Assembly: GCA_009840305.1 (NCBI GenBank)
Contig: VXNY01000024.1
Span: 248,001 to 312,000, forward strand
Length of the DNA: 64,000 bases
Source of the DNA: Gammaproteobacteria bacterium
GTDB taxonomy: Bacteria > Pseudomonadota > Gammaproteobacteria > Pseudomonadales > Azotimanducaceae
Direction: 5' to 3'
In this document: positions 1 through 64,000 of the stretch, in pieces
How positions within the stretch are numbered: position 1 is the stretch's first letter
Layout of the letters: every line of letters starts with the position of its first letter
Program-made: the position numbers and the translations under genes
The notes under the pieces: model-generated
Databases searched by the model: none
Seen by the model: the letters and a program-made list of their open reading frames with translations, nothing else
Told to the model about the DNA's origin: nothing

Positions 1-684
1 GGACTTTCGTTACATCGAGAAGTGATTACACTCTCCCAGGAATCGGAAGTGTCAGAGGTTCAACCAAACATGGAACCTGCCGACTTTGAAGAAGCCAGCT
101 CTTGGAAACCAATTCAAGAAATAGGAATTATTGTTGATGACCTGGACACAGGATTTTCAGTGGAGCAAAAGTCAGTACGTACAGTTCGTCCTCCTCGTGC
201 AGGTCCGATTGCGTGGTTTAGGATTCCTCGACTCGACGGCGAACTAGATCGAGGCATTCCAGTTAGTGGTCAACATTACTTGTTTGAATACCACGTACCA
301 GATGGTGAATGGAGTAGAACCACCGAAGACTACGCATACGGAAAATTTCGAAGGACCGCTGTTTTTAATTACGTTCGACAGGTGAGTCAAAGAGCGACTT
401 TTACTGCGGAAATCCCTGATTCCGCGGTTTGGAAGTTAGACTACCACCTTCCTTATTCACACGACAGCGATCGGCACAGGGGTCTTAAATACCAATTGGA
501 AATTACCGATCGGACTGGTTCGCAGGACGTGGAATTCGACGTTTACAACTTGGAAGTAGGATGGAACTCTGTGGGAGATTTCAATCTAGATGCAGGAGAG
601 GTCAAAGTTCATTTAGTAGGCATTTCACAACGAGGACCGCTCTGGGCGGACGCAATACGATGGTCTAAGGTTGATAAGGATTAA
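1..684 (+). CDS. C-terminal end of a large envelope protein with golvesin/Xly-like domain (5' truncated by window)
   Basis: The reading frame is open from the first base, so the start lies outside the window; a GTG at 22 is probably only an internal codon. From about nt 130 the protein has the hallmarks of a golvesin/Xly-type beta-sandwich: a VDDLD-x-GF opening, a KFRRTAVF core, a W-x-L-x-Y-HLP strand, VGWNSVGDF and a closing WADAIRW. The same series ends the two full-length proteins at 701-4246 and 5186-8710, so this is very likely the tail of a third paralogue with an ABC-2-type membrane region and an M1-like domain upstream. That upstream part is inferred, not seen. Golvesin-like domains are thought to bind carbohydrate or polymer; the ligand here is unknown. 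The gene converges on the next one with only 16 nt between stops. Confidence 0.75.
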   Translation, partial: GLSLHREVITLSQESEVSEVQPNMEPADFEEASSWKPIQEIGIIVDDLDTGFSVEQKSVRTVRPPRAGPIAWFRIPRLDGELDRGIPVSGQHYLFEYHVPDGEWSRTTEDYAYGKFRRTAVFNYVRQVSQRATFTAEIPDSAVWKLDYHLPYSHDSDRHRGLKYQLEITDRTGSQDVEFDVYNLEVGWNSVGDFNLDAGEVKVHLVGISQRGPLWADAIRWSKVDKD

Positions 685-700
685 TAGCGTCTTTTAACTG

Positions 701-3700
701 TCAGTCGAGAGGGACCCATCGAATCGCATCCGCATAAATAGTCTTTTTATCAGACGACCCCGAAATCCAAACTTCGGTCTGCGTCGACTCGACATCAAAT
801 GTACCAAGTGCATGCCATCCATGCTTGGCATCCTGTGCGTTGAATTGAATAGTTTCTTCTCGTTCTCCTATCACTACTTTGATCCGCGTCATACCGGCTG
901 GATAGAGTTTGTGCCAATCAGTTGGTAGCTCTTCCCTCATCAAAATTCGCGTTTCCTGATCATTAGGTGCAAGTTCTTCAACTGGTAGGTGATATTCGAG
1001 CTGCCATCGACCCGTTTTTGGTAAGTTAGCCCGATACTTTGCATAAGATGGTTTGTTCTCGCGACCGTCGTGAATTAAAGCGTAAGTACGTCGGTATTTT
1101 CCGTGAGCTCGTTGATCCGAACGTCGTACCCACCGCTGTTTAGGTGGCGGTTCGCCGTCTTCAAAAACGTAAGCAGGCATGCCATCGTCCAACGCTAAGA
1201 CTTCTGACGTACCAAATAAATCTTGAAAAAATGAAAATACTGGTAGCGAAGTCAACGGTGGACTTTCGTAGACAATCTCAAATTCTTCGTCGGAGTCGTC
1301 GACTACAACCGCCTGACTAATGGGTGGCGACCACTCAGTTTTGACAACGTAAGGTTGCTGCGTTTCCGAAATTTCGTTCTCATAAATAATCGGTGGAATG
1401 ACGATCCGTATTGCGTCCCTATTTAACGATAAGTACGGTTCAACATACATAACTTCGACGGGAAAATGCACGATGCTCTTAATAGACAATTTCACCGATT
1501 CGTTACCACGAATTAAAAATGCTTTGAACCAGCCTCGAGAAACATCACGACGAGTACCGTGACCTTCAGGGTTTATGTTCGTATAAGACACGTCTACAAA
1601 ACCGTCATGAGGTTCGGCATTGTGCACGAATACAGTAGCTTCATATCGTTTCTCACCTGACTCGTTATTCGGTAGTCTCCTACTCGTAGGTTCGGCTACG
1701 ATAAAGCCGGGCAACCCCTTCACATTGAGCCAATCTCCAAGAGTGGCTTCTAAATCAAGATCGAGTTTCTTCGCTTCACGAATCAAATCATCGTAGCTGT
1801 ACGACGATCCTCTCATCGACGATACTAGTTGTCCAAGTAGCTCTGCGGTTTGGTCTCTTCCAAGTATTTCCAAGATGATTCGACTCAAAGTCGTGGCCTT
1901 AGTAGACATGACTCTAAAACTCCTAAGAGGTGCTTGCTGGGTTGTGAGATCGCCGAGTGAAAACCGCTTTAGATCGTTCCAGACTACAGATTGCGTGCGA
2001 TATCGAAGTAACGCGCGCTCTTCGCGGCTCCTCTGTGACTCACTTTTTCCCACATCGAATAGATCGAACACACTTCTCTTCGCATGTGCTAAGGCCAATT
2101 CAAAGACAAAAAAACGACCCGGTCCGCTACCGATGTGATCTCCGTAAAAGATACTTCGATTAAATACTAAGCGCTGAACCAATTCCTCCAGAACATGATC
2201 GAGTACCGTTGCACCAGACTCCGAGGTTGAAGTTTGGTATTTAACAAAGTTTCTTGCGAAACCTATCGTGGGATGCTCTCCAAAAACATTGCTGTTGAAA
2301 TACGCGGATAACTCTGATCCGGGGTAAGACACCAGTAGTCGATATTCTTCAGAAAAACCTTCGCCGCCAAAATTTTTTTCATACCAATCTTCGGGGTTAG
2401 TGGGCACTCTGGTATTTGGTAAGGACGACTCTCGCATTAAAACCATGCCTGGAGGCCCCAAAACTGTGTCCATCTTCCACCCTCCGCCGTAGACCCTTAT
2501 AGAGTTCGGGACTTCCACGAGAGAAAACACCTCATAGGGATACACAACGCCAACCTCTTTATGTGTGTGGAGCCAACTCAAAATCCGGGTCTTCAAGTTC
2601 TTCTCGATTACACTCAGGTCATGAAATGTGCGACGGTGATGCTTAGTGAACAGTATTTCGAACTCGATGTCTTCGACTGTGATGCTGGCGCGCTCAAAGT
2701 CACTACTTACTAAGGTAATTTCTGGTACCGGATTCCTAGGAGCAATTTGATAAATAGACTGGTGTGAATCTTTTGAATCTAGGGACACTCGATGACCGCC
2801 CCCAGCTACCAACCAATTCTCAGGAACTGATACTGTGATGTCTACGTAGAACAAATCACGCGGTCTTACCTCCAATTTGTCCTCACCCGTAGCGGCACCT
2901 GAAGTGGGATACCACTTTATTCCCGAAGTTAGCACCACAAAATCTCGATGAAATATGTAATTTTCGGTCCCTAGGGCGAACAGGTTCCGGACTTTCGCTC
3001 CCGCAATATCTTTCGATTTCACCGCCGCGTCTAAGTAAGCAAAGCGCGCATCGGGACGACCATGCGCATTCACTCTGACTTCAACTGAGTTGTCGTCGCT
3101 TGCGGGTAACGGAACTTGTAGGATTCCTTTCTCGAAACTAGGATCTGGCACTTCATCTCCTCCAACCCATAGCTGAAGATTACGATATCCTGGATTTAAT
3201 GACAACACGACATAGTCATGCACGTTGTTCTCTGGTGGGATCAAGTCCATCTTGATGTCTAACTCAACCCTACGACTTGGGAGAATTTCCACAGTTCCTC
3301 TCAAGTGGGTTATGTCAGGGAATGTGCTGAGATCTTGCGAGTCATGGGTACGAGCCCAATCTTGAACTTCCATTCGACTCAGATGTTGAAATCCTATCGC
3401 TCCACCTATTAAGAGACTGCCGAGTACGAGTGCGCTGACACCGCCAATTGCATAGTGTCGCCGGTGCATTAACGGACGTCGTAAACAACATCCCGCCAGC
3501 ACTAAAAAACTCCCAGTGAATAGCGTGAAGGTAAACCTATTTAACAAGATTTCACCCGATACGAAGCGAGGCGCGATTTCCGATGGAAAGAGTGAAGCAC
3601 CTGTGCTGGTGACTAGGGCACCGGCGTAATCGAGAGGTAATCGAAGAAACAACCAAAATACGATGACTACACCCCCAAGTGCCAGCACAATGACGGTTAT

Positions 3701-4246
3701 CCTCGATCGTATGATCGTTGATAGAAATATCGTTAACGCGCCGAAGAACGCTAGATTCGGTACGAGATCCCAGATTAAGAACGAAGCCACGCTGTGCAAC
3801 TCGATGAGATTTCCGTAGCCGAGGTTGTTCAGTTCGGCGATCCAACCGTATAGTGCGACCATAGTAATAAACACTACCATGGGTACAGCAATGAGCATTA
3901 CTAATCCCAGTAGCCGTGCTAACAACACAACGACATTTGAGGCTGGAACGACATCCAATACTTCGTCGATCTTGTTCCGAACATCTCTCCCACGCAGGTC
4001 GTACGCAAGCAAGATCATTGCGATGCAATAGAGCGCTAAGAAGTAGGGTCCAAGTGTTGCAGCTAAGTAGGTTGGAGCCATCATCCCCACACTAGCAGAT
4101 TCCGCCGCTCGCATGATGTATTGCAGTTCAACCAATACGTAAAAGGAGGCACTAACTACGAACGCCATGAACAGAATCGCCTTTGTGCGTTGCAGTTTGA
4201 GAGACTGCTTTACTTCAGTCAGCGCGAATACAAAAAACATATTCAT
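701..4246 (-). CDS. ABC-2-type membrane protein fused to a degenerate M1-peptidase-like domain and golvesin-like domain
   Basis: This 1181-residue protein starts with about seven hydrophobic segments (residues 24-287) laid out like an ABC-2 permease. A large soluble region of the aminopeptidase M1 type follows (about 290-850), then beta-rich linkers and a golvesin-like domain (about 980-1181: VVVDDSDEEF, KYRRTYAL, GRWQLEYHLP, ADAIRW). ABC permease/M1 fusions of about 1150-1200 residues are a known architecture. Here the position of the HEXXH zinc motif reads LEELVQRLVF (near residue 687) and the glutamate helix is not recognisable. The exopeptidase GAMEN-like position is GGGWKMDTVLG (near 589). 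I infer a catalytically dead domain kept for binding or structure. No ABC ATPase gene is in the window. The paralogue at 5186-8710 shares the whole layout. Confidence 0.8.
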   Translation of the reverse strand: MNMFFVFALTEVKQSLKLQRTKAILFMAFVVSASFYVLVELQYIMRAAESASVGMMAPTYLAATLGPYFLALYCIAMILLAYDLRGRDVRNKIDEVLDVVPASNVVVLLARLLGLVMLIAVPMVVFITMVALYGWIAELNNLGYGNLIELHSVASFLIWDLVPNLAFFGALTIFLSTIIRSRITVIVLALGGVVIVFWLFLRLPLDYAGALVTSTGASLFPSEIAPRFVSGEILLNRFTFTLFTGSFLVLAGCCLRRPLMHRRHYAIGGVSALVLGSLLIGGAIGFQHLSRMEVQDWARTHDSQDLSTFPDITHLRGTVEILPSRRVELDIKMDLIPPENNVHDYVVLSLNPGYRNLQLWVGGDEVPDPSFEKGILQVPLPASDDNSVEVRVNAHGRPDARFAYLDAAVKSKDIAGAKVRNLFALGTENYIFHRDFVVLTSGIKWYPTSGAATGEDKLEVRPRDLFYVDITVSVPENWLVAGGGHRVSLDSKDSHQSIYQIAPRNPVPEITLVSSDFERASITVEDIEFEILFTKHHRRTFHDLSVIEKNLKTRILSWLHTHKEVGVVYPYEVFSLVEVPNSIRVYGGGWKMDTVLGPPGMVLMRESSLPNTRVPTNPEDWYEKNFGGEGFSEEYRLLVSYPGSELSAYFNSNVFGEHPTIGFARNFVKYQTSTSESGATVLDHVLEELVQRLVFNRSIFYGDHIGSGPGRFFVFELALAHAKRSVFDLFDVGKSESQRSREERALLRYRTQSVVWNDLKRFSLGDLTTQQAPLRSFRVMSTKATTLSRIILEILGRDQTAELLGQLVSSMRGSSYSYDDLIREAKKLDLDLEATLGDWLNVKGLPGFIVAEPTSRRLPNNESGEKRYEATVFVHNAEPHDGFVDVSYTNINPEGHGTRRDVSRGWFKAFLIRGNESVKLSIKSIVHFPVEVMYVEPYLSLNRDAIRIVIPPIIYENEISETQQPYVVKTEWSPPISQAVVVDDSDEEFEIVYESPPLTSLPVFSFFQDLFGTSEVLALDDGMPAYVFEDGEPPPKQRWVRRSDQRAHGKYRRTYALIHDGRENKPSYAKYRANLPKTGRWQLEYHLPVEELAPNDQETRILMREELPTDWHKLYPAGMTRIKVVIGEREETIQFNAQDAKHGWHALGTFDVESTQTEVWISGSSDKKTIYADAIRWVPLD

Positions 4247-4405
4247 TTAGATGCCTATTACGGCTGAACGGTCAGAATTCTCTCTTCTTAGTCGGGAATC
4301 TACATGTCTGACTGCACAGGCTCCCTAACTACTTTGGTTTCCGTGCCTCACTGAATTTGGATTCATCGTTGAAAGTGAAGATTCCTGCTAGGGTTTCTTC
4401 ATCTG

Positions 4406-5005
4406 TCATAAAGTCTCACTATCTTCAACTGAAAAAGGTGCGTGCTCTTCGGCTAGTTGGGCGGTTAATTTACTGACCAATCGGCGAGTACGCTGAAAAG
4501 CCCAATATAACAAGCAAACACTCAGTAAGAGCCAAATTATGAAAGCCATCCAACCCATGAAGGGAATCTGAATTTCTCCGCTGAAGTGTGCGATGAGTGC
4601 TACCGGGAAGACGACTACAAACAAGAAACCAGGCCCAGATGCTAACCAATAAAAAATTTGGTAATTTCTCTTTTCCTTGTTTGATAGGAGCTCTAGCGAT
4701 TCGCTTGCTTCTTTGCTGAAGAAGGAATCAACACCCTTGCGTCGTACTTTAATAGAAAGGTAGGAGAGAGGCAAAATGGATGCACAGGTTACTAGGAACA
4801 GGCGCCAATTCCAAAAATCAGTTAGAATGCCATTCACCGCAAACATTACACCCATAATTACTGCCAAAGCGGTGATTACGACTGTAAATGTTGGTACATA
4901 TTTGAGGAATAGCTTGAAAATATTGTCATTTATAGAGTTCATGGCTAACCATGCGCGACCTTCTTCTTCTGACCTTGACTTCATAAACTTCTTAACTAAA
5001 TCCAA
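4406..5005 (-). CDS. Hypothetical four-helix membrane protein
   Basis: I do not recognise a named family. The 199-residue product has two hydrophobic helices (about residues 36-60 and 68-86), a polar stretch rich in Ser, Glu and Lys, then two more helices (about 117-143 and 150-170) and a charged C-terminus with an RTRR cluster. It reads in the same direction as the permease/M1-like gene that begins 160 nt downstream, so the two could be co-transcribed and act in the same membrane assembly; that is inference. A second Met at residue 8 (4984) is an alternative start. The region just upstream holds an inverted repeat at 5013-5046. Confidence 0.6.
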   Translation of the reverse strand: MDLVKKFMKSRSEEEGRAWLAMNSINDNIFKLFLKYVPTFTVVITALAVIMGVMFAVNGILTDFWNWRLFLVTCASILPLSYLSIKVRRKGVDSFFSKEASESLELLSNKEKRNYQIFYWLASGPGFLFVVVFPVALIAHFSGEIQIPFMGWMAFIIWLLLSVCLLYWAFQRTRRLVSKLTAQLAEEHAPFSVEDSETL

Positions 5006-5012
5006 TGTTGTT

Positions 5013-5046
5013 TGTGGTAGGAGAATAGTATATCAGTCCTACAACA
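5013..5046. repeat. Imperfect inverted repeat upstream of the 199-aa membrane gene
   Basis: TGTGGTAGGA (5013-5022) and TCCTACAACA (5037-5046) are inverted copies with one mismatch and a 14-nt spacer. They lie 8-41 bp upstream of the minus-strand start at 5005 and before the plus-strand gene at 5186. The position suits an operator for a divergent pair, but there is no direct evidence for a binding protein. Confidence 0.3.
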
Positions 5047-5185
5047 TTCGTCCACACTCTCAATCTCGATGACGCAATAGAGCTGACCCTTCAGCGATGC
5101 GGGAAACCGTTCCTCACAGAAGCGTAAACTAAAATTCCGTAGTTCTTGTATTCCACAGCGTCGCCTAGCAGCCAACTACTCACTC

Positions 5186-8100
5186 ATGACTGAAAAGTTC
5201 TTCTATTCGCTACGAATTTTCCTAAATCTGTTACGACTCGATCTAAAGCACCTACTTCAACGAATTACGAACCCCATCGTAATTGTGACGCTACTGATAA
5301 TTCTCGTCTCCTTCGCTCTCACGCTCGGTACGTTTCACTATCTAACGTCCGTTTATGCACCGTTGCATGGCGTCTCCAATCCCAAATTTAGTTTAGGTGG
5401 ATACGAACCTTTATTGTTTTATCTTTGTATCGTTGTCGTTCTGATCTTCGCTTTTCGCTTACCGAGCTATCGTGAAGAAACGATCAAAAACGTCGTCATT
5501 AGCTATCGCGAGCCGAGCAACTTTTTATTGACTCTGTCGCGAGTGCTAACACCAACACTACTTGTGTTTGGAAGCGTGGCTGCAACAGCATTTGCCTACC
5601 AAGTTATTTCGAGCTTAGATGTCGCAAACCAGCCCGGTATCGTAGAGCCGTTCGAATTTCAATCTCTCATCTTCGTTCTAGTCGAACTACTTTTAGCAAT
5701 GCTATTCTGGACTAGCTTGGCGGTCCTGATCACTCAAGTCGTCAAAAGCGCTCTGAAAGGATTCCTCAGTACTCTTGTGATCCTAATTCTGCAGGCATGG
5801 ATTAGCCCTGTACTACCCGGCGAGTTGGGTTCGTTTACGTTCGGGTACGGTGCTGCGAACTTGTACGTTTCGGAAATTGCACCCGCCTACTGGGAAGCGA
5901 ATCACGTCTTCTACTGTCTGTCGATAGTTGGTCTCGCTTTTGCGTTCATCGTTGCAACCTCATGGTTTCACGAACGCACAGACCCCGCGAAACAAAGTGT
6001 TTACAAACCAATGATCGTGATTCTCACGTCGTTGGGTATAGCAAGTCAAGGCGTGGTTCAGACATCAAATTTGATGGGATACAGTCGGCATCAAACATGG
6101 AACAAAGAGCAGGAATTTTTTGCTGATGGATTCATTCAACGAGCATCAATCCACGCGATTGAAGGTGAGGTATTAATCAAACCAGGTTCGAAACTGAATA
6201 TGAATCTCAACTACAAGTTCGTGCTCGATTACACCGATACTGAGGACGCTTCGCAACTTGGATCTCCAGAAATTTGGTTTGCTCTCAACCCAGGAATGAA
6301 GGTTCAGAGTGTTCACTGTTCGAACTCTAAACTGAACTTCTCACATGAAAACGGAACCCTCCTAATCGACTTGTTTTCCTGTGATCCATACGACAACCAA
6401 GAGTACTCTATTGATATTGTTGCGAGCGGACAACCTGATCCGCGCTACCTTGTCAAACACATTCCGCGCGCGGGTCGTTCCGATGTGGATCCACAATTAG
6501 TACGGCTAATGGGTCAGAAGTCGAGTATCTTTACGTCGGATTACGTAGCATTAACTCCTTCGAGTCATTGGTACCCTCAGCTGTTGTCCGGATCCATTTG
6601 TAGTGATGACTCGGCGACAACACATGCTACGGATGTTTCACTCAAAATCGATCTAGTTCCGAAGTCATGGACGTTGGTCGCCTCAGGAGGAGAGCTTCTA
6701 CAAGCACCAAGTGCTCAAGATGGTAGTCGTTTACTCAGTGGAAGCTTCAAGACGGTGGGATTAATTGCGGCCGACTTTCGCGTCTCCACTCACTCTAATG
6801 AATCCGTAGACGTAAACGTAGTCGTACACAAACGACACGCGAAGAGACTGGAAGGGAATCAGCTCCTCATGGATGCTCTCGTCGGATACGTTAGCGACGC
6901 AATAACCAAATTGGAATCCTACGACATCGACTATCCATTCGATCAGTTTACGATCGTCGAAGTCCCCGCGACTCTCTCTCTACTTAACCACGAAAACAAC
7001 GTGAATCTGGGTATGGAGTCGATCGCTATGTTCAGAGAATCTGGTATTCCGTTCGCTCGGCTCTTCCGCTTGCACGACTGGCAAGAAGATTATGAACAAG
7101 CCGAGGCCGATGAATCGCCGATGGCAGGGTTCCTTAAGAGTCAAGTCGATTTCATGAAGTCTTTGTATTGGACCAATCCAATTTTCAACCACACCTACGA
7201 AGATGCTATCGTCGAAAGTTTAGTGTCTGGTCGGATCAATCGTACTGACGAACACTCGAACTTAGCCGAGTTGGTTTTAGAGACGCTGCTTTTCAACCTT
7301 CTAGAGAGCAAAAATTACCGATTTGACTTTGATCTCGCCAATTCTCTCGCTCTAGAGTCACGACTAAACATTCGCTACATTTGGATTCATCGGCATGGCT
7401 CGTTCAGGCTTGACCTACTGGGCTTCCAAGATGCTTTTACAAATTCCAATAGATTCTGGGAGTCGATCGAGCGATCATTCGTAAGCCAAGGGGAAAACGC
7501 AGATCAGGACAGCTTGCTGCATGTACCAAATAGACTTCGCCTGCAACGATTCCGTGTTTTGAAGCTATCCGAAATACTTGCCGATCTGTACGAAGAGCAA
7601 ACCATAGCAACCACGCTGACTGACATTTTGAGCAAGGGTGAAGCCACTCCCATTGATCTGGATCTTATTGCTCGTATTGCCGCATCGAATGACATGGAAA
7701 TTGCCTCGTTAATTCAGAATACACTACTGAATGACAAGCTCACAGGTATTAATTTCTCAGTCGCTCATCAGACTGAGTTTGAAGAGCCCAATGAGAACGG
7801 AGAGCGTTTCCACACAGTGTTAAATCTCCGAAATAACGAGGATACGGTAGGTTATGTCTCGTTCCAAGTTGTGGAAACTCGGGAACTTGTTCAAGGAGAT
7901 CAGACTCTTCGAACAGTGGCTAATGACTTTAAACTCGGACCTTTTGAACTTCAAAAACATAGTTCGTATCAACTGGAATTGAACACCGCCAATTTCATAG
8001 GAAATTTAGACGCGAACACTTTTCTATCACGAAACAGAGGTCAAGTAGTACTTGCTGTAGAAAACACCAAATCGACGGAAGAACTCAGTACGCTCAGCGA

Positions 8101-8710
8101 TGGGACAAATGAATGGTTTTCCTTCGTTGATTCTCCATGGAACTCGACGCCGAATCAAAACGAAATCATCGTCGACGACCTAGATCATGGATTTGAAATA
8201 CCTGCTAGTAATTTTCGCGAGGCATCCAATTTTTGGACCTTAGGATCTAGCCTATTTCGTCATTACTTTCCTGTACCAAGCGGTATGGACAATGGTCTAC
8301 CGATCATTCAAAATCCCATTGGTCCTTGGACGCGAAACAGTGGCCGTGGTAGTTGGGGTCAGTATCGACGCACGTATGCCCTCGCAGATACGAGCAAGCC
8401 CGGTGTCCACAAAGTTGCTTTTAATGCATACTTACCCAAAGAAGGTCGTTGGTCATTGTCATATTTCCATCCTGATGTCTTCTTGTTCTTGGAGATGGTG
8501 GGAGTTTCACTCGACGAATACGATCTTGAAGTCACTACGAACCAACAGGATTGGAATCTAAGAATTTCCGCTAACGAATTGACCGTCGGTTGGAATGAAA
8601 TTTCGACCATTGACGTGGATTCACCTGGAGAGATTAAGGTCGCGGTGAGCAACGAGTCCGATGGAACGTATGTGTACGCCGATGCGATTAAGTGGACATA
8701 TTTAGACTAA
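5186..8710 (+). CDS. ABC-2-type membrane protein fused to a degenerate M1-peptidase-like domain and golvesin-like domain (paralogue)
   Basis: This 1174-residue paralogue of the 701-4246 product lies on the opposite strand. The first 275 residues carry the ABC-2-like set of membrane helices. A long M1-like periplasmic or extracytoplasmic part follows, and a golvesin-like domain begins near residue 993 (IIVDDLDHGFEI, QYRRTYAL, GRWSLSYFHP, VGWNEISTI, YADAIKW). The segment matching GAMEN is LGMESIAMF (near 608). The segment where HEXXH should lie (near 671) reads VESLVSGRIN and has no histidine, so zinc-dependent peptidase activity is unlikely. The shared shape indicates duplication followed by strong divergence. 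Being divergent from the 199-residue gene, it probably has its own promoter in 5006-5185. Confidence 0.8.
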   Translation: MTEKFFYSLRIFLNLLRLDLKHLLQRITNPIVIVTLLIILVSFALTLGTFHYLTSVYAPLHGVSNPKFSLGGYEPLLFYLCIVVVLIFAFRLPSYREETIKNVVISYREPSNFLLTLSRVLTPTLLVFGSVAATAFAYQVISSLDVANQPGIVEPFEFQSLIFVLVELLLAMLFWTSLAVLITQVVKSALKGFLSTLVILILQAWISPVLPGELGSFTFGYGAANLYVSEIAPAYWEANHVFYCLSIVGLAFAFIVATSWFHERTDPAKQSVYKPMIVILTSLGIASQGVVQTSNLMGYSRHQTWNKEQEFFADGFIQRASIHAIEGEVLIKPGSKLNMNLNYKFVLDYTDTEDASQLGSPEIWFALNPGMKVQSVHCSNSKLNFSHENGTLLIDLFSCDPYDNQEYSIDIVASGQPDPRYLVKHIPRAGRSDVDPQLVRLMGQKSSIFTSDYVALTPSSHWYPQLLSGSICSDDSATTHATDVSLKIDLVPKSWTLVASGGELLQAPSAQDGSRLLSGSFKTVGLIAADFRVSTHSNESVDVNVVVHKRHAKRLEGNQLLMDALVGYVSDAITKLESYDIDYPFDQFTIVEVPATLSLLNHENNVNLGMESIAMFRESGIPFARLFRLHDWQEDYEQAEADESPMAGFLKSQVDFMKSLYWTNPIFNHTYEDAIVESLVSGRINRTDEHSNLAELVLETLLFNLLESKNYRFDFDLANSLALESRLNIRYIWIHRHGSFRLDLLGFQDAFTNSNRFWESIERSFVSQGENADQDSLLHVPNRLRLQRFRVLKLSEILADLYEEQTIATTLTDILSKGEATPIDLDLIARIAASNDMEIASLIQNTLLNDKLTGINFSVAHQTEFEEPNENGERFHTVLNLRNNEDTVGYVSFQVVETRELVQGDQTLRTVANDFKLGPFELQKHSSYQLELNTANFIGNLDANTFLSRNRGQVVLAVENTKSTEELSTLSDGTNEWFSFVDSPWNSTPNQNEIIVDDLDHGFEIPASNFREASNFWTLGSSLFRHYFPVPSGMDNGLPIIQNPIGPWTRNSGRGSWGQYRRTYALADTSKPGVHKVAFNAYLPKEGRWSLSYFHPDVFLFLEMVGVSLDEYDLEVTTNQQDWNLRISANELTVGWNEISTIDVDSPGEIKVAVSNESDGTYVYADAIKWTYLD

Positions 8711-8835
8711 CAATAAATTAGCGAGAAGTCAGAGCAGCGATGATGGGCACTAGTTGTCGCTTCAAGGACCATGCAAAAGCGATAGCCAAAAGGACTATTA
8801 GAGCAAAAACTTTCGCTATGGGTATCGGTATGGTT
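8711..8835 (-). other. Out-of-frame C-terminal membrane anchor downstream of the repeat-protein stop
   Basis: Directly after the minus-strand repeat gene, the +1 frame is open to a stop at about 8719-8721. It encodes a Ser/Thr-rich stretch (SGPTSSDSETIPIPI), a helix of about 18 hydrophobic residues (KVFALIVLLAIAFAWSL) and a basic end. No start codon is available in this frame. It would be joined to the upstream gene if one base of the A5 run (8864-8868) were skipped or absent. It may be a frameshifted or slippage-encoded tail, a sequencing indel, or coincidence. Confidence 0.45.
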
Positions 8836-10815
8836 TCAGAATCCGAAGACGTTGGTCCAGAGATTTTTCGACTCTAGCTCCTTTTTTTCCCGATCGGTCA
8901 GGTAGCCACTTAGTTCTTCCAATTGTTCATCGGAGAGTGTACTGTAAACATTGTGGTATGCTGTTAACCACATGGCGGCACGAGATCTGGCCGAAGAGGT
9001 TGAAAGCTGATCAATGTACTCGAACGCCTTTTTCGGTTCTCGGGTAGCCCAAACGGCGACCAACATACCCTCATACTCTGTTCTTTGCCCCTCTGGTATT
9101 TGTTTGCCAAAGTCGAACGCTGATTGCCGATCATCTTCAGTAAATAGTAATTTGGTACCTATCGCTACCTGCACAATCAATTGAGATCTACCCTCGCGAA
9201 CTCGAGAAAGCATCGTTTTGGCCAACTCTAAGTCTTTAACACTCAATTGCGATAGTAACATGCCCTCATATCCAATACCCGCTTCGTTTGGAGAGTGTTT
9301 CAACGCCAGTTCGATCAGAGACTCTACATTTTCAGCGGTTACAAAGGACCGCATTTGAGAGACTAGATTAGTTCGATAATCCTCTACTTCTGACTCGGTC
9401 AACAACCACTCAAATGCTACGTGGATATCTTGCTGCGCCCACTTCCAAACTATGTCAGTTGCCAGATTGCGCTTTGCGCGCGGGTTTGGTAAATCAGACA
9501 AGTAGTCAATCGCTTCTAGAGGAGCTTCATGAGCCAACATACCCACAGCTCGTTCCTTAGCTAATGCCTGCAGATTGCTCGGTAAAGTGTCTAGTCGTTG
9601 AAGTACGTTACGCGGATTTCTCCCTGCCCACACCCAAAGAGCTTCTGCAAGTATTTGATCTCGCTTATCGGATTGCGAAAGCTCGGAGATGACTTTTAGT
9701 GCTACTTCTGCATCGGAACGAGCCCACGTTAACAGAATTTCACCGCGAACGTGTTCACGTAGTGCGTCATCCGATATTTGTCTCAGCGCGCTTAATGCGG
9801 CATTGGGGTCATTACGAGCCCAATTCTCGGCGATTTCAAAGACGGTGGCTCGGTTAGTCCCATCCTGCAATTTCACTGCGTAGTCAAAAGCGCTTGCGAT
9901 ATCTTGCTGCGCGAGGTTGTCTATTAAAACTGTTCGAAAGACCTCGTTTCTGGTTCTTCGATCTTCAAGAGATTTGTGCATCTCAATTAAAACCTCAATC
10001 CCTCCTCTTTCGACTGCTGCAAGCACGACATCTACGAGTTCCTCAGTTTGGCTAAAGTCGTCCTCGGCATCAGCTAGGATGCTGCTCCATGCTTCTAACG
10101 GTTCGTCAAACAAGTTCGCACCCATTGATCGCTCCAGCAGAGTGAGTTCGTCGTACGTGAGTTCAAAATCGCTAACAACTATCTGCTTGATGCTTTCTGA
10201 GAGGCTAGGATTTGATTCCAAAATCCCGGTGAGTACCGCGATTTTTTGCGTCGATTCCAGCCGTCCAATATATCCTCGTCCAAATGCGATTGCTGCATTG
10301 ATGTCAGACAATGACCATTCTGAAAATATCACAGACGTGAACTTGTTGCGCAGAATCAGAGGAAAATCGTTGGCATAGGTCAGTGCTCGTTGTGGATCAA
10401 TGGACGCTAACTTACGAAATATCTGGTCTTGAACAATGTCTCTAACAACCAATTTTTCGACCATCTTAGACTCGCTAAGCAAATCCACCGTGTCCTCAAA
10501 CGTTGCGGTAGCGAGCAACCCGTCAATCGCGACAGCAAGTGCAAAACTCGATGTGATATTCTCTAATCCATCCAATCCTGAAAGAAATTCGCTAGAAGAG
10601 GAGGGATCGCCGGTTTCAGCGACTTCCTCTAGTGATTGATCTGCTGGCTCTTCAATCTGCTCATCATCGGGTTGATATTCTGTAGTCGTGCTTCGATTTT
10701 TTTCGCCGGTGAAATTGACTAGGATGGTGGAGCAGAGCACAGCTGAAAAGAGCACTCCTAAAACAAACGGGACCTTCCGAAACCACGATTCTTTGTTATC
10801 TTTTGCAGTAGTCAT
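8836..10815 (-). CDS. Membrane-anchored helical-repeat (WAxxDPxxAL) protein, copy 1
   Basis: The ATG at 10815 is preferred over the GTG five codons upstream. The product (about 659 residues) has a short basic N-terminus, one membrane helix (PFVLGVLFSAVLCSTILVNF), an acidic linker and then a long alpha-helical solenoid. The solenoid repeats every 30-40 residues around W-A-x-x-D/N-P-x-x-A-L, for example AENWARNDPNAAL, LLTWARSDAEVAL, VWKWAQQDIHVAF and VAVWATREPKKAF. Such repeats resemble TPR/HEAT-type scaffolds. The topology suggests an inner-membrane anchor with the solenoid in the periplasm. No enzymatic motif is visible. A paralogue follows upstream in tandem. A possible C-terminal second membrane helix is encoded out of frame after the stop (8711-8835). 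Function unknown. Confidence 0.65.
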   Translation of the reverse strand: MTTAKDNKESWFRKVPFVLGVLFSAVLCSTILVNFTGEKNRSTTTEYQPDDEQIEEPADQSLEEVAETGDPSSSSEFLSGLDGLENITSSFALAVAIDGLLATATFEDTVDLLSESKMVEKLVVRDIVQDQIFRKLASIDPQRALTYANDFPLILRNKFTSVIFSEWSLSDINAAIAFGRGYIGRLESTQKIAVLTGILESNPSLSESIKQIVVSDFELTYDELTLLERSMGANLFDEPLEAWSSILADAEDDFSQTEELVDVVLAAVERGGIEVLIEMHKSLEDRRTRNEVFRTVLIDNLAQQDIASAFDYAVKLQDGTNRATVFEIAENWARNDPNAALSALRQISDDALREHVRGEILLTWARSDAEVALKVISELSQSDKRDQILAEALWVWAGRNPRNVLQRLDTLPSNLQALAKERAVGMLAHEAPLEAIDYLSDLPNPRAKRNLATDIVWKWAQQDIHVAFEWLLTESEVEDYRTNLVSQMRSFVTAENVESLIELALKHSPNEAGIGYEGMLLSQLSVKDLELAKTMLSRVREGRSQLIVQVAIGTKLLFTEDDRQSAFDFGKQIPEGQRTEYEGMLVAVWATREPKKAFEYIDQLSTSSARSRAAMWLTAYHNVYSTLSDEQLEELSGYLTDREKKELESKNLWTNVFGF

Positions 10816-10909
10816 CGGCTCGATGAACACTGTGAGTGAATCAAACGACTATTCATCTTTCGGGCGATAAAACAGTAATTGAAGTCTACTCATGTCCCAA
10901 AATACCTGG

Positions 10910-12709
10910 CTACCACCTACGATACTGTAAAAGACTCTTTGAGTGTTTATCGCTGAGATAGCTTTTTATGATTGCAATTTGGTCGTCAGAAAAGAGTTTG
11001 TAAGATTTAGTTGTATATCCTTGTAACAACACAAGCGCCGCACGGGACTTGATCTCGGCAGTCGGGAAAAGATCTAGCGATTCGAATAACCCATACTTAT
11101 CCTCATTCTGCCATTGGTTGAATAGATGCACGAAATAGTCGTCGTGCTGTGCCGGAGGAAGCTGCAGAACGAGTTCGATTGCTCGCTCCGGTTCGTTTCG
11201 TTTTAACAGTTCGTGTCCAGCTTCCGCAAACGAAGGGACCTTTGCAACATCTCGTACGCGGAGCAACATCGCAATGGCTTGATCGATGTCAATACGAGCA
11301 AGATGGCGAATTACTTGAGGTTCAAAAGCTACTTTGTTTCTGCTAACGGGTTGATTTATCGCCGTCTCTAGAGCAAGTTCCGGATCTTCTCGGACTAGAG
11401 AGGGCCAGATTGACCACAAGTAATCATGCCTCCTGTTTCGGTTCTTAGATAACACCCATTCAAGTGCCGAGTGTACATCTTTCTCCGCCCAAGGACCTAT
11501 GATGGAATCGCCAACTTCATACGAGCTTAATGAATTACCCAGTAATCGTATCGCTTCCAAAGGTTCCTCGGTCGCAAGACCCCTGAGTGCTTGTGATCGT
11601 GCCAACGAACGCACCGTTGACGGGAATGTTTTAAGGCTATCAAAAAGTTCGCGCGGGTTTTCTCTTGCCCAATGGTAAGCTATTTGTTGCTGAAATTGCG
11701 TTCGCTCTTCAGCGGAGTCGATTGCGGATAGTGCTTCCAATGCAGCCTTTGGATCGGTGCTGGTCCACGTTTGTAAAACACTTGCGGTAACATCAGACAT
11801 GGCATTCGAAGTCAATTGATGAGCCGCCTCGAACGCACTGTCTGGGTCACTACGAGCCCATTGTGAAAATACCGGGACAAGCACGCTTTGAGGGAAGCTC
11901 AAGTGCGCTAGGGAGTTTTCAATTTGCTCGATTACGGTGGATCCGTCTTGCATTAACCAAGTTTCAAGAATGGTCGCGAGAACGAGAACCTGATTTTCGT
12001 CATTGCGCCCATCCCCAAGGATTGCATTCCAAGCTGATTCAGGATCCTTCAAAGCCTGAGCTAAGATACTTTGTTCCTGAACATCCACGGTGACCGTGTC
12101 GAGATCTAATTCACTCGCTAGTTCATTGACCCGACTGTCGGGCAACCCCCGTCTAACACTCAGTATTGCTGCGAAAGCAAGTCGGTGATCGGACTGCTCT
12201 AAAGTTCTCAAATGTGAGATTGCAGATTCGATATCCGTTGTCGCCAATTCATGGAATACCGCAGTAACCAATATTTTTCTGTCGTTCCATGAGAATTTGC
12301 TTATCTGGGTTATTGCTTCAGAGGGATTGAGGGAAGCGTATCGTCGCAAAATTTCACTTTGAGTTGTACTTCGCAGATACTCGTTTGAAATGTTCTTGGA
12401 TTGTTCGAGTAGGGCAAGTAATGCTGTTTCGTCGCTAGATGCCAACATCGCCCTGAGTGCAACTGATCGAGCATAGTTACTCTCTGTTTCGGGGAGCTCT
12501 GAAATGTCGATCTCGACACTATCAGAGAACTCACTCAAATATATTTCTTCGTCAAAATTCGTTGAAATATTGGTTTCATCTGCAACAGGAGTTAATGAAC
12601 TTGAGTGTACAAGAAATTTGTATGCTAGAAATCCTGCTCCAAACAGCAGTACAGTTATTAAGACTCCTAGCACAAACGACGAGATCGTGTTTGTTTTTGA
12701 GCTAGCCAT
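10910..12709 (-). CDS. Membrane-anchored helical-repeat (WAxxDPxxAL) protein, copy 2
   Basis: This is a tandem paralogue of the 8836-10815 product. A longer frame reaches a TTG at 12841, but the ATG at 12709 puts the N-terminus (MASSKTNTISSFVLGVLITV) in register with copy 1 and leaves the next gene free, so I chose it; no strong ribosome binding site is visible. One membrane helix is followed by an acidic linker and about 15 helical repeats with the W-A-x-x-D-P-x-x-A pattern (FSQWARSDPDSAF, LQTWTSTDPKAAL, AYHWARENPRELF, IGPWAEKDVHSAL). It ends in QYRRW with no second membrane helix. Together with copy 1 and the small membrane gene upstream it may form one operon. Function unknown. Confidence 0.65.
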   Translation of the reverse strand: MASSKTNTISSFVLGVLITVLLFGAGFLAYKFLVHSSSLTPVADETNISTNFDEEIYLSEFSDSVEIDISELPETESNYARSVALRAMLASSDETALLALLEQSKNISNEYLRSTTQSEILRRYASLNPSEAITQISKFSWNDRKILVTAVFHELATTDIESAISHLRTLEQSDHRLAFAAILSVRRGLPDSRVNELASELDLDTVTVDVQEQSILAQALKDPESAWNAILGDGRNDENQVLVLATILETWLMQDGSTVIEQIENSLAHLSFPQSVLVPVFSQWARSDPDSAFEAAHQLTSNAMSDVTASVLQTWTSTDPKAALEALSAIDSAEERTQFQQQIAYHWARENPRELFDSLKTFPSTVRSLARSQALRGLATEEPLEAIRLLGNSLSSYEVGDSIIGPWAEKDVHSALEWVLSKNRNRRHDYLWSIWPSLVREDPELALETAINQPVSRNKVAFEPQVIRHLARIDIDQAIAMLLRVRDVAKVPSFAEAGHELLKRNEPERAIELVLQLPPAQHDDYFVHLFNQWQNEDKYGLFESLDLFPTAEIKSRAALVLLQGYTTKSYKLFSDDQIAIIKSYLSDKHSKSLLQYRRW

Positions 12710-12791
12710 GACGTTTCGAGCTATGTAATTCGTCGCCCGCCGCGCAATTGACTTAGTGAGCTGGTGGTTCTTAAGTATGGCAACATTACGG

Positions 12792-13283
12792 TCATCTTGC
12801 ATCGTTTTGCCTGCGACGTGCAGTTGTGTAGCACAAAACAAAACTAATCATGACAACTATAGTGGCAAATACCAAGGTACCCCAGCGCATCGAAGAACCT
12901 GAAATTAAGAGAGCAAAAAAGTCTCTTGAGATTACCATGAATCCCCCGACAGGAGCGAAAAATATGGAAGCCAGAAACGGATTTAGGCGAAAAAGGTAAT
13001 CTACTTTGAGATCCCGAGCGTTGCTAGCTCCACGATAACGTCGAAACAATACATGGAGACCGCGAAACAAAACGTAGAACACAATGAAATACAACGGTGT
13101 TGCAAGCAAACTACCACAAGAAAGTCCCCAATTGATCGGACGTGAATTGAGGATTGGGAAGAGAAACAACTCAGCGCAGATGCCTGCGACACCGAGAAAC
13201 ATCGCAGTGAGTGTAGCACTAACCAACGGACGTTCAATCCAGAAGCGTTCGATTCGACCAAATTCTTGCAAGGTATCACTCAT
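12792..13283 (-). CDS. Small Yip1-like multi-pass membrane protein
   Basis: The 163-residue protein has four to five hydrophobic helices, starting near residues 19-42 (PLVSATLTAMFLGVAGIC) and ending in a helix followed by TARRRQNDAR. The layout (short N-terminal soluble part, paired helices, an F-R-L-N-P segment before the last helices) recalls bacterial Yip1/YIPF-like proteins, but I see no decisive motif. It lies 82 nt upstream of the second repeat protein on the same strand, so it is probably the first gene of that three-gene set. Confidence 0.5.
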   Translation of the reverse strand: MSDTLQEFGRIERFWIERPLVSATLTAMFLGVAGICAELFLFPILNSRPINWGLSCGSLLATPLYFIVFYVLFRGLHVLFRRYRGASNARDLKVDYLFRLNPFLASIFFAPVGGFMVISRDFFALLISGSSMRWGTLVFATIVVMISFVLCYTTARRRQNDAR

Positions 13284-13916
13284 CTACCCGTCTCCTGCGT
13301 CTAGACCGTGAACAAATTGAGCGATCTATTGTTTAAAAAATTGTACCGAGAAAAACGTGTGAAGAGAACTTGAAGCACCGATTGTTGCGGTTTGTGTATT
13401 TGTACGAATACAGTAGTTGGCCCTGCGTCGTTACGATCCCGTGTAAAGCCTCTTTGGACTATTGGCATTTATTGCGGATGGCAGTAAATTAGGTGGTACT
13501 GCTGTGAAGTCTGCAGTTTGGGGAGTTGGTGCGTGTCGCAGGTGGGAGTTCAAGACAAGTTTAGTGTAGGTGCGGTTCGTGTTCGGTCACTGTTTTGGTG
13601 GTGCATGAGTAGTGATCGTATCAAAGCATTCTCTAAGTGTGCTGACGTGATCAACTGGACATGTCAACAACAGCGTGCCTCAGGTGAACTAGACTCCAAT
13701 TGAATTGAGGAATATACATTGCTCGTTGTGTCAACCTTCGATCTATGAGTGTGCTGTACACTGGCTACCTGCTAGCTGTCGTCATGCCTTCATCGGGTAT
13801 TTCTTCTTGCTGTAAGTAGTTTTTACTTGAGAGTTTGAACTTGGAAATGACTTTCAAGAGTCAGTTTTCACAGAATGTGGACCGACTGCACAGAAATTAT
13901 GATGTGTGAGTTAGGT
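13284..13916. other. Gene-poor stretch between the accessory block and tRNA-Thr
   Basis: About 630 bp carry no convincing gene. A 61-codon frame at 13518-13703 has an unusual Trp/Cys-rich composition and no recognisable start signal or family. Small hairpins occur at 13814-13828 (AAGTA/TACTT) and 13848-13863 (TGACT/AGTCA). The second lies downstream of the tRNA and could weakly terminate it. No integrase, attachment-site repeat or small-RNA signature is evident. Confidence 0.4.
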
Positions 13917-13993
13917 TGGTGCCGGAACGCAGATTTGAACTGCGGACCTACTGATTACGAATCAGTTGCTCTGCCTAACTGAGCTATTCCGGC
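13917..13993 (-). tRNA. tRNA-Thr (anticodon CGU)
   Basis: Read on the minus strand, the 77 nt fold as a cloverleaf. The acceptor stem GCCGGAA pairs with TTCCGGC, the discriminator is A and CCA is encoded. The D arm is GCTC...GAGC. The anticodon stem ACTGA/TCAGT encloses TTCGTAA with anticodon CGT. The T arm contains TTCAAAT. This reads the Thr codon ACG. The 3' end faces the accessory block at lower coordinates, which is the side on which islands usually integrate at tRNA genes. Confidence 0.93.
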
Positions 13994-14004
13994 AACGTAC
14001 TATC

Positions 14005-14020
14005 GCAAATTTTAATTTGC
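14005..14020. promoter_or_regulatory. Palindrome in the tRNA-Thr upstream region
   Basis: GCAAATT-TT-AATTTGC is a perfect 7-bp inverted repeat centred about 20 bp upstream of the tRNA 5' end. A weak -10-like GATAGT follows it on the minus strand. It could be an AT-rich promoter element or an operator shared with pilD on the other side. The call rests on sequence shape only. Confidence 0.3.
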
Positions 14021-14149
14021 TGCTTCTACGATTACTAAGTGATGTAACCGTTGATCGGGTATTATTCGTCTAAAGACATACTCAGGATGTATCGCACACC
14101 TGGAGTTTTAGTCTGCACCGTAGAGGAGCCACATTAAGTTCAACCGTAG

Positions 14150-15016
14150 ATGAACAATTTATACACCTATTCGCTCGCAGGTTTGATCGGTTTAGTCATT
14201 GGGAGTTTCCTCAATGTAGTAATCTCTCGTCTACCCGTAATCGTGAGCGCCGGAGACAACGAAGAAAATGATGACAACGAAACTCGCGACGTCAGATTCA
14301 ATCTTTGGCTACCTCGGTCGCGTTGTGACTCGTGCTTGACACCTATTCGCTACCGCGACCTTATCCCAGTGTTGAGTTGGGTGTTACTAAAGGGAAGATG
14401 TCGTGATTGTTCAGCTCGAATTTCGTGGCGATATCCGATTGTGGAGACGCTTGGGTGTTTGTTTGCAATCTTGCTGGTCGGACACTTCGACACGAGGGTC
14501 GCGACGGGGTGTGCCGCAATTTGCGTGGCACTATTGATTGCACTGAGTGCTATCGACATTGAACACGGCATACTACCTGACGAGTTGAACTACGTTTTAT
14601 TGTGGAGTGGCTTACTCACTAGCATTTATTTTCAGCATTCAAACGTGTTCCCATCTCCTAGCGAGGCAATCATTGGTGCGATCGTAGGATACGTGAGTTT
14701 TTGGTTGATAAATTACTTATTTCGCATAGTACGTAATAAAGATGGTTTAGGGCAGGGAGACTTCAAACTCATGGCCGGAATAGGAGCTTGGGTGGGTTGG
14801 CATTTGATATTTCCTGTCATGATCGTTGCTACCGTAATCGGTGTTGTCTATGGGCTCGTGCGAATGTTGCAAAAAAGTTACTCAAAAGACGTGGGCATTC
14901 CGTTCGGTCCGTCTTTATGTATGGGATGTGTTTGTGTTGTGACATACCGCCAGGAGTTTTTCTATCTGGTGTTTGACAGTTCGTTGTTGAGCTGGACCAA
15001 TTTTTTTGTTCTGTAA
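14150..15016 (+). CDS. pilD: Type IV prepilin peptidase / N-methyltransferase
   Basis: PilD cleaves the leader of type IV prepilins and type II pseudopilins at the cytoplasmic face of the inner membrane and methylates the new N-terminal Phe. The 288-residue protein starts with GSFLNVVISRLP, has the two-CxxC zinc segment (RCDSC...GRCRDC) typical of the methylating form, and carries both catalytic aspartates of the A24 family: one in SAIDIEHGILPDELN and one in the GxGD-type motif GLGQGDFKL. Eight hydrophobic helices are visible. The usual FGPyL ending appears as FGPSL. In many gammaproteobacteria pilD is followed by coaE and yacG. Here yacG is close by but coaE is not. No pilin gene lies in the window. 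Confidence 0.93.
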   Translation: MNNLYTYSLAGLIGLVIGSFLNVVISRLPVIVSAGDNEENDDNETRDVRFNLWLPRSRCDSCLTPIRYRDLIPVLSWVLLKGRCRDCSARISWRYPIVETLGCLFAILLVGHFDTRVATGCAAICVALLIALSAIDIEHGILPDELNYVLLWSGLLTSIYFQHSNVFPSPSEAIIGAIVGYVSFWLINYLFRIVRNKDGLGQGDFKLMAGIGAWVGWHLIFPVMIVATVIGVVYGLVRMLQKSYSKDVGIPFGPSLCMGCVCVVTYRQEFFYLVFDSSLLSWTNFFVL

Positions 15017-15202
15017 AACGCTGCGCAACCCCTCAAACAAAGCACCCACTAGGTGAATCGATTTCGTAAATTTCTGTTCCCTCTTTCTCTTACAAACTTT
15101 AAAATGCTTAGCGCTTTTCCTGGTGCTTAACCGTGACCCGCGTCAACCACAGGACGATCGACTAGAGACCAACAGTTTCCACAGTGAACGGAAAACTTTT
15201 TT

Positions 15203-15790
15203 ATGAGAGTTAGAGCTATTCTTAAGAAACGACAAATTACCGCTAAATTTTTGACTATGTTGAGCTTAGTGTTAATCGGGCTGTCGACGCTGATGCTGAA
15301 TGAGTGCGCCTCAGTGTTCAGCGAGTCAGAGTACCCCGTCCGAATTGACAGTGTTCCATCGGACATGGAGATAGTGATTGTTGATCAGAATGACGACATC
15401 GTATTTCGTGGACGGACTCCCGCACTCGTGAACCTAGATGCTCACGGTGGTTACTTTGTACGCGAGACTTTCACTATAGAACTCTATGACTCAGGTAACG
15501 TTGTCGGCCGAAAACAAATAAATGGATCGATTGATGGTTGGTACTTCGTAAACTTTTTCACTGGTCCAGGGATGTTGATTGGATTCTTTGTAATCGATCC
15601 ACTCACCGGTGCGATGTGGTCTCTCGATGATCGTGTAACCGTATTTCGCGAAGTCAAAACCACAGGCACAGACAGTTCTTCACAACAGCAACACGAAGAC
15701 GTAGAGGACACGTTAGAGACCGAAGATAATGGCTTGATCGCACAAAAATCCGGTAAAGATTCCGCACCAACAAGTGAAAAGACGCAGTAA
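15203..15790 (+). CDS. Putative lipoprotein with PEGA-like fold
   Basis: The 195-residue product has a basic N-terminus, a hydrophobic signal segment (MLSLVLIGLSTLMLNECAS) whose Cys could be lipidated, and a short beta-rich region: VRIDSVPSDMEIVIVDQNDDIVF with a G-x-TPA motif, as in PEGA-type domains. It continues with a GWYFVNFFTGPGMLIGFFVIDPLTGAMW segment seen in small lipoproteins of uncertain role. The last 50 residues are polar and rich in Glu, Asp and Ser. The lipobox is not canonical (L-N-E-C). It lies between pilD and yacG, in the slot that coaE often occupies. Function unknown. Confidence 0.55.
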   Translation: MRVRAILKKRQITAKFLTMLSLVLIGLSTLMLNECASVFSESEYPVRIDSVPSDMEIVIVDQNDDIVFRGRTPALVNLDAHGGYFVRETFTIELYDSGNVVGRKQINGSIDGWYFVNFFTGPGMLIGFFVIDPLTGAMWSLDDRVTVFREVKTTGTDSSSQQQHEDVEDTLETEDNGLIAQKSGKDSAPTSEKTQ

Positions 15791-15878
15791 CCTCCGTGCT
15801 TACTAGAACCACCATGCAATACTTCGACGGGAATACTGAACGAAATATTTTTTACGTCTTTCATCACGCTGCACTCAG

Positions 15879-16073
15879 ATGAGATCGCGTCTAGTTCAAT
15901 GTCCGACGTGTAAGACGTCGAGTGAATGGGCACCAGATAATCCGTACCGACCGTTTTGCTCCGAACGCTGCAAATTAATTGATCTGAACGAATGGATTGA
16001 GGAGCGACGATCTATTCCGGGAGATCCCGTGGAAATTCCACCACAACACCCCATCGACCCCGAGGATCAATAA
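15879..16073 (+). CDS. yacG: YacG-type zinc protein (DNA gyrase inhibitor)
   Basis: This 64-residue protein has the complete zinc knuckle: CPTC near the N-terminus and CSERC about 20 residues later, followed by the conserved K-x-IDL-x-EWI-x-E segment. E. coli YacG binds GyrB and inhibits gyrase. The length matches the family. The gene converges on secA with 21 nt between the ends. An upstream methionine is lacking, so the start at 15879 is the only plausible one. Confidence 0.9.
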
Positions 16074-16094
16074 GGGACAACAGCACTCAGCTCG

Positions 16095-18866
16095 CTAACC
16101 AACTTCGGATCGCGTTTCAGTTACTCGTCCGTGACACTGTTTGTATTTTTTCCCCGAACCGCAAGGACAAGGATCGTTTCTACCTACTTTAGGTTGCTCC
16201 CGGACGAAAGGTTTCTGTGCTTCTGGTCTCGGCTTACCCTTCGACTCTCCGTCTAAATTGCTCGCGTGTTGAAATTGCATTCGTTTCATTTCTTCACGCC
16301 GACGCTGTAATTCTTCTTCGCGCCGGGCTTGTTCTTGACCTACATCCATGCGACTCAAAATGCGAACAGAGGCGTGCTGAATGTTCGCGAGTAAGGTTTG
16401 AAATAAGTGAAAAGCTTCCCGCTTGTATTCTTGCTTCGGTTGCTTCTGCGCATATGCTCGCAGATGGATGCCCTGTCGCAAGTGATCCATCGTATGTAAG
16501 TGTTCTTTCCACTTTTGGTCGAGAATCGATAGCGTAATCTGTTTCTCTACTAGGTTAGCGTCAATACCTCGTTCGACCCAGCTGGCTCGTTTCTCTTCAT
16601 ATTTCGCAATAAAGTCTTGTAAGATTCTTTCTTGAATCTGCTCAATATTGTCGACCTCTTTATTCGCTATCCATTCTTGCACGGGTTGTGGGTTGCCAAA
16701 CTCGGCTCGCAGTACGTTTTCCAAGCCAGTTAAGTCCCATTCATCGGGTACGGAATTAGGTGGAATGTGTTCACTCACCGTATCTTCGACGACTTCAGTT
16801 CGCATCTGCTCGATGGTCGCGGAGATTTCTTCGAACTCCATCAATTCGTTCCGCTGTGCGTAAATCACCTGTCGTTGGTCATTCGCGACATCGTCAAACT
16901 CCAACAGGTTCTTCCGAATGTCAAAGTGTTGACTCTCGACTCGACGTTGTGCGCGTTCAATCGCATTGTTAACCATCTTGTGTTGAATTGCTTCGCCACG
17001 TTCCAACCCCAGCGATTGGATCATGTTGTTCCATCGTTCAGAAGCGAACCGCTTCATCAGATCATCTTCCATCGAAAGGTAAAAGCGTGAGCTCCCCGGG
17101 TCCCCTTGACGTCCTGAACGTCCCCTTAATTGATTATCGATACGTCTAGATTCGTGACGTTCCGTACCGATGATGTGTAATCCACCCGCGGCAACAACTT
17201 GGTCGTGGCGTGGTTGCCATTCCGACATAATTTTCTGAACTTCTGTTTCGTTGGGTTCGTCTCCGAGTTTGGCTACCTCGGCCATGAAACTTCCCCCTAA
17301 GACAATGTCGGTTCCACGACCAGCCATATTAGTTGCAATGGTGACTTTACCAGGCTTCCCAGCCTGTGCAACGATTTCCGCCTCTCGTTCGTGTTGCTTC
17401 GCATTGAGTACGTTGTGTTCGATCTGGCGTTTGCGCAACTCTTTTGATAACCTCTCCGAGGAATCGATCGAGGTGGTACCAACTAAGACCGGGCGGTGTT
17501 GTTCGGTACATTCATTGATATCCTCAACGATCGCGTCGTATTTCTCGTCCATCGATAGGTAAATCAAGTCGTTGCGATCTTCGCGAATCATCGGCATGTG
17601 TGTGGGTAGCACGACAACTTCGAGACCGTATATCTGGTTAAATTCGAACGCCTCAGTATCCGCCGTACCCGTCATGCCTGCTAGCGTGGAATAGAGTCGA
17701 AAATAATTCTGAAACGTCGTTGAAGCTAAAGTTTGGGTCTCGTGGCGAATGGGTACGCCTTCTTTAGCTTCGACAGCTTGGTGTATCCCTTCGGACCAAC
17801 GTCGTCCGGGCATTGCACGACCGGTGTGTTCGTCGATGATGATGACTTCACGATCCTTCACCATATACTCAACGTCGCGTTTGAACAGAAAATGTGCTTT
17901 TAACGCGACGGTCACGTGATGCAATAGTTGTAGATTTGAGGACGAATACAGACTATCGTTTTCGTCGAGTAAGCCTGCCTTTTTTAGAAATTCTTCGACA
18001 CGGTTATGACCTCGTTCTGTCATTTCAACTGTGCGATTCTTCGGTTCGATGAAGAAGTCGCCTGTATCTTCGGGCCGTTCTCCTCCCAACACTGCGGGCA
18101 GATTGCTCTCGACGTACTCTTGCTGTTCAAGTCGAGGTGCAATCTTGTTGATTTGCTTATAGAGTTCCGTATTGTCGTCTGCCGGACCGGAGATGATCAG
18201 AGGTGTCCTAGCTTCATCGATCAAGATGGAATCTACCTCATCAACGATCGCATAATTTAGACCACGTTGATAACGATCTTGTGATCGAAACGCCATGTTA
18301 TCGCGTAGGTAATCAAAGCCGAACTCGTTGTTCGTACCGTAGGTGATGTCTTGTAAATACGCGATTCGTTTTGCTTCTTGGTCTTGACGAGACTGAATGA
18401 CACCAACAGACATCCCTAGTGCTTGGTACACCGGACCCATCCATTCCGCGTCGCGACGCGCTAGATAGTCGTTTACGGTAACGATATGAACACCCTGTCC
18501 TGACAGCGCATTTAAGAACGCAGCGAGTGTCGCGACTTGAGTCTTCCCCTCGCCTGTACGCATTTCCGCTATCTTGCCTTCGTGCAGGGCGATCCCACCG
18601 AGAAGTTGGACGTCGTAATGGCGAGTGTCGTTTTTGCGGTCAGCGGCTTCGCGCACCAAAGCAAACGCTTCAGGCAACAACTGTTCTAAGGTTTCACCAT
18701 CCGAATATCGTTGCTTGAACTCAGCGGTCTTAGACTGCATTTGTTCGTCGGTTAAGTCTGCCACTCGGTCCGTCCACGCATTTATCTGCGAAACTATGCC
18801 TTCCATTCGCTTCAATTCGCGCGAATTTCGACTTCCGAAAACAGACTGAAAAGTTTTGGTCAGCAT
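16095..18866 (-). CDS. secA: Protein translocase ATPase SecA
   Basis: SecA is the motor that pushes unfolded preproteins through SecYEG. The 923-residue sequence has the Walker A segment MRTGEGKTQ, the helicase box [43 protein letters not shown] and the [13 protein letters not shown] region. It also has the IRA1/scaffold helices and a C-terminal Zn/SecB-binding tail [14 protein letters not shown]. Length and order match E. coli SecA (901). There is a TATATA-like -10 element about 20-25 nt upstream of the ATG. dciA is divergent 117 bp away, as in Pseudomonas-type genomes. No secM-like regulator precedes it. Confidence 0.97.
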
Positions 18867-18969
18867 AAATAAACTGTCACGTATATATGAACAGATTTTA
18901 TGCGTTTCAATACCTCATCCCTATCACGTTTACAACTCCAAGCTGCTCGGAGCTTTAAGGATTTCGTGT

Positions 18970-18975
18970 TATAAA
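18970..18975 (+). promoter_or_regulatory. Possible -10 element of a leaderless dciA transcript
   Basis: TATAAA lies 8 nt before the A of the dciA ATG at 18984. With usual spacing, transcription would begin at or within two bases of the start codon. No Shine-Dalgarno sequence lies at a useful distance; an AAGG at 18957-18960 is too far upstream. No clear -35 hexamer is seen. Confidence 0.35.
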
Positions 18976-18983
18976 ATCCAAAT

Positions 18984-19313
18984 ATGAACTACTACCGATT
19001 GAAAGACTCGTTAGCGGCGCCGGAAAGACGTTTCTCTAAACTGGCTCGCATCATTAAGGAACTTGATGCACATCAAGCGACTATTCGCGTAGTGCGATTT
19101 CTTCTACCAGAAGAGGAGGCGAGTCATTGCACCGGTGCTAGGGTTCAAGGTGACACGGTTTTTGTAACGTTTGACTCCAATGCTTGGGCTACTCGAGCTC
19201 GTTTTCGGGCACCATTGCTGTTGGAACACATGCAAGAACTCGCACAATACTCGCACTTGGAAAAAGTCATCGTCAATACTAGCAAAGCAGCACCGACAAA
19301 TAAATCATCGTAG
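18984..19313 (+). CDS. dciA: DciA-like protein (DUF721), replicative helicase loader candidate
   Basis: The 109-residue protein matches the DUF721/DciA family by size, by the basic N-terminal helix (RFSKLARIIKELDAH) and by the C-terminal KH-like stretch VQGDTVFVTFDSNAWATRARFRAPLLLEHM. In the family this reads 'L.v.v.s.aWa..lr...p.Ll..l'. DciA proteins load the DnaB helicase in bacteria without DnaC. The place beside secA, divergently transcribed, is the typical gammaproteobacterial one and raises confidence. Confidence 0.75.
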   Translation: MNYYRLKDSLAAPERRFSKLARIIKELDAHQATIRVVRFLLPEEEASHCTGARVQGDTVFVTFDSNAWATRARFRAPLLLEHMQELAQYSHLEKVIVNTSKAAPTNKSS

Positions 19314-19564
19314 TCCTCTAAAAGACTATTGACTCATAGGTGTTAAATATTTAGGGTCCCAGTTCGAAGTGACTCTGATTCGGTGCAAACAGTACCAAAC
19401 ACTAGAATAAGACTATAGAGATCAATGGTTTCTAGACTACTCAAGTCTGAGTGTCGCACGGAATCGCCGCGTTCGAACTAACTTTAGCAGCAACGGTCAA
19501 AAGTGCTGACTCAGAACGATAGTCCCGTCCTTGAGAATTGACGAAACTACAGGAAGCTTTATAC

Positions 19565-22500
19565 ATGAGAGAGAAATTTGTATTGCGTAAGGAATCTGGT
19601 AAAAGCACTGTCACGTGTCTTACCTCAGTAATCGTTGCCATAGCCTTCTCATTTTTGGGCAACGCCTATGGTCAAGCATTCAACTGCGCTACTTGGGGAG
19701 ATGAAAAGACACAACTATTACAACTAGAAGTAGGCGAGTCCAAGACTTTCCAGCTCCCTACCGCTAGTCTCGATCCTAACGGTGCTTCCTGCGTTGATGA
19801 TGTCGATGACATTCAGTATGAAGTTCGACGTTCAACCGATCCAGTATTACCAGACGGATTTACATTCGACGAGGAAGACGTGACGGTTAGTGGTTGTTCG
19901 ACCGAAGTCTTGTCTGGGCACAAATTCTCCTTAGTCGCGACAGGTCCCGATGCTTGCAGTTGCACGCCCGCCACTTTGGAAGTGGTATTTCGTATCAAGG
20001 ACGACGACGATGACGAAACCGATCCCATGTGTTCAACCACCGGTACACCCCCGGTTGAAGACTCCGAAGAACTCGATCAAACTCCACCACCAAAGCCGTT
20101 TTACGGTTGGAGCCAAGTGCATCTCGGAGGTCGATGGACGCAACCTGCCGGTCCGGACGAGACGGAGCAAGGTGCAGCACTTACCTACGGTGCTCGGTGT
20201 ACGGGTAAGTACGATCTTGCAGAAAATTACATTGGGAGTTGTCCGGCATTTTTAAACTTCATCGGCCAGTCCACATACGAAAATGGAATTGTGTATTTCA
20301 CCGAATCGATCAGTGACGACCGTGACAACATCGGCATCTACAGAATTCGAGTAACTGCACACAAAGAAGATGTCACTGCAACCTCGCAAACCACCGTCGT
20401 ACTAGAAGTTGTCGACGATCATCCTGCACCAGACAGCCCGGTGATTACGACTCCAGCCTTGAATACATTACACCTCGCGTGGGAGGTCGACGCAGATGAA
20501 CGTGAATACATCACTGGCTTCGACTTAGAGTTTCGTAAAGTTCTCGGTGGCGGTAGATCCGAGCTCTATGAACTAGCGAATACGGTCACGAGTTTGACCA
20601 TTGGTTCTCTAGAGACGGATACTCAATACCAAGCGAGGCTCCGCATTCGCGGCGGGCGGTGGTCCGATTGGGTACAGGCCTACACCCTAGGTAACGATGC
20701 TCCAACGTTCGAGGAGACCGAATACACTTTCACTTTGACCGAAAACGTTTCTGGCCGCGGCGGGCGGATCAGACTAGGGCAAGTGGAGGCTACCGATCCT
20801 AACCCACAAGATTCCGTCACCTATTCGCTCGATTCCGCTGACACCGATAGATTTACGATTGGAGCTAGCTCAGGAATTCTATATTACATTGGCGACGGTG
20901 AAGATCACGAAGCGACGCCGACGATCAACGTTAAAGTAACTGCAACTGGCGGTACCGGCGCACGCGAGCTCGAGTCGACTGTGATGGTTACGGTTGAAGT
21001 CACAAACGTATCTGAACCGTTGGCGTTCGCGGAAGACGCGAGAGCTGTAGTCGATGATCTTACCTTAGGCGATTATGTTGAGATTCAACTACCGTTAGCA
21101 ATCGGTGGCGACGGACCAGTTTCGTACTCTGTCGATCCTGATTTACCCGACGCTTTGGAAATCGTACGACGGACAGGGAAACTAAAAGGAACCGCGACGG
21201 TTACGACTAAACGTACCTCGTATACGTACACTGCTACCGACATCGAAGGAGAAACGGATTCACTGACGTTTTCTTTTCGAGTGTTCGGAAAAGCTCCCAA
21301 AGCTCCCACCAACCTCGCGGTACAACGAGCACACGCCGATCGTATTACTATTACTTGGGAAAATCCCTCAACACCTTTTGTTCCTGTTGTCGAACACGAG
21401 ATCGAATATCGAGCTAAGGGGACATCGCGTTGGAAAAGAAAACGTATTGATGCCCCGGCTACCAGTTACACGATCACTGGACTAACGCGAAATACCACCT
21501 ATCAGATTCGGGTGAAGAATGTTGCCGAGTCAGGGCACGTAGGTTTTTCTAGTATTTTCGAGGCGGAGACACGACCCTATGCAACACCCAGTGCGCCTCG
21601 CAATGTCACCTTGGTGGAAGCAAGTACCGAAACTCTAACTGTTGAATGGGATAAACCAGCAGATAACGGTGGTCGCAGAGTGGTAGTCTATGATGTGCGT
21701 TATCGCGAGAAGGGAGCCGGTACCTGGATCGAAGAAGAGACTAGAACAACATCTTTCACGATTACTGGACTCGAACAAGGAACTGAATATCTCATCGGTG
21801 TACGCGCGGTAAACGTTGCTGGAACTGGACCGTGGTCTGACGATCTATCTGCTAGTACGATTCAAAATTCTCGACCAATATTCGCCATGGGAACATCAAT
21901 ACCGAACCAGTCTTATAAAGTGGGCGAAGCAATTTCAACCTTAGAACTACCTCTTGCGTCCGAGGGCGATGGCTATCTAGTCTATTCTCTTTCTCCTACT
22001 CCTCCTCCAGGGGTTCGATTCAATCCCAATGTTCGAACTCTCAGCGGAACACCTACGGCAACTCAGACTACGACTACCTACTCATACACTGTTGCGGATT
22101 CCGATGAATTTACCGAAGACGACGAGTCAGTTTTGACTTTTGAGATTACCGTCGCCGCAAACACACCACTCTCTCCAGCCTTGATGATTGAAGACATTGG
22201 TTATGAATCTGCGCAGATCTCTTGGTCCATGCCGGATGCTCGAGGTTCGAACATTACATCTTATGACCTAGAACTGCGAGAGTCTGGACAGCAAAGCAAT
22301 GTCACTCAGCACGGTGCCACAAGCACTAGCTTTACTGCAACAAATTTGCTTCCTCAGACCGCCTATGAGGTTCGCATTCGAGCAATCAACGACGTGGGAC
22401 CTAGCGATTGGTCCGTATGGATGGAATTCACGACTACTAAGGTACCGGTCGAAATCCGTTCTCGACCCCTAATCCATGCCCTAGGAGTAGCGGGAACATT

Positions 22501-23911
22501 GCTCGGCGAAAATGCGGTAGAGAGAATAGGCAACCGCGCTAACCTAATTGATTCAGCACAGCGTCCAAAGGACGAAGGGTACACGCCACCATATTACTTT
22601 GGAGAGACTGATTACTCACTTGTACCGAAATTCAATGGAAGTGCATCGACAGTTCGAGTGCATAACGAGTATGGATCGTCCGTTCGTCCTTACGCGAGAC
22701 TGTTATCAATGCTCCCTCGATCTGCCAATTTCGTACTCAACAATTCGAGCGGACCCACTGATGCTGAAAACGGCATCGACTGGGCTGCATGGGCGAGTTT
22801 TGATACCACAGGGCGCGATGCCAATCCTATGGAAGTAGTAAATAACGAGGAAATAGTCTCTTCTTTAGATGCTCAAACAACGAGCTTTTGGCTGGGTGCA
22901 GAGTTCGAAGTCGCTGAAGATGTTAGGTTAGGAATTGCGGTATCCCACGCGACAGGCGATGTGGACATAGACCGACTTCAAAATGGTTCGATCAGCAATA
23001 CTGAACAAGACAATGTCGAGTTTTCGCTCACGAGTCTACATCCGTATGCGGTAGGTAAGTTGCATGAACAATTAAGAGTGTGGGGGACGCTTGGTCGCGG
23101 GACCGGATCTACCACGCTCACAGATCGCTGGGGGAAAATTGACGATCTTGGACTCACCGCAACCGTACTCGCAGCCGGAGTTCACTTTCACTTTGATGAA
23201 AACGGAGAGAATGGATTTGCTCTTAAGGGAGATCTGTTCCAATCCGATATTGATACCGACGAAACTGAGGACTTTGAAGGTTCTCTCTCGAATACTGTTC
23301 GCCGGCTTAGAGTTGGAGTACAAGGCCGACGATACTACACGGCCGTGGATATAGATTTGGTTCTGACCGGTGAATTTCTTGGGCGTTTTGAAGATGGTGG
23401 AATTGCCGATGGAACTAATTTTGACATCGGCGGACAGGTCGATGTGTTCTTCAACGAAAATTGGTCTGCTAGTGGTCAGTTACGATTCGTTCGATCTATG
23501 GAGGCTGACGCTTACCAATCTCTCGGATTTCAGTTCGACATTCGTCGAGAAAGCGCTACCGATGGTTCAGGTATGAGTCTCCAATTTACACCGTCGTGGG
23601 GAAATTCCTCACTACAGGAACACAACCTCGATCTAAAACTTCCACTATACAATTCGTTCGACAGCCCTATCTCGGGCGTTCGTGCTGACATAGAGTTGGC
23701 ATACGGAATTACATCGGATCGCCAAGGTCTCATAGAACCTTATGGAGTAGTCTCACGGTTTGACCAAGGCAATCAGTTGAAGCTAGGGGTTCGAATAACC
23801 GACGACAGTGTTGGGTTCGGTCGCTCGTCGTTCGACCTTTCCTCGTTCACATCAATAGAGAAAGATAGGACCAACTCTGGAGTGATCGTAGCCGGTCGTA
23901 TCACTTTCTGA
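19565..23911 (+). CDS. Surface protein with FN3 and cadherin/Ig-like domains and C-terminal beta-barrel
   Basis: The ATG at 19565 gives a proper signal peptide (basic residues, CLTSVIVAIAFSFLG, then NAYGQA). About 1448 residues follow. Cys-rich Ig-like and cadherin-like modules come first, then an FN3 domain (about nt 20440-20700), a cadherin-like repeat (ENVSG...EATDPNPQDSVTYSL), an Ig-like domain, two more FN3 domains (21296-21870), another Ig-like domain, a fourth FN3 (22165-22440) and a linker. From about 22640 there is a repetitive amphipathic beta region ending in VIVAGRITF. The final Phe and alternating strands mark an outer-membrane beta-barrel of autotransporter type. The passenger looks adhesive. 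The gene lies between dciA and ftsZ, where lpxC is found in related genomes, and ends at a strong terminator. Confidence 0.75.
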   Translation: MREKFVLRKESGKSTVTCLTSVIVAIAFSFLGNAYGQAFNCATWGDEKTQLLQLEVGESKTFQLPTASLDPNGASCVDDVDDIQYEVRRSTDPVLPDGFTFDEEDVTVSGCSTEVLSGHKFSLVATGPDACSCTPATLEVVFRIKDDDDDETDPMCSTTGTPPVEDSEELDQTPPPKPFYGWSQVHLGGRWTQPAGPDETEQGAALTYGARCTGKYDLAENYIGSCPAFLNFIGQSTYENGIVYFTESISDDRDNIGIYRIRVTAHKEDVTATSQTTVVLEVVDDHPAPDSPVITTPALNTLHLAWEVDADEREYITGFDLEFRKVLGGGRSELYELANTVTSLTIGSLETDTQYQARLRIRGGRWSDWVQAYTLGNDAPTFEETEYTFTLTENVSGRGGRIRLGQVEATDPNPQDSVTYSLDSADTDRFTIGASSGILYYIGDGEDHEATPTINVKVTATGGTGARELESTVMVTVEVTNVSEPLAFAEDARAVVDDLTLGDYVEIQLPLAIGGDGPVSYSVDPDLPDALEIVRRTGKLKGTATVTTKRTSYTYTATDIEGETDSLTFSFRVFGKAPKAPTNLAVQRAHADRITITWENPSTPFVPVVEHEIEYRAKGTSRWKRKRIDAPATSYTITGLTRNTTYQIRVKNVAESGHVGFSSIFEAETRPYATPSAPRNVTLVEASTETLTVEWDKPADNGGRRVVVYDVRYREKGAGTWIEEETRTTSFTITGLEQGTEYLIGVRAVNVAGTGPWSDDLSASTIQNSRPIFAMGTSIPNQSYKVGEAISTLELPLASEGDGYLVYSLSPTPPPGVRFNPNVRTLSGTPTATQTTTTYSYTVADSDEFTEDDESVLTFEITVAANTPLSPALMIEDIGYESAQISWSMPDARGSNITSYDLELRESGQQSNVTQHGATSTSFTATNLLPQTAYEVRIRAINDVGPSDWSVWMEFTTTKVPVEIRSRPLIHALGVAGTLLGENAVERIGNRANLIDSAQRPKDEGYTPPYYFGETDYSLVPKFNGSASTVRVHNEYGSSVRPYARLLSMLPRSANFVLNNSSGPTDAENGIDWAAWASFDTTGRDANPMEVVNNEEIVSSLDAQTTSFWLGAEFEVAEDVRLGIAVSHATGDVDIDRLQNGSISNTEQDNVEFSLTSLHPYAVGKLHEQLRVWGTLGRGTGSTTLTDRWGKIDDLGLTATVLAAGVHFHFDENGENGFALKGDLFQSDIDTDETEDFEGSLSNTVRRLRVGVQGRRYYTAVDIDLVLTGEFLGRFEDGGIADGTNFDIGGQVDVFFNENWSASGQLRFVRSMEADAYQSLGFQFDIRRESATDGSGMSLQFTPSWGNSSLQEHNLDLKLPLYNSFDSPISGVRADIELAYGITSDRQGLIEPYGVVSRFDQGNQLKLGVRITDDSVGFGRSSFDLSSFTSIEKDRTNSGVIVAGRITF

Positions 23912-23928
23912 GATCAACAACTATTTAC

Positions 23929-23956
23929 AAAAAAGGGTTCTGTAGAACCCTTTTTT
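23929..23956. terminator. Bidirectional rho-independent terminator
   Basis: AAAAAAGGGTTC, loop TGTA, GAACCCTTTTTT: a perfect 12-bp stem with a T run on either strand. It lies 18 nt after the stop of the beta-barrel gene and 51 nt after the stop of ftsZ, so it can end both convergent transcripts. Confidence 0.92.
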
Positions 23957-24006
23957 CATGTCCCTAACACTCTAGGGACGAATTCAATCAAGTAAAGTTT
24001 CTATTC

Positions 24007-25323
24007 TCAATCAGCCTGGTCTCGGAATAGCGCTGGGATGTCGCTCGTATTGAGTCTGCGTCCCGCTGGACGAGATATTGTTCGTGATCCCCCGCTCATT
24101 ACTCGAGCCCCTTCCTGTTCTTCCGGAACAGTTTGACTCGGTTCACTCTGCTCTTCTACTCGACGTTCAGGACGATAGACCTTGGGTCGCTCTCGTGTTG
24201 AGTGACTTTCTCGATGATGAGAATCTACTTCCATTGTCGAAGGACTGTTTACGCCCCGGTCGACTCCTGTGAGCAATACGGTAATCTCCAACTGTTCACC
24301 CATGCTTGGATCGTCCACGATTCCAGGAAACACTCCACCAGAACCACCGGACGCAATCATGATCTCATTGAAGATGCGCATGATGTGTCGTGCTTCATCA
24401 AAGCTCAAATCGTTAGCACGCACGTTGTAAAGCACGCTACGAGCTCCACTGAGATCGGTGTCCTCCATGAGTGGGCTATTCAAAGCTGCGCGCACTGCGT
24501 TTTCAGCTCGATTTTGACCTGTAGCTATCCCCTTACCAATTAAAGTGACCCCGTCGCCATTGGATGCCAATACGGACTCAACATCTTTGTAATCCAAATT
24601 CCATAGTCCAGCCGTATTGATTACGTCTGCTACGCCTTTTACCGACTCAGCGAGAAAGTCGTTCATTTCGTTGAATGCGTCCGAAAAGCCCATCGAACCG
24701 TCGACCACCTTGCTTAACTTGTCGTTCGGAATTACCACTACCGAGTCAGCGATACCATGCAAATCCCGCAGACAAATTTCCGCGTTTCGTTTGCGGACGA
24801 TCTGCTCTTCCATCAATGGCAAGGTAACAATTGCAACTGTCAATATGTCTTTTTCTTTCGCGACTTCAGAAATCACAGGTGCCGCACCGGACCCGGTACC
24901 TCCCCCCAAGCACGCGATAACAAACACCAAGTTGGCATCATCCAGCGCATCTTCGATTTCCGTAATCGATTCCTTCGCGGCCGCTTCACCCGTACTCGGA
25001 TTCATCCCAGCACCAAGTCCTCGACGCCGGGGAGTACCTAACTGCAATTTACGAATCTCGTCTGGTAATGAGCGCAAGTCTTGTATATCTGTGTTGGCAG
25101 CAATAAATTCCACGCCACTTAAGTCGGACGCAGCCATGTAACTCAATACGTTACCTCCTCCTCCTCCAACCCCGATCACCTTGACCACCGCTGGTGGGGA
25201 AACATCCGCGTCGCCTTCTATGGCTGGTTCAAATTTAAACCGCTCCGAACTGAGCGGCGATTGATTCTCGTCAGGTATCGAAAACTTGAAATTTTCGTGT
25301 CCAGTATCTGTGTGTTCCATCAC
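24007..25323 (-). CDS. ftsZ: Cell division GTPase FtsZ (divergent, N-terminally extended)
   Basis: FtsZ polymerises into the division ring. The core signals are present: KVIGVGGGGGN, the tubulin signature GGGTGSG, NxDxxD in the T7 loop (NLDYKD) and the C-terminal peptide SDIPALFRDQAD that binds FtsA and ZipA. The core begins at residue 48, about 34 residues later than in E. coli, after a charged extension. Several usually constant spots differ: AGMNP for AGANP, TLPLMEEQIVRKR where T-K-P-F-x-F-E-G-x-x-R is expected, and MGFSDAFNEMND for the helix after LLDAF. At 438 residues it is longer than E. coli FtsZ (383). It is the last gene of the division operon, 12 nt after ftsA. Confidence 0.95.
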   Translation of the reverse strand: MMEHTDTGHENFKFSIPDENQSPLSSERFKFEPAIEGDADVSPPAVVKVIGVGGGGGNVLSYMAASDLSGVEFIAANTDIQDLRSLPDEIRKLQLGTPRRRGLGAGMNPSTGEAAAKESITEIEDALDDANLVFVIACLGGGTGSGAAPVISEVAKEKDILTVAIVTLPLMEEQIVRKRNAEICLRDLHGIADSVVVIPNDKLSKVVDGSMGFSDAFNEMNDFLAESVKGVADVINTAGLWNLDYKDVESVLASNGDGVTLIGKGIATGQNRAENAVRAALNSPLMEDTDLSGARSVLYNVRANDLSFDEARHIMRIFNEIMIASGGSGGVFPGIVDDPSMGEQLEITVLLTGVDRGVNSPSTMEVDSHHRESHSTRERPKVYRPERRVEEQSEPSQTVPEEQEGARVMSGGSRTISRPAGRRLNTSDIPALFRDQAD

Positions 25324-25335
25324 TTAGACCTCAAC

Positions 25336-26598
25336 TTAAATTTGTTTGTATGTTTTGTGCAGCCACGTACGAATGGCTCGCCACGAGAACTTGAACCCAT
25401 TTCGAGACTCCCTAGGTTCATACATCCATCCACGCTTCCGCGAACTAGCATATACCAGCAAACCGGTACATGTGGAATACGCAGAGTTGTCATATAGGTC
25501 GTTCAATCCTTGAAGATTTTTAGGCTTGCCGCTGGACACGGGGAGATGGAAAATCTCCTCTGCGAGTTCAGCAGCTCCTTCCATGGTTGCTGCTCCACCG
25601 GTAAGTATAACACCGGATCCAAGTTTTTCCTTAGAAATTTTTGCTTCTTGCAACTTGTTATGAACTAAATTGTACAGTTCTCTGTACCTCGACTCTACTA
25701 CTGAAGCAAGCATTTGACGTGGTATCTGTGTCGCTGGACGATCCGCAAGACCGGGTACGTGTATCGATTCTGTTTCGTCCGTCAGCTCTTGTAATGCGCA
25801 CGCATACTTGATCTTAACTTGTTCCGCATGTTGAGCGGGGGTCCGAAACGTCATCGCGATGTCGCGAGTTACCGAATCCCCAGCGATCGGAATAACCTCT
25901 GTGTGTCTCAATGAACCGTCTGTGTAGACGGCTACATCCGTCGTTCCTCCACCAATATCAAGTAACACAACGCCAAGTTCTTTTTCTTCGTCAGTGAGTA
26001 CCGATGTAGCGGCCGCAATTGGTTCAACAACGATGTCTTGAATGTCAAGGCCACACATGCCGACACATTTACCGATGTTGCTGAGTGCATTTTTTGCACC
26101 AACTACGACATGAACATTGGCATCGAGTCGTGTCCCAGACATACCACTGGGTTCTCGAATTCCTTCTTGCCAGTCAATCGCATACTCTTGAGGGATCACA
26201 TGAATGATTTTTTCATCATTACTCAGTGGGATCGCGATGGCTGACTCTAATGCTAGATCCAGGATGGTTTTAGTGACCTCCCCCTCGCGAATTGCAGCGT
26301 TCCCTTGAGAATTAACGCACTTAATGTGTTCACCACCGATCGCAACGTACACTGAGTTCATCTTCTCACCCGCCATCGATTCAGCTTCTTGAATCGCCTC
26401 TTTCACCGCGTCTACGGTGGCTTCGATGTTTACGACCATGCCATGCCGAACACCACTAGACGGTCTGGTTCCAATACCCGTAATTTCTACCGATCCGTCT
26501 GGACATGTTCTTCCCATGCACGCGGATACTTTTGTAGTGCCGAGATCCAAGCCAGCCAATACTTTTCCATGATCGGTATTTTTTGTTTTACTGTTCAT
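25336..26598 (-). CDS. ftsA: Cell division actin-like protein FtsA
   Basis: FtsA anchors FtsZ to the inner membrane and helps recruit the divisome. The 420-residue sequence has the actin-fold phosphate 1 loop (LAGLDLGTTKVSA), the family's 1C subdomain, phosphate 2 (VVLLDIGGGTTDVAV) and the adenosine motif GVILTGGAATMEG. The C-terminal amphipathic targeting helix is present (FSWRAIRTWLHKTYKQI). The length equals E. coli FtsA. The start follows the ftsQ stop by 3 nt, so translation is probably coupled. Confidence 0.97.
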   Translation of the reverse strand: MNSKTKNTDHGKVLAGLDLGTTKVSACMGRTCPDGSVEITGIGTRPSSGVRHGMVVNIEATVDAVKEAIQEAESMAGEKMNSVYVAIGGEHIKCVNSQGNAAIREGEVTKTILDLALESAIAIPLSNDEKIIHVIPQEYAIDWQEGIREPSGMSGTRLDANVHVVVGAKNALSNIGKCVGMCGLDIQDIVVEPIAAATSVLTDEEKELGVVLLDIGGGTTDVAVYTDGSLRHTEVIPIAGDSVTRDIAMTFRTPAQHAEQVKIKYACALQELTDETESIHVPGLADRPATQIPRQMLASVVESRYRELYNLVHNKLQEAKISKEKLGSGVILTGGAATMEGAAELAEEIFHLPVSSGKPKNLQGLNDLYDNSAYSTCTGLLVYASSRKRGWMYEPRESRNGFKFSWRAIRTWLHKTYKQI

Positions 26599-26601
26599 AT
26601 C

Positions 26602-27339
26602 TCATTCTCTTTGCACTGTTTCAACCGCAAGATCGGAATCACTAGGTGAGTCTCTGTGGCGTGGTTCGGTACGTACTGCGACACCGTGGTTATACCTTGC
26701 ATCAGCAACAATGATCGTGTCTTCATCCAACAGGTCTAACTCTCGATGTATTCGCAAAAATCTTCCGGCTCTCGCAACCAAGTCACTATCCCCTAACAAC
26801 ACCGTGTGGCCAGTCTCTAAGGTGATGTGCCACCCTTTATCTGTCAGTTCAAAAAGTGAGACCTTCTCTCCGGCAAGGGCAAATCTAGCACGTACTTTCT
26901 TTAGGGTTGCGACGTCAGTTGAACTTTGTTTGAGGGGATAGCCTTGTACGGTAGGTAAGTAACTAGGCGGTTCGCGTACAGTTTGGATGACTTCTCCGTG
27001 TTCAGTTAACGCGGTTTCTGAATCGACGCGTGCCATGAAGTTCTTCACATCCACATTGACATTAATCCTATTGTCAAGCGAACGTGCGATCGACACGTCT
27101 CTGATCCAAGAAAGTTCAAGCAACGACTCCGCGAGACCCAGCGACGACACCCATCGTCCGGACCGTTCTACCGCGCTACTCACCGTCTCAACTACTGCAA
27201 GTTTTTCGTCGTCGGTTAACTCTCCGTGCACGACTATACTTGGTTCATAGTCGTATATGAAGTGATATCCATAAATTGTGCTAGCGGTTAATGCCATACC
27301 GACGAAAAGCCCAAGACAGAATCGGATCAGAGTCTTCAT
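26602..27339 (-). CDS. ftsQ: Cell division protein FtsQ
   Basis: FtsQ is a bitopic divisome protein that binds FtsB and FtsL. The 245-residue product has one N-terminal membrane helix (FCLGLFVGMALTASTIYGYHF), a POTRA domain with the strand VHGELTDDEK and the SWIRDVSIARSLDNRINVNV segment, and a C-terminal beta domain (GWHITLETGHTVLLG, YNHGVAVR). The family reads 'pwV..a.V.r.wP..l.v.v.e', so the WIRDVSIARSL part is diagnostic. Its ATG overlaps the murC stop by 4 nt (ATGA). Confidence 0.9.
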   Translation of the reverse strand: MKTLIRFCLGLFVGMALTASTIYGYHFIYDYEPSIVVHGELTDDEKLAVVETVSSAVERSGRWVSSLGLAESLLELSWIRDVSIARSLDNRINVNVDVKNFMARVDSETALTEHGEVIQTVREPPSYLPTVQGYPLKQSSTDVATLKKVRARFALAGEKVSLFELTDKGWHITLETGHTVLLGDSDLVARAGRFLRIHRELDLLDEDTIIVADARYNHGVAVRTEPRHRDSPSDSDLAVETVQRE

Positions 27340-28760
27340 TCAGCCAAGTGCCTCAACTGGGTGGAAACTTGATCGACACTCCCTGCACCTTGCACAATGA
27401 CCACATCGTCGTTTTGGACGTTTTCTAATACGTAGTCGAGCGCCGCTTGCGTCGTTGCTGCAAAGCTTGTTGGTACTGTGCCCTTGTGTACTATCGCGGC
27501 CGTAAGATCACTTGCGTGTGCACCGACAATCGGTTCTTCACTCGCCGCATATGTGTCGACCACAACTAAATGATCCACGCGTCCCAAAATCTCTACGAAG
27601 TCGTGAAACAAGTCTCTCGTTCGGGTAAAACGGTGTGGCTGAAATACCATGAAGATGCGCTGTTCGGGGAACAACTCACGCGCGGTCGACACCATATGAA
27701 CAAGTTCTGTGGGATGGTGTCCATAGTCATCAAGAAGTACCATTTTTTGACCATTAACGGTAAGTGTCTCGTTGTCAAATCGACGGTGTATTCCTTCATA
27801 GTTGTGCAAGCCGTCGACGATGTACCGATCTGGCACTCCCTCGTCCGAAGCGATCGCGACTGCTCCTAACGCGTTTCGGACGTTCTCAGTACCAGGCAAA
27901 CAAGTCTCAATGTCCAGCGACGCCTGACCATCTGGACGGACGACCGTAAACTTACACCTAGTATTCTCGTACAGTACGTTCAAGGCGCGATAGTCCGCAT
28001 CCTTGTTCAAACCGTAGGTTATTACAGGCCGGGCGAGTTCATTCAGAATCTGTTGTACTCCGTAATCATCGGAACACACTACCGCTAGTCCATAGAACGG
28101 CAATCGGTGCACAAATTCCTGAAAACTGTGAACGAGCCGGTTGTAATCGTGATCGTATGTGGATAGATGGTCGCGATCGATATTGCAAACCACCGCTACC
28201 AATGGATTAAGGTAGAGAAAAGACGCATCACTTTCGTCTGCTTCCGCTATGAGATATCGGCTCCCACCCAACTTCGCGTGTCGCCCTTCGCTACGCAACA
28301 ACCCACCAATCACATAAGTCGGGTCCCAACCAGCTTCGTTGAAAATGCTTACGATGAGACTCGTTGTAGTGGTTTTACCGTGACTACCGGCAACCGCGAT
28401 TCCGTACCTTGCTCTGAGAAGTTCACCGAGCATTTCCGCTCGCGACACAACTGGAATTCGACCATTCCGAGCAGCTTGTAACTCGGCGTTATTCGCAGGG
28501 ATCGCAGTTGAAACGACTATTGCGTCCACATCACTGACAAATTTAGCGTTGTGTCCTACGTGCACCGTTACGCCTAAACCCTGTAGTCTCTCGGTTGCCT
28601 GATTTGCAACCAAATCAGATCCGGTGATCTTATAGCCTTGGTTATGCATTACTTCGGCAATCCCGCACATCCCTGCACCACCTATACCAACAAAGTGCAC
28701 GTTGCGGACGCGCCGCATTAAGGGCATTCCTTCGAACGTATGTTCAGGTATCGCTTTCAT
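27336..28760 (-). CDS. murC: UDP-N-acetylmuramate-L-alanine ligase MurC
   Basis: MurC adds L-Ala to UDP-MurNAc in the cytoplasm. The ATG at 28760 is chosen because it follows the ftsW TAA by one base; an in-frame start 27 codons upstream would run into ftsW. From it, MRRVRNVHFVGIGGAGMCGIAEVM aligns with the family N-terminus. The ATP loop is GSHGKTTTTSL, with EADESDASF and DYGHHPTE further on. In many gammaproteobacteria murG precedes and murB/ddl follow this gene. Here it is flanked directly by ftsW and ftsQ. Confidence 0.96.
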   Translation of the reverse strand: MKAIPEHTFEGMPLMRRVRNVHFVGIGGAGMCGIAEVMHNQGYKITGSDLVANQATERLQGLGVTVHVGHNAKFVSDVDAIVVSTAIPANNAELQAARNGRIPVVSRAEMLGELLRARYGIAVAGSHGKTTTTSLIVSIFNEAGWDPTYVIGGLLRSEGRHAKLGGSRYLIAEADESDASFLYLNPLVAVVCNIDRDHLSTYDHDYNRLVHSFQEFVHRLPFYGLAVVCSDDYGVQQILNELARPVITYGLNKDADYRALNVLYENTRCKFTVVRPDGQASLDIETCLPGTENVRNALGAVAIASDEGVPDRYIVDGLHNYEGIHRRFDNETLTVNGQKMVLLDDYGHHPTELVHMVSTARELFPEQRIFMVFQPHRFTRTRDLFHDFVEILGRVDHLVVVDTYAASEEPIVGAHASDLTAAIVHKGTVPTSFAATTQAALDYVLENVQNDDVVIVQGAGSVDQVSTQLRHLAE

Positions 28761-28761
28761 C

Positions 28762-29871
28762 TTATACGAGATCATCTCGTCGCAATTTTGGATGTAGTGT
28801 TTCCGCGCGAGCGCGACAAACCAAAGCCACGAGTGCGACACACACTAAAAGACTGTTTCCGCCAAAGCTTATGAACGGTAGAGTGAGTCCTTTTGTGGGT
28901 AAAGCGCCCATGGTAACGCCCACGTTGATTAATGTTTGAAAGCCCAACATTAACCCCGCCCCAAACGCGATATATCCTGCGAAATATCGGTTTTGCTCAA
29001 GCGCCTGTTTGCCAATCTGCCAACATCTACAGACCAAGGCCACCAACAACAGTAAAAGCAAAGCACCACCTAGGAAACCAGTTTCTTCGACGATGACAGA
29101 AAAAATAAAGTCGTTGTGTGACTCTGGTAGATATAGAAATTTTTGAACACTATCCCCGAAACCTACACCCGTCAACTCTCCACGGCCGAATCCGATCAGA
29201 GACTGCGCGAGCTGATAGCCTTCACCAGAAGAATGCGTCCATGTATCGAGAAACGCGGTGATTCGATCCCAGCGATGATAGAAGACATAAGCTAACCCTC
29301 CCGCACCAACTATCCCCAGTAGGATTAAGTCTCGGAACCGTGCACCTGCAACATATAACATACCAACGGTTACACCACCGATAAGTACTGCCGAACCAAA
29401 ATCAGGTTGTAGTATGAACAGCACAAGTAAGATGCCAACCCAAAATATGGGTCTGAGTGTCGCTGAGGTTGATACCCTAATTGCAGAGTACGTATTTGCT
29501 AGATGTCCCGCGACATAAACGGGGACCAAGAATCGAGCCACTTCGGTAACTTGTACCGTCATTAGTCCAAGATCAATCCATCGGCGACCACCACCAGCTA
29601 CCACTCCGATCCAAGGAATCAACACCAATACCGAGATCACTAGCGTTCCCAAGAACAGTATCTTGTGAAACTTATGAAACAAGGCTAGTGGAATGTGTAG
29701 TAGGGTAAAAAACACTACCACGGCGAGCAACATATAGATAGCATGTCGCACAACATAAGGATTGAGTACCTCATCAGCACGATAGATCGTCGCACTGACA
29801 ATGGCAACCAATCCTAGCGCAATTAGCAAGAATGTCGAACAAACGACAAAGGGATCAATTCGATTGATCAT
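28762..29871 (-). CDS. ftsW: Septal peptidoglycan polymerase FtsW
   Basis: FtsW is the SEDS glycosyltransferase that polymerises lipid II at the septum together with FtsI. The ATG at 29871 ([10 protein letters not shown]) overlaps the murD stop as ATGA and is preferred to the ATG seven codons upstream. About ten membrane helices are visible. Conserved SEDS segments include LIPWIGVVAGGGRRWIDLG, LILLLVLLQPDFGSAV-like FILQPDFGSAVL, SVIVEETGFLGG and the final LPTKGLTLPFISFGGNS. The E in VIVEETG and the PFISxGG motif are family hallmarks. Confidence 0.96.
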   Translation of the reverse strand: MINRIDPFVVCSTFLLIALGLVAIVSATIYRADEVLNPYVVRHAIYMLLAVVVFFTLLHIPLALFHKFHKILFLGTLVISVLVLIPWIGVVAGGGRRWIDLGLMTVQVTEVARFLVPVYVAGHLANTYSAIRVSTSATLRPIFWVGILLVLFILQPDFGSAVLIGGVTVGMLYVAGARFRDLILLGIVGAGGLAYVFYHRWDRITAFLDTWTHSSGEGYQLAQSLIGFGRGELTGVGFGDSVQKFLYLPESHNDFIFSVIVEETGFLGGALLLLLLVALVCRCWQIGKQALEQNRYFAGYIAFGAGLMLGFQTLINVGVTMGALPTKGLTLPFISFGGNSLLVCVALVALVCRARAETLHPKLRRDDLV

Positions 29872-31172
29872 CCTTGCAGCCCCGAAACGCATTTCGCGAA
29901 GGTAGCTCCTCTGTGTGCAAAGTCGGTAAACATGTCAAAGCTGGCACACGCTGGTGCAAGCAAGACCTTGTCACCAGACTGGCTCACGTCGACCGCGACC
30001 GATACTGCTACATCCATGGATGGCACAAATTCGTAACTGGTGCGGTGAATACAGGACGCAATGCTGGGTGCATCATTGCCGAACAGGATTGCGTGCGCGA
30101 CAAACTTGTCGATGCATACTCCCAATTCTTCAAAACCGGCTGATTTCCCATCACCACCACAAATGAGGATAAGTTTGGATCCTTCGACGTATTGTTCGTG
30201 AATAGATGCAATGGCGGCACAAACATTTGTCGCTTTGGAATCGTTAATAAACTCGACCCCACCAAAGACACCTAAACTTTGTGCTCGATGTGGTAGGCCC
30301 TTAAACGTACGAGCGACTCGAACAACATCTTCGATGCTAGCACCTAGTTGTGAGGCAATTGCGGCAGCCGTAAGTAGGTTTTGTAGATAGTTAAAACCTG
30401 ACAACGCGATTTCACTTTGTCGGAGCAACTCCCCGCCGACTGTTATTCCATTTTCATGAACTGTCCAATTTGGATCTCTGTTTAACTCAATACCCGGTAG
30501 CACATTGTTGGGAACAGTTTCAGGTCGAAGATGGTCATAAACCGCAAATTCCGCGTCTTGGTAGATTCTCTGTTTTGCGGCTCTGTAGTTTTCCATTGAC
30601 CCATGGTGGTCTAAATGGTCTTCGCTAATGTTGAGAATTGTCGCAACTTTAAATGGCCCGTTCTGCAATCTTTCTAATTGAAAGCTAGACAATTCCAGAA
30701 CGTATCCTGTAGCTTTGGACTTCAACATATCGAGTGCGGGAGTGCCGATATTTCCACAAGCAACATAACCTCGTTCCTGCATCATATCTGCAACTAGAGT
30801 GACCGTGGTACTCTTCCCGTTGGTACCAGTAATTCCGATTACTGGAACTCTAACCTGTTCCATGAACAAGTCAATGTCCCCTACTACTGGAATTCGTTCT
30901 ATCTGTGCCCATTTAAGCATGCTGTTCGACAGGGGAATACCCGGACTTGCAATGACTCGTCGAGCACTTTCTAACGCGCGCTTGTACCCTCTCGGAGAAA
31001 TAACATCGACATCAGGATAGTCCACACGAACACTGTTTAAAAACGGAATCGCGTCTGTGTCTCGTCCCAACCGAGAGTCGAACACTGACACCGGATACTG
31101 TGTGTGTAGGTGGCGTACTACGGAATATCCGGTTGCACCTAGACCTAATACTATATCGTGTTCTTGTTTCAT
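29868..31172 (-). CDS. murD: UDP-MurNAc-L-alanine:D-glutamate ligase MurD
   Basis: MurD adds D-Glu to UDP-MurNAc-L-Ala. The ATG at 31172 overlaps the mraY stop (ATGA) and gives the expected start [22 protein letters not shown]. Longer frames run into mraY. The ATP-binding loop is [14 protein letters not shown], the middle domain has [19 protein letters not shown], and the C-terminal domain has [13 protein letters not shown] and [15 protein letters not shown]. The length of 434 residues matches the family (438 in E. coli). Confidence 0.96.
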
Positions 31173-32245
31173 CGTAATTTCAGCATCGACAATCCGACCA
31201 ATACCAGTACGAAGCTTATGATCCAAAAGCGAATGATGACTCGAGACTCAGGCCAACCTTTCAATTCAAAGTGATGATGTAACGGTGCCATCTGGAAGAC
31301 CCTTTTACCGGTCAATTTGAAACTCGCGACCTGCACGATGACAGACGCGGTCTCGAGTACAAAAATTCCACTCATAATCAGCAGTACGATCTCGTGTCTA
31401 ACGAGAACACCGATTACCCCTAATGCAGCACCAATTGCGAGAGCTCCAACATCTCCCATGAATACTTGTGCTGGATAAGCATTGAACCATAAAAAACCTA
31501 ATCCGGAACCAGCGATAATGCCACACAACACCGCGAGTTCTCCTGATCCGGGGATATTTGGAATAAATAGATACGCGGACAGCTCATCGTGGCCAACCAA
31601 ATATGCGATAAACCCGAGAGCCGCGGCAATCATCACAGCAGGCAAGATTGCGAGTCCATCCAACCCGTCTGCTAAATTGACCGCATTACTCATACCAACA
31701 ATCATTAAATAAGTAAGAACAACGAAACCCATTCCTAAGGGAATGATGACATCCTTGAATAATGGAACGATGAGCTCGGTTTCTTCCGGTAGGGTAGCCA
31801 AAAGAAATAGTGTGATCGCGATGCCGATACCTAACACGGACTGTAATAAGAACTTCAATCCAGCGGAGATTCCACGCTGTTGTCGAAACTTGCGGTAGTC
31901 ATCGAGAAATCCAATCAGCGAAAAACCGACTAATGCAACGAGCACAATCCACACCCGATGACTAGTCAAGTCACACCACAGTAGAGCCGCGAATACGATT
32001 GCTACGACAATCATAATTCCGCCCATGGTGGGGGTACCTGCTTTAGTATGATGGGAAGTAGGTCCGTCGGGTCGAATCGACTCACTGATATTTCGTTGGG
32101 AAAACTGTCGGATCACTATCGGACCAAACAATAGAGTTAACCCAAGCCCTGTAACCGCGCCAACCATAGCGCGAAACGTGATGTAGTGAAACACATTGAA
32201 CACGCCACTATATTCAGCTAATCTCTCTGTCAGCCAGAGTAACAT
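31169..32245 (-). CDS. mraY: Phospho-MurNAc-pentapeptide translocase MraY
   Basis: MraY makes lipid I from UDP-MurNAc-pentapeptide and undecaprenyl phosphate in the inner membrane. The 358-residue sequence has the N-terminus [36 protein letters not shown], the DD motif in GFLDDYRKF, the [10 protein letters not shown] signature and [15 protein letters not shown]. The length matches E. coli (360). The start lies 16 nt inside the end of murE. murF is normally found between the two and is absent. Confidence 0.97.
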
Positions 32246-33684
32246 AAATGTGCTCCATCGAGTATGTTTTCTACCATCGAACGATCATCTCCTGGGATCC
32301 GTTGTCCTTGTATCTCTTGAGAGCTTTCTTGTCCTTTACCAGCGATCAAAACAACGTCCTTTGGCGTAGCCGCTTCTATTGCAAGTTGAATTGCGATTTG
32401 GCGATCCAATTCAACCACTACCGAGTCCGGTTCAGCAATGCCTTGCATAATGTCATCCACTATCGAATCTGGAGATTCGTTGCGAGGATTGTCCGAAGTG
32501 AGATAAATCTCGTCAGCAAGAATTTCAGCAATGCGGCCCATTTCGGGTCTTTTTCCAACATCACGGTCGCCACCACAACCAAATACACAAAAAACGCGTC
32601 CTTGCGCGTGTGCTCTTGCAGCAACGAGTGCGTGTCGTAAGGCATCTGGAGTGTGTGCATAGTCTATGACTACCGTAAGTCGACCATGCCTTTTGATGAA
32701 TTCCATACGACCAGGTACCGGTGGTAATGTACGCATCTGAGCTACCACATCCGCAAACTCTTGACCATTACATAGACTCGTTAGCAAAATGGCAGCCGCA
32801 TTTGACACATACATGCTCCCGTAGTACGGCAAGAAAAATTCTTCATGGCCCCAAGGACTGAGCCAATAACCACACAACCCCCTAGATGTATGGCGAACTC
32901 CAGACCAGCTCAAATCCGCGCTTGGATTCGCACCGTAAGTTAAACATTTAATATTTCTTTGCTGTAGTTTGTCTATGATGACACAGCCGAATTCATCATC
33001 ATGATTGACAATTCCGTAGCTCAATTCTGGCTGTTCAAAGAGCTTCATCTTGGTGTCAGCATAGTTTCGCATACTCTTGTGGTAGTCGAGGTGGTCGCGA
33101 GTTAAATTGGTAAATACCGCGCCATCAAATTCAACACAATTGACTCGACCTTGAGCGAGTGCGTGCGAACTCACTTCCATAGCGACTTGATCAAAATTTC
33201 GCGCTAGTAGCTGACTCAGACTTAGTTGCAGGGAGACGGAGCCTATTGTTGTCAACGGTGTTTCTTCCAAGGTACTCGGTAGTCCCCAACCAAGAGTACC
33301 CATAAATGCGGTGTTATCGAGTAAATTCGCGATTCCGAAAGCTACCGAAGTCTTACCATTTGTTCCTGTCACTCCGATAACGTTTAAACGACTTGAGGGG
33401 AATCCATGGAAACGCGCCGCGAACTCCGCTTGACGCTGGGCGACATCGTATTCCTTAATCCAAGGTATCCGAAAATCAGACGGTTGGTCTTGCTCCGCAC
33501 ATATAGCGACCGCGCCTGCATTCACAGCATCTTGGATAAATGAGTGACCGTCGAATTGCGAACCTTGGTAAGCAATAAATAGATCGCCAGGACTAACATC
33601 TCGAGAATCGTTTGATATCCCTGAAATTTCAACTGTGGGTACATCACTTCGACCCAAGATTTCACTAAGTAACATCGTTGTCAT
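32230..33684 (-). CDS. murE: UDP-MurNAc-tripeptide synthetase MurE (meso-diaminopimelate type)
   Basis: MurE adds the third residue to the peptidoglycan stem peptide. The 484-residue protein has the [13 protein letters not shown] opening, the ATP loop [22 protein letters not shown], the H-TPDAL strand ([13 protein letters not shown]) and the SDNPRNE motif that the family uses to select meso-diaminopimelate. This supports a Gram-negative type wall. The start overlaps the ftsI stop by 4 nt (ATGA). Confidence 0.97.
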
Positions 33685-35339
33685 CGCTCTTGTGCTAAGT
33701 AGTTCGGCGGAACCAACTGTAATGCATGGGCAGTTATCCGCGAAAAAATGGGTGCAGCCACTCCGCCACCAGAGACTACTTCACCCTTGGGTTCGTTCAC
33801 TACAACGACTGTCACGAATCTTGGATCTTCGACAGGAGTGATGCCCACAAACCAAGCGATGTGTAAGTTTTCGTCGTACTGTCCATATTTGACCTTTCGA
33901 ACCGTTCCGGTCTTACCTGCTACCGAAAACCCTTCAATTGCAGCTTTCGGTGCAGTTCCTGGGATCGAGGTTACTGCTTGCAACATGTCCATCAGATCTC
34001 TTACGTGGTCGGGATCGAGAACTTGCTCATCTCGTGGAACTCGGCGCGCAGGAGTCTTCACAATCGTCACTGCTCGACGTTTACCACCAGTTGCGAACGT
34101 TAGGTAAGCCTTCGCCAGTTGCAGTGGCGATACTGTCATACCGTAGCCAAATGAAAAGGTCGCGCGACCAATTTCGCGTTCGAGTTCTTCATACCGTAAT
34201 ATGCCAGCAGTCTCGTTCGGCAAACCAGAAAACGGTACCTCGTTGAAACCTACTCGGGTCAAGACGTCGTAAACAGCTTCTTGCTCTAGTTCCAATGCAA
34301 CTTTTGCGATTCCTACTTGACTAGATTTCACTATAACCATCTTCAACGACAACATCCCGTAGTCACGAGGATCTTCAATCAGCTTGTCGCCCACTTGGAA
34401 ATGACCTGGCGAGGTCGAAATCTGAGAATCTGGGTCAAACTTCCCGCTTTCCATTGCAGCAATCGCAGAGAAAGGCTTCACTGTGGATCCTGGTTCATAC
34501 GCATCCTTGATCACTCGATTTCTCATTCGAGCGGGAACTCTATCGCGCACGTCGTTCGGATTGAAGGTCGGATAATTTGCCATCGCCAAAATCTCGCCGG
34601 AACTGACTTCAATAACCACCGCAGAAGCAGAAAGAGCTTCGTGTTCTTCAACAGCAGTTCGTAAATGTCGATAAGCTAAATACTGTAGACCCAAATCCAC
34701 CGTCGTGGTTACATGTTCACCGAACTCTGGAGGATCGGCAAGTTCAATATCCCGTAGTCGTCGACCATCACGACCACGCAAGATTCTCCGTTTCCCCGGT
34801 TCTCCGCGAAGCTGAATTTCGTGAGCCGCTTCCAAACCTTCAATACCTGCTCCATCCGCATTTGCTACGCCGACGATGTGAGATGCGACTTCCGCAGTTG
34901 GGTAATAGCGCCGATACTCAGTCTCAAATCGAACACCCTTGACTTTTAATGCTTCCACTGCGTCTGCGATCTCTCTCGAAGCCCGCCGTTTGAGGTATAC
35001 GAACCTAGTGTTTCGACCGTTATACAACACCTTTCGTAAGTGCTCTTCAGACACTGCTAGGGCTTGTGCTAATGCTGGAATGTCCTCCTCTAGAATTGTG
35101 TCAAATCCTGGATCTGTCCAGAAAGAATAAACTGGAATACTTAAAGCTAGAGGTTGTCCTGTTCGATCGTAGATAATTCCGCGATTAGTGGGCACGTCGA
35201 TCGTTCGCTCGGCGATCGCGCTACCGCGTGCTTGTAGGAACTCGCGATCAAAGTAGGCGAGCGAAAACATACGAAAGAGTAGGATCAGTACTACGACACT
35301 CAATCCAAAGAACAACAGTCGATATCTGAACGCGCTCAC
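33681..35339 (-). CDS. ftsI: Septal transpeptidase FtsI (PBP3)
   Basis: FtsI crosslinks septal peptidoglycan in the periplasm with FtsW. The 552-residue class B PBP has one N-terminal membrane anchor, the pedestal domain (RGIIYDRTGQPLALS) and the transpeptidase domain with the SxxK motif STVK and the KTG motif (AGKTGTVRKV). The middle motif, normally SxN, reads S-S-Q in IVKSSQVGIAK. The codon is CAA. The length is within the family range (E. coli 588). The start overlaps the ftsL stop by 4 nt. Confidence 0.97.
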   Translation of the reverse strand: MSAFRYRLLFFGLSVVVLILLFRMFSLAYFDREFLQARGSAIAERTIDVPTNRGIIYDRTGQPLALSIPVYSFWTDPGFDTILEEDIPALAQALAVSEEHLRKVLYNGRNTRFVYLKRRASREIADAVEALKVKGVRFETEYRRYYPTAEVASHIVGVANADGAGIEGLEAAHEIQLRGEPGKRRILRGRDGRRLRDIELADPPEFGEHVTTTVDLGLQYLAYRHLRTAVEEHEALSASAVVIEVSSGEILAMANYPTFNPNDVRDRVPARMRNRVIKDAYEPGSTVKPFSAIAAMESGKFDPDSQISTSPGHFQVGDKLIEDPRDYGMLSLKMVIVKSSQVGIAKVALELEQEAVYDVLTRVGFNEVPFSGLPNETAGILRYEELEREIGRATFSFGYGMTVSPLQLAKAYLTFATGGKRRAVTIVKTPARRVPRDEQVLDPDHVRDLMDMLQAVTSIPGTAPKAAIEGFSVAGKTGTVRKVKYGQYDENLHIAWFVGITPVEDPRFVTVVVVNEPKGEVVSGGGVAAPIFSRITAHALQLVPPNYLAQER

Positions 35340-35659
35340 TCGATAGTCTCCGAACCAGTAACTTCTACCTTGTTTGGAAACTGCATGTGAAGTTCGTTCA
35401 CTGCGATGTCGACTACTCGCTCGTAGGATCGCTCGCTTCCACGTTCAATTTTCAAGCTCTCTAGCTCTTCTAGTGCGTCGTCTTGTTGCACACGAAGTTC
35501 GAGAATTTGATCATATAGACTCAAGCGCTCGTCGATTTGATAGATGATGAGAAATCCCATCACAACGATACCAGTCAGTACGCAAACCCATGCAGCCCAC
35601 CAGAACCAAGCAGGTGCTTGGCGTTTTTTCTGTGCTTGCACCGTTGAACTATTGGACAC
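35336..35659 (-). CDS. ftsL: Cell division protein FtsL
   Basis: FtsL is a small bitopic protein that complexes with FtsQ and FtsB and activates FtsWI. The 107-residue sequence has a short basic N-terminus, one membrane helix (WWAAWVCVLTGIVVMGFLIIYQI) and a coiled coil (RLSLYDQILELRVQQDDALEELESL), then the usual A-x-x-E-L-x-M end (VDIAVNELHMQFP). Position between rsmH and ftsI, overlapping rsmH by 11 nt and ftsI by 4, supports the call more than sequence, because FtsL is poorly conserved. Confidence 0.88.
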   Translation of the reverse strand: MSNSSTVQAQKKRQAPAWFWWAAWVCVLTGIVVMGFLIIYQIDERLSLYDQILELRVQQDDALEELESLKIERGSERSYERVVDIAVNELHMQFPNKVEVTGSETIE

Positions 35660-36563
35660 GTTCGATCACCTGCAACATAGCGGAACGTGCACGGGGGTTT
35701 CTCTCGGTCTCTTGCCTTTTTGGAGTTAAACCTCTCTCGACGAATTTCATCGGTCCTTTGCTGACTCCACGAATAGGCATTCGTGCGGGCATCGAAGAAT
35801 CCACCCATTGGGAAAACTGCCGTCGTACCGCTCGATGTTCCAGTGAGTGAAACGTGATTACCGCGATTCGACCCCCATGACCGATGAGCTCAAACGCATT
35901 TCGAAGTCCCTTTCGAAGCTGAGAGAGCTCGTCGTTGACGTGAATCCGAATGGCTTGAAAAGTGCGAGTGGCAATGTGTTTGTTGGTCTCAGGAGTTTTA
36001 CAAGTTCGACTAATTACCTCTACTAGTTCTTGAGTTTCGCTGAGCGGTCTCGCGCGTACAATCGCGTTCGCAATTGCCCTTGCATTTCGCTCGTCACCAA
36101 ATTTTCTTAGTACTGTAGCTATCGCTTGAACGGAAGCCGTATTCAACCAATCGGAAGCAGGCTTTCCATCGGTGGGATCCATACGCATATCGAGAGGTCC
36201 GTTCTTTTGGAAACTGAAACCTCGATCCCCATCTTCTAACTGATCAGAAGAAAGTCCCACATCAAATAGAATTCCGTCAAACTGTTCAAAGCCAATGCGG
36301 CGACTAACGTCTGCTATTTGATCGAACGATGCATGAACAGTCTCGACTCGTGAATCTTCAGCTGTTAATTGTTTGCCGCGTTCTACTGCATCTGGGTCGC
36401 GGTCTATGGCTAGTAATTTAGCGCTCTCACCGATGTTTTCAAGTATAGCGCGGGTATGTCCCCCGCCACCAAAAGTCGCGTCGAGATAATTACCGTCGGG
36501 TCTAACGACCAGCATCGATAGTACTTCACGTACTAAGACTGGTACGTGTTTGGTCGCAACCAT
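35649..36563 (-). CDS. rsmH: 16S rRNA (cytosine-1402-N4) methyltransferase RsmH
   Basis: RsmH (MraW) methylates C1402 of 16S rRNA at N4; RsmI, encoded at 42886-43752, adds the 2'-O-methyl on the same base. The 304-residue sequence has HVPVLVREVLSML, the SAM loop YLDATFGGGGHTRAIL, DRDPDAV, FDGILFDVGLSSDQLE, FQKNGPLDMRMD and HSLEHRAVRRQF, all family hallmarks. It is the first recognisable gene of the dcw operon. mraZ, normally directly upstream, is not present. Confidence 0.97.
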   Translation of the reverse strand: MVATKHVPVLVREVLSMLVVRPDGNYLDATFGGGGHTRAILENIGESAKLLAIDRDPDAVERGKQLTAEDSRVETVHASFDQIADVSRRIGFEQFDGILFDVGLSSDQLEDGDRGFSFQKNGPLDMRMDPTDGKPASDWLNTASVQAIATVLRKFGDERNARAIANAIVRARPLSETQELVEVISRTCKTPETNKHIATRTFQAIRIHVNDELSQLRKGLRNAFELIGHGGRIAVITFHSLEHRAVRRQFSQWVDSSMPARMPIRGVSKGPMKFVERGLTPKRQETERNPRARSAMLQVIERVQ

Positions 36564-37101
36564 GAGCTGCTCACATCAACTAGCTAGGCGCGTTAATCTG
36601 ATAGCTCCGCGTGAAATCCACTCGCTGCCTCCATTCAATTGAGAGATCACGTATATTGGAAAGTTTCCGCACGCTCGTCCTTCCTAGACCAAAACGCACA
36701 GAATCTACTTTGTTACCTATATTTTACAACAAGGAAGTAAAAAATGCCTACTTCGGTAAGGAGTCCGGAAATATTTGTGCTTCCCTTGTTCTAATCGCTC
36801 CGACCTGATCACAAAACTTCGGAAAATGATCTTCCGTATAACTTTTCGAAATTCACACGAGGGAATGACGGCTATCAGGGTTCGTATTTAGATGTTACAA
36901 TCGAATTTCTCTTTCCAACGGGATGATGAAGCAAGTACTGAGCGTGTTTTACTGGATATGAAAGTAGTGGTGGTCGGTGTTAGGATCTTAGCAGGACTAG
37001 AACTTCGATCGACGCAAAGTTCTTGTTGCGTGCGTTCAGTTGGACTTAAACTGGTGCTTGAGTCGTTCTACTACCATAAACGACTACAACGCTTTATACG
37101 G
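36564..37101 (-). other. Upstream region of the dcw operon; no mraZ
   Basis: About 540 bp contain no convincing gene. The 73-codon frame at 36892-37113 lacks any family match and a good start signal. The dcw operon promoter should lie here, but I see no perfect -35/-10 pair and no run of TGGG direct repeats of the kind MraZ binds. Confidence 0.4.
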
Positions 37102-38055
37102 TCAATCAGTTAACTCTCCATCCTCATCGTTTTCGTAGCCATTCTGAACCATGAACAATAAATACGCGAGAAGTTCATGGTCCGGAGACTCTACCTCAAC
37201 ACTTTCGGGAAGTTCTAACCCTAGTTCTTTGGTCGTCTTGTTCAACATATTTTGGTAAGGCTTGATCGAGTCCCCATACGCTCCAATCGAACTCAATAGG
37301 AGATTTGCCAATTCATTGGATGTATCCTTACGGCCTAGACGATCGACTAAGGCCGCAAGACCGTCGTCGCTGCGAAATCTACCCAAACTATCGACGGCGA
37401 GTGCGGTTGCAAACGGATTTACATTTTGATTGAAAAGGATTTGAACTCGAAAATTGTTCGCCTCTTCAGTTTCGATTTGAGCAACGTTTAGCAGCGACAT
37501 TAACAACTCCGGATGGTTCGGATTATGCGCTTGCCAAAGAACTTCAATAATGTCTGGGTCACCTCGAAAAAAGGTTGCTAGAATCGCGGGAATCGTCAAC
37601 CACGCCCACTCCGATTTCCAGACAGTTTTTGAATTTCTAATCTCGACAAACTTCGTGTTCTGCGACCCAATCCAAGGGTTTGAATTTTCGCGGTAAGCTT
37701 CGTCCCATCGATTAATTAAATAGTCTTTCATTCCTGGTAGTGATCCAACGTCTCGAGCCACGCGTTGCGTCGACCGACGATCTTCTGTGTTTAGATCAGC
37801 GTACGCAGCAATCCAAGCCATCGCGCCGATCGTTGCGTTAACAATATCGGCCTCATCGTTACTCAATCCCTGTTGTATCGCCTTGAATATTCGTTCATCG
37901 CTCCACGTAGGATCTTCTACGCCCTCGTGTCCAATCCAATCGAACAGTTCAATGTCTTCGAGATTCGAGGAGTTACTATCAGCAACCCCGTGAACCGTGA
38001 AGATCAAGAAAAACACATAGAGAATCTTTAGTGAAATACGAGCAGACTGGGTCAC
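37102..38055 (-). CDS. Secreted HEAT-like hypothetical protein
   Basis: The 317-residue protein has a signal peptide (SLKILYVFFLIFTVHGVADS) and a mature part made mostly of helices. Helix pairs such as NPFATALAVDSLGRFRSDDGLAALVDRLG and ELANLLLSSIGAYGDSIKPYQNML recall HEAT or Armadillo-like repeats. The C-terminus is acidic (NGYENDEDGELTD). No catalytic motif is visible. It is not part of the conserved rsmH-rnpB neighbourhood and lies between the division operon and a TonB-dependent receptor. Function unknown. Confidence 0.55.
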   Translation of the reverse strand: MTQSARISLKILYVFFLIFTVHGVADSNSSNLEDIELFDWIGHEGVEDPTWSDERIFKAIQQGLSNDEADIVNATIGAMAWIAAYADLNTEDRRSTQRVARDVGSLPGMKDYLINRWDEAYRENSNPWIGSQNTKFVEIRNSKTVWKSEWAWLTIPAILATFFRGDPDIIEVLWQAHNPNHPELLMSLLNVAQIETEEANNFRVQILFNQNVNPFATALAVDSLGRFRSDDGLAALVDRLGRKDTSNELANLLLSSIGAYGDSIKPYQNMLNKTTKELGLELPESVEVESPDHELLAYLLFMVQNGYENDEDGELTD

Positions 38056-38659
38056 GTTTCGTATCTTTTACTTACACACACATCATACCTCCATCTTCAA
38101 CTTCCATAGCAAATAAATTGAAATGAAAAAAACATAGAGCAGACATTCGTACCTAAATCTAATTTTAGTAGCATACGCCAATAAATCGTCGCGTTGACAT
38201 ACGCCATCACACGCATCGGCGGAAATACATTAGTTACCGTTGAGTGTATCCAAATTGCTAGCGGTTCATTTCATTCGAATAGTCAAGAGATTCGGTGCAT
38301 ATCACGCTTGCGCGATCGGTGGCACGAACAAAACTCGACGATTATAGAATCGAATTTCACGACTAAACGCCATGACGACTCAACTTACACAAACACGTCA
38401 ATCGATTTCATTCGTGCGTACAAGATTAGCCGGTACAAATAGTTTGGAGAAAATAATTTTCGCCACCATTGAACGAGTCGACCTTCCCACCGCCGACCAA
38501 TCTTGATCTAGCGTACCCAGAAATTGGTAAAGACGAAGCATTGATCTTTTGCATCAAGTCCAGACCAAAAAAAACGCCCGAAACGGGCGTTTTTTTCGAT
38601 TGTTGAATCGACTGAATCCTGAGGAGTCTGACCTCCCAAATCGGATTCAAGTTGATCGT
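38056..38659. other. Intergenic region downstream of the TonB-dependent receptor
   Basis: The stretch holds no recognisable gene. Apart from the terminator at 38567-38596 it is AT-rich and probably includes the promoter of the 37102-38055 gene. Short frames on both strands lack starts or family traits. Confidence 0.4.
38567..38596 (-). terminator. Rho-independent terminator of the TonB-dependent receptor gene
   Basis: ACGCCCG, loop AAA, CGGGCGT gives a 7-bp GC-rich stem flanked by A and T runs (38567-38573 and 38591-38596). It lies about 65 nt past the receptor stop on the minus strand. The symmetrical A/T runs could also let it work on the plus strand. Confidence 0.9.
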
Positions 38660-41600
38660 TTAGTAGAAAGACGGCGTGTAGTTGAAACTCATCGACAAAA
38701 CGCGGCCACGAGCGTCCCAACGAGTAGCGTCGTAAGGCTTTCTGTCGCGAATCGTCAACGGTGCACTCCTATTGAGCAAGTTTTGCGCGCTGAAGCGTAC
38801 CGAGAATTCTGGACTAAATCTATAGGCTCCTGAAAAATAAACTGTCGTTAGCGAACCAACTTCCATCTGTAAGTAACCACTTCGATAGACTCCGTTAGCA
38901 CCCCAAGGACCATATAGCTCATAGCATTGTCCAACTTCATTGATGATTTGCAAATAGCTACAGTAGTGTGCGCGATCATTCAAATATCCAGGAGTATAGT
39001 CAAAGCTTAAGTTCGCAGACGCGCTCCCCTTACTCCAAAATACGCCGACAGATCCGGTGTATTTATCAGGATCTCGCGCCGTCCCCAACGCTGAAAAGAC
39101 AAGCCCCTTCAAAGGTTCTCGTTTGCGTTCTATGTAAGCGTTGTATTGCAATGTAGTCTCGACTAACCCAATAGACTCAAACTGCAATCGATACTTGATA
39201 ATCGCACCTGCAGTCACCGTTTTGTCTTGATACGCATTGAAATAATCGTAGTTGATAAACTCCAAAACTCCTTCCGGCGTTCGCGACGCGATTACGTCAT
39301 AACACAAAGCCCGTGGTTCAGTTCGATAGTTAATCCCACGATCAACCTTGTCTCTAACTGAACGGTCTGCAAAAGTGAACGTTCCCTCAAAGTTCTGGAA
39401 GAACTGAGGTTTCCAAACCATACGCAACGACCAATTTACTGACTTCGTTGACTTCAAGTTGGGATTCGCCCAAGAATACCGGTAAGGAACACGATCATAG
39501 AATACTTCTTCATACTCTCCTTCTGGCGTATCCGCATCTCGATGGCACGGATCGACAACATCGTTAACCCACCAATCACTTCCCTCTAGTGAGTCATATA
39601 GTTGAGAAGTCAAGGGCGGCTCTACGTTCTTCGAATAGTTAATGGTAACTGTGAGGTCGCGCAACGGCTCATAGTACAAACCAAACGATGGCGCATTGTC
39701 ATATTCTTCAAACTTGATAAATTCAGCTTCTGCTCGATCGATTCCATACTCCCATTGGTTAACAGGTACGGTTTCCCATTCCAAAGTCGATGGATTCCAA
39801 ACCCATCCTTCTGTCGTTTCGAATTGGAAATCAAATCCACTGACAACACCCCAATTAAAGTTTCCAGTTCGAGTGTTCTTAATGGTGAACTGCATTTCCT
39901 TACCCCACAACTTCGGTTCTTCATGACTAAATATCGGGAGCCAAAATTCAAAACTGAAATTGTTGCTTCTGGAAACCGGCTCTGAAAATCCGTTCCAGAT
40001 TGCGTTATAGTCAAAATCGTAAACGTACAACCCAGCTAGATACTGATAGCGGTTGGTGTACCGAAGCGCGCGTTGTGAATAGCGAAGCGAATAGCTGATT
40101 CGTTCACCGTTCAACTCAAACCAGAATCCCTTCGCCAACACTGCGATTTCTGTTACACGATTAGTCCCAATTTGTCGAGAAGTATTACCCAGAAAGTCTC
40201 TGAAGGGAGCTCCCCCTACGGTACCATTTCCAAACAAGTTGAATGCCTCATCAGGATCCGGACTAGCGAGCCGTCGATAAAACTCGTCAGTGCCCGGCGC
40301 ATACCGTTCGCGACGTGTCGAGCTTTGAAACCTCAGCAGTAAATTCGAGGACCTTCCTTCGGTAACGGAAAACTCAAGTTCATTTTCACCAATGAGCTTC
40401 CACTTCACACCAAGGGTGACGTTCTTATTCTCGCCTTCGACCTTTCTGAACGGTATGGGCAAGATTCCAGTATCTTGCTCGTTACCTGGCACATAGGTCA
40501 CATGCATGGGTCGTCCAAATGGGTTGTAGGCGTTGGTTGCGGGCACCACTAGTCGCATTGCTAGGGAATAGATGCTCCACATCTCTTGGAATGACGTATC
40601 CGTTGAGTAGCGGGAATTCATGAAGATTTCCACATTATCGTTGAGATCATAGTAGACATTCATCACCATCCCGTCTCGACTGGAATGTGCACCATTCACG
40701 GGCTCGATCCGATTGTACGGGTGGATATTTTCCCTACCATAGTTGAAATCTTCCGGTGTGGAATTCAAACCGGTGTGGTCCGGGGGAAGTTGTGCAATGA
40801 AATTACGCTTTTCCCAGTCGATAGTGAAAGATCCATTGATATACCAATCAGAGTAATACGGACCGGGATATCGAGAGCTTCCGTTCCACTCCCTAACGAT
40901 TCCAGGTTGCGCGTAGTCGAAGTTCCGATAATCATATTCAGGTCCGAACAGATGGCGAAAGTCAAGTGTTTTGTGTCCCGTCTTCGCGTTGATGATAGGC
41001 TCACGTTCACCAGTCTCAATCGATACCGTGGTCCTAAATTTCGCCCAGTTGAAACCAAACGTCATACCTGTGGTATAGTCATCTGCGCCAGTGTAACTAT
41101 TGTCTTGTTTCATATTCAATGAAATACCGCGATAGTTTTTCTTGGTGATGAAATTCACAACGCCACCGAGAGCATCTGCTCCATACACGGCAGAACCGCC
41201 ATCAAGTTGAATCTCGACCGCAGCAATTGCTTCCAACGGAATCCCCAAAATATTGACGATGTCTCGTTCGGAACCACCAAAGCCCGCAACTCGACGACCA
41301 TCCAATAACACCAAGGTGTTACCTGATCCCATACCGTGCAAATTCACCGTGGCAAGGTTCTGGGCATAGTAAATGCCACCAGAATCTCCACCAAGTTCAT
41401 CACCCGTGGACCACGAGGTTGAAGTTTGGGGTGTGGTTGAGTTGAACTGTTCCGGTACCCTTCGGAAAAAGTCAGATAGGTCAGTTACGCCCATCTCTTC
41501 AATGTCTGCAGCGGTATACCGAACAATTAGCGCGGTTGGGTCGGAAATGGGCATGTAGGTTCCAGTCGTGATGACCTCTTCCATGTCCTCATCCGCATAA

Positions 41601-41866
41601 AGACTTTGTGACTTAGGAGAGTCTTCGTCTTCATCATCAGAGACAACTTCTTCTTCTAAGGCTTCATCGGAATTCGCGCTCGCGTCTTCTTTAGAGTCCT
41701 CTTCATCTTCGTCTGCTTCGACGACTTTCTTTGAGTCTTCAGAACTCTCAGCTTCCTGAGCCACCAAAGACCCCGTTGCAAACACCAATCCGAAGATTGC
41801 TACCCACATAGGTAGAAGTTCGGATAGGAATCCTTTATTGTTCACAGTTGAATTACTGTCTGGCAT
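38660..41866 (-). CDS. TonB-dependent outer-membrane receptor with long acidic N-terminal linker
   Basis: The 1068-residue protein has a signal peptide (ending at VAQEA), then about 70 residues very rich in Glu, Asp and Ser, then a TonB-box-like EEVITTG. The plug domain follows (LIVRYTAADIEEMGVTDLSDFF, TVNLHGMGSGNTLVLLDGRRV, SAVYGADALGGVVNFITKKNYRG) and then a large 22-strand-type barrel ending in SMSFNYTPSFY. The plug motifs are canonical. The substrate cannot be told from sequence; no partner transport genes lie beside it. A strong ribosome binding site (GGGAGGG) precedes the ATG. The acidic linker is long for the family. The gene lies between dcw and rnpB and is absent there in relatives such as Pseudomonas. 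Confidence 0.92.
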   Translation of the reverse strand: MPDSNSTVNNKGFLSELLPMWVAIFGLVFATGSLVAQEAESSEDSKKVVEADEDEEDSKEDASANSDEALEEEVVSDDEDEDSPKSQSLYADEDMEEVITTGTYMPISDPTALIVRYTAADIEEMGVTDLSDFFRRVPEQFNSTTPQTSTSWSTGDELGGDSGGIYYAQNLATVNLHGMGSGNTLVLLDGRRVAGFGGSERDIVNILGIPLEAIAAVEIQLDGGSAVYGADALGGVVNFITKKNYRGISLNMKQDNSYTGADDYTTGMTFGFNWAKFRTTVSIETGEREPIINAKTGHKTLDFRHLFGPEYDYRNFDYAQPGIVREWNGSSRYPGPYYSDWYINGSFTIDWEKRNFIAQLPPDHTGLNSTPEDFNYGRENIHPYNRIEPVNGAHSSRDGMVMNVYYDLNDNVEIFMNSRYSTDTSFQEMWSIYSLAMRLVVPATNAYNPFGRPMHVTYVPGNEQDTGILPIPFRKVEGENKNVTLGVKWKLIGENELEFSVTEGRSSNLLLRFQSSTRRERYAPGTDEFYRRLASPDPDEAFNLFGNGTVGGAPFRDFLGNTSRQIGTNRVTEIAVLAKGFWFELNGERISYSLRYSQRALRYTNRYQYLAGLYVYDFDYNAIWNGFSEPVSRSNNFSFEFWLPIFSHEEPKLWGKEMQFTIKNTRTGNFNWGVVSGFDFQFETTEGWVWNPSTLEWETVPVNQWEYGIDRAEAEFIKFEEYDNAPSFGLYYEPLRDLTVTINYSKNVEPPLTSQLYDSLEGSDWWVNDVVDPCHRDADTPEGEYEEVFYDRVPYRYSWANPNLKSTKSVNWSLRMVWKPQFFQNFEGTFTFADRSVRDKVDRGINYRTEPRALCYDVIASRTPEGVLEFINYDYFNAYQDKTVTAGAIIKYRLQFESIGLVETTLQYNAYIERKREPLKGLVFSALGTARDPDKYTGSVGVFWSKGSASANLSFDYTPGYLNDRAHYCSYLQIINEVGQCYELYGPWGANGVYRSGYLQMEVGSLTTVYFSGAYRFSPEFSVRFSAQNLLNRSAPLTIRDRKPYDATRWDARGRVLSMSFNYTPSFY

Positions 41867-42063
41867 CTTAAAGTCCCTCCCAAAAGGTTAGATACTCAAC
41901 ACCCGTTTATTCCTGACTTCAATTGAACAACCCCGTCAATCCGACTTGTTGCAGTGGTCAAGAACAACCGAAAGCATTGAACCAACTTCAAACGATAAAT
42001 ATCGATATTCTGAGCTTGATTCAAAACTGTTTCGTGTGTACCACAAAGGTACTACGATAATGT

Positions 42064-42085
42064 TTCACAATGTGAATAAATTATA
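42064..42085 (-). promoter_or_regulatory. Predicted promoter and palindromic operator of the TonB-dependent receptor
   Basis: On the minus strand a perfect TATAAT lies at 42085-42080, with a -35-like TCATTA at 42108-42103 (17-bp spacing). The palindrome TTCACA-A-TGTGAA (42064-42076) covers the predicted start point near 42073, the classical place for a repressor site. The leader before the ATG would be about 207 nt and contains a GTACC-ACAAA-GGTAC hairpin (42038-42052). Confidence 0.5.
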
Positions 42086-42280
42086 AACAGAAAATGAAGA
42101 AATAATGAACTTTAGCAATTTTTTTTCATCAACTGAGTCTTCTATATCAATGTGTCACAATAAACAGCTTGCTTAATAGACATTTTACACATCAAAAATG
42201 GCGCAGGGATGATGCATTGAATCTACCAATTGCACAGCGTTGCTTGCGCACCATCCGCAGAGTTCATGACTAGTAGGAAA

Positions 42281-42622
42281 GTAAGAGACGGCCGATAAGC
42301 CGGGTTCTGTCCAAGAACGATCATTCATCTCGAGCACGACTATGCGTACTACTAGCGACCTACCCAGATCAGACACGGACCATGTCATTCGATCTCTATT
42401 TGGTCTTGCTCCAAGTGGGGTTGACCTTGCCAATGCTGTTACCAGCGATTGCGGTGCGCTCTTACCGCACCTTTTCACCCTTACCGACGACGCGGCGGTT
42501 TACTTTCTGTGGCACTTGCCGTAAGCTCGCGCTTCCCAGGAGTTACCTGGCACTTTGTCCTACGGAGCCCGGACTTTCCTCCAATAACTTAGTGTTATCA
42601 GTGATCGCTTGGCCGTCTCTCA
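42281..42622 (-). ncRNA. rnpB: RNase P RNA, type A
   Basis: Read on the minus strand, the ends form P1 (GAGACGGCC with GGCCGTCTC). Between them are the universal cores GGAGGAAAGTCCGGGCTCC near the 5' side, the GGTAAGGGTGAAAAGGTGCGG segment in the centre, and the ACAGAACCCGGCTTATCGG end. This RNA is the catalytic subunit of RNase P, which trims tRNA 5' leaders. A TAAAAT -10 element lies at 42635-42630. Its place just after rsmI is conserved in Pseudomonas-type genomes. Confidence 0.96.
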
Positions 42623-42629
42623 ACTAAAA

Positions 42630-42635
42630 ATTTTA
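42630..42635 (-). promoter_or_regulatory. -10 element of rnpB
   Basis: TAAAAT on the minus strand ends 7-8 nt before the predicted 5' end of RNase P RNA at 42622. No good -35 hexamer is seen at 16-18 bp upstream. Confidence 0.5.
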
Positions 42636-42885
42636 CTACGAATTGTATTACGATGTTTGGGGATCACCCGTTTAATTTTCGAGTAAACGGCAAATGGTTC
42701 CCATGCTCTCGCCAATGATCCGAAATATGTTCGAATTTGGATCGCCATGTCGCGTGATTTAGATCTGGGCTACTAACGCGGGATGAAGAATTTTCCTACA
42801 CAGGTGCGAACCTCACGATTCAATCGAAGTCTTTGCTAGTTTTTAAGCGATCACTATCACATTGGAACTCCAGAAAGTACTCGGC

Positions 42886-43752
42886 TTATTCGTGTGTTGA
42901 ATCGACCTTTCGACCGGTAATGCTCGCGTAGGCTTCTTCTCGCGTTAGCTCGGTTAGTTGTGCCAAAACTGTTGCCACCTGAGACGGTTTGAGATAGGGT
43001 AATAGAATTTGAGAAAGCTTCTCTTCAGACCATGCGAAATTTGAGCTGTGACCGCCTTCGATCACCAACACTAGCTCGCCTTTAATATTAGGTCTAGTTA
43101 AAAGCTCATCATACAGCTCTCGAAGGGTTCTGTACAAGTACTCCTCAAATCGCTTCGTCATTTCACGACCTAGGAACACGTTCCGTTCCCCCATGTCGAA
43201 ATCTAACATATCCTTGAGTGTATGTACGACTCGGTGCGGTGATTCAAACATAATTGTTGGAGTGTCCGCAGTTTTTAGTTGTGTCAACTGTTCCGTACGT
43301 TTTCGCCCTCGTTTCGCCAAGAATCCGCAAAAGCGAAATTCATGCAACGGAATAGGACAAACAGAAGCGAGGGCCACTACCGCGCTCGGTCCAGGTATTG
43401 GTACCGTTTGAATTCCACTATCGAGTGCTTCGCGAACTAATTGAAACCCTGGATCCGAGACTAGAGGAGTCCCCGCATCGGATACAATGACTACATCTTG
43501 CGCCGACTTGAGAGTTGCTAAGATTTGTGCCGTCGCTCGATCTTCACATGCATCATTTAGGACGATATAGTGTTTGTCCTTTTCTTCGATCCGTAGGGAT
43601 TGCAATAAAGTCTTTGTCCGTACCACATTCTCGCAACCGATGACCGATACAGTTGAAAGCATTCGTTTAGCACGGATTGAAATGTCTTCAAGATTTCCGA
43701 TCGGCGTGGCAACAACATACAAACAGCCCACCGTGTGCTTCTCTTTTGCCAT
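42886..43752 (-). CDS. rsmI: 16S rRNA (cytidine-1402-2'-O) methyltransferase RsmI
   Basis: RsmI methylates the ribose of C1402, the same base modified by RsmH. The 288-residue protein begins LYVVATPIGNLEDIS, has the SAM-binding VSDAGTPLVSDPG, PGPSAVVALAS, GFLAKRG and FESPHRVVHTL segments, all diagnostic of this tetrapyrrole-methylase-like family. A good ribosome binding site (AAGGA) fixes the start at 43752. That makes the 5' ends of rsmI and the divergent lpoA overlap by 71 nt. The end of the first strand reads ENVVRT where E. coli has AEDTRHT. Confidence 0.95.
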   Translation of the reverse strand: MAKEKHTVGCLYVVATPIGNLEDISIRAKRMLSTVSVIGCENVVRTKTLLQSLRIEEKDKHYIVLNDACEDRATAQILATLKSAQDVVIVSDAGTPLVSDPGFQLVREALDSGIQTVPIPGPSAVVALASVCPIPLHEFRFCGFLAKRGRKRTEQLTQLKTADTPTIMFESPHRVVHTLKDMLDFDMGERNVFLGREMTKRFEEYLYRTLRELYDELLTRPNIKGELVLVIEGGHSSNFAWSEEKLSQILLPYLKPSQVATVLAQLTELTREEAYASITGRKVDSTHE

Positions 43753-45541
43753 CCTGATATCCTTAGTTCTCGTGCTGATGAGTGGTGGATGTCAGAGTAC
43801 GACCACGCCGAGAAAGCCAAACGATGTGTTCGACGTTCAAGTTGGCAATAACAAAAATGACCCACTCGGATCAGCACCTGCATCTTCCATTCTAGAGGAG
43901 TTCATTCGCCGCTTAGATCTCGCTCATCAAATGCACGTAAATGTGTCGGCACAGTCTATCCGCAATCAATTTCTCGACTGGTTTCCAAAACAACGAAGGA
44001 TGCTTGATCCAGACACTTCGAATTATGTACATACACTATCAGAGTTAGTTCTCGAAGCGCTCGATACTCCCTTACAAGCTTTAACGGAAATCAATGAACT
44101 CCGAACACAAAACGCGGCACAGGACCGTGCCAAGGTAGTCGCGGAGTCTTACATATTTAGATGGGTTGACGATTGCGAGAGTGCCCTTAACACACTGGTC
44201 ACATACGAACCCGATTCCGAAAACGAAAGCCTACTCTGGACGGAACGAATTTGGTCCGTTCTAGAAAGTCCCTGTGCGTACCGAAGTTTAACGGCTATGC
44301 CTATACACAATGTTTCAGTTCAGGGGTGGTGGGACTTGGGCAGAATCGCTGTAACTAGTAACTCTCAAGTGGAGCGAACAACGAAGTTTCGTCGATGGAG
44401 ATTACAGTACCCACAACACTTTGCCGCGCGATTTCCTCCTAAACACTTTCAAACACAGGATAGCGTCCCGCGGAAGATTGCACTCTTATTACCGCAAACC
44501 GGGCCACTATCCAGTGCTGCGACCGCCATCAAGAACGGTTTCATGAGCGCGCACCTACACGCTCCGTCTCCCAACGATCTGTCCATCGAAGTACACGATA
44601 CGACGACGACGGAAATAACGACACTCATCGAGCATGTGATCGACGAAGGCGTAGATGTCATTGTTGGTCCATTGGAAAAAGAAAATGTAAGGCGAGTGTT
44701 AGAAAAAGACGTAGCGCACATACCGATTGTTGCTCTGAATCAGCCTACAAGCAGTTCTCGACTAGAAGTCCACCGCAATCTCGTACGTTTAGCACAAGTG
44801 GTCGAAGACGATGCAAAAGCCATAGCAAACGATGTCAATTTTCAAAATTTACGACGCGTTCTATTGGTCTTGGGTAGAGATTACTGGTGCGTTCGAGCCG
44901 CAATTAGTTTCAGGAATACGATCAACGATGACGTAGCAATCGTCGCGGAAACGAAACTTTCCAATCTCAGTGATTCAACCGTGAGTGTTGCAAATCTACT
45001 TCGGGTAACTCAAAGCAATTCAAGGCAAGCAGAAATAGCATCAATTACTCGCAGAACTATCGAATTTACAGCGCGCCGCCGGCATGATGTTGACGCAATT
45101 ATTGCATTTGTCGATCAGGATGAATTTGCTGCACTCAGTGCGGCGTTGCATTATCACTTCGCAGGGGAAATTCCGGTCATACTCGCCGAACCTACGTTTC
45201 GTGATTTGTCCCGGGCCAGCAGTTATGCTGATGGTGCAACTTTCACAGCAACTCCCGCGCATTTGTACTCCGTCCCACTCACAGCACAAATCCGGGAGTC
45301 ATTTGCCGACGCAAGTGTGCTTTTTCCGCTGTACGTTTTTGGAATCGACGCTTATCGAACCACCATGCACATTGATGAGGTACTGAGAGGAGGGCCGGTT
45401 TTTGGATACACTGGATTCCTTCGACAAGACGATCAGGGGAATCTTGTGCGACAACCAGTTTGGGGAACGGTCCAGGACCGTGCTCTCAAACCTCGAACAC
45501 ACATAATACAGTATGCCGAGGACAAACGAAATCGTTATTAA
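43682..45541 (+). CDS. lpoA: Penicillin-binding protein activator lipoprotein LpoA
   Basis: LpoA is an outer-membrane lipoprotein that activates PBP1A. The chosen ATG at 43682 gives Arg and Lys before a hydrophobic segment (FSFAILISLVLVLM) and a lipobox SGGC. An earlier in-frame ATG at 43574 lies deeper in rsmI. The mature protein has an N-terminal helical domain and a C-terminal periplasmic-binding-protein-like domain (KIALLLPQTGPLSSAATAIKNGFMSA; VDVIVGPLEKENVRRVL; VPIVALNQP), ending near residue 619, close to E. coli LpoA. The position after rsmI and before a BON lipoprotein is conserved in gammaproteobacteria. Confidence 0.9.
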   Translation: MSSRFPIGVATTYKQPTVCFSFAILISLVLVLMSGGCQSTTTPRKPNDVFDVQVGNNKNDPLGSAPASSILEEFIRRLDLAHQMHVNVSAQSIRNQFLDWFPKQRRMLDPDTSNYVHTLSELVLEALDTPLQALTEINELRTQNAAQDRAKVVAESYIFRWVDDCESALNTLVTYEPDSENESLLWTERIWSVLESPCAYRSLTAMPIHNVSVQGWWDLGRIAVTSNSQVERTTKFRRWRLQYPQHFAARFPPKHFQTQDSVPRKIALLLPQTGPLSSAATAIKNGFMSAHLHAPSPNDLSIEVHDTTTTEITTLIEHVIDEGVDVIVGPLEKENVRRVLEKDVAHIPIVALNQPTSSSRLEVHRNLVRLAQVVEDDAKAIANDVNFQNLRRVLLVLGRDYWCVRAAISFRNTINDDVAIVAETKLSNLSDSTVSVANLLRVTQSNSRQAEIASITRRTIEFTARRRHDVDAIIAFVDQDEFAALSAALHYHFAGEIPVILAEPTFRDLSRASSYADGATFTATPAHLYSVPLTAQIRESFADASVLFPLYVFGIDAYRTTMHIDEVLRGGPVFGYTGFLRQDDQGNLVRQPVWGTVQDRALKPRTHIIQYAEDKRNRY

Positions 45542-45553
45542 TTTACTAAATAT

Positions 45554-46120
45554 ATGTCACAGACTCGTTTCGTATCGACACTGAATATTTGGATATTGCT
45601 AGGAGTAACGTACTTGACTTTATCGTCATGCACTTCTTCACTCACAGCACCAGATGTACGAACACCAGGAACTGTAGTAGACGATGTACTCATCCAACAA
45701 CGTGCAGCACAACTACTCAAAGAGGAGCTACACCACGAGAAGGACGAGCGCATTCGAGTCTCTGTATTTAACGGTATAGTATTACTCACGGGTCAGATCA
45801 CAACCGAAGAACGGAAACAACTTGCTACAGAAGTCGTCGAAAACATCGAACACGTACGTGCCGTTCAAAACGAACTGACGACCGACGATTTCAGGGGAGT
45901 CGTGGAACGTGCCCGAGATTCGTACTTGGCTAGCACTGTTCGCGCTAAGCTATTAACAGCCCAAGATGTCGATTTTGACAAGTTCGACGTGGTTATAGAT
46001 CGCGGTACCGCTTACCTGTTAGGCTATGCGACTAAGGACGAAACTGACCGTGCAACTGACATTATTCGCAACGTGCGAGGCATCAAAGCCGTAATCAAAG
46101 TGATGGAGTATGCGGACTGA
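45554..46120 (+). CDS. dolP: BON-domain outer-membrane lipoprotein (DolP/YraP-like)
   Basis: The 188-residue protein has a lipoprotein signal (WILLGVTYLTLSSC) and two BON domains. The first reads VFNGIVLLTGQI-TTEERKQLATEVVENIEHVRAVQNEL, the second VVIDRGTAYLLGYATKDETDRATDIIRNVRGIKAVIKVMEY. DolP supports outer-membrane integrity and division-site remodelling in E. coli. It begins 12 nt after lpoA. In Pseudomonas, yraN and a SIS-domain gene (gmhA/diaA) lie between these two; both are missing here. Confidence 0.88.
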   Translation: MSQTRFVSTLNIWILLGVTYLTLSSCTSSLTAPDVRTPGTVVDDVLIQQRAAQLLKEELHHEKDERIRVSVFNGIVLLTGQITTEERKQLATEVVENIEHVRAVQNELTTDDFRGVVERARDSYLASTVRAKLLTAQDVDFDKFDVVIDRGTAYLLGYATKDETDRATDIIRNVRGIKAVIKVMEYAD

Positions 46121-46175
46121 AGCTTTTTTGTAGTTGCTTACTTTAGAAAAAATTTTAAATTCGAACAAATATCCG

Positions 46176-46550
46176 CTATTCAACGAACTGAAACTTAGCC
46201 CGTGCCTGTGTATGCACGTCCGGTAGATCCGTTGCAGATGCTACTTCTGGCTCAAACATCATACCAACTGAACTCCCTCGAGCACAGACACCCACAATCG
46301 CGCCTATGGGTGCTGAAATATGGTGCGACACACCACTAAAACGGGTATCAAACGCAATTGAAGAGTTTGTCAGTGAATAGTTGTGGACTGCACTCGGAGC
46401 AACGTTCAGTACAAGACGATTGTCGCGAACAAATTCTTGCGGTACCTTAACATCTGGTTGATCGCATTGCAGCACAATGTGCGGGACGCATTCATTGTCG
46501 AGTAACCATTGGATAAGAGCATCGACAAGATAGGAACGAAAAGACGTCAA
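46176..46550 (-). CDS. sspB: ClpXP adaptor SspB (short form)
   Basis: SspB delivers SsrA-tagged proteins to ClpXP. The 124-residue sequence matches the substrate-binding domain: YLVDALIQWLLDNECVPHIVL, VKVPQEFVRDNRLVLNVAPSAVHNYSL, FDTRFSGVSHHISAPIGAIVGVCAR and GMMFEP. E. coli SspB is 165 residues and ends with a ClpX-docking tail RPxLRVVK after a flexible linker. Here only about 12 residues follow and the end reads RAKFQFVE, at best a weak copy. It overlaps the sspA stop by 4 nt. Confidence 0.9.
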   Translation of the reverse strand: MTSFRSYLVDALIQWLLDNECVPHIVLQCDQPDVKVPQEFVRDNRLVLNVAPSAVHNYSLTNSSIAFDTRFSGVSHHISAPIGAIVGVCARGSSVGMMFEPEVASATDLPDVHTQARAKFQFVE

Positions 46551-47194
46551 TCTCTCCGCATCTCTTCTTCGACTTCACTTAGACTCGTGCGAAAAGATTC
46601 GCGTGAGAATACATTGTTCATGTATCGACGCAGATTCTTCGTTTGTTGTGGAGGAAGTGTTATGTCCAAACTATCCAATCTCCAAAGTACGGGTGCGACG
46701 CAACAGTCGACGATCGTGAATTCGTTGTTCAGAAAAAATTTCCGTTGATCTGAAAAGTGATGGGCAAACGCAATAATACTCTCGCGTAATTCGTTTCTCG
46801 CTTGCTCACGTTTCCCTGACCGAACGCCTTTCCCTGCAATTACATCGACTCGAAGAGCCCATTCTTGCTCAATTCGATGAATCATCAAACGCGCCTCCGC
46901 ACGCGCGACAGGATAGATCGGTAATAGCGGCGGATGTGGATACCGCTCGTCCAAATACTCCATAATCACAATACTGTGATACAACTGTAAATCTCGATCC
47001 ACCAATGCGGGTACTTCACCTGTGGGGTTGGCCACAATGAGATCTTCATCTAAGTTCACAAGATCGACGGCAATTTCTTTTACGGCGATCCGTTTCTCTC
47101 TCAATACGAGTCGCACTCGATGGCTGTATTGGTCTGAACTATTTGAGAACAAGACCATAGGCGTTCGACGCCCCGAAATGCTCATGCTAGGCAT
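46547..47194 (-). CDS. sspA: Stringent starvation protein A (GST-like)
   Basis: SspA is a glutathione S-transferase-like protein that binds RNA polymerase in E. coli. The 215-residue sequence has the thioredoxin-like N-terminal part (MVLFSNSSDQYSHRVRLVLREK; GEVPALVDRDLQLYHSIVIMEYLDERYPHPPLLP) and the helical C-terminal part (WALRVDVIAGK). The conserved dipeptide around the GST active site is S-D, not a usual Cys or Ser-rich active site, as expected for SspA. It lies 2 nt after petC and is coupled to sspB. The order petABC-sspA-sspB is conserved. Confidence 0.92.
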   Translation of the reverse strand: MPSMSISGRRTPMVLFSNSSDQYSHRVRLVLREKRIAVKEIAVDLVNLDEDLIVANPTGEVPALVDRDLQLYHSIVIMEYLDERYPHPPLLPIYPVARAEARLMIHRIEQEWALRVDVIAGKGVRSGKREQARNELRESIIAFAHHFSDQRKFFLNNEFTIVDCCVAPVLWRLDSLDITLPPQQTKNLRRYMNNVFSRESFRTSLSEVEEEMRRD

Positions 47195-47196
47195 AT

Positions 47197-48108
47197 TTAG
47201 AGCTCGGATGTATGTTCGGTGCGTACGCGGGGTGGAGATTTTGGTACGTCTTTCCAGTATTCTCTTTTAAGAAAGTACGCGAAGATCGTCAAGATCACCA
47301 AAAAACCTATTACGTAGCCGCCCATGGACATGCGAATTTCCCGGGAAGGATCACCCATGTAGTGCAGAAAGTTGGCTAGGTCGTAGGCGGCTTGATCAAA
47401 TTGTTCGACGGTATACAAACCAGACTCTGGTATCGTTCTAAGCTCGGGACAATTGGGTTCCCGTCCTTCAACACGATCAAGTGGCTCGACTTCGGCTTCC
47501 CGATCAGTCCGAGTGAGTATGCCTTCCAACTTTTTCTCTCTGAGTATCGCTTCGAGTTCCAAGAGATCCACAGCTTCATATCCGAAACAGTTTTCTTCAG
47601 GGATGCCTTGTATCGGGAGGAGAACGTGAGGCATTCCAACGCTGGGAAAAACCTTGTTATTCACACCAAATGGTCGCGTGTCGTCCATGTAAAACGCCTT
47701 CAGAAAATTGTAGACCCATTTGGGACTGCGTACCCGTGTCACCATTGTCAAATCCGGCGGTGCTACTCCAAACCAATTCTTCGCGTCTTCCTTGGACATT
47801 GAGGACTTCATGTAGTCGCCAATCGGTTGCCCGGTGAAGATTACGTTTTCCAACATTAGGTCTTTAGGAATGTCTCCAAGGTCTTTTGCCGTCCGTTCGT
47901 AGCGGCGATACTGCAACGAATGACACCCAAGGCAAAAATTCACGTACAAACCAAGCCCTCTCTGTAGCGAATCCTTGTCGCGGAGATCCGGTTTCATAGG
48001 TTCGAGTTCCCAATCTGTATCGGAAGCACCCCACAAACTCGAACAGATCGCAACAACGACTAAGCTACCGATATGCTTCGACCACTTGACTATCTCAAAA
48101 CGACTCAT
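47197..48108 (-). CDS. petC: Cytochrome c1 of the bc1 complex
   Basis: Cytochrome c1 carries electrons from the Rieske protein to cytochrome c in respiratory complex III. The 303-residue protein has a membrane-targeting N-terminus, the heme c motif CLGCH, the axial Met segment (NKVFPSVGMPHVLLP) and the C-terminal anchor VIGFLVILTIFAYFLKREYW. The SLQYRRYERTAKDLG part is typical of the family. The start overlaps the petB stop by 1 nt. Confidence 0.96.
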   Translation of the reverse strand: MSRFEIVKWSKHIGSLVVVAICSSLWGASDTDWELEPMKPDLRDKDSLQRGLGLYVNFCLGCHSLQYRRYERTAKDLGDIPKDLMLENVIFTGQPIGDYMKSSMSKEDAKNWFGVAPPDLTMVTRVRSPKWVYNFLKAFYMDDTRPFGVNNKVFPSVGMPHVLLPIQGIPEENCFGYEAVDLLELEAILREKKLEGILTRTDREAEVEPLDRVEGREPNCPELRTIPESGLYTVEQFDQAAYDLANFLHYMGDPSREIRMSMGGYVIGFLVILTIFAYFLKREYWKDVPKSPPRVRTEHTSEL

Positions 48109-49376
48109 CAGTGTCCGCCCGTGACCCGTTCAGGTACAGGTTTCGTTTTCTCTCGTTGGGTATACCAAGGCATCAACAAAAAGTACGAGAAGTACACCAA
48201 GGTCGCGATCTGTGCTGTTGCCGTACCGAATCCAGAGGGTGGGATGGTACCGAGATATCCTAGTACGATAAAGCTTACGACTAGCATGCCGAGCATGAAT
48301 TTCGAAATTCTGCCTTTATAGCGAATTGACTTGACCGGACTCTTATCGAGCCACGGCAGCGCTACCGGAATCAGGATGGCTCCGGCCATCACTACCAGAC
48401 CCCAAAACTTTGCGTCAAGACCAAACAAGGGAAACGTAACTGCTCGCAACATCGCGTAGAAAGGCGTGTAGTACCAAACGGGTGCGATGTGGTCTGGTGT
48501 AGCAATTGGGTTTGCAATCTCAAAGTTTGGTTTCTCAATGAAATAACCGAACATTTCCGGCGCAAAAAACATCACTGCGCAAAAGAGGATGAGAAATACC
48601 ATTACGGCGAAAAAGTCATGCACTGTGTAATAAGGATGGAATGGAATTCCATCTAATGGAACACCTTTTTCGTCTTTTTTATCCTTAATTTCTATACCAT
48701 CGGGATTGTTCGATCCGACATGATGAAGGGCAACCATATGGACGAAGACGAGCACAACGAGTACTCCAGGTAACGCAAACACATGGAGCGCGAAGAATCG
48801 ATTCAAAGTAATTCCCGATAGCACAAAGTCTCCTCGCACCCACTCAGCAAGGTTAGCCCCCACTATCGGTACAGCACCGACGAGCGAGACGATAACTTGT
48901 GCTCCCCAGTACGACATATTGCCCCAAGGTAATAAATACCCGAAAAAGCCTTCAGCCATGAGAACTAAGTAAATACCCATACCAATCAGCCAAATAAGCT
49001 CCCGAGGTTTGCGATAGGAGCCGTACGCAAAACCCCTAAACATGTGTAGGTATATCACGACAAAAAAAGCTGAGGCACCCGTTGAGTGGGCATATCGGAT
49101 CAGCCATCCCAGGTCAACTTCATGCATTGCATATTCGATTGAACCAAATGCTCCTTCAGCCGTGGGTACGTAATTCATTGTGAGAAACAAACCCGTAACC
49201 AGTTGGATTATTAGGACAACAAAGGCTAGGACGCCAAATACGTACCAAACATTAAAGTTTTTAGGTGCGTAATATTTACTTGCGTGTTTCTCCATGGTGG
49301 GAGTCCATGGAAAGCGCTCATTGATCCATGTCATTGAACGCGCGACGAAGCCGCGATTTTCCAGCGACTCACTCAT
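48108..49376 (-). CDS. petB: Cytochrome b of the bc1 complex
   Basis: Cytochrome b holds two b hemes and the quinol sites of complex III. The ATG at 49376 has a good ribosome binding site (GGGGAA) and overlaps the petA stop by 8 nt; the longer TTG start is rejected. About eight helices are visible. Heme ligands lie in RYAHSTGASAFFVVIYLHMFRG and FALHVFALPGVLVVLVFVHMVALHHVG. The PEWY-like position lies in HIAPVWYYTPFYAMLRAV, which reads P-V-W-Y. The length of 422 residues fits proteobacterial forms with the C-terminal helices. Confidence 0.96.
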   Translation of the reverse strand: MSESLENRGFVARSMTWINERFPWTPTMEKHASKYYAPKNFNVWYVFGVLAFVVLIIQLVTGLFLTMNYVPTAEGAFGSIEYAMHEVDLGWLIRYAHSTGASAFFVVIYLHMFRGFAYGSYRKPRELIWLIGMGIYLVLMAEGFFGYLLPWGNMSYWGAQVIVSLVGAVPIVGANLAEWVRGDFVLSGITLNRFFALHVFALPGVLVVLVFVHMVALHHVGSNNPDGIEIKDKKDEKGVPLDGIPFHPYYTVHDFFAVMVFLILFCAVMFFAPEMFGYFIEKPNFEIANPIATPDHIAPVWYYTPFYAMLRAVTFPLFGLDAKFWGLVVMAGAILIPVALPWLDKSPVKSIRYKGRISKFMLGMLVVSFIVLGYLGTIPPSGFGTATAQIATLVYFSYFLLMPWYTQREKTKPVPERVTGGH

Positions 49377-49974
49377 CAAATTCCCCAGTGTCGATGCCAA
49401 CGTGAAGGATGGCCTCGTTTTCGAACTGATGCACTGGAACTTCCAGGTTAAGTGGTGCGGGTAAGTTTTTCTCGACGCGACCTGCTAGGTCGAATTTGGA
49501 ACCATGGCAAGGGCAAAAGAAACCTCCCTTCCAACGCGCGTCAAATTGCTCCGGTTTAGCTTCACCATAGTACTTCGGGACACATCCAAGGTGGGTACAC
49601 TGACTTAGGTACACACCGATCTCTGGGCGGATCGAACGAGTCGGATTTTTTGCGTAGGTAGGTTGTTCGCTGCGTTTCGACATGGGATCAGCGAGCTTGC
49701 GGTTTTCCTCTTCAAGTCGTTTGATCGCCTCCGGTGTTCGATACACCACGATTATTCCCCTACCACGCCATTCCGGTGCGGGTTTTAAAATCTCGCCCGG
49801 TTGTAACTTCGTTATGTCCACCTCAATCGGAGCGCCTAGTGCCTTCGCTTTCTCGCTCGGAGTCCAGGAGCGCGCAAACGGTATCGCAGCACCTGCCGCG
49901 CCAACCGTGGTCACAGCCGAAGTAGCTATCAACAGATATCTTCGAGTAACCGAACTAGGATTCGTGTCGTCCAC
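49369..49974 (-). CDS. petA: Rieske iron-sulfur protein of the bc1 complex
   Basis: The Rieske subunit passes electrons from ubiquinol to cytochrome c1. The 201-residue protein has a Tat-type N-terminus (SVTRRYLLIATSAVTTVGAAGAAIPFA) and the two [2Fe-2S] loops CTHLGC and CPCHGS. The first gene of the petABC operon, it is 120 bp downstream of rpsI on the same strand, so a promoter or read-through from rplM-rpsI is possible. Confidence 0.96.
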   Translation of the reverse strand: MDDTNPSSVTRRYLLIATSAVTTVGAAGAAIPFARSWTPSEKAKALGAPIEVDITKLQPGEILKPAPEWRGRGIIVVYRTPEAIKRLEEENRKLADPMSKRSEQPTYAKNPTRSIRPEIGVYLSQCTHLGCVPKYYGEAKPEQFDARWKGGFFCPCHGSKFDLAGRVEKNLPAPLNLEVPVHQFENEAILHVGIDTGEFDE

Positions 49975-50094
49975 GTGAGCAATTCCTCCTTACGTGCCTA
50001 GGATTGTTGTAGTCACCCTTTCTGACGGCAGGCACTGAGCAACTACGCTTCGTTTGATCGTACTAACGCCAAATTTGAGTGTAGAGAAGCAAAT

Positions 50095-50487
50095 TTATCG
50101 CTTGGAGTATTGCGGACGTTTTCTGGCTTTTCGCAACCCGACCTTCTTTCGTTCAACAGCTCGGTCGTCGCGAGTCAAAAAACCGGCCGCACGTAAGTCC
50201 GCTTTGAAGTTGGTGTTGAAATCCACGAGTGCTCGTGCGACTCCGTGTCGAATTGCTCCGGCCTGTCCAGAACTGCCGCCACCGCGCACGGTGATCTGCA
50301 GATCAACGGTTTCCAATGTTTTCGTGACTTCTAAGGGCTGGCGAATAATCATGCGTGCCGTTTCTCGACCAAAGTAGGTGTCCAATGGAGCTCTGTTTAC
50401 GGATATTTCGCCTTTGCCGGGAGCTAGAAACACTCGAGCTGTGCTCGTCTTACGCCGACCTGTACCATATCCAGAATTTAGTGCCAT
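50095..50487 (-). CDS. rpsI: 30S ribosomal protein S9
   Basis: The 130-residue sequence matches S9 over its full length: [15 protein letters not shown] at the start, [19 protein letters not shown] in the middle and the basic tail [18 protein letters not shown]. The last arginine reaches the P-site tRNA in the family. It starts 18 nt after rplM, the universal pairing. Confidence 0.98.
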
Positions 50488-50505
50488 ACCGTTTTCTCTA
50501 CAAGT

Positions 50506-50934
50506 TTATAGTGTCAACGCGCGCGGCTGTTGTGCCGTGTGTGGGTGCTCGCTACCGCGGTAAACTTTTAATTTACGGGCTACTTGTCGCCCCAAAGGAT
50601 TGCGTGGTAACATGCCCTTCACCGCACGTTGAATGATTTGCTCTGGTCGTTTTTCCCGCATTTCCTGCAACGTCCTCGATTTAATCCCTCCAGGGTAGCC
50701 TGTATGGCGGTAATATACCTTGTCCGTTTCCTTACGACCCGTTACTCGCACCTGTTCAGCATTTACGACGACGATGTAGTCGCCCGTGTCGACGTGCGGC
50801 GTATATTGTGGTTTGTGTTTCCCGCGCAAACGATGTGCTAGCGCAGCAGCTAGTCGGCCTAGGGTGTACTGCGATGCGTCCACAACATACCAATCATGAA
50901 CGACATCTCGCGCCCGGGTACTTACGGTTTTCAA
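50506..50934 (-). CDS. rplM: 50S ribosomal protein L13
   Basis: The 142-residue sequence matches L13: [58 protein letters not shown] and the [25 protein letters not shown] block. It heads the rplM-rpsI pair and is followed by the bc1 operon on the same strand. Confidence 0.98.
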
Positions 50935-51256
50935 CTAAGATCAAATAGTGTCGTTGGGTTTGTGAGCGAGAATGATAGCGATTACCGACTTGTTATTCAA
51001 TATTTTGCGACAAGTTTTTGGTTACTTTTTGGATTTCTGAGTCTAGTTAAGTGGCCAAGGAACGTTCTGTCGCGTCCTTTATATGGACCTCTTTTGTGCA
51101 TTATCAAACGAATCGGTTTCAACTCCCCTCACAATTTAGATATTATTTGCGTTGCCTCGTTCCGAACCGTTTGTTCCCTCACAGTTTCAGGTGGAAGTGA
51201 TCGAACCGTAAGAACGACTTTAGCGATACACTTTCAAACAATTAATTCGAGAAAAT
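50935..51256. other. Divergent promoter region of rplM and the DsbA-like gene
   Basis: About 320 AT-rich bases between divergent genes hold no recognisable RNA or gene. The promoters of both genes should lie here. I do not see a clean -35/-10 pair that I would assign. Confidence 0.35.
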
Positions 51257-52093
51257 ATGGCAAAGAAGAAACACAAACACGACCGATCCGTAGAAATCGT
51301 ACGTTGGAGTATCTTGGGTACGGTAGGTTTAATAATCGCTGCATTTGTGGTATATGCCGTCCTCTACACCTTAGGTGTATTTGACTCATCGGAAAAATAT
51401 TTGACGCTAGCTGACCGTGAAGTACAAACGGATCCCATAGAAGTCATTGAATTTTTCTCTTACGAGTGTATTGCTTGTCAACGCTTGGAACAGCGCATAC
51501 AACACTTTGAAGAAAATCTTCCCGAAAACGTTAGCTTTTCACGAATCCATGTGGCTTTCACTGGAGTTCAACGCTTAGCAAAAATGCACGTTGCGCTCCA
51601 ATTAAGCGATGCGCTGGATCAGAATCATGATCGAATCTTCCAAGAAGCAGCCAAAAATAACAACACCTTCAATTCTCTAGACAGAATTGGGGACTTTCTC
51701 GACGGACACGGGATCACTAAAACTCGATTTGAAAACTTATACCAAGGTGACCGCGTGCTACGATTGGTCGAACAAAACGACGACAAATCGCTAGAAGTAA
51801 GAATTCGTGGTACCCCTTCGCTACTGGTAGCGAACAAGTATGTCATCCATCCCAACGACCCGCCAGCCATGATGCAGACGTTGCATCAACTTATCAATGA
51901 TATCCGTGCGGGAAACCTTCCGTTAAAGGAAGAAGAACCATCGAGTGAAGAGTTGGAACAAAACAATGAGGAAGCTGTCCAGGACATCGAAGAGGAACCT
52001 GCATCAAAAAACGATGCTACGCTCCCCGAACAACCACCTCTCGAAAACGAATCTGATGACGAATCTTCAGGTGAACCGGACTCACCCGAGTAA
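51257..52093 (+). CDS. Membrane-tethered DsbA-like thiol oxidoreductase with acidic tail
   Basis: The 278-residue protein has a basic N-terminus, one membrane helix (ILGTVGLIIAAFVVYAVLYTLG), then a thioredoxin/DsbA-type domain. It has the active-site C-x-x-C as C-I-A-C in FFSYECIACQ, an alpha-helical insert and the cis-proline loop RGTPSLLV. It differs from periplasmic soluble DsbA (CPHC) in its permanent anchor, its CIAC dipeptide and an acidic, low-complexity C-terminal tail of about 60 residues rich in Glu, Asp and Pro. A role in periplasmic disulfide exchange is inferred. Its 3' end overlaps the end of glcF by 12 nt. Confidence 0.8.
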   Translation: MAKKKHKHDRSVEIVRWSILGTVGLIIAAFVVYAVLYTLGVFDSSEKYLTLADREVQTDPIEVIEFFSYECIACQRLEQRIQHFEENLPENVSFSRIHVAFTGVQRLAKMHVALQLSDALDQNHDRIFQEAAKNNNTFNSLDRIGDFLDGHGITKTRFENLYQGDRVLRLVEQNDDKSLEVRIRGTPSLLVANKYVIHPNDPPAMMQTLHQLINDIRAGNLPLKEEEPSSEELEQNNEEAVQDIEEEPASKNDATLPEQPPLENESDDESSGEPDSPE

Positions 52094-53251
52094 TTCAATC
52101 CAATGCAACACCGGTACGTCTAGCGCGGGTTCCAAAAAGAGCTGACACCCGACGTTCGCAGAAACAACAACATCAGGGGCAACGTCGGCTAACGCCGCAA
52201 TTTTTTTGTCACGAAGCGCTGTAGCTTGCTTTGGCTGTAGAAGCGAATACGTTCCAGCCGACCCACAACACCGACCTGAATCTCGATATGGTAGCACCTC
52301 GTACCCTGTACGGGTGAGAATTGTTTCCACTATACCACTAATCTTTTGTCCGTGTTGTAATGTGCATGGTGAATGAAATACCACACGTTCAGCTTCGTGA
52401 GCTTTTTTGAATTCAAACTGAACAAGGTATTCACTAATGTCGAGCACGGCTTCGGCAAAACTACTAGCGTGTTCCAAGTGAGGTAGATAACGATCGTACT
52501 CCTTCAAAGTCACGCCACATCCACTAGCCGTTGACAAAATGATTTCGTCCGACTCAATTCGCATCTGGGTGACGTTCGTGGTCATCTCGTGCTGGGCGAC
52601 TTCCTTCTCCCCCAAGTGAAGATTCAAAGATCCACAGCAACGCTCTTGGGACATCACCCTAAATGGAATTTCACGCGTTTCTAACAATTCTGCTAAATGT
52701 AAGACTACCTCGGGTGTGAGTGCTTGCTGCACACATCCTTGCAAAAGAACTACTTTTCCTTCCTTCATTCCGGTGATCGTGGGCGGCGACGGCAGTTTGC
52801 GAGATAAAGCTTCCCGAAACGATTTAGACGGAACTAATGGACGAAACCAACGACCAATCCGATAGAGCCGCTTAAACTTGACAATGTCGGGAATTACCTT
52901 TAATAACAATCGTTGTAAGAACGGCCGACGGCTCGGTCGGTTGTATATGAGGAATCGTGCTTCTTCTGCGATTTTGCCATATTGCACTCCTGACGGACAC
53001 GACGGTTCACACGCACGACATGTCAAGCATTTGCTCAAGCTGTCTTCGAGTGCTTCATTGGTATCGTCTCGCTCTAGCATACCTTTCACAAGATAAATAC
53101 GACCTCGAGGTCCTTGAAGTTCGTTCCCTGTCAGCTGATAAGTTGGACAAACACTGTTACAGAACCCACAATGGACACACTTACTGATCTCGGTGACGAG
53201 TTCTTGGACTGCGTCTTCATTTTTGAGTGTCGGCGCGATCATCGTACGCAT
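52082..53251 (-). CDS. glcF: Glycolate oxidase iron-sulfur subunit GlcF
   Basis: GlcF passes electrons from the flavin subunits GlcD and GlcE during oxidation of glycolate to glyoxylate. The 389-residue sequence has two ferredoxin-type cluster motifs (CVHCGFCNSVCP and CLTCRACEPSCP) and two CCG domains (ERCCGSLNLHLG and SGRCCGSAGTYSLL). The start overlaps the last base of the glcE stop (TAATG). The end overlaps the convergent DsbA-like gene by 12 nt. Confidence 0.93.
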   Translation of the reverse strand: MRTMIAPTLKNEDAVQELVTEISKCVHCGFCNSVCPTYQLTGNELQGPRGRIYLVKGMLERDDTNEALEDSLSKCLTCRACEPSCPSGVQYGKIAEEARFLIYNRPSRRPFLQRLLLKVIPDIVKFKRLYRIGRWFRPLVPSKSFREALSRKLPSPPTITGMKEGKVVLLQGCVQQALTPEVVLHLAELLETREIPFRVMSQERCCGSLNLHLGEKEVAQHEMTTNVTQMRIESDEIILSTASGCGVTLKEYDRYLPHLEHASSFAEAVLDISEYLVQFEFKKAHEAERVVFHSPCTLQHGQKISGIVETILTRTGYEVLPYRDSGRCCGSAGTYSLLQPKQATALRDKKIAALADVAPDVVVSANVGCQLFLEPALDVPVLHWIELLG

Positions 53252-54282
53252 TACAGTACCACTCCGGGATTGAAAATCTTTTGAGGGTCAAACGCATGTT
53301 TCAGTCGGCGCGCGTACTTACTGGACTGAGACGTTTCATGTTTGATATTTCGGAAGCTACGGATTGCCTGTGGTTTCGTCGAAATGGTCGGGCGCAGAGA
53401 GTTCTTGGTCTTGCACCACAAGAGACTCCCATTCCACTCTGCTAAGAACTCTTCAATTTCTTCTGTATCTTCATTTTGAAACAATGTACTGCGTGGAAGC
53501 GAAACACGCCACAAAGCTTTGTCGTCTGCAAAGAATGGAAGAGTATGGTCGCGGAGCTTTTGCCAAAATTGCGGGTCGATTTCCTCATTCGACTCAAACG
53601 CTTTCATGTCGTGGTCCACCGCGGCTGCGACACCAGTGAAACGCAAATACAACTTCCCATCGAAGTAACAAGTGCCAGACAGCGATGAGGTTTTTCTAGC
53701 ATATTGCGAGATCAATGACGTACTTTCTTGCAAGTTTACGCAAGTAGCAATTGACCGAGTATGTTCCGGCATGGGAAACAATTTAAGGCTCGCGCTGAGC
53801 AGGACGCCAAGAGTACCCTGAGACCCTGCTAGAAGACGCGCTACGTCGAACCCTGCGACATTCTTGATCACTTTACCACCAAACCTTAAAAGCTCTCCGT
53901 ATCCGTTAATCATTTCGACTCCCAAGAGACTGTCGCGTACAGTGCCGAACCAAGGCCGACCAGGACCGCACCAGCCACTCGCTATAGCACCACCAACCGT
54001 ACCACGACCATCAAAAAGTGGTGGGTCACAAGCCCACATTTGTCCGTGTTCAGCGGTAATTTCCCGAAGTTCAGATAACTTCGTGCCTGCGCGTAATGTG
54101 ATGACGAGTTCTTCAGGTCGATATTCGATCACGCCCGTGTGATCGGATGTCGGTAAGAGTGGGACTGTCGTGTCTCCTGAGTACAAAAACGCCTTGCTAC
54201 CTTCACCAGTAATCCGTAATTGTTGATTCTGTCCTAGAGCGGTGTTGACTGCGTCTTGCAACGGCGAAGAGTCAGTAGACAC
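53251..54282 (-). CDS. glcE: Glycolate oxidase FAD-binding subunit GlcE
   Basis: GlcE is the second flavoprotein subunit. The 343-residue sequence has the PCMH-type FAD domain (LRITGEGSKAFLY; GVIEYRPEELVITLRAGTKLSEL; GGAIASGWCGPGRPWFGTVRDSLLGVEMINGYGELLRFGGKVIKNVAGFDVARLLAGSQGTLGV) and a C-terminal helix ending in FDPQKIFNPG. It lies 4 nt after glcD. The length fits E. coli GlcE (350). Confidence 0.93.
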   Translation of the reverse strand: MSTDSSPLQDAVNTALGQNQQLRITGEGSKAFLYSGDTTVPLLPTSDHTGVIEYRPEELVITLRAGTKLSELREITAEHGQMWACDPPLFDGRGTVGGAIASGWCGPGRPWFGTVRDSLLGVEMINGYGELLRFGGKVIKNVAGFDVARLLAGSQGTLGVLLSASLKLFPMPEHTRSIATCVNLQESTSLISQYARKTSSLSGTCYFDGKLYLRFTGVAAAVDHDMKAFESNEEIDPQFWQKLRDHTLPFFADDKALWRVSLPRSTLFQNEDTEEIEEFLAEWNGSLLWCKTKNSLRPTISTKPQAIRSFRNIKHETSQSSKYARRLKHAFDPQKIFNPGVVL

Positions 54283-54286
54283 GGAG

Positions 54287-55741
54287 CTAAAAACGACTCA
54301 ATTCGGGAAAGGGGACTTGTCCTTTGTGGACATGCATGCCTCCCAACTCAGAGCACCGCGCTAGCGTTGGGATCGCTTTGCCCGGATTCATATTTCGGTT
54401 GACATCGAACACATTGCGTATGCGGTGAAACTGTTCAATTTCAGCGAGCGAAAATTGGGAACACATCTGATCAATTTTCTCCACGCCAACTCCGTGTTCA
54501 CCAGTAATAGTACCGCCCACTCGAATGCAGTGTTCAAGAATCTCAGCCCCAAATTGCTCGGCTCCCTCGCGTTGACTTTTGTCAGACGCATCGTAAAGAA
54601 TGAGTGGGTGTAGATTTCCGTCACCCGCATGGAACACGTTCATAACACCGAGGTTGTATCGTTCGGACATGTTGGTAATGGCTTTTAGAACTGGTCCGAT
54701 TTGATATCGCGGAATTGAACCGTCCATGCAGTAGAAGTCTGATGCCATTCGTCCCGCGGCTGGAAACGCAACTTTGCGTCCTAGCCAGAGTCTTTCACAT
54801 TGCTCTGGATCTGTCGCCAGTTCAATCACAGAAGCATCGAATTGTTTCATCACTTCAGTAACTTTTTCCGTTGTGCTAGCGACTTCCTCCTCAGTCCCAT
54901 CTAGTTCACACAGTAGCACTGCCTTCGCGTCCTTTGGATAACCGACTTCTGCAAACTCTTCCGCGGCACGTACTGCGAGTTCGTCCATCATCTCCAGACC
55001 ACCGGGAATTACTCCCGCTGCAATGATTCCGGCGACACAATTTCCAGCGATTTCTACATCATCAAACCCTCCAAGTATGACATGCCTCACAGCAGGAATC
55101 GGTAGCAACTTAACCGTAATTTCAGTGACCACGCCAAGCATGCCTTCAGAACCCACCATCAATGCAAGGAAGTCATACCCGTCCCAGTCGTACGCTTTAC
55201 CGCCTAGTACCAATTCATCCCCTTCGATTGTGAGAACTGTCAGTCCAACGACGTTGTGTAACGTCAGACCGTATTTGAGGCAGTGTACGCCGCCCGCGTT
55301 TTCAGCTACATTGCCTCCAATGCTACATGCAATCTGTGAAGACGGATCAGGCGCGTAAAACAATCCGTGTTCCTTTGCCACTTCCGATATGTGCAAATTT
55401 GTTGTACCGGGTTCAACCGTAGCAGTACAAGCTAGTGGGTCTACTTCGAGCACGCTATTCAATTTCGATAGCACCAAAAGAACGCCTTCCCGATGAGGTC
55501 GAGCACCCCCTGACAAGCCCGTACCCGCACCTCTCGTTACTAGAGGAATGCTACATTCATTACACACCCGCAATACGCTACGTACGTGTTCAACGGTCTC
55601 TGCTAAAACTACGACACCTGGTAATTCTTTCTTGACGGTGTATGCGTCAGATTCAAAAGGTTCTTTCTCGTACCGATCCGTGAGTATGGCACGTTCGGGT
55701 AATTCCGCAAACAGTTGTGTTAATGCAAATTCAGTAATCAT
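54287..55741 (-). CDS. glcD: Glycolate oxidase FAD subunit GlcD
   Basis: GlcD is the catalytic flavin subunit for glycolate or D-lactate-type 2-hydroxyacids. The 484-residue sequence has the FAD segment PLVTRGAGTGLSGGARPHREGVLLVLSKLN, GGNVAENAGGVHCLKYGLT, GSEGMLGVVTEI and the C-terminal HAGDGNLHPLI and GEHGVGVEK. It heads glcDEF on the minus strand. No glcC regulator or glcB is in the window. The inverted repeat at 55805-55831 lies 64 nt upstream. Confidence 0.94.
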   Translation of the reverse strand: MITEFALTQLFAELPERAILTDRYEKEPFESDAYTVKKELPGVVVLAETVEHVRSVLRVCNECSIPLVTRGAGTGLSGGARPHREGVLLVLSKLNSVLEVDPLACTATVEPGTTNLHISEVAKEHGLFYAPDPSSQIACSIGGNVAENAGGVHCLKYGLTLHNVVGLTVLTIEGDELVLGGKAYDWDGYDFLALMVGSEGMLGVVTEITVKLLPIPAVRHVILGGFDDVEIAGNCVAGIIAAGVIPGGLEMMDELAVRAAEEFAEVGYPKDAKAVLLCELDGTEEEVASTTEKVTEVMKQFDASVIELATDPEQCERLWLGRKVAFPAAGRMASDFYCMDGSIPRYQIGPVLKAITNMSERYNLGVMNVFHAGDGNLHPLILYDASDKSQREGAEQFGAEILEHCIRVGGTITGEHGVGVEKIDQMCSQFSLAEIEQFHRIRNVFDVNRNMNPGKAIPTLARCSELGGMHVHKGQVPFPELSRF

Positions 55742-55804
55742 TTGATCGTGTATGGTACCGTGTTGTTTACGCTCTCACTGCTCTCAAGTTTCATCACACA
55801 AAAG

Positions 55805-55831
55805 TTAACATAATTCTTCGCATTATGTTAA
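55805..55831. promoter_or_regulatory. Perfect 10-bp inverted repeat between glcD and dihydroorotase genes
   Basis: TTAACATAAT (55805-55814), spacer TCTTCGC, ATTATGTTAA (55822-55831). The arms are exact inverse complements. The element sits near the middle of the 181-bp divergent region, 64 nt from the glcD start and 91 nt from the dihydroorotase start, so one regulator dimer could affect both. No T run follows on either strand, so it is unlikely to be a terminator. I cannot name the regulator. Confidence 0.6.
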
Positions 55832-55922
55832 AGGTTTACAAACGACTCTAAAAAACAGTCCTCAACTTGAAGACCAACACTAATTGCCCTGACTTAGTTT
55901 CAAACAAAGGATTTTTACTTGC

Positions 55923-57260
55923 ATGCCAAATACCATTGTCTTGAAAAACGCGAAAATCGTCAATGAAGGACGTATTCTGGATGGTGATCTCGCTATCTGT
56001 GAAGACCGAATTAGTCAGGTTGGTGGTACTGCTGCTGGAACTTTGGAGATTGATGTTACAGGGTCGTGGATTCTGCCCGGTATGATCGATGACCAAGTGC
56101 ACTTTCGCGAACCTGGAATGGAGCACAAAGCGACAATTGCGACAGAGTCTCGTGCGGCTTTAGTAGGCGGTATCACCAGCTATATGGAAATGCCCAATTG
56201 CATACCGCAAACTACCACACACGAAAATCTGCTTGCGAAACACAATCGCGCTAGCCGGACCTCGATCGCAAACTACGGTTTTTACCTGGGTGCGACTAAT
56301 GACAATCTTGAAGAAATTAAACGGGTCGATCCCCAGCTAGCCTGTGGTGTCAAAGTCTTCATGGGTGCTTCGACAGGCAATATGCTCGTCGACAATCCAC
56401 AATCTTTAGAAAACATTTTCGCTTCGTGTCCCCTAGTCATAGCTACACATTGTGAAGACTCACCCACTATTCAAAAAAATGAAAGTGAAGCACGTCGACA
56501 ACATGCTGGTGACCCACCCCCTGAGCTACATGCTGAAATCCGCTCAGCTGAAGCTTGTTATTTGTCTTCGTCGCTCGCGGTTGGGCTCGCAAAGAAACAC
56601 GATGCCCGCCTCCATGTATTACATCTCACCACAGCACGAGAAATGGAGTTGTTTGAAATCGGCTCAATCGAAAGTAAAAAGATCACAGCTGAGGTTTGTG
56701 TACATCACCTCATATTCGACGACTCACACTATGCGAGTAAAGGAGCTTCAATCAAATGCAATCCGTCAGTCAAGTATGAAACAGACCGAGAAGCTTTACG
56801 GCAGGCCGTAAACGAAAACCGCATCGACGTGATCGCGACCGACCATGCGCCGCATACTCTGGAAGAGAAACATTCCGTGAAATTTGTCGATGCACCCGCT
56901 GGCTTACCCTTAGTCGAATACGCCGTCCCCGCACTATTGGAACTGGTCACCCAAGGTGTTTTTGAACTCACAACAATCGTCGAAAAAATTGCCCATGCAC
57001 CGGCAAAACGATTTGAACTGAAAGACCGTGGCTTCTTACGAGAGGGATTTTTTGCGGACGTGATCGTCGTCAATCCCAATGGGAACACATCGGTTGACGC
57101 GCGTCCCGTATGGTCCAAATGTGGTTGGACTCCCTTTGAGGACTGCACATTTACTAACGAAATCACACACACGATCGTCAATGGCAACCTAGTGTACGCC
57201 AATGGTGAAATTTGTTCAGCTCAGCCAGGTTCCCCATTGACGTATAACAGACCCACATAA
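55923..57260 (+). CDS. pyrC: Dihydroorotase (DQVHF subtype)
   Basis: Dihydroorotase closes carbamoyl aspartate to dihydroorotate in pyrimidine synthesis. The 445-residue amidohydrolase has the N-terminal metal segment DDQVHFREPG, the carboxylated lysine region CGVKVFMGASTGNML, the metal histidines in VIATHCEDS and LHVLHLTTAREM, and the catalytic Asp in VIATDHAPHTLEEK. In the classical family the first segment reads D-x-H-x-H; here Gln stands in the first His position. I recall the same DQVHF variant from Bacteroidota and some xanthomonad dihydroorotases, so it is probably a subtype rather than a dead enzyme. A purine or hydantoin amidohydrolase is less likely. It precedes a nucleobase-type permease on the same strand. 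Confidence 0.82.
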   Translation: MPNTIVLKNAKIVNEGRILDGDLAICEDRISQVGGTAAGTLEIDVTGSWILPGMIDDQVHFREPGMEHKATIATESRAALVGGITSYMEMPNCIPQTTTHENLLAKHNRASRTSIANYGFYLGATNDNLEEIKRVDPQLACGVKVFMGASTGNMLVDNPQSLENIFASCPLVIATHCEDSPTIQKNESEARRQHAGDPPPELHAEIRSAEACYLSSSLAVGLAKKHDARLHVLHLTTAREMELFEIGSIESKKITAEVCVHHLIFDDSHYASKGASIKCNPSVKYETDREALRQAVNENRIDVIATDHAPHTLEEKHSVKFVDAPAGLPLVEYAVPALLELVTQGVFELTTIVEKIAHAPAKRFELKDRGFLREGFFADVIVVNPNGNTSVDARPVWSKCGWTPFEDCTFTNEITHTIVNGNLVYANGEICSAQPGSPLTYNRPT

Positions 57261-57284
57261 TTTGATGGGTGGGCGGAACCCATC
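57251..57284 (+). promoter_or_regulatory. Two mutually exclusive hairpins after the dihydroorotase stop
   Basis: GATGGGT (57264-57270), loop GGGCGGA, ACCCATC (57278-57284) forms a 7-bp hairpin. ACCCA at 57251-57255, inside the last codons, can instead pair with TGGGT at 57266-57270. There is no T run, so it is not a typical terminator. The position before the permease gene would suit an attenuator or a processing site. Confidence 0.35.
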
Positions 57285-57336
57285 GAAGACTCCACTTCTA
57301 TGTAATATGCTCAACAACTAAGGAACCTCTGACCCT

Positions 57337-59055
57337 ATGTCTTCTCCATTACGCTATGAAGTAAACGAAAATCCACCTACGCCGCTAGCTATTGGTTTAG
57401 CACTTCAATTCACGATTATCGCAATTGCTGGGATCGTAGTCACACCAGCTATTGTGATTCAAGCTGCTGGGGAGAGCGCGAGCTATCTGGAATACGCAGT
57501 CTTCGCCTCACTCGTAGTGTGCGGTATTTGCACGTTCTTACAGGCTCGACCTGTTTGGCGGATCGGATCGGGATACATACTGTTGATGGGAACATCGGGA
57601 GCGTTCATCGCCGTGAGTATCGCAGCGCTGAAAGCTGGAGGGGCGCTGATGTTAGGAGCACTCGTATTAGTGTCGTCATTCGTGCAATTCGCTTTCGCCT
57701 TTAAGTTGTCTTGGCTCAGAAAAGTAATTACTCCCGCTGTTGGCGGAGTCGTGATCATGTTGATTCCCGTTACGGTCATGCCTTTTGCGTTCGAATTCTT
57801 CGCGAACGTACCTGAAGAACACTTGTCTTTTGGCGCTCCGTTTGTCGTGTTTTTGACCGTTCTTGTAGGTGTCGGATTAGGAATTCTTGCAAAAGGAATG
57901 CTACGTCTTTGGACTCCTGTAATTGGCATTGTTATCGGTACGATCGCGGCTGCGTTCATCGGTATATATGACTTTTCTCCCGTTAGAGAAGCCGCATGGA
58001 TTGGGATACCAAACTTTACAGAGATGTCCCTTGATTTTTCAATGAACTCTGTGTTTTTTGCTTCATTTCTTACCTTACTCCCATCGTTCATATTTGTTAC
58101 CGTCATAGGTATGGTCGAAACTATTGGAGACTCTATTGCTATTCAACGAGTATCACAGCGCAAGCCCAAATCACCTGATTATCGAGTAGTTCAAGGTGCG
58201 GTAGGAGCTGACGGTTTTGGAAATTTGTTGTCGGGATGTTTAGCTATCGTGCCCAATACCACATACTCCAGTTCCGTCTCGGTGACCGAATTAACCGGTG
58301 TCGCCTCTAGACGAGTGGGAAGTTTCATAGGCGGAATCTTCCTTGTCGCGGCATTCCTACCTAAGTTACAGGCAATAATAGTCTCTCTACCACCACCCGT
58401 TGTTGGCGCATATCTGTTAATCGTGTTGGGACTACTGTTTGTCGTTGGCTTGCAAATGGTAGCACGCAGCGGATTAGACTATCGTACGGGATTGATTGTC
58501 GGTATTTCCATGTGGGTGGGCATCGGATTTCAGTACAAGTTCATTTTTCCTGGCCTATTCACTGGTATGTGGGGCGATCTCTTACAGAACGGTATGACTG
58601 TCGGGGGACTTACTGCGATCTTTCTAATGTTGCTTTGGCGAGTGACTTCCTCGCGACGAATTAAAACTCAATGCGACCTAAAACCAGAGGCGATTCAGGA
58701 ACTCCAATCATTTTTAAATCAAGTGTGTACCCGCTGGAGATTGTCTGATGAAATCAGAAGTAATATCGAATTAGCTAATGAAGAAACTTTGCACATTCTT
58801 CAACAGAGTAGACCTGGTGATGAACAACGGAAATTAAGCATCTCGGTCCATAAAGAATTGAACGTGATTGAGCTTGAGTATGTTTTAGCACTCGACTTGG
58901 AAAATATCGAAGATCGAGTCGCGATGCTTCAAGAGTCCCCGGGAGAATTTAACGAAGATGACTACTCGTTGAGGATATTACGCCACATCTCAGCGCATGT
59001 TAAACACGAAAAGTACTTTGACGTCGACTTCTTGTCCGTAAAAGTGAAGTGTTAA
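57337..59055 (+). CDS. NCS2-family nucleobase permease with C-terminal GHKL-ATPase-like domain
   Basis: The first about 440 residues are an NCS2 (uracil/xanthine/SLC23-type) transporter with 13-14 membrane helices. Conserved parts include PAIVIQAAGES, a helix ending QARPVWRIGSGYILLMGTSGAF, GMVETIGDSIAIQRVS, DGFGNLLSGCLAIVPNTTYSSSVSVTELTGVASR and PPPVVGAYLLIVLGLLFVVGLQM. The signature NTTY-SSS-x-x-V-x-x-TGVASR is the family motif. The remaining about 115 cytoplasmic residues resemble an RsbW/GHKL fold (RSNIELANEETLHIL; SLRILRHISAHVKHEKYFDVDFLSV), but the glycine-rich ATP motifs are weak. The gene follows dihydroorotase by 76 nt, suggesting a pyrimidine role. Confidence 0.82.
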   Translation: MSSPLRYEVNENPPTPLAIGLALQFTIIAIAGIVVTPAIVIQAAGESASYLEYAVFASLVVCGICTFLQARPVWRIGSGYILLMGTSGAFIAVSIAALKAGGALMLGALVLVSSFVQFAFAFKLSWLRKVITPAVGGVVIMLIPVTVMPFAFEFFANVPEEHLSFGAPFVVFLTVLVGVGLGILAKGMLRLWTPVIGIVIGTIAAAFIGIYDFSPVREAAWIGIPNFTEMSLDFSMNSVFFASFLTLLPSFIFVTVIGMVETIGDSIAIQRVSQRKPKSPDYRVVQGAVGADGFGNLLSGCLAIVPNTTYSSSVSVTELTGVASRRVGSFIGGIFLVAAFLPKLQAIIVSLPPPVVGAYLLIVLGLLFVVGLQMVARSGLDYRTGLIVGISMWVGIGFQYKFIFPGLFTGMWGDLLQNGMTVGGLTAIFLMLLWRVTSSRRIKTQCDLKPEAIQELQSFLNQVCTRWRLSDEIRSNIELANEETLHILQQSRPGDEQRKLSISVHKELNVIELEYVLALDLENIEDRVAMLQESPGEFNEDDYSLRILRHISAHVKHEKYFDVDFLSVKVKC

Positions 59056-59141
59056 TCACAAGAACGCAACTCTTAAAGTAGCCGTTAATCGATCCAGACC
59101 GCTAACGTAAATTTCACGTTCTCCAACGACCAACGAACGGG

Positions 59142-60359
59142 TTAGTTAGCTCCATTTGAATCGGTTCGTTCTTTGCTCTTGATTGAAACATCGCTTAGCC
59201 CTGATGATCGGACATCCATGTGCGCTACTGTTGCTTTCTGTACTTCGACGTGTGCGGATCCAGATGCTTGAATTTCAAATACATCGCTATCCAGAGTTTC
59301 AACTTCGACATCTGCCAGCCCTGAAGTATCTATATGAGACTCTTCCGCTGTTAAATTCGTTAGTGAAACATCAGAAGAACCACTAGCGCTAAGCTTCAAT
59401 CGATTTGTCACCGTTTGTCCGAGATCCAAGTCTGATAGACCGTCCGCCTTAAGTTCCAGTGTTGGTAACCGAAGGGACTGAACAGTTACATTAGCCGATC
59501 CGCTCAAGTTTATTGCCGAGACTTCGGCACTCGAATTAGCCGGTTCTTTGGATGTTTGAATCTTACCTGCGCTGAAGTCGCTCAAACCGTTGACTGATAT
59601 GACTAATCGGTCGGTCACCACATTCGTCACATTCGAATCTGATGATCCACTTTGATCGAATTCGACTCTTGGACATACTAACGAGTCCAATTCAAAGTCG
59701 GCAAGTCCACTGAGCGACACTTGCGAAGTATTGGCATCCAAGGAAGCGATACTCAGATTACTCGACCCGGTGCCCGTTATGTCCACTCGTTCAGCTTGGA
59801 CTTGATCTAACTCCGCGGCAGCTAAACCGCTCATATCGATTCGAACATGCGCCGTCACCATCTCCATAGCTCTGACTGTGCCGGAGCGTGAAACCTCTAT
59901 CCAAGCCAACGACGGAGTCGTGAGTTCAATAGTAGGATAACCCAAATCTTGAGCAGTCACGTTACAGTCCTTACCGAACTCTAGTTTCCAACCTTTACTT
60001 TTTTCTTGGAAGAGGCTGTAACTGTTGTACCGTTGAGAGGGGTAGCTGTCGCTTTTCGCAAACTTCTGTCGAGAATCTGGACAGAGTACCACGAGGTCAA
60101 GATCTACTTCAACTCCACCTTTTTTTGTAATAATGATCAGCGCATCGTGAAATAGTTGATTGCCTGTAACGGTCAGCGTGGCTTGCGGACCTGGTTGTAC
60201 GTGAAAATCGATCGGTAACCGATGTTTAATTCCCTCAGCGTCTTTCAGCTCGACTTGCTTGTCAAAAGACTGAGACTGAGCTTGCACAACTTGGGTAGAA
60301 GTCATTCCTAAGCCGAATAAAAGAAGAACTAGGTAGCAAGTTACTGCGTGGTTATACAT
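59142..60359 (-). CDS. Secreted GIN-domain (DUF2807-like) repeat protein
   Basis: The 405-residue product has a signal peptide (MYNHAVTCYLVLLLFGLGM...VVQAQS) and a body of short repeats, every 20-22 residues, alternating SGSS/SGSA-N/D-V and SGLS/SGLA-D-V motifs: GSSNLSIASL, GLADFELDSL, GSSDSNVTNV, GLSDFSAGKI, GSANVTVQSL, GLSDLDLGQT, GSSDVSLTNL, GLADVEVETL, GSAHVEVQKA, GLSDVSIKS. This is the pattern of GIN/DUF2807 domains, which are predicted right-handed beta-helices. Function is unknown; adhesion or envelope sensing has been proposed for the family. Located convergently after the NCS2 gene. Confidence 0.72.
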   Translation of the reverse strand: MYNHAVTCYLVLLLFGLGMTSTQVVQAQSQSFDKQVELKDAEGIKHRLPIDFHVQPGPQATLTVTGNQLFHDALIIITKKGGVEVDLDLVVLCPDSRQKFAKSDSYPSQRYNSYSLFQEKSKGWKLEFGKDCNVTAQDLGYPTIELTTPSLAWIEVSRSGTVRAMEMVTAHVRIDMSGLAAAELDQVQAERVDITGTGSSNLSIASLDANTSQVSLSGLADFELDSLVCPRVEFDQSGSSDSNVTNVVTDRLVISVNGLSDFSAGKIQTSKEPANSSAEVSAINLSGSANVTVQSLRLPTLELKADGLSDLDLGQTVTNRLKLSASGSSDVSLTNLTAEESHIDTSGLADVEVETLDSDVFEIQASGSAHVEVQKATVAHMDVRSSGLSDVSIKSKERTDSNGAN

Positions 60360-60946
60360 GGGAGATTCCTATCAGTTTATGGTTTGATGTGTAATTCCTA
60401 AGCAACTATCGTACCGCAAGGACATAAAACTCTTCGTTTCCTCCAAAAAAAGAGTGGCTAGTTCTCGTTGTGGAACGCGATATTAACTTCGCTGAACAAG
60501 TACATACACACGAAATTCCTCGTTGACTCGTTGGAACAACCAGCTCACTCTCCGGATCCTGTCGTCCTGAACGTGAACGGAGCTCGGACGTATTCGGGAG
60601 ACAAGCGAAGAAATTCTGATTTCTTGATTGGTTTCGATGTCGTTGTCCGAGACTTGTTTGGATCCGTTCCAACGACTCGTAAAGCACGGAAAAGGAGGAC
60701 TTTGAGAAACTCGGCATAGTGTGAGTGCTCTACGAAGAAACAGACTCTATTTAGAGAATCGATTGCTTGTTCCTAGTTTGAGCACCAATCACCAAGGTTT
60801 GGCACGGTTTGTGCTTATTAATCTGCAATACAAAACAGAACGACGTGAAACACCGGCATGACTACAACCGAATATTTGCAAATTGATGGTCGAATACACT
60901 CGGTACGGCACGCACGAAAAGAGAACGTCCTACTGGGACGGAATCG
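60360..60946. other. Intergenic stretch with no supported gene
   Basis: About 590 bp lie between the divergent GIN gene and the PspC pair. Short frames on both strands (60406-60717 minus, 60468-60719 plus) overlap each other, have Ser/Arg-rich composition without a fold signature, and lack convincing starts. The promoters of both neighbours should be here. Nothing else is recognised. Confidence 0.4.
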
Positions 60947-61177
60947 ATGATCAGAATCGCCAGGTACAGTTCTCCTAGAACTTCGCTATTAGCTCTAGGG
61001 ATCACAACAGGATTTGTTCTTCTACTTTTTGTCGCGACGTTTGTGACCCACCTACCCGCTACTGTTCCACAACAGACGAACACCATAGAACAGGACGCTA
61101 CTGTGCGAACCCATGAATTGGGAGATCGTACTACAAACTACAACCCGAACTACATCTCTAAGGTAATAGAAATATGA
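60947..61177 (+). CDS. Small single-helix membrane protein coupled to PspC
   Basis: The 76-residue product has a basic start (MIRIARYSSPR), one membrane helix (SLLALGITTGFVLLLFVATFV) and a polar tail rich in Thr, Asn and Gln. It is not recognisably PspB, which has a leucine-zipper-like cytoplasmic part. The stop overlaps the next start as ATGA, so translation is coupled to pspC. A partner of PspC in an envelope-stress module is a plausible but unproven role. Confidence 0.6.
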   Translation: MIRIARYSSPRTSLLALGITTGFVLLLFVATFVTHLPATVPQQTNTIEQDATVRTHELGDRTTNYNPNYISKVIEI

Positions 61178-61404
61178 GAAATCGATACATGGCAGGTGAA
61201 CGCACCGCCGAGTACATGGACGAGGCATTTTCGAGGCATTCAGCTTGGATTCTTGGCGTTTGTGCTGGAATCGCGAATCGGTTTGGATTCAATCCGGCAA
61301 TTCTTCGAGTGGTCACGTTTTGTTGTCTGCTCTTCATGCCGCTAAAGACAATCGCGGTCTATTTGCTCGTCTGGGTCATCTTTTTCCGCCATCGACGCGG
61401 TTAA
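61174..61404 (+). CDS. pspC: PspC-domain protein
   Basis: The 76-residue protein is one PspC domain: SRHSAWILGVCAGIANRFGFNPAILRVVTFCCLLFMPLKTIAVYLLVWVIFFRHRRG. In the family the core reads ...i.GVcaGiA.yfg...~.vRl~~v...~~..... and ends in two helices with a charged tip. PspC senses or relays envelope stress in E. coli with PspB and PspA. Here pspA, pspB and pspF are not next to it, so the class is recognised but the circuit is not. Confidence 0.85.
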   Translation: MRNRYMAGERTAEYMDEAFSRHSAWILGVCAGIANRFGFNPAILRVVTFCCLLFMPLKTIAVYLLVWVIFFRHRRG

Positions 61405-61454
61405 TAAGAGCGCGCACTAGACACTCTCAGACGTTCAGGAGAACGTGTCCAGGA

Positions 61455-62165
61455 CTAAGAGCGTTCTAGAAGAAACCGCACCAAAGAACGCGCAACCGAG
61501 TTACTGTCGACTTCGTTATCCAATGACGCTAACGCGGTCTCAAAGTTTGGACCAAGATCTTGTTCTCGGTTCAGGATCAAATATCTCGTAAAGTCTTCAC
61601 AAAATTCCGGGTGTGCTTGGAAGGAGACAAAGTGGTCTTCAACAACCATACCCGCATTTTCACAAAACTCACTTGTAACTAAACGTTTTGCTCGAGTCGG
61701 TAGGTGCTCGACTTGATCCTCATGACTACATCGCAAACGGATAGTTGGCGTCGTTACCTCAGAGAGTACGCCCGGTAAAAGTAATTGGTACTCGTGCACC
61801 CCCATGCCCCAACCTTGAGGCGCGTTCACTACTGATCCGCCCAATGCTAACGCGATACATTGGTGCCCAAAACATATGCCAATTAACTTCTTGCGCTCGC
61901 AATCAAGTATTTGGACAAAGTCAATCAATCGTTGAATCCAAGGCGTTTCACTGAAAGCACAATAACGACTCCCGGTAATTAAATATCCGTCACATTCATC
62001 TAAATTTTCGGGATAGAGATACTCACGTGCATCATAGCTCCGGAGCGTTAGCTGATCAGTGCCTGCAGCTTCGAACAATCGTTGGAACATACCGTGAGTG
62101 TCCCCGAATCGAGATCTAAGCTCCACATCGACATCGTCTGCTTTGATTATTCCTAAAGTGGTCAA
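61455..62165 (-). CDS. Class I glutamine amidotransferase-like protein
   Basis: The 236-residue protein is a stand-alone GMP synthase-type glutaminase fold. It has GYLITGSRYCAF, the nucleophile elbow GICFGHQCIALALGG with the catalytic Cys, a His in the CSHEDQVEHLP segment and the His-Glu pair in FQAHPEF. Stand-alone members of this family may hydrolyse gamma-glutamyl compounds or serve an unlinked partner. No synthetase partner gene is in the window. The neighbouring gene downstream on the same strand is separate. Confidence 0.88.
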   Translation of the reverse strand: MTTLGIIKADDVDVELRSRFGDTHGMFQRLFEAAGTDQLTLRSYDAREYLYPENLDECDGYLITGSRYCAFSETPWIQRLIDFVQILDCERKKLIGICFGHQCIALALGGSVVNAPQGWGMGVHEYQLLLPGVLSEVTTPTIRLRCSHEDQVEHLPTRAKRLVTSEFCENAGMVVEDHFVSFQAHPEFCEDFTRYLILNREQDLGPNFETALASLDNEVDSNSVARSLVRFLLERS

Positions 62166-62283
62166 GTTTCCTCTTTCTTCTTACACAAATGTTTGTATGT
62201 GTGTGCAAACAATACATGCTGCAACAACGCTAGTTTCTTGTACTGCCGGGATCGACAGAAGTTCGAATCGATGTAAGACCCGA

Positions 62284-63138
62284 TTAGTGCATCAAACTAA
62301 ACATCTGCCGACGATAGTTCTGTGCAATCTGTGAATCGCGAGGCATAAGAGACATCACGCGAATCATTGTCGTTCGGCCAATGTCATCGCGAAATTTACG
62401 ATCCCGTTGCAGTATGAAGAGCAAATTATCTAGTGCTTGCTCGTAGCGAAAATCCATTGTATGATGCAAGGCTAATTCGTAAACCACCTCGAGATCCTCT
62501 GGCGTATTTTGCAGTTGCAACTCAAGCTCATCAACGGGGCGTATCCCTGCCACTTCTTGTACCAGTTCCAGCCTATTCTGAGGACGTTGTTTCTCTGGTC
62601 CGTCCTCTGGCATAGAATCGAGTACGCGCTGTGCAGCCGTGTAGTCTCCTTTACAAATCAGTACATCTGCTTGCTCGGCTAAGAATTTCGGATTGTTTGG
62701 TTCCTGATTCAACGAAGCTTCAATTATCGTGAGTGCTTGGTCCCAGTCTTTTGCGGCCAACACAGACTCTAAACTATCTTGAAGTCGCTCTCCGGTCGAC
62801 ATAGTAAATTGTTCGATCAATTGGCGCAAACTGCTTTCTTGTTGCGGCCCTTCTAACTGTCCGGCGATACCGCCTTCAACAATCATCCGGATACTGGGTA
62901 GACCCTGAATTTGCAGTTGTTGTGCCATTCTCGGATCCTTCGCAACATCCATCAGGGCAAGCGCAAATTTACCTTGAAACTGCGTTGCAAGTCGTTCCAA
63001 AATGTGTTTCGTGTCAACAGAAGCTTGAATCTGAGTAGCCCAGCACAACAACAACACAGGAAGTTCTTGAGAGCGGTTAACTACATCGGACTGAAACGTC
63101 TCGGTAAGAACTTCGAAGATGTACTCGTTTTTTTCCAT
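62284..63138 (-). CDS. ybbN: Thioredoxin-fold co-chaperone YbbN/CnoX
   Basis: The 284-residue protein has an N-terminal thioredoxin domain without a C-x-x-C pair (LLLCWATQIQASVDTKHILERL, later QIQGLPSIRMI), followed by TPR-like helices ending in DNLLFILQRDRKFRDDIGRTTMIRVMSLM. This matches CnoX (E. coli YbbN, 284 residues), a chaperedoxin that binds DnaK and GroEL clients under oxidative stress. The final residues SQIAQNYRRQMFSLMH also resemble the family tail. A DjlA-like co-chaperone gene begins downstream of it on the other strand, so the two are divergent. Confidence 0.92.
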   Translation of the reverse strand: MEKNEYIFEVLTETFQSDVVNRSQELPVLLLCWATQIQASVDTKHILERLATQFQGKFALALMDVAKDPRMAQQLQIQGLPSIRMIVEGGIAGQLEGPQQESSLRQLIEQFTMSTGERLQDSLESVLAAKDWDQALTIIEASLNQEPNNPKFLAEQADVLICKGDYTAAQRVLDSMPEDGPEKQRPQNRLELVQEVAGIRPVDELELQLQNTPEDLEVVYELALHHTMDFRYEQALDNLLFILQRDRKFRDDIGRTTMIRVMSLMPRDSQIAQNYRRQMFSLMH

Positions 63139-63411
63139 GAATTTAAGAAATTTTTATTGCGGAAAATTGTATCAATCCAGATCATGGCGAATCAAGCATG
63201 TTTTGCTACACGGGGACAATCCATCTAATGGTCTGCGCTAGATAGAGTAAACGAAGCATCAGAAGGGTATACTGTATTCATTCAAAAACGACCTTGGAAC
63301 GATTCGTGCATGATTGCAACACCTTAGCGTCGAACACGGATTTCATCAAGGCCGTGCGGTATGTGGTTCAGACCATCTTGTTTCTAAACAATCTTTCTCC
63401 CCGTTGAGCAA

Positions 63412-64000
63412 ATGCGGTTCCTCTTTGCAGTAGGCGTTTTCGTCTTGATAGTGTCGGTGGGAGTAGCATTGAACTTCGGCGCGTGGGGAATTATTCCTGC
63501 CATATTTGTCGCTTCGTCGTTCCTCACGTTTTCTCCGCACGACCGCACTCGCAGCCGAGCAAGATCGAGATATTTCGGTAGCTTCAGTTCGACCGCTGGG
63601 CGTTTTGGTACGCATCGCGAATCTGGGAGTGTAAGCATCACGGAAACCGGCTTTAAAACGTTTTTTCAATTAGCGGGGCACATATCCAAGGCTGACGGTC
63701 GGGTTTCCAAACTGGAAATTCGACAGGCCAACAACTTTATGGACCGACTGTCGCTAAGTAGCGAACAGCGACGAGTTGCTATTGACGGTTTTAATGACGG
63801 TAAGAGTCCGTCCTTCGATCTCAAACGCTGTCTCGAGAAACTGCGAGCATCGTCAGGAATGGGTTCGTTAGCCCGAGAACTGTTGTTTGAGGCTATGGTT
63901 AATCTCGCTGCAATCGACGGTGTCAGCAGTACGAAACAATCACTCCTCCTTGCATATGCTGATGCTCTGGGCATCAATTTGCAGACGGCTCAGAACTACA
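63412..64000 (+). CDS. djlA: DjlA-like membrane J-domain co-chaperone (3' truncated by window)
   Basis: The frame opens at ATG 63412 and is still open at the window end. The N-terminal membrane helix (MRFLFAVGVFVLIVSVGVALNFG) and a following TerB-like domain are visible: FFQLAGHISKADGRVSKLEIRQANNFMDRLSLSSEQRRVAIDGFNDGKSP and ELLFEAMVNLAAIDGVSSTKQSLLLAYADALGI. These match DjlA, a membrane-bound DnaK partner, whose J domain is C-terminal and lies outside the window. A generic TerB-domain membrane protein is the main alternative. Confidence 0.8.
   Translation, partial: MRFLFAVGVFVLIVSVGVALNFGAWGIIPAIFVASSFLTFSPHDRTRSRARSRYFGSFSSTAGRFGTHRESGSVSITETGFKTFFQLAGHISKADGRVSKLEIRQANNFMDRLSLSSEQRRVAIDGFNDGKSPSFDLKRCLEKLRASSGMGSLARELLFEAMVNLAAIDGVSSTKQSLLLAYADALGINLQTAQNY

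Follow-up and report, generated by a model that had tools for sequence, protein, structure and literature searches.

Which kind of giant proteins are encoded at the start of this locus, and what may they do at the cell envelope? The window, i.e., the whole 64-kb stretch of DNA analysed, corresponds to C27:248001-312000 of the source genome, in which the upstream part of the truncated copy can be read too. Copy A (positions 701..4246, minus strand) is complete, with 1181 aa, and is composed of an ABC-2-like membrane part, an M1-peptidase-like domain lacking its zinc motif, and an end domain; its structure model has pLDDT of 85.2 and pTM of 0.84. Copy B (5186..8710, plus strand) is also complete, with 1174 aa, and is the most divergent of the three according to its long branch in the tree. 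Copy C is present with its last 227 residues including the end domain (1..684, plus strand), and the rest of the gene lies upstream. There, the frame opens at L003:2224 and is interrupted by a stop codon following residue 93; it reopens from a GTG at L003:2521 and remains open to L003:5685, coding for a 1054-aa part. The three copies are 22-25% identical along their full length (BLASTP E values of 2e-46, 1e-98, and 1e-47), a likeness that, at the sequence level, is far above chance. Motifs listed in an earlier note on this DNA are present in the sequences, which have ADAIRW/ADAIKW ends, VDD-x-D, and YRRT. That note recognized a family of three; the mutual likeness of A, B, and C stands, but 26 related genes were found in the genome, and three is a large undercount. 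Recent tandem duplication was ruled out as the origin of A, B, and C, which are in three separate subclades of the tree and share only the low identity given above. When copies A and B and the 1054-aa part of C were compared with the PADLOC models, no anti-phage defence match was obtained.

The middle part of copy A (residues ~300-950; 1397..3349, minus strand) is predicted to have the M1-peptidase fold, as the earlier note proposed. Among the 50 matches listed for the whole copy A model in the PDB comparison, there were M1 chains only. The best match in a viral fold library, a Tupanvirus M1-like aminopeptidase (E 7.7e-14), gives the same M1 signal, and a sequence-profile search of PDB gave weak matches only, to aminopeptidase N (E 0.044) and xanthan lyase (E 0.28). 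The zinc motif is lost: HE..H was not found in any of the 26 copies of this genome, checked in frames of at least 300 aa plus the 93-residue N-terminal piece of copy C. Four occurrences of HE..H in the 92-row alignment A3 are at copy A residues 301-304 and 774, and none is at the former site. By profile alignment with three HELAH-bearing ABC-2/M1 fusions, this site is at about residues 645-672 (2231..2314, minus strand), a placement that is approximate in a gappy region. The peptide LEELVQRLVF (residues 687-696), previously regarded as the replacement of HEXXH, is not at that place, but opposite the helix after HEXXH that bears the third zinc ligand; the loss of the motif is confirmed, its assigned position is not.

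The groove of the domain has the conserved motif VEVP..R..GGG...D.....PG....RE...P (residues 577-610; 2417..2518, minus strand). Residues E578, P580, E606, and P610 are kept in 92/92 rows of alignment A3; in the 50-row alignment A2, P580 and E606 are invariant and E578 nearly so. The retained M1 fold and the invariant E578 and E606 could be taken as signs that peptidase activity persists, with a metal or catalytic centre that has been rearranged. This is very improbable, as HEXXH is absent from the site in all the aligned members and own copies mentioned, and conservation among the own copies is lowest in the segment of the former zinc site (0.31).

The end domain of copy A (residues 976-1181; 704..1321, minus strand) is modelled with a xanthan-lyase/golvesin-type fold, like the xanthan lyase module 6f2p, in agreement with the golvesin-type domain suggested earlier; in copy B it was placed at 8138..8707 (plus strand) by alignment to A. 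Pfam Golvesin_C scores 35 bits in copy C, which is above the cut-off of 31.6, and 21.7 bits in copy A, which is below it, while copy B has no match. Judged from the model, the domain is sugar-module-like and a candidate carbohydrate-binding module. In the copy A model, neither an intact zinc site nor a different fold of the middle or end domain was found, either of which the earlier note regarded as contrary to its reading.

ABC-2 permeases have an N-terminal helix and about six long helices, the second and third of which are linked by a short coupling helix. The secondary structure of the copy A model agrees with this plan in residues 1-290 (3377..4246, minus strand), and the family profile matches the second ABC-2 half of Pfam-positive ABC-2/M1 fusions. 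Pfam scores are weak: ABC2_membrane_2 scores 7.6 bits in copy A, under the cut-off, and has no match in copy B, and ABC2_membrane is under the cut-off in the five relatives scanned, the best having 26.2 vs. 27.2 bits. Taken together, these data favour an ABC-2-like N-terminus, as proposed before. A loop at residues 80-118 (3893..4009, minus strand), presumably cytoplasmic and facing the ATPase, ranks first in conservation when the 26 own copies are compared over ten segments (0.56 vs. 0.31-0.49), and has dN/dS of 0.047. Most of this loop is missing in copy B and in the copy at C24:70042, and therefore ATP drive cannot be presumed for every copy.

The 26 genes represent 3.47% of the 2.6-Mb genome. 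Within the genus, from 2 to 32 match rows per genome were obtained, and no family match at E 1e-30 was found in 273 other sampled genomes of the class. Orthologues of A, B, and C in sister genomes are 76-94% identical, and dN/dS is 0.16-0.27 in 24 orthologue pairs (0.18-0.19 for copy B against two orthologues), so that, as judged from these substitutions, all three are under purifying selection. In-frame stops are present in copy C and in some sister-genome copies; the orthologue of C in G013 is interrupted at a different place. These stops and the variable number of match rows could mean that the amplification is mostly turnover, a cycle of gain and decay in which copies other than the ATPase-linked one have little function. 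Such an explanation is improbable in view of the low dN/dS, the well-kept orthologues, and 25/26 own genes without interruption. A, B, and C are best explained as paralogues that arose as a giant ABC-2-type permease expanded throughout the genus.

The nearby ABC ATPase that the earlier note proposed to look for is not beside A, B, or C, but a cognate ATPase is encoded about 60 kb upstream (C27:188474-189472), adjoining another copy. Exactly one close cognate ATPase per genome was identified in 18/18 genomes of the genus, with 93-96% identity; since ATPases evolve slowly in general, this identity is weak support. Its best NCBIfam matches are DrrA (191 bits, own genome) and GldA (193 bits, L116), and with scores far under the curated cut-offs (312 and 403 bits, respectively) the cognate ATPase is not filed there. 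The own genome has 35 ABC ATPase matches at E 1e-5. As no ATPase adjoins A, B, or C, these orphans could use some other ATPase, and they might be ordinary independent transporters, each using an ABC ATPase other than the cognate one and with no shared motor or hybrid complex; the operon parts, described below, are also split in this genome. This reading is rather unlikely. In the fetched neighbourhoods, other ABC-signature genes were found only near two copies of C34, and the starts of their sequences mark them as different types. The next-closest match was considered as an additional cognate ATPase that might serve the orphans and was rejected: it is 36% identical and is the ATPase part of an RND fusion protein. 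Furthermore, the loop is kept in most copies.

The earlier note suggested an export system, and an export operon is indeed present in relatives. Outside the expanded group, the arrangement often seen is ATPase, giant permease, membrane fusion protein, RND pump, RND-ABC ATPase fusion, and small ABC-2 permease, where Pfam recognizes RND and ABC ATPase on one chain. These loci come from a scan with a single peptide pattern, of whose 258 matches the best 80 were kept. In members outside the expanded group, the ATPase is directly upstream of the giant permease in 16/27, and membrane fusion protein, RND, and RND-ATPase genes adjoin in 22/31, 21/27, and 18/24, respectively. Copies of the expanded group mostly lack these neighbours (ATPase 8/55, fusion protein 15/57, RND 5/47, and RND-ATPase 0/35). 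A single RND-ATPase fusion per genome is encoded in 18/18 genomes of the genus. In the own genome, HlyD-type and ACR_tran genes are behind the ATPase-linked copy, and about 360 kb separate these first operon parts from the RND-ATPase fusion.

The preferred reading, which is a tentative one, is that these proteins serve as interchangeable heads that bind the substrates of a hybrid ABC/RND envelope exporter, with one ATPase shared by most of them. The giant permease multiplied in the genus, to 26 genes in this genome, and the numbers of cognate ATPase and RND-ATPase fusion genes remained at one; the permeases would be alternative heads. Outside the inner membrane, different peptides or glycoconjugates may be bound by the groove of the dead M1 domain and by the end domain; most heads would dock via the conserved cytoplasmic loop onto the single ATPase, and the membrane fusion protein and RND parts would take over the cargo and export it. 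The complex, the sharing of its ATPase, the direction of export, and the cargo are what we infer here. Alternatively, the permeases carry no cargo and are ATP-driven sensors or levers. In that case, permease and ATPase would together move the arm made up of the dead M1 domain and the sugar-module-like end, either handling polymers of the envelope or the host or gating the RND pump. The large extracytoplasmic arm, well folded in the model, its sugar-module-like end, the lost catalytic site, and the operon link to RND pumps would all suit a lever, and MacB-type mechanotransmission, as presented in titles and abstracts, is a precedent. The membrane part, however, matches ABC-2 exporters and not MacB/FtsX-type proteins, and a lever function is unlikely, though not negligibly so.

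If the exchangeable-head reading is extended, the system could be a trans-envelope machine of a new class, in which ATP-driven ABC-2 pumps are combined with proton-driven RND pumps and one chain has both motors; in some, probably sponge-associated, bacteria one motor would serve many heads, i.e., about 26 pseudo-peptidase/sugar-module permeases with one shared ATPase for many envelope or host molecules. This wider claim is doubtful. A peptidase fold retained family-wide as a transporter arm without its zinc motif, ABC and RND pumps linked in an operon down to one fused chain, and the imbalance of about 26 permeases vs. one close ATPase in a small genome are of interest in themselves. If the ATPase is shared, this would be a large natural combinatorial exporter; one could then test in what way a single ABC motor works with many membrane partners, and whether export driven by ATP and export driven by protons can be coupled. 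In the titles and abstract starts listed from open-licence PMC articles, no account was seen of the family or of RND pump and ABC ATPase joined in one protein, which is not proof of absence.

Among known systems, the fold of copy A residues ~300-950 resembles M1 zinc metallopeptidases (the two-domain enzyme 6koy and aminopeptidase N), but the domain has no HEXXH, is anchored to an ABC-2 part, and is not recognized by Pfam Peptidase_M1. The end domain resembles the xanthan lyase module and Golvesin_C, but is joined to a permease and not to a lyase. Tripartite RND efflux systems share the membrane fusion protein and RND genes of the operon; here, in contrast, an ABC ATPase is on one RND chain, and two ABC-2 permeases and a second ATPase are in the operon. 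Vibrio cholerae VarABCDEF is likewise a tripartite-type exporter, of the ABC type, encoded as a gene cluster, but identity with it was rejected, as, according to passages of PMC5595328, VarD and VarE are MacB-like and no RND chain is present. ABC-2/M1 aminopeptidase fusions were found in genomes of the same family (L158:6840-10424, L159:5021-8581, and L160). In these, too, an M1 domain comes after ABC-2 helices and an ABC ATPase gene adjoins, and the profile match is strong (probability 98.8, E 5e-17), family columns 14-931 being aligned to fusion columns 307-1179, i.e., from the second ABC-2 half onwards. HELAH is present in the fusions, and L158 scores ABC-2 twice and Peptidase_M1 but not Golvesin_C, whereas members of the family have a single ABC-2 half, lack the zinc motif, and carry the extra end domain. 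The ABC-2/M1 peptidase fusions are the nearest known kind, and the hybrid operon may go further.

The family members designated as A, B and C (an ABC-2-like part, a dead M1-peptidase-like domain and a golvesin/xanthan-lyase-type end domain) were grouped as a family by the earlier note and are homologous over their length, with pairwise identity of 22-25%. Copy A is complete and codes for 1181 aa on the reverse strand (window 701-4246), copy B is complete with 1174 aa on the forward strand (5186-8710), and the window holds the end of the copy C gene (1-684, forward strand). Upstream of the window, copy C starts at L003:2224 and has an in-frame stop after residue 93; its second open frame runs from L003:2521 to 5685. 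Uninterrupted orthologues of copy C are present in sister genomes, and the orthologue in sister genome G013 has an in-frame stop, but at a different place. Comparison with orthologues puts dN/dS at 0.16-0.27 for copy A (6 pairs), at 0.18-0.19 for copy B (3 pairs) and at 0.17-0.23 for copy C (15 pairs), which indicates purifying selection. Turnover of little-used copies is a rival explanation, to be weighed with the stops in copy C and G013 and with this selection.

The family is larger than the three copies first counted. Profile search of the source genome (2,621,006 bases, 35 contigs) gave 30 match rows, corresponding to 26 genes in 27 open frames, with copy C split over two. They occupy 90,969 bases (3.47% of the genome), and six copies form one array at C27:170745-193090, on the same contig as the window, which spans C27:248001-312000. 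In a tree of 67 sequences, read with arbitrary root and without support values, the 26 own copies group with eight ATPase-linked sister-genome copies, and 33 members of loci L095-L127 lie outside that group; A, B and C fall in separate subclades, B on a long branch.

Beside copy B, two adjoining proteins of 664 and 643 aa (window 8836-12841, reverse strand) are mutual paralogues (phmmer E 3.8e-55) with weak Pfam matches, all below cut-off. A 163-aa probable membrane protein without Pfam match (12792-13283, reverse strand) has a paralogue at C28:18696-19202, likewise near a permease-family copy. A set of defence-type genes lies a short way upstream of the window (L002:4360-16383, C27:232360-244383). 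It comprises the genes for a type IIG restriction-modification protein (1626 aa), a TIR-like protein (335 aa) and a protein of 1351 aa that matches PD-Lambda-4_A weakly, and a transposase-like fragment lies amid them (L002:9556-9996).

The permease family was found in 23 of the 58 genomes searched, the source genome counted: in all 18 of the genus, in five of 19 others of the taxonomic family and in none of 21 others of the order. A class-wide sample of 273 other genomes gave none at E 1e-30. Match rows, which are not exact gene counts, number 30 in the source genome, 14, 14, 20, 21, 26, 29, 30 and 32 in eight relatives, and, in the remaining genus genomes, 2-4 in eight and 6 in one. The best 80 of 258 pattern matches include MAGs of Acidobacteriota, Bacteroides, Deltaproteobacteria and Thermoanaerobaculales. 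The high-copy relatives are SB0677_bin_6, COS3_bin_7, CO36404bin_7, SB0661_bin_9, SB0661_bin_12, SB0666_bin_18, Plut_88873 and COS2_bin_1, and we take the SB and COS series to be marine-sponge MAGs. Their sponge association is likely. It has indirect support from two papers: PMC8163846 covers sponge MAGs whose hosts include Coscinoderma matthewsi, and PMC12203066, which makes no mention of 'COS', uses a Nitrospira 'SB0677' in a sponge study.

Outside the expanded group, the frequent gene order is ABC ATPase (305-357 aa where uncut), giant permease, membrane fusion protein (356-482 aa), RND pump (1013-1068 aa), RND pump with C-terminal ABC ATPase (1578-1633 aa) and small ABC-2-like permease (mostly 231-333 aa). 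The loci compared are no census, as a single peptide pattern gave 258 matches and the best 80 were kept. Among 33 full-length members (L095-L127), where flanking sequence sufficed, the ATPase is directly upstream in 16/27, and the fusion protein (22/31), RND (21/27) and RND-ATPase (18/24) are downstream; the small permease is in 17/33 rows. Corresponding counts in the expanded group (61 members, L057-L094; overlapping loci may enter one gene twice) are 8/55, 15/57, 5/47 and 0/35. In the source genome the first four parts are at C27:188474-197817, after five further family copies, and the 1605-aa RND-ATPase fusion, followed by the small permease, is about 360 kb away, outside the window (L128:9089-13903, C27:555088-559902, reverse strand). 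Pfam recognized ACR_tran (5.9e-151) and ABC_tran (2.9e-28) in this one protein, and likewise in the chain of L116, an ATPase-linked locus outside the expanded group (1.7e-146 and 2.1e-29). The ABC-2 score of the small permease is over cut-off in the source genome and just under it in L116.

Each of the 18 genus genomes has exactly one cognate ATPase (E 1e-80; C27:188474-189472 in the source genome) and exactly one RND-ATPase fusion (E 1e-200). Identity to the five nearest genomes is 93-96% and 78-86%, respectively; because ATPases are generally slow-evolving, the former is weak support. Among the 26 own copies, no segment is better conserved than the presumed ATPase-facing loop (mean majority share 0.56 vs 0.31-0.49), and none is less conserved than the former zinc region (0.31); the loop also ranks first outside the expanded group (0.71). 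Its dN/dS is 0.047 in copy A and 0.093 in copy C. By eye, it is retained in most orphans, i.e., copies without adjoining ATPase, and diverges most in copy B and C24:70042. This retention suggests, we think, that most orphans probably still use some ATPase, with the single cognate one as the simplest candidate partner. Alternatively, other ATPases could serve the orphans: 35 matches to ABC ATPases were found in the source genome at E 1e-5, and these, together with copies that lost the loop, weigh down the reading of one ATPase motor shared by the giant permeases, which we hold tentatively, at a little under even chances.

In the complex that we infer, with the cargo and its direction also presumed, the giant permease would use the dead M1 groove, together with the end domain, to bind cargo, the shared ATPase would power the ABC-2 part, and the membrane fusion protein and RND parts would move the cargo across the envelope. 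A rival reading is that the giant permease acts as a sensing or polymer-handling lever. Envelope-type genes flank some orphans, at L046 (C28:19372-32125), L053 (C26:5867-9703), L056 (C24:114968-116974) and L049 (C33:24812-26911); they are thioredoxin/AhpC-like, FG-GAP with DsbD_N, FG-GAP with ASPIC/UnbV and haloperoxidase-like, and a TonB receptor. Such thiol-redox, FG-GAP and TonB-receptor neighbours are a loose hint of an envelope role.

The loss of HEXXH, from which the earlier note expected binding rather than cutting, was confirmed: HE..H is in none of the 26 own copies and, at any position in the chain, in 4 of 118 family frames, a count that takes in fragments and overlapping loci and covers the best 80 of 258 matches. 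A 92-row alignment has HE..H four times, in three rows, at positions equivalent to A residues 301-304 and 774, off the catalytic helix. LEELVQRLVF, formerly taken as the replaced motif of copy A, aligns instead to the third-ligand helix of true ABC-2/M1 fusions, and the HEXXH place is at about A residues 645-672, both placements being approximate in a gappy region of an alignment listed in part. E578, P580, E606 and P610 of copy A are conserved in 92/92 rows; a 50-row alignment that includes most own copies shows no variation at P580 and E606 and hardly any at E578. This conservation suggests that the M1-like groove seems kept for binding; a rearranged peptidase is the rival.

No NCBIfam model matched A, B, C or L116 at the thresholds used, and the literature matches listed held no account of the family or the RND-ATPase fusion. 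The hybrid operon and the putative shared motor may leave room for a more radical reading. Among known kinds the ABC-2/M1 fusion comes nearest, and the tested features set the family apart from it. Three true fusions from genomes of the same taxonomic family (L158-L160) each have HELAH and an adjoining ABC ATPase gene; in L158, Pfam scored ABC-2 in two places and Peptidase_M1, with no Golvesin_C score. In profile comparison, family columns 14-931 align with fusion columns 307-1179 (probability 98.8, E 5e-17), so that the family corresponds to the second ABC-2 half and M1 of these fusions.
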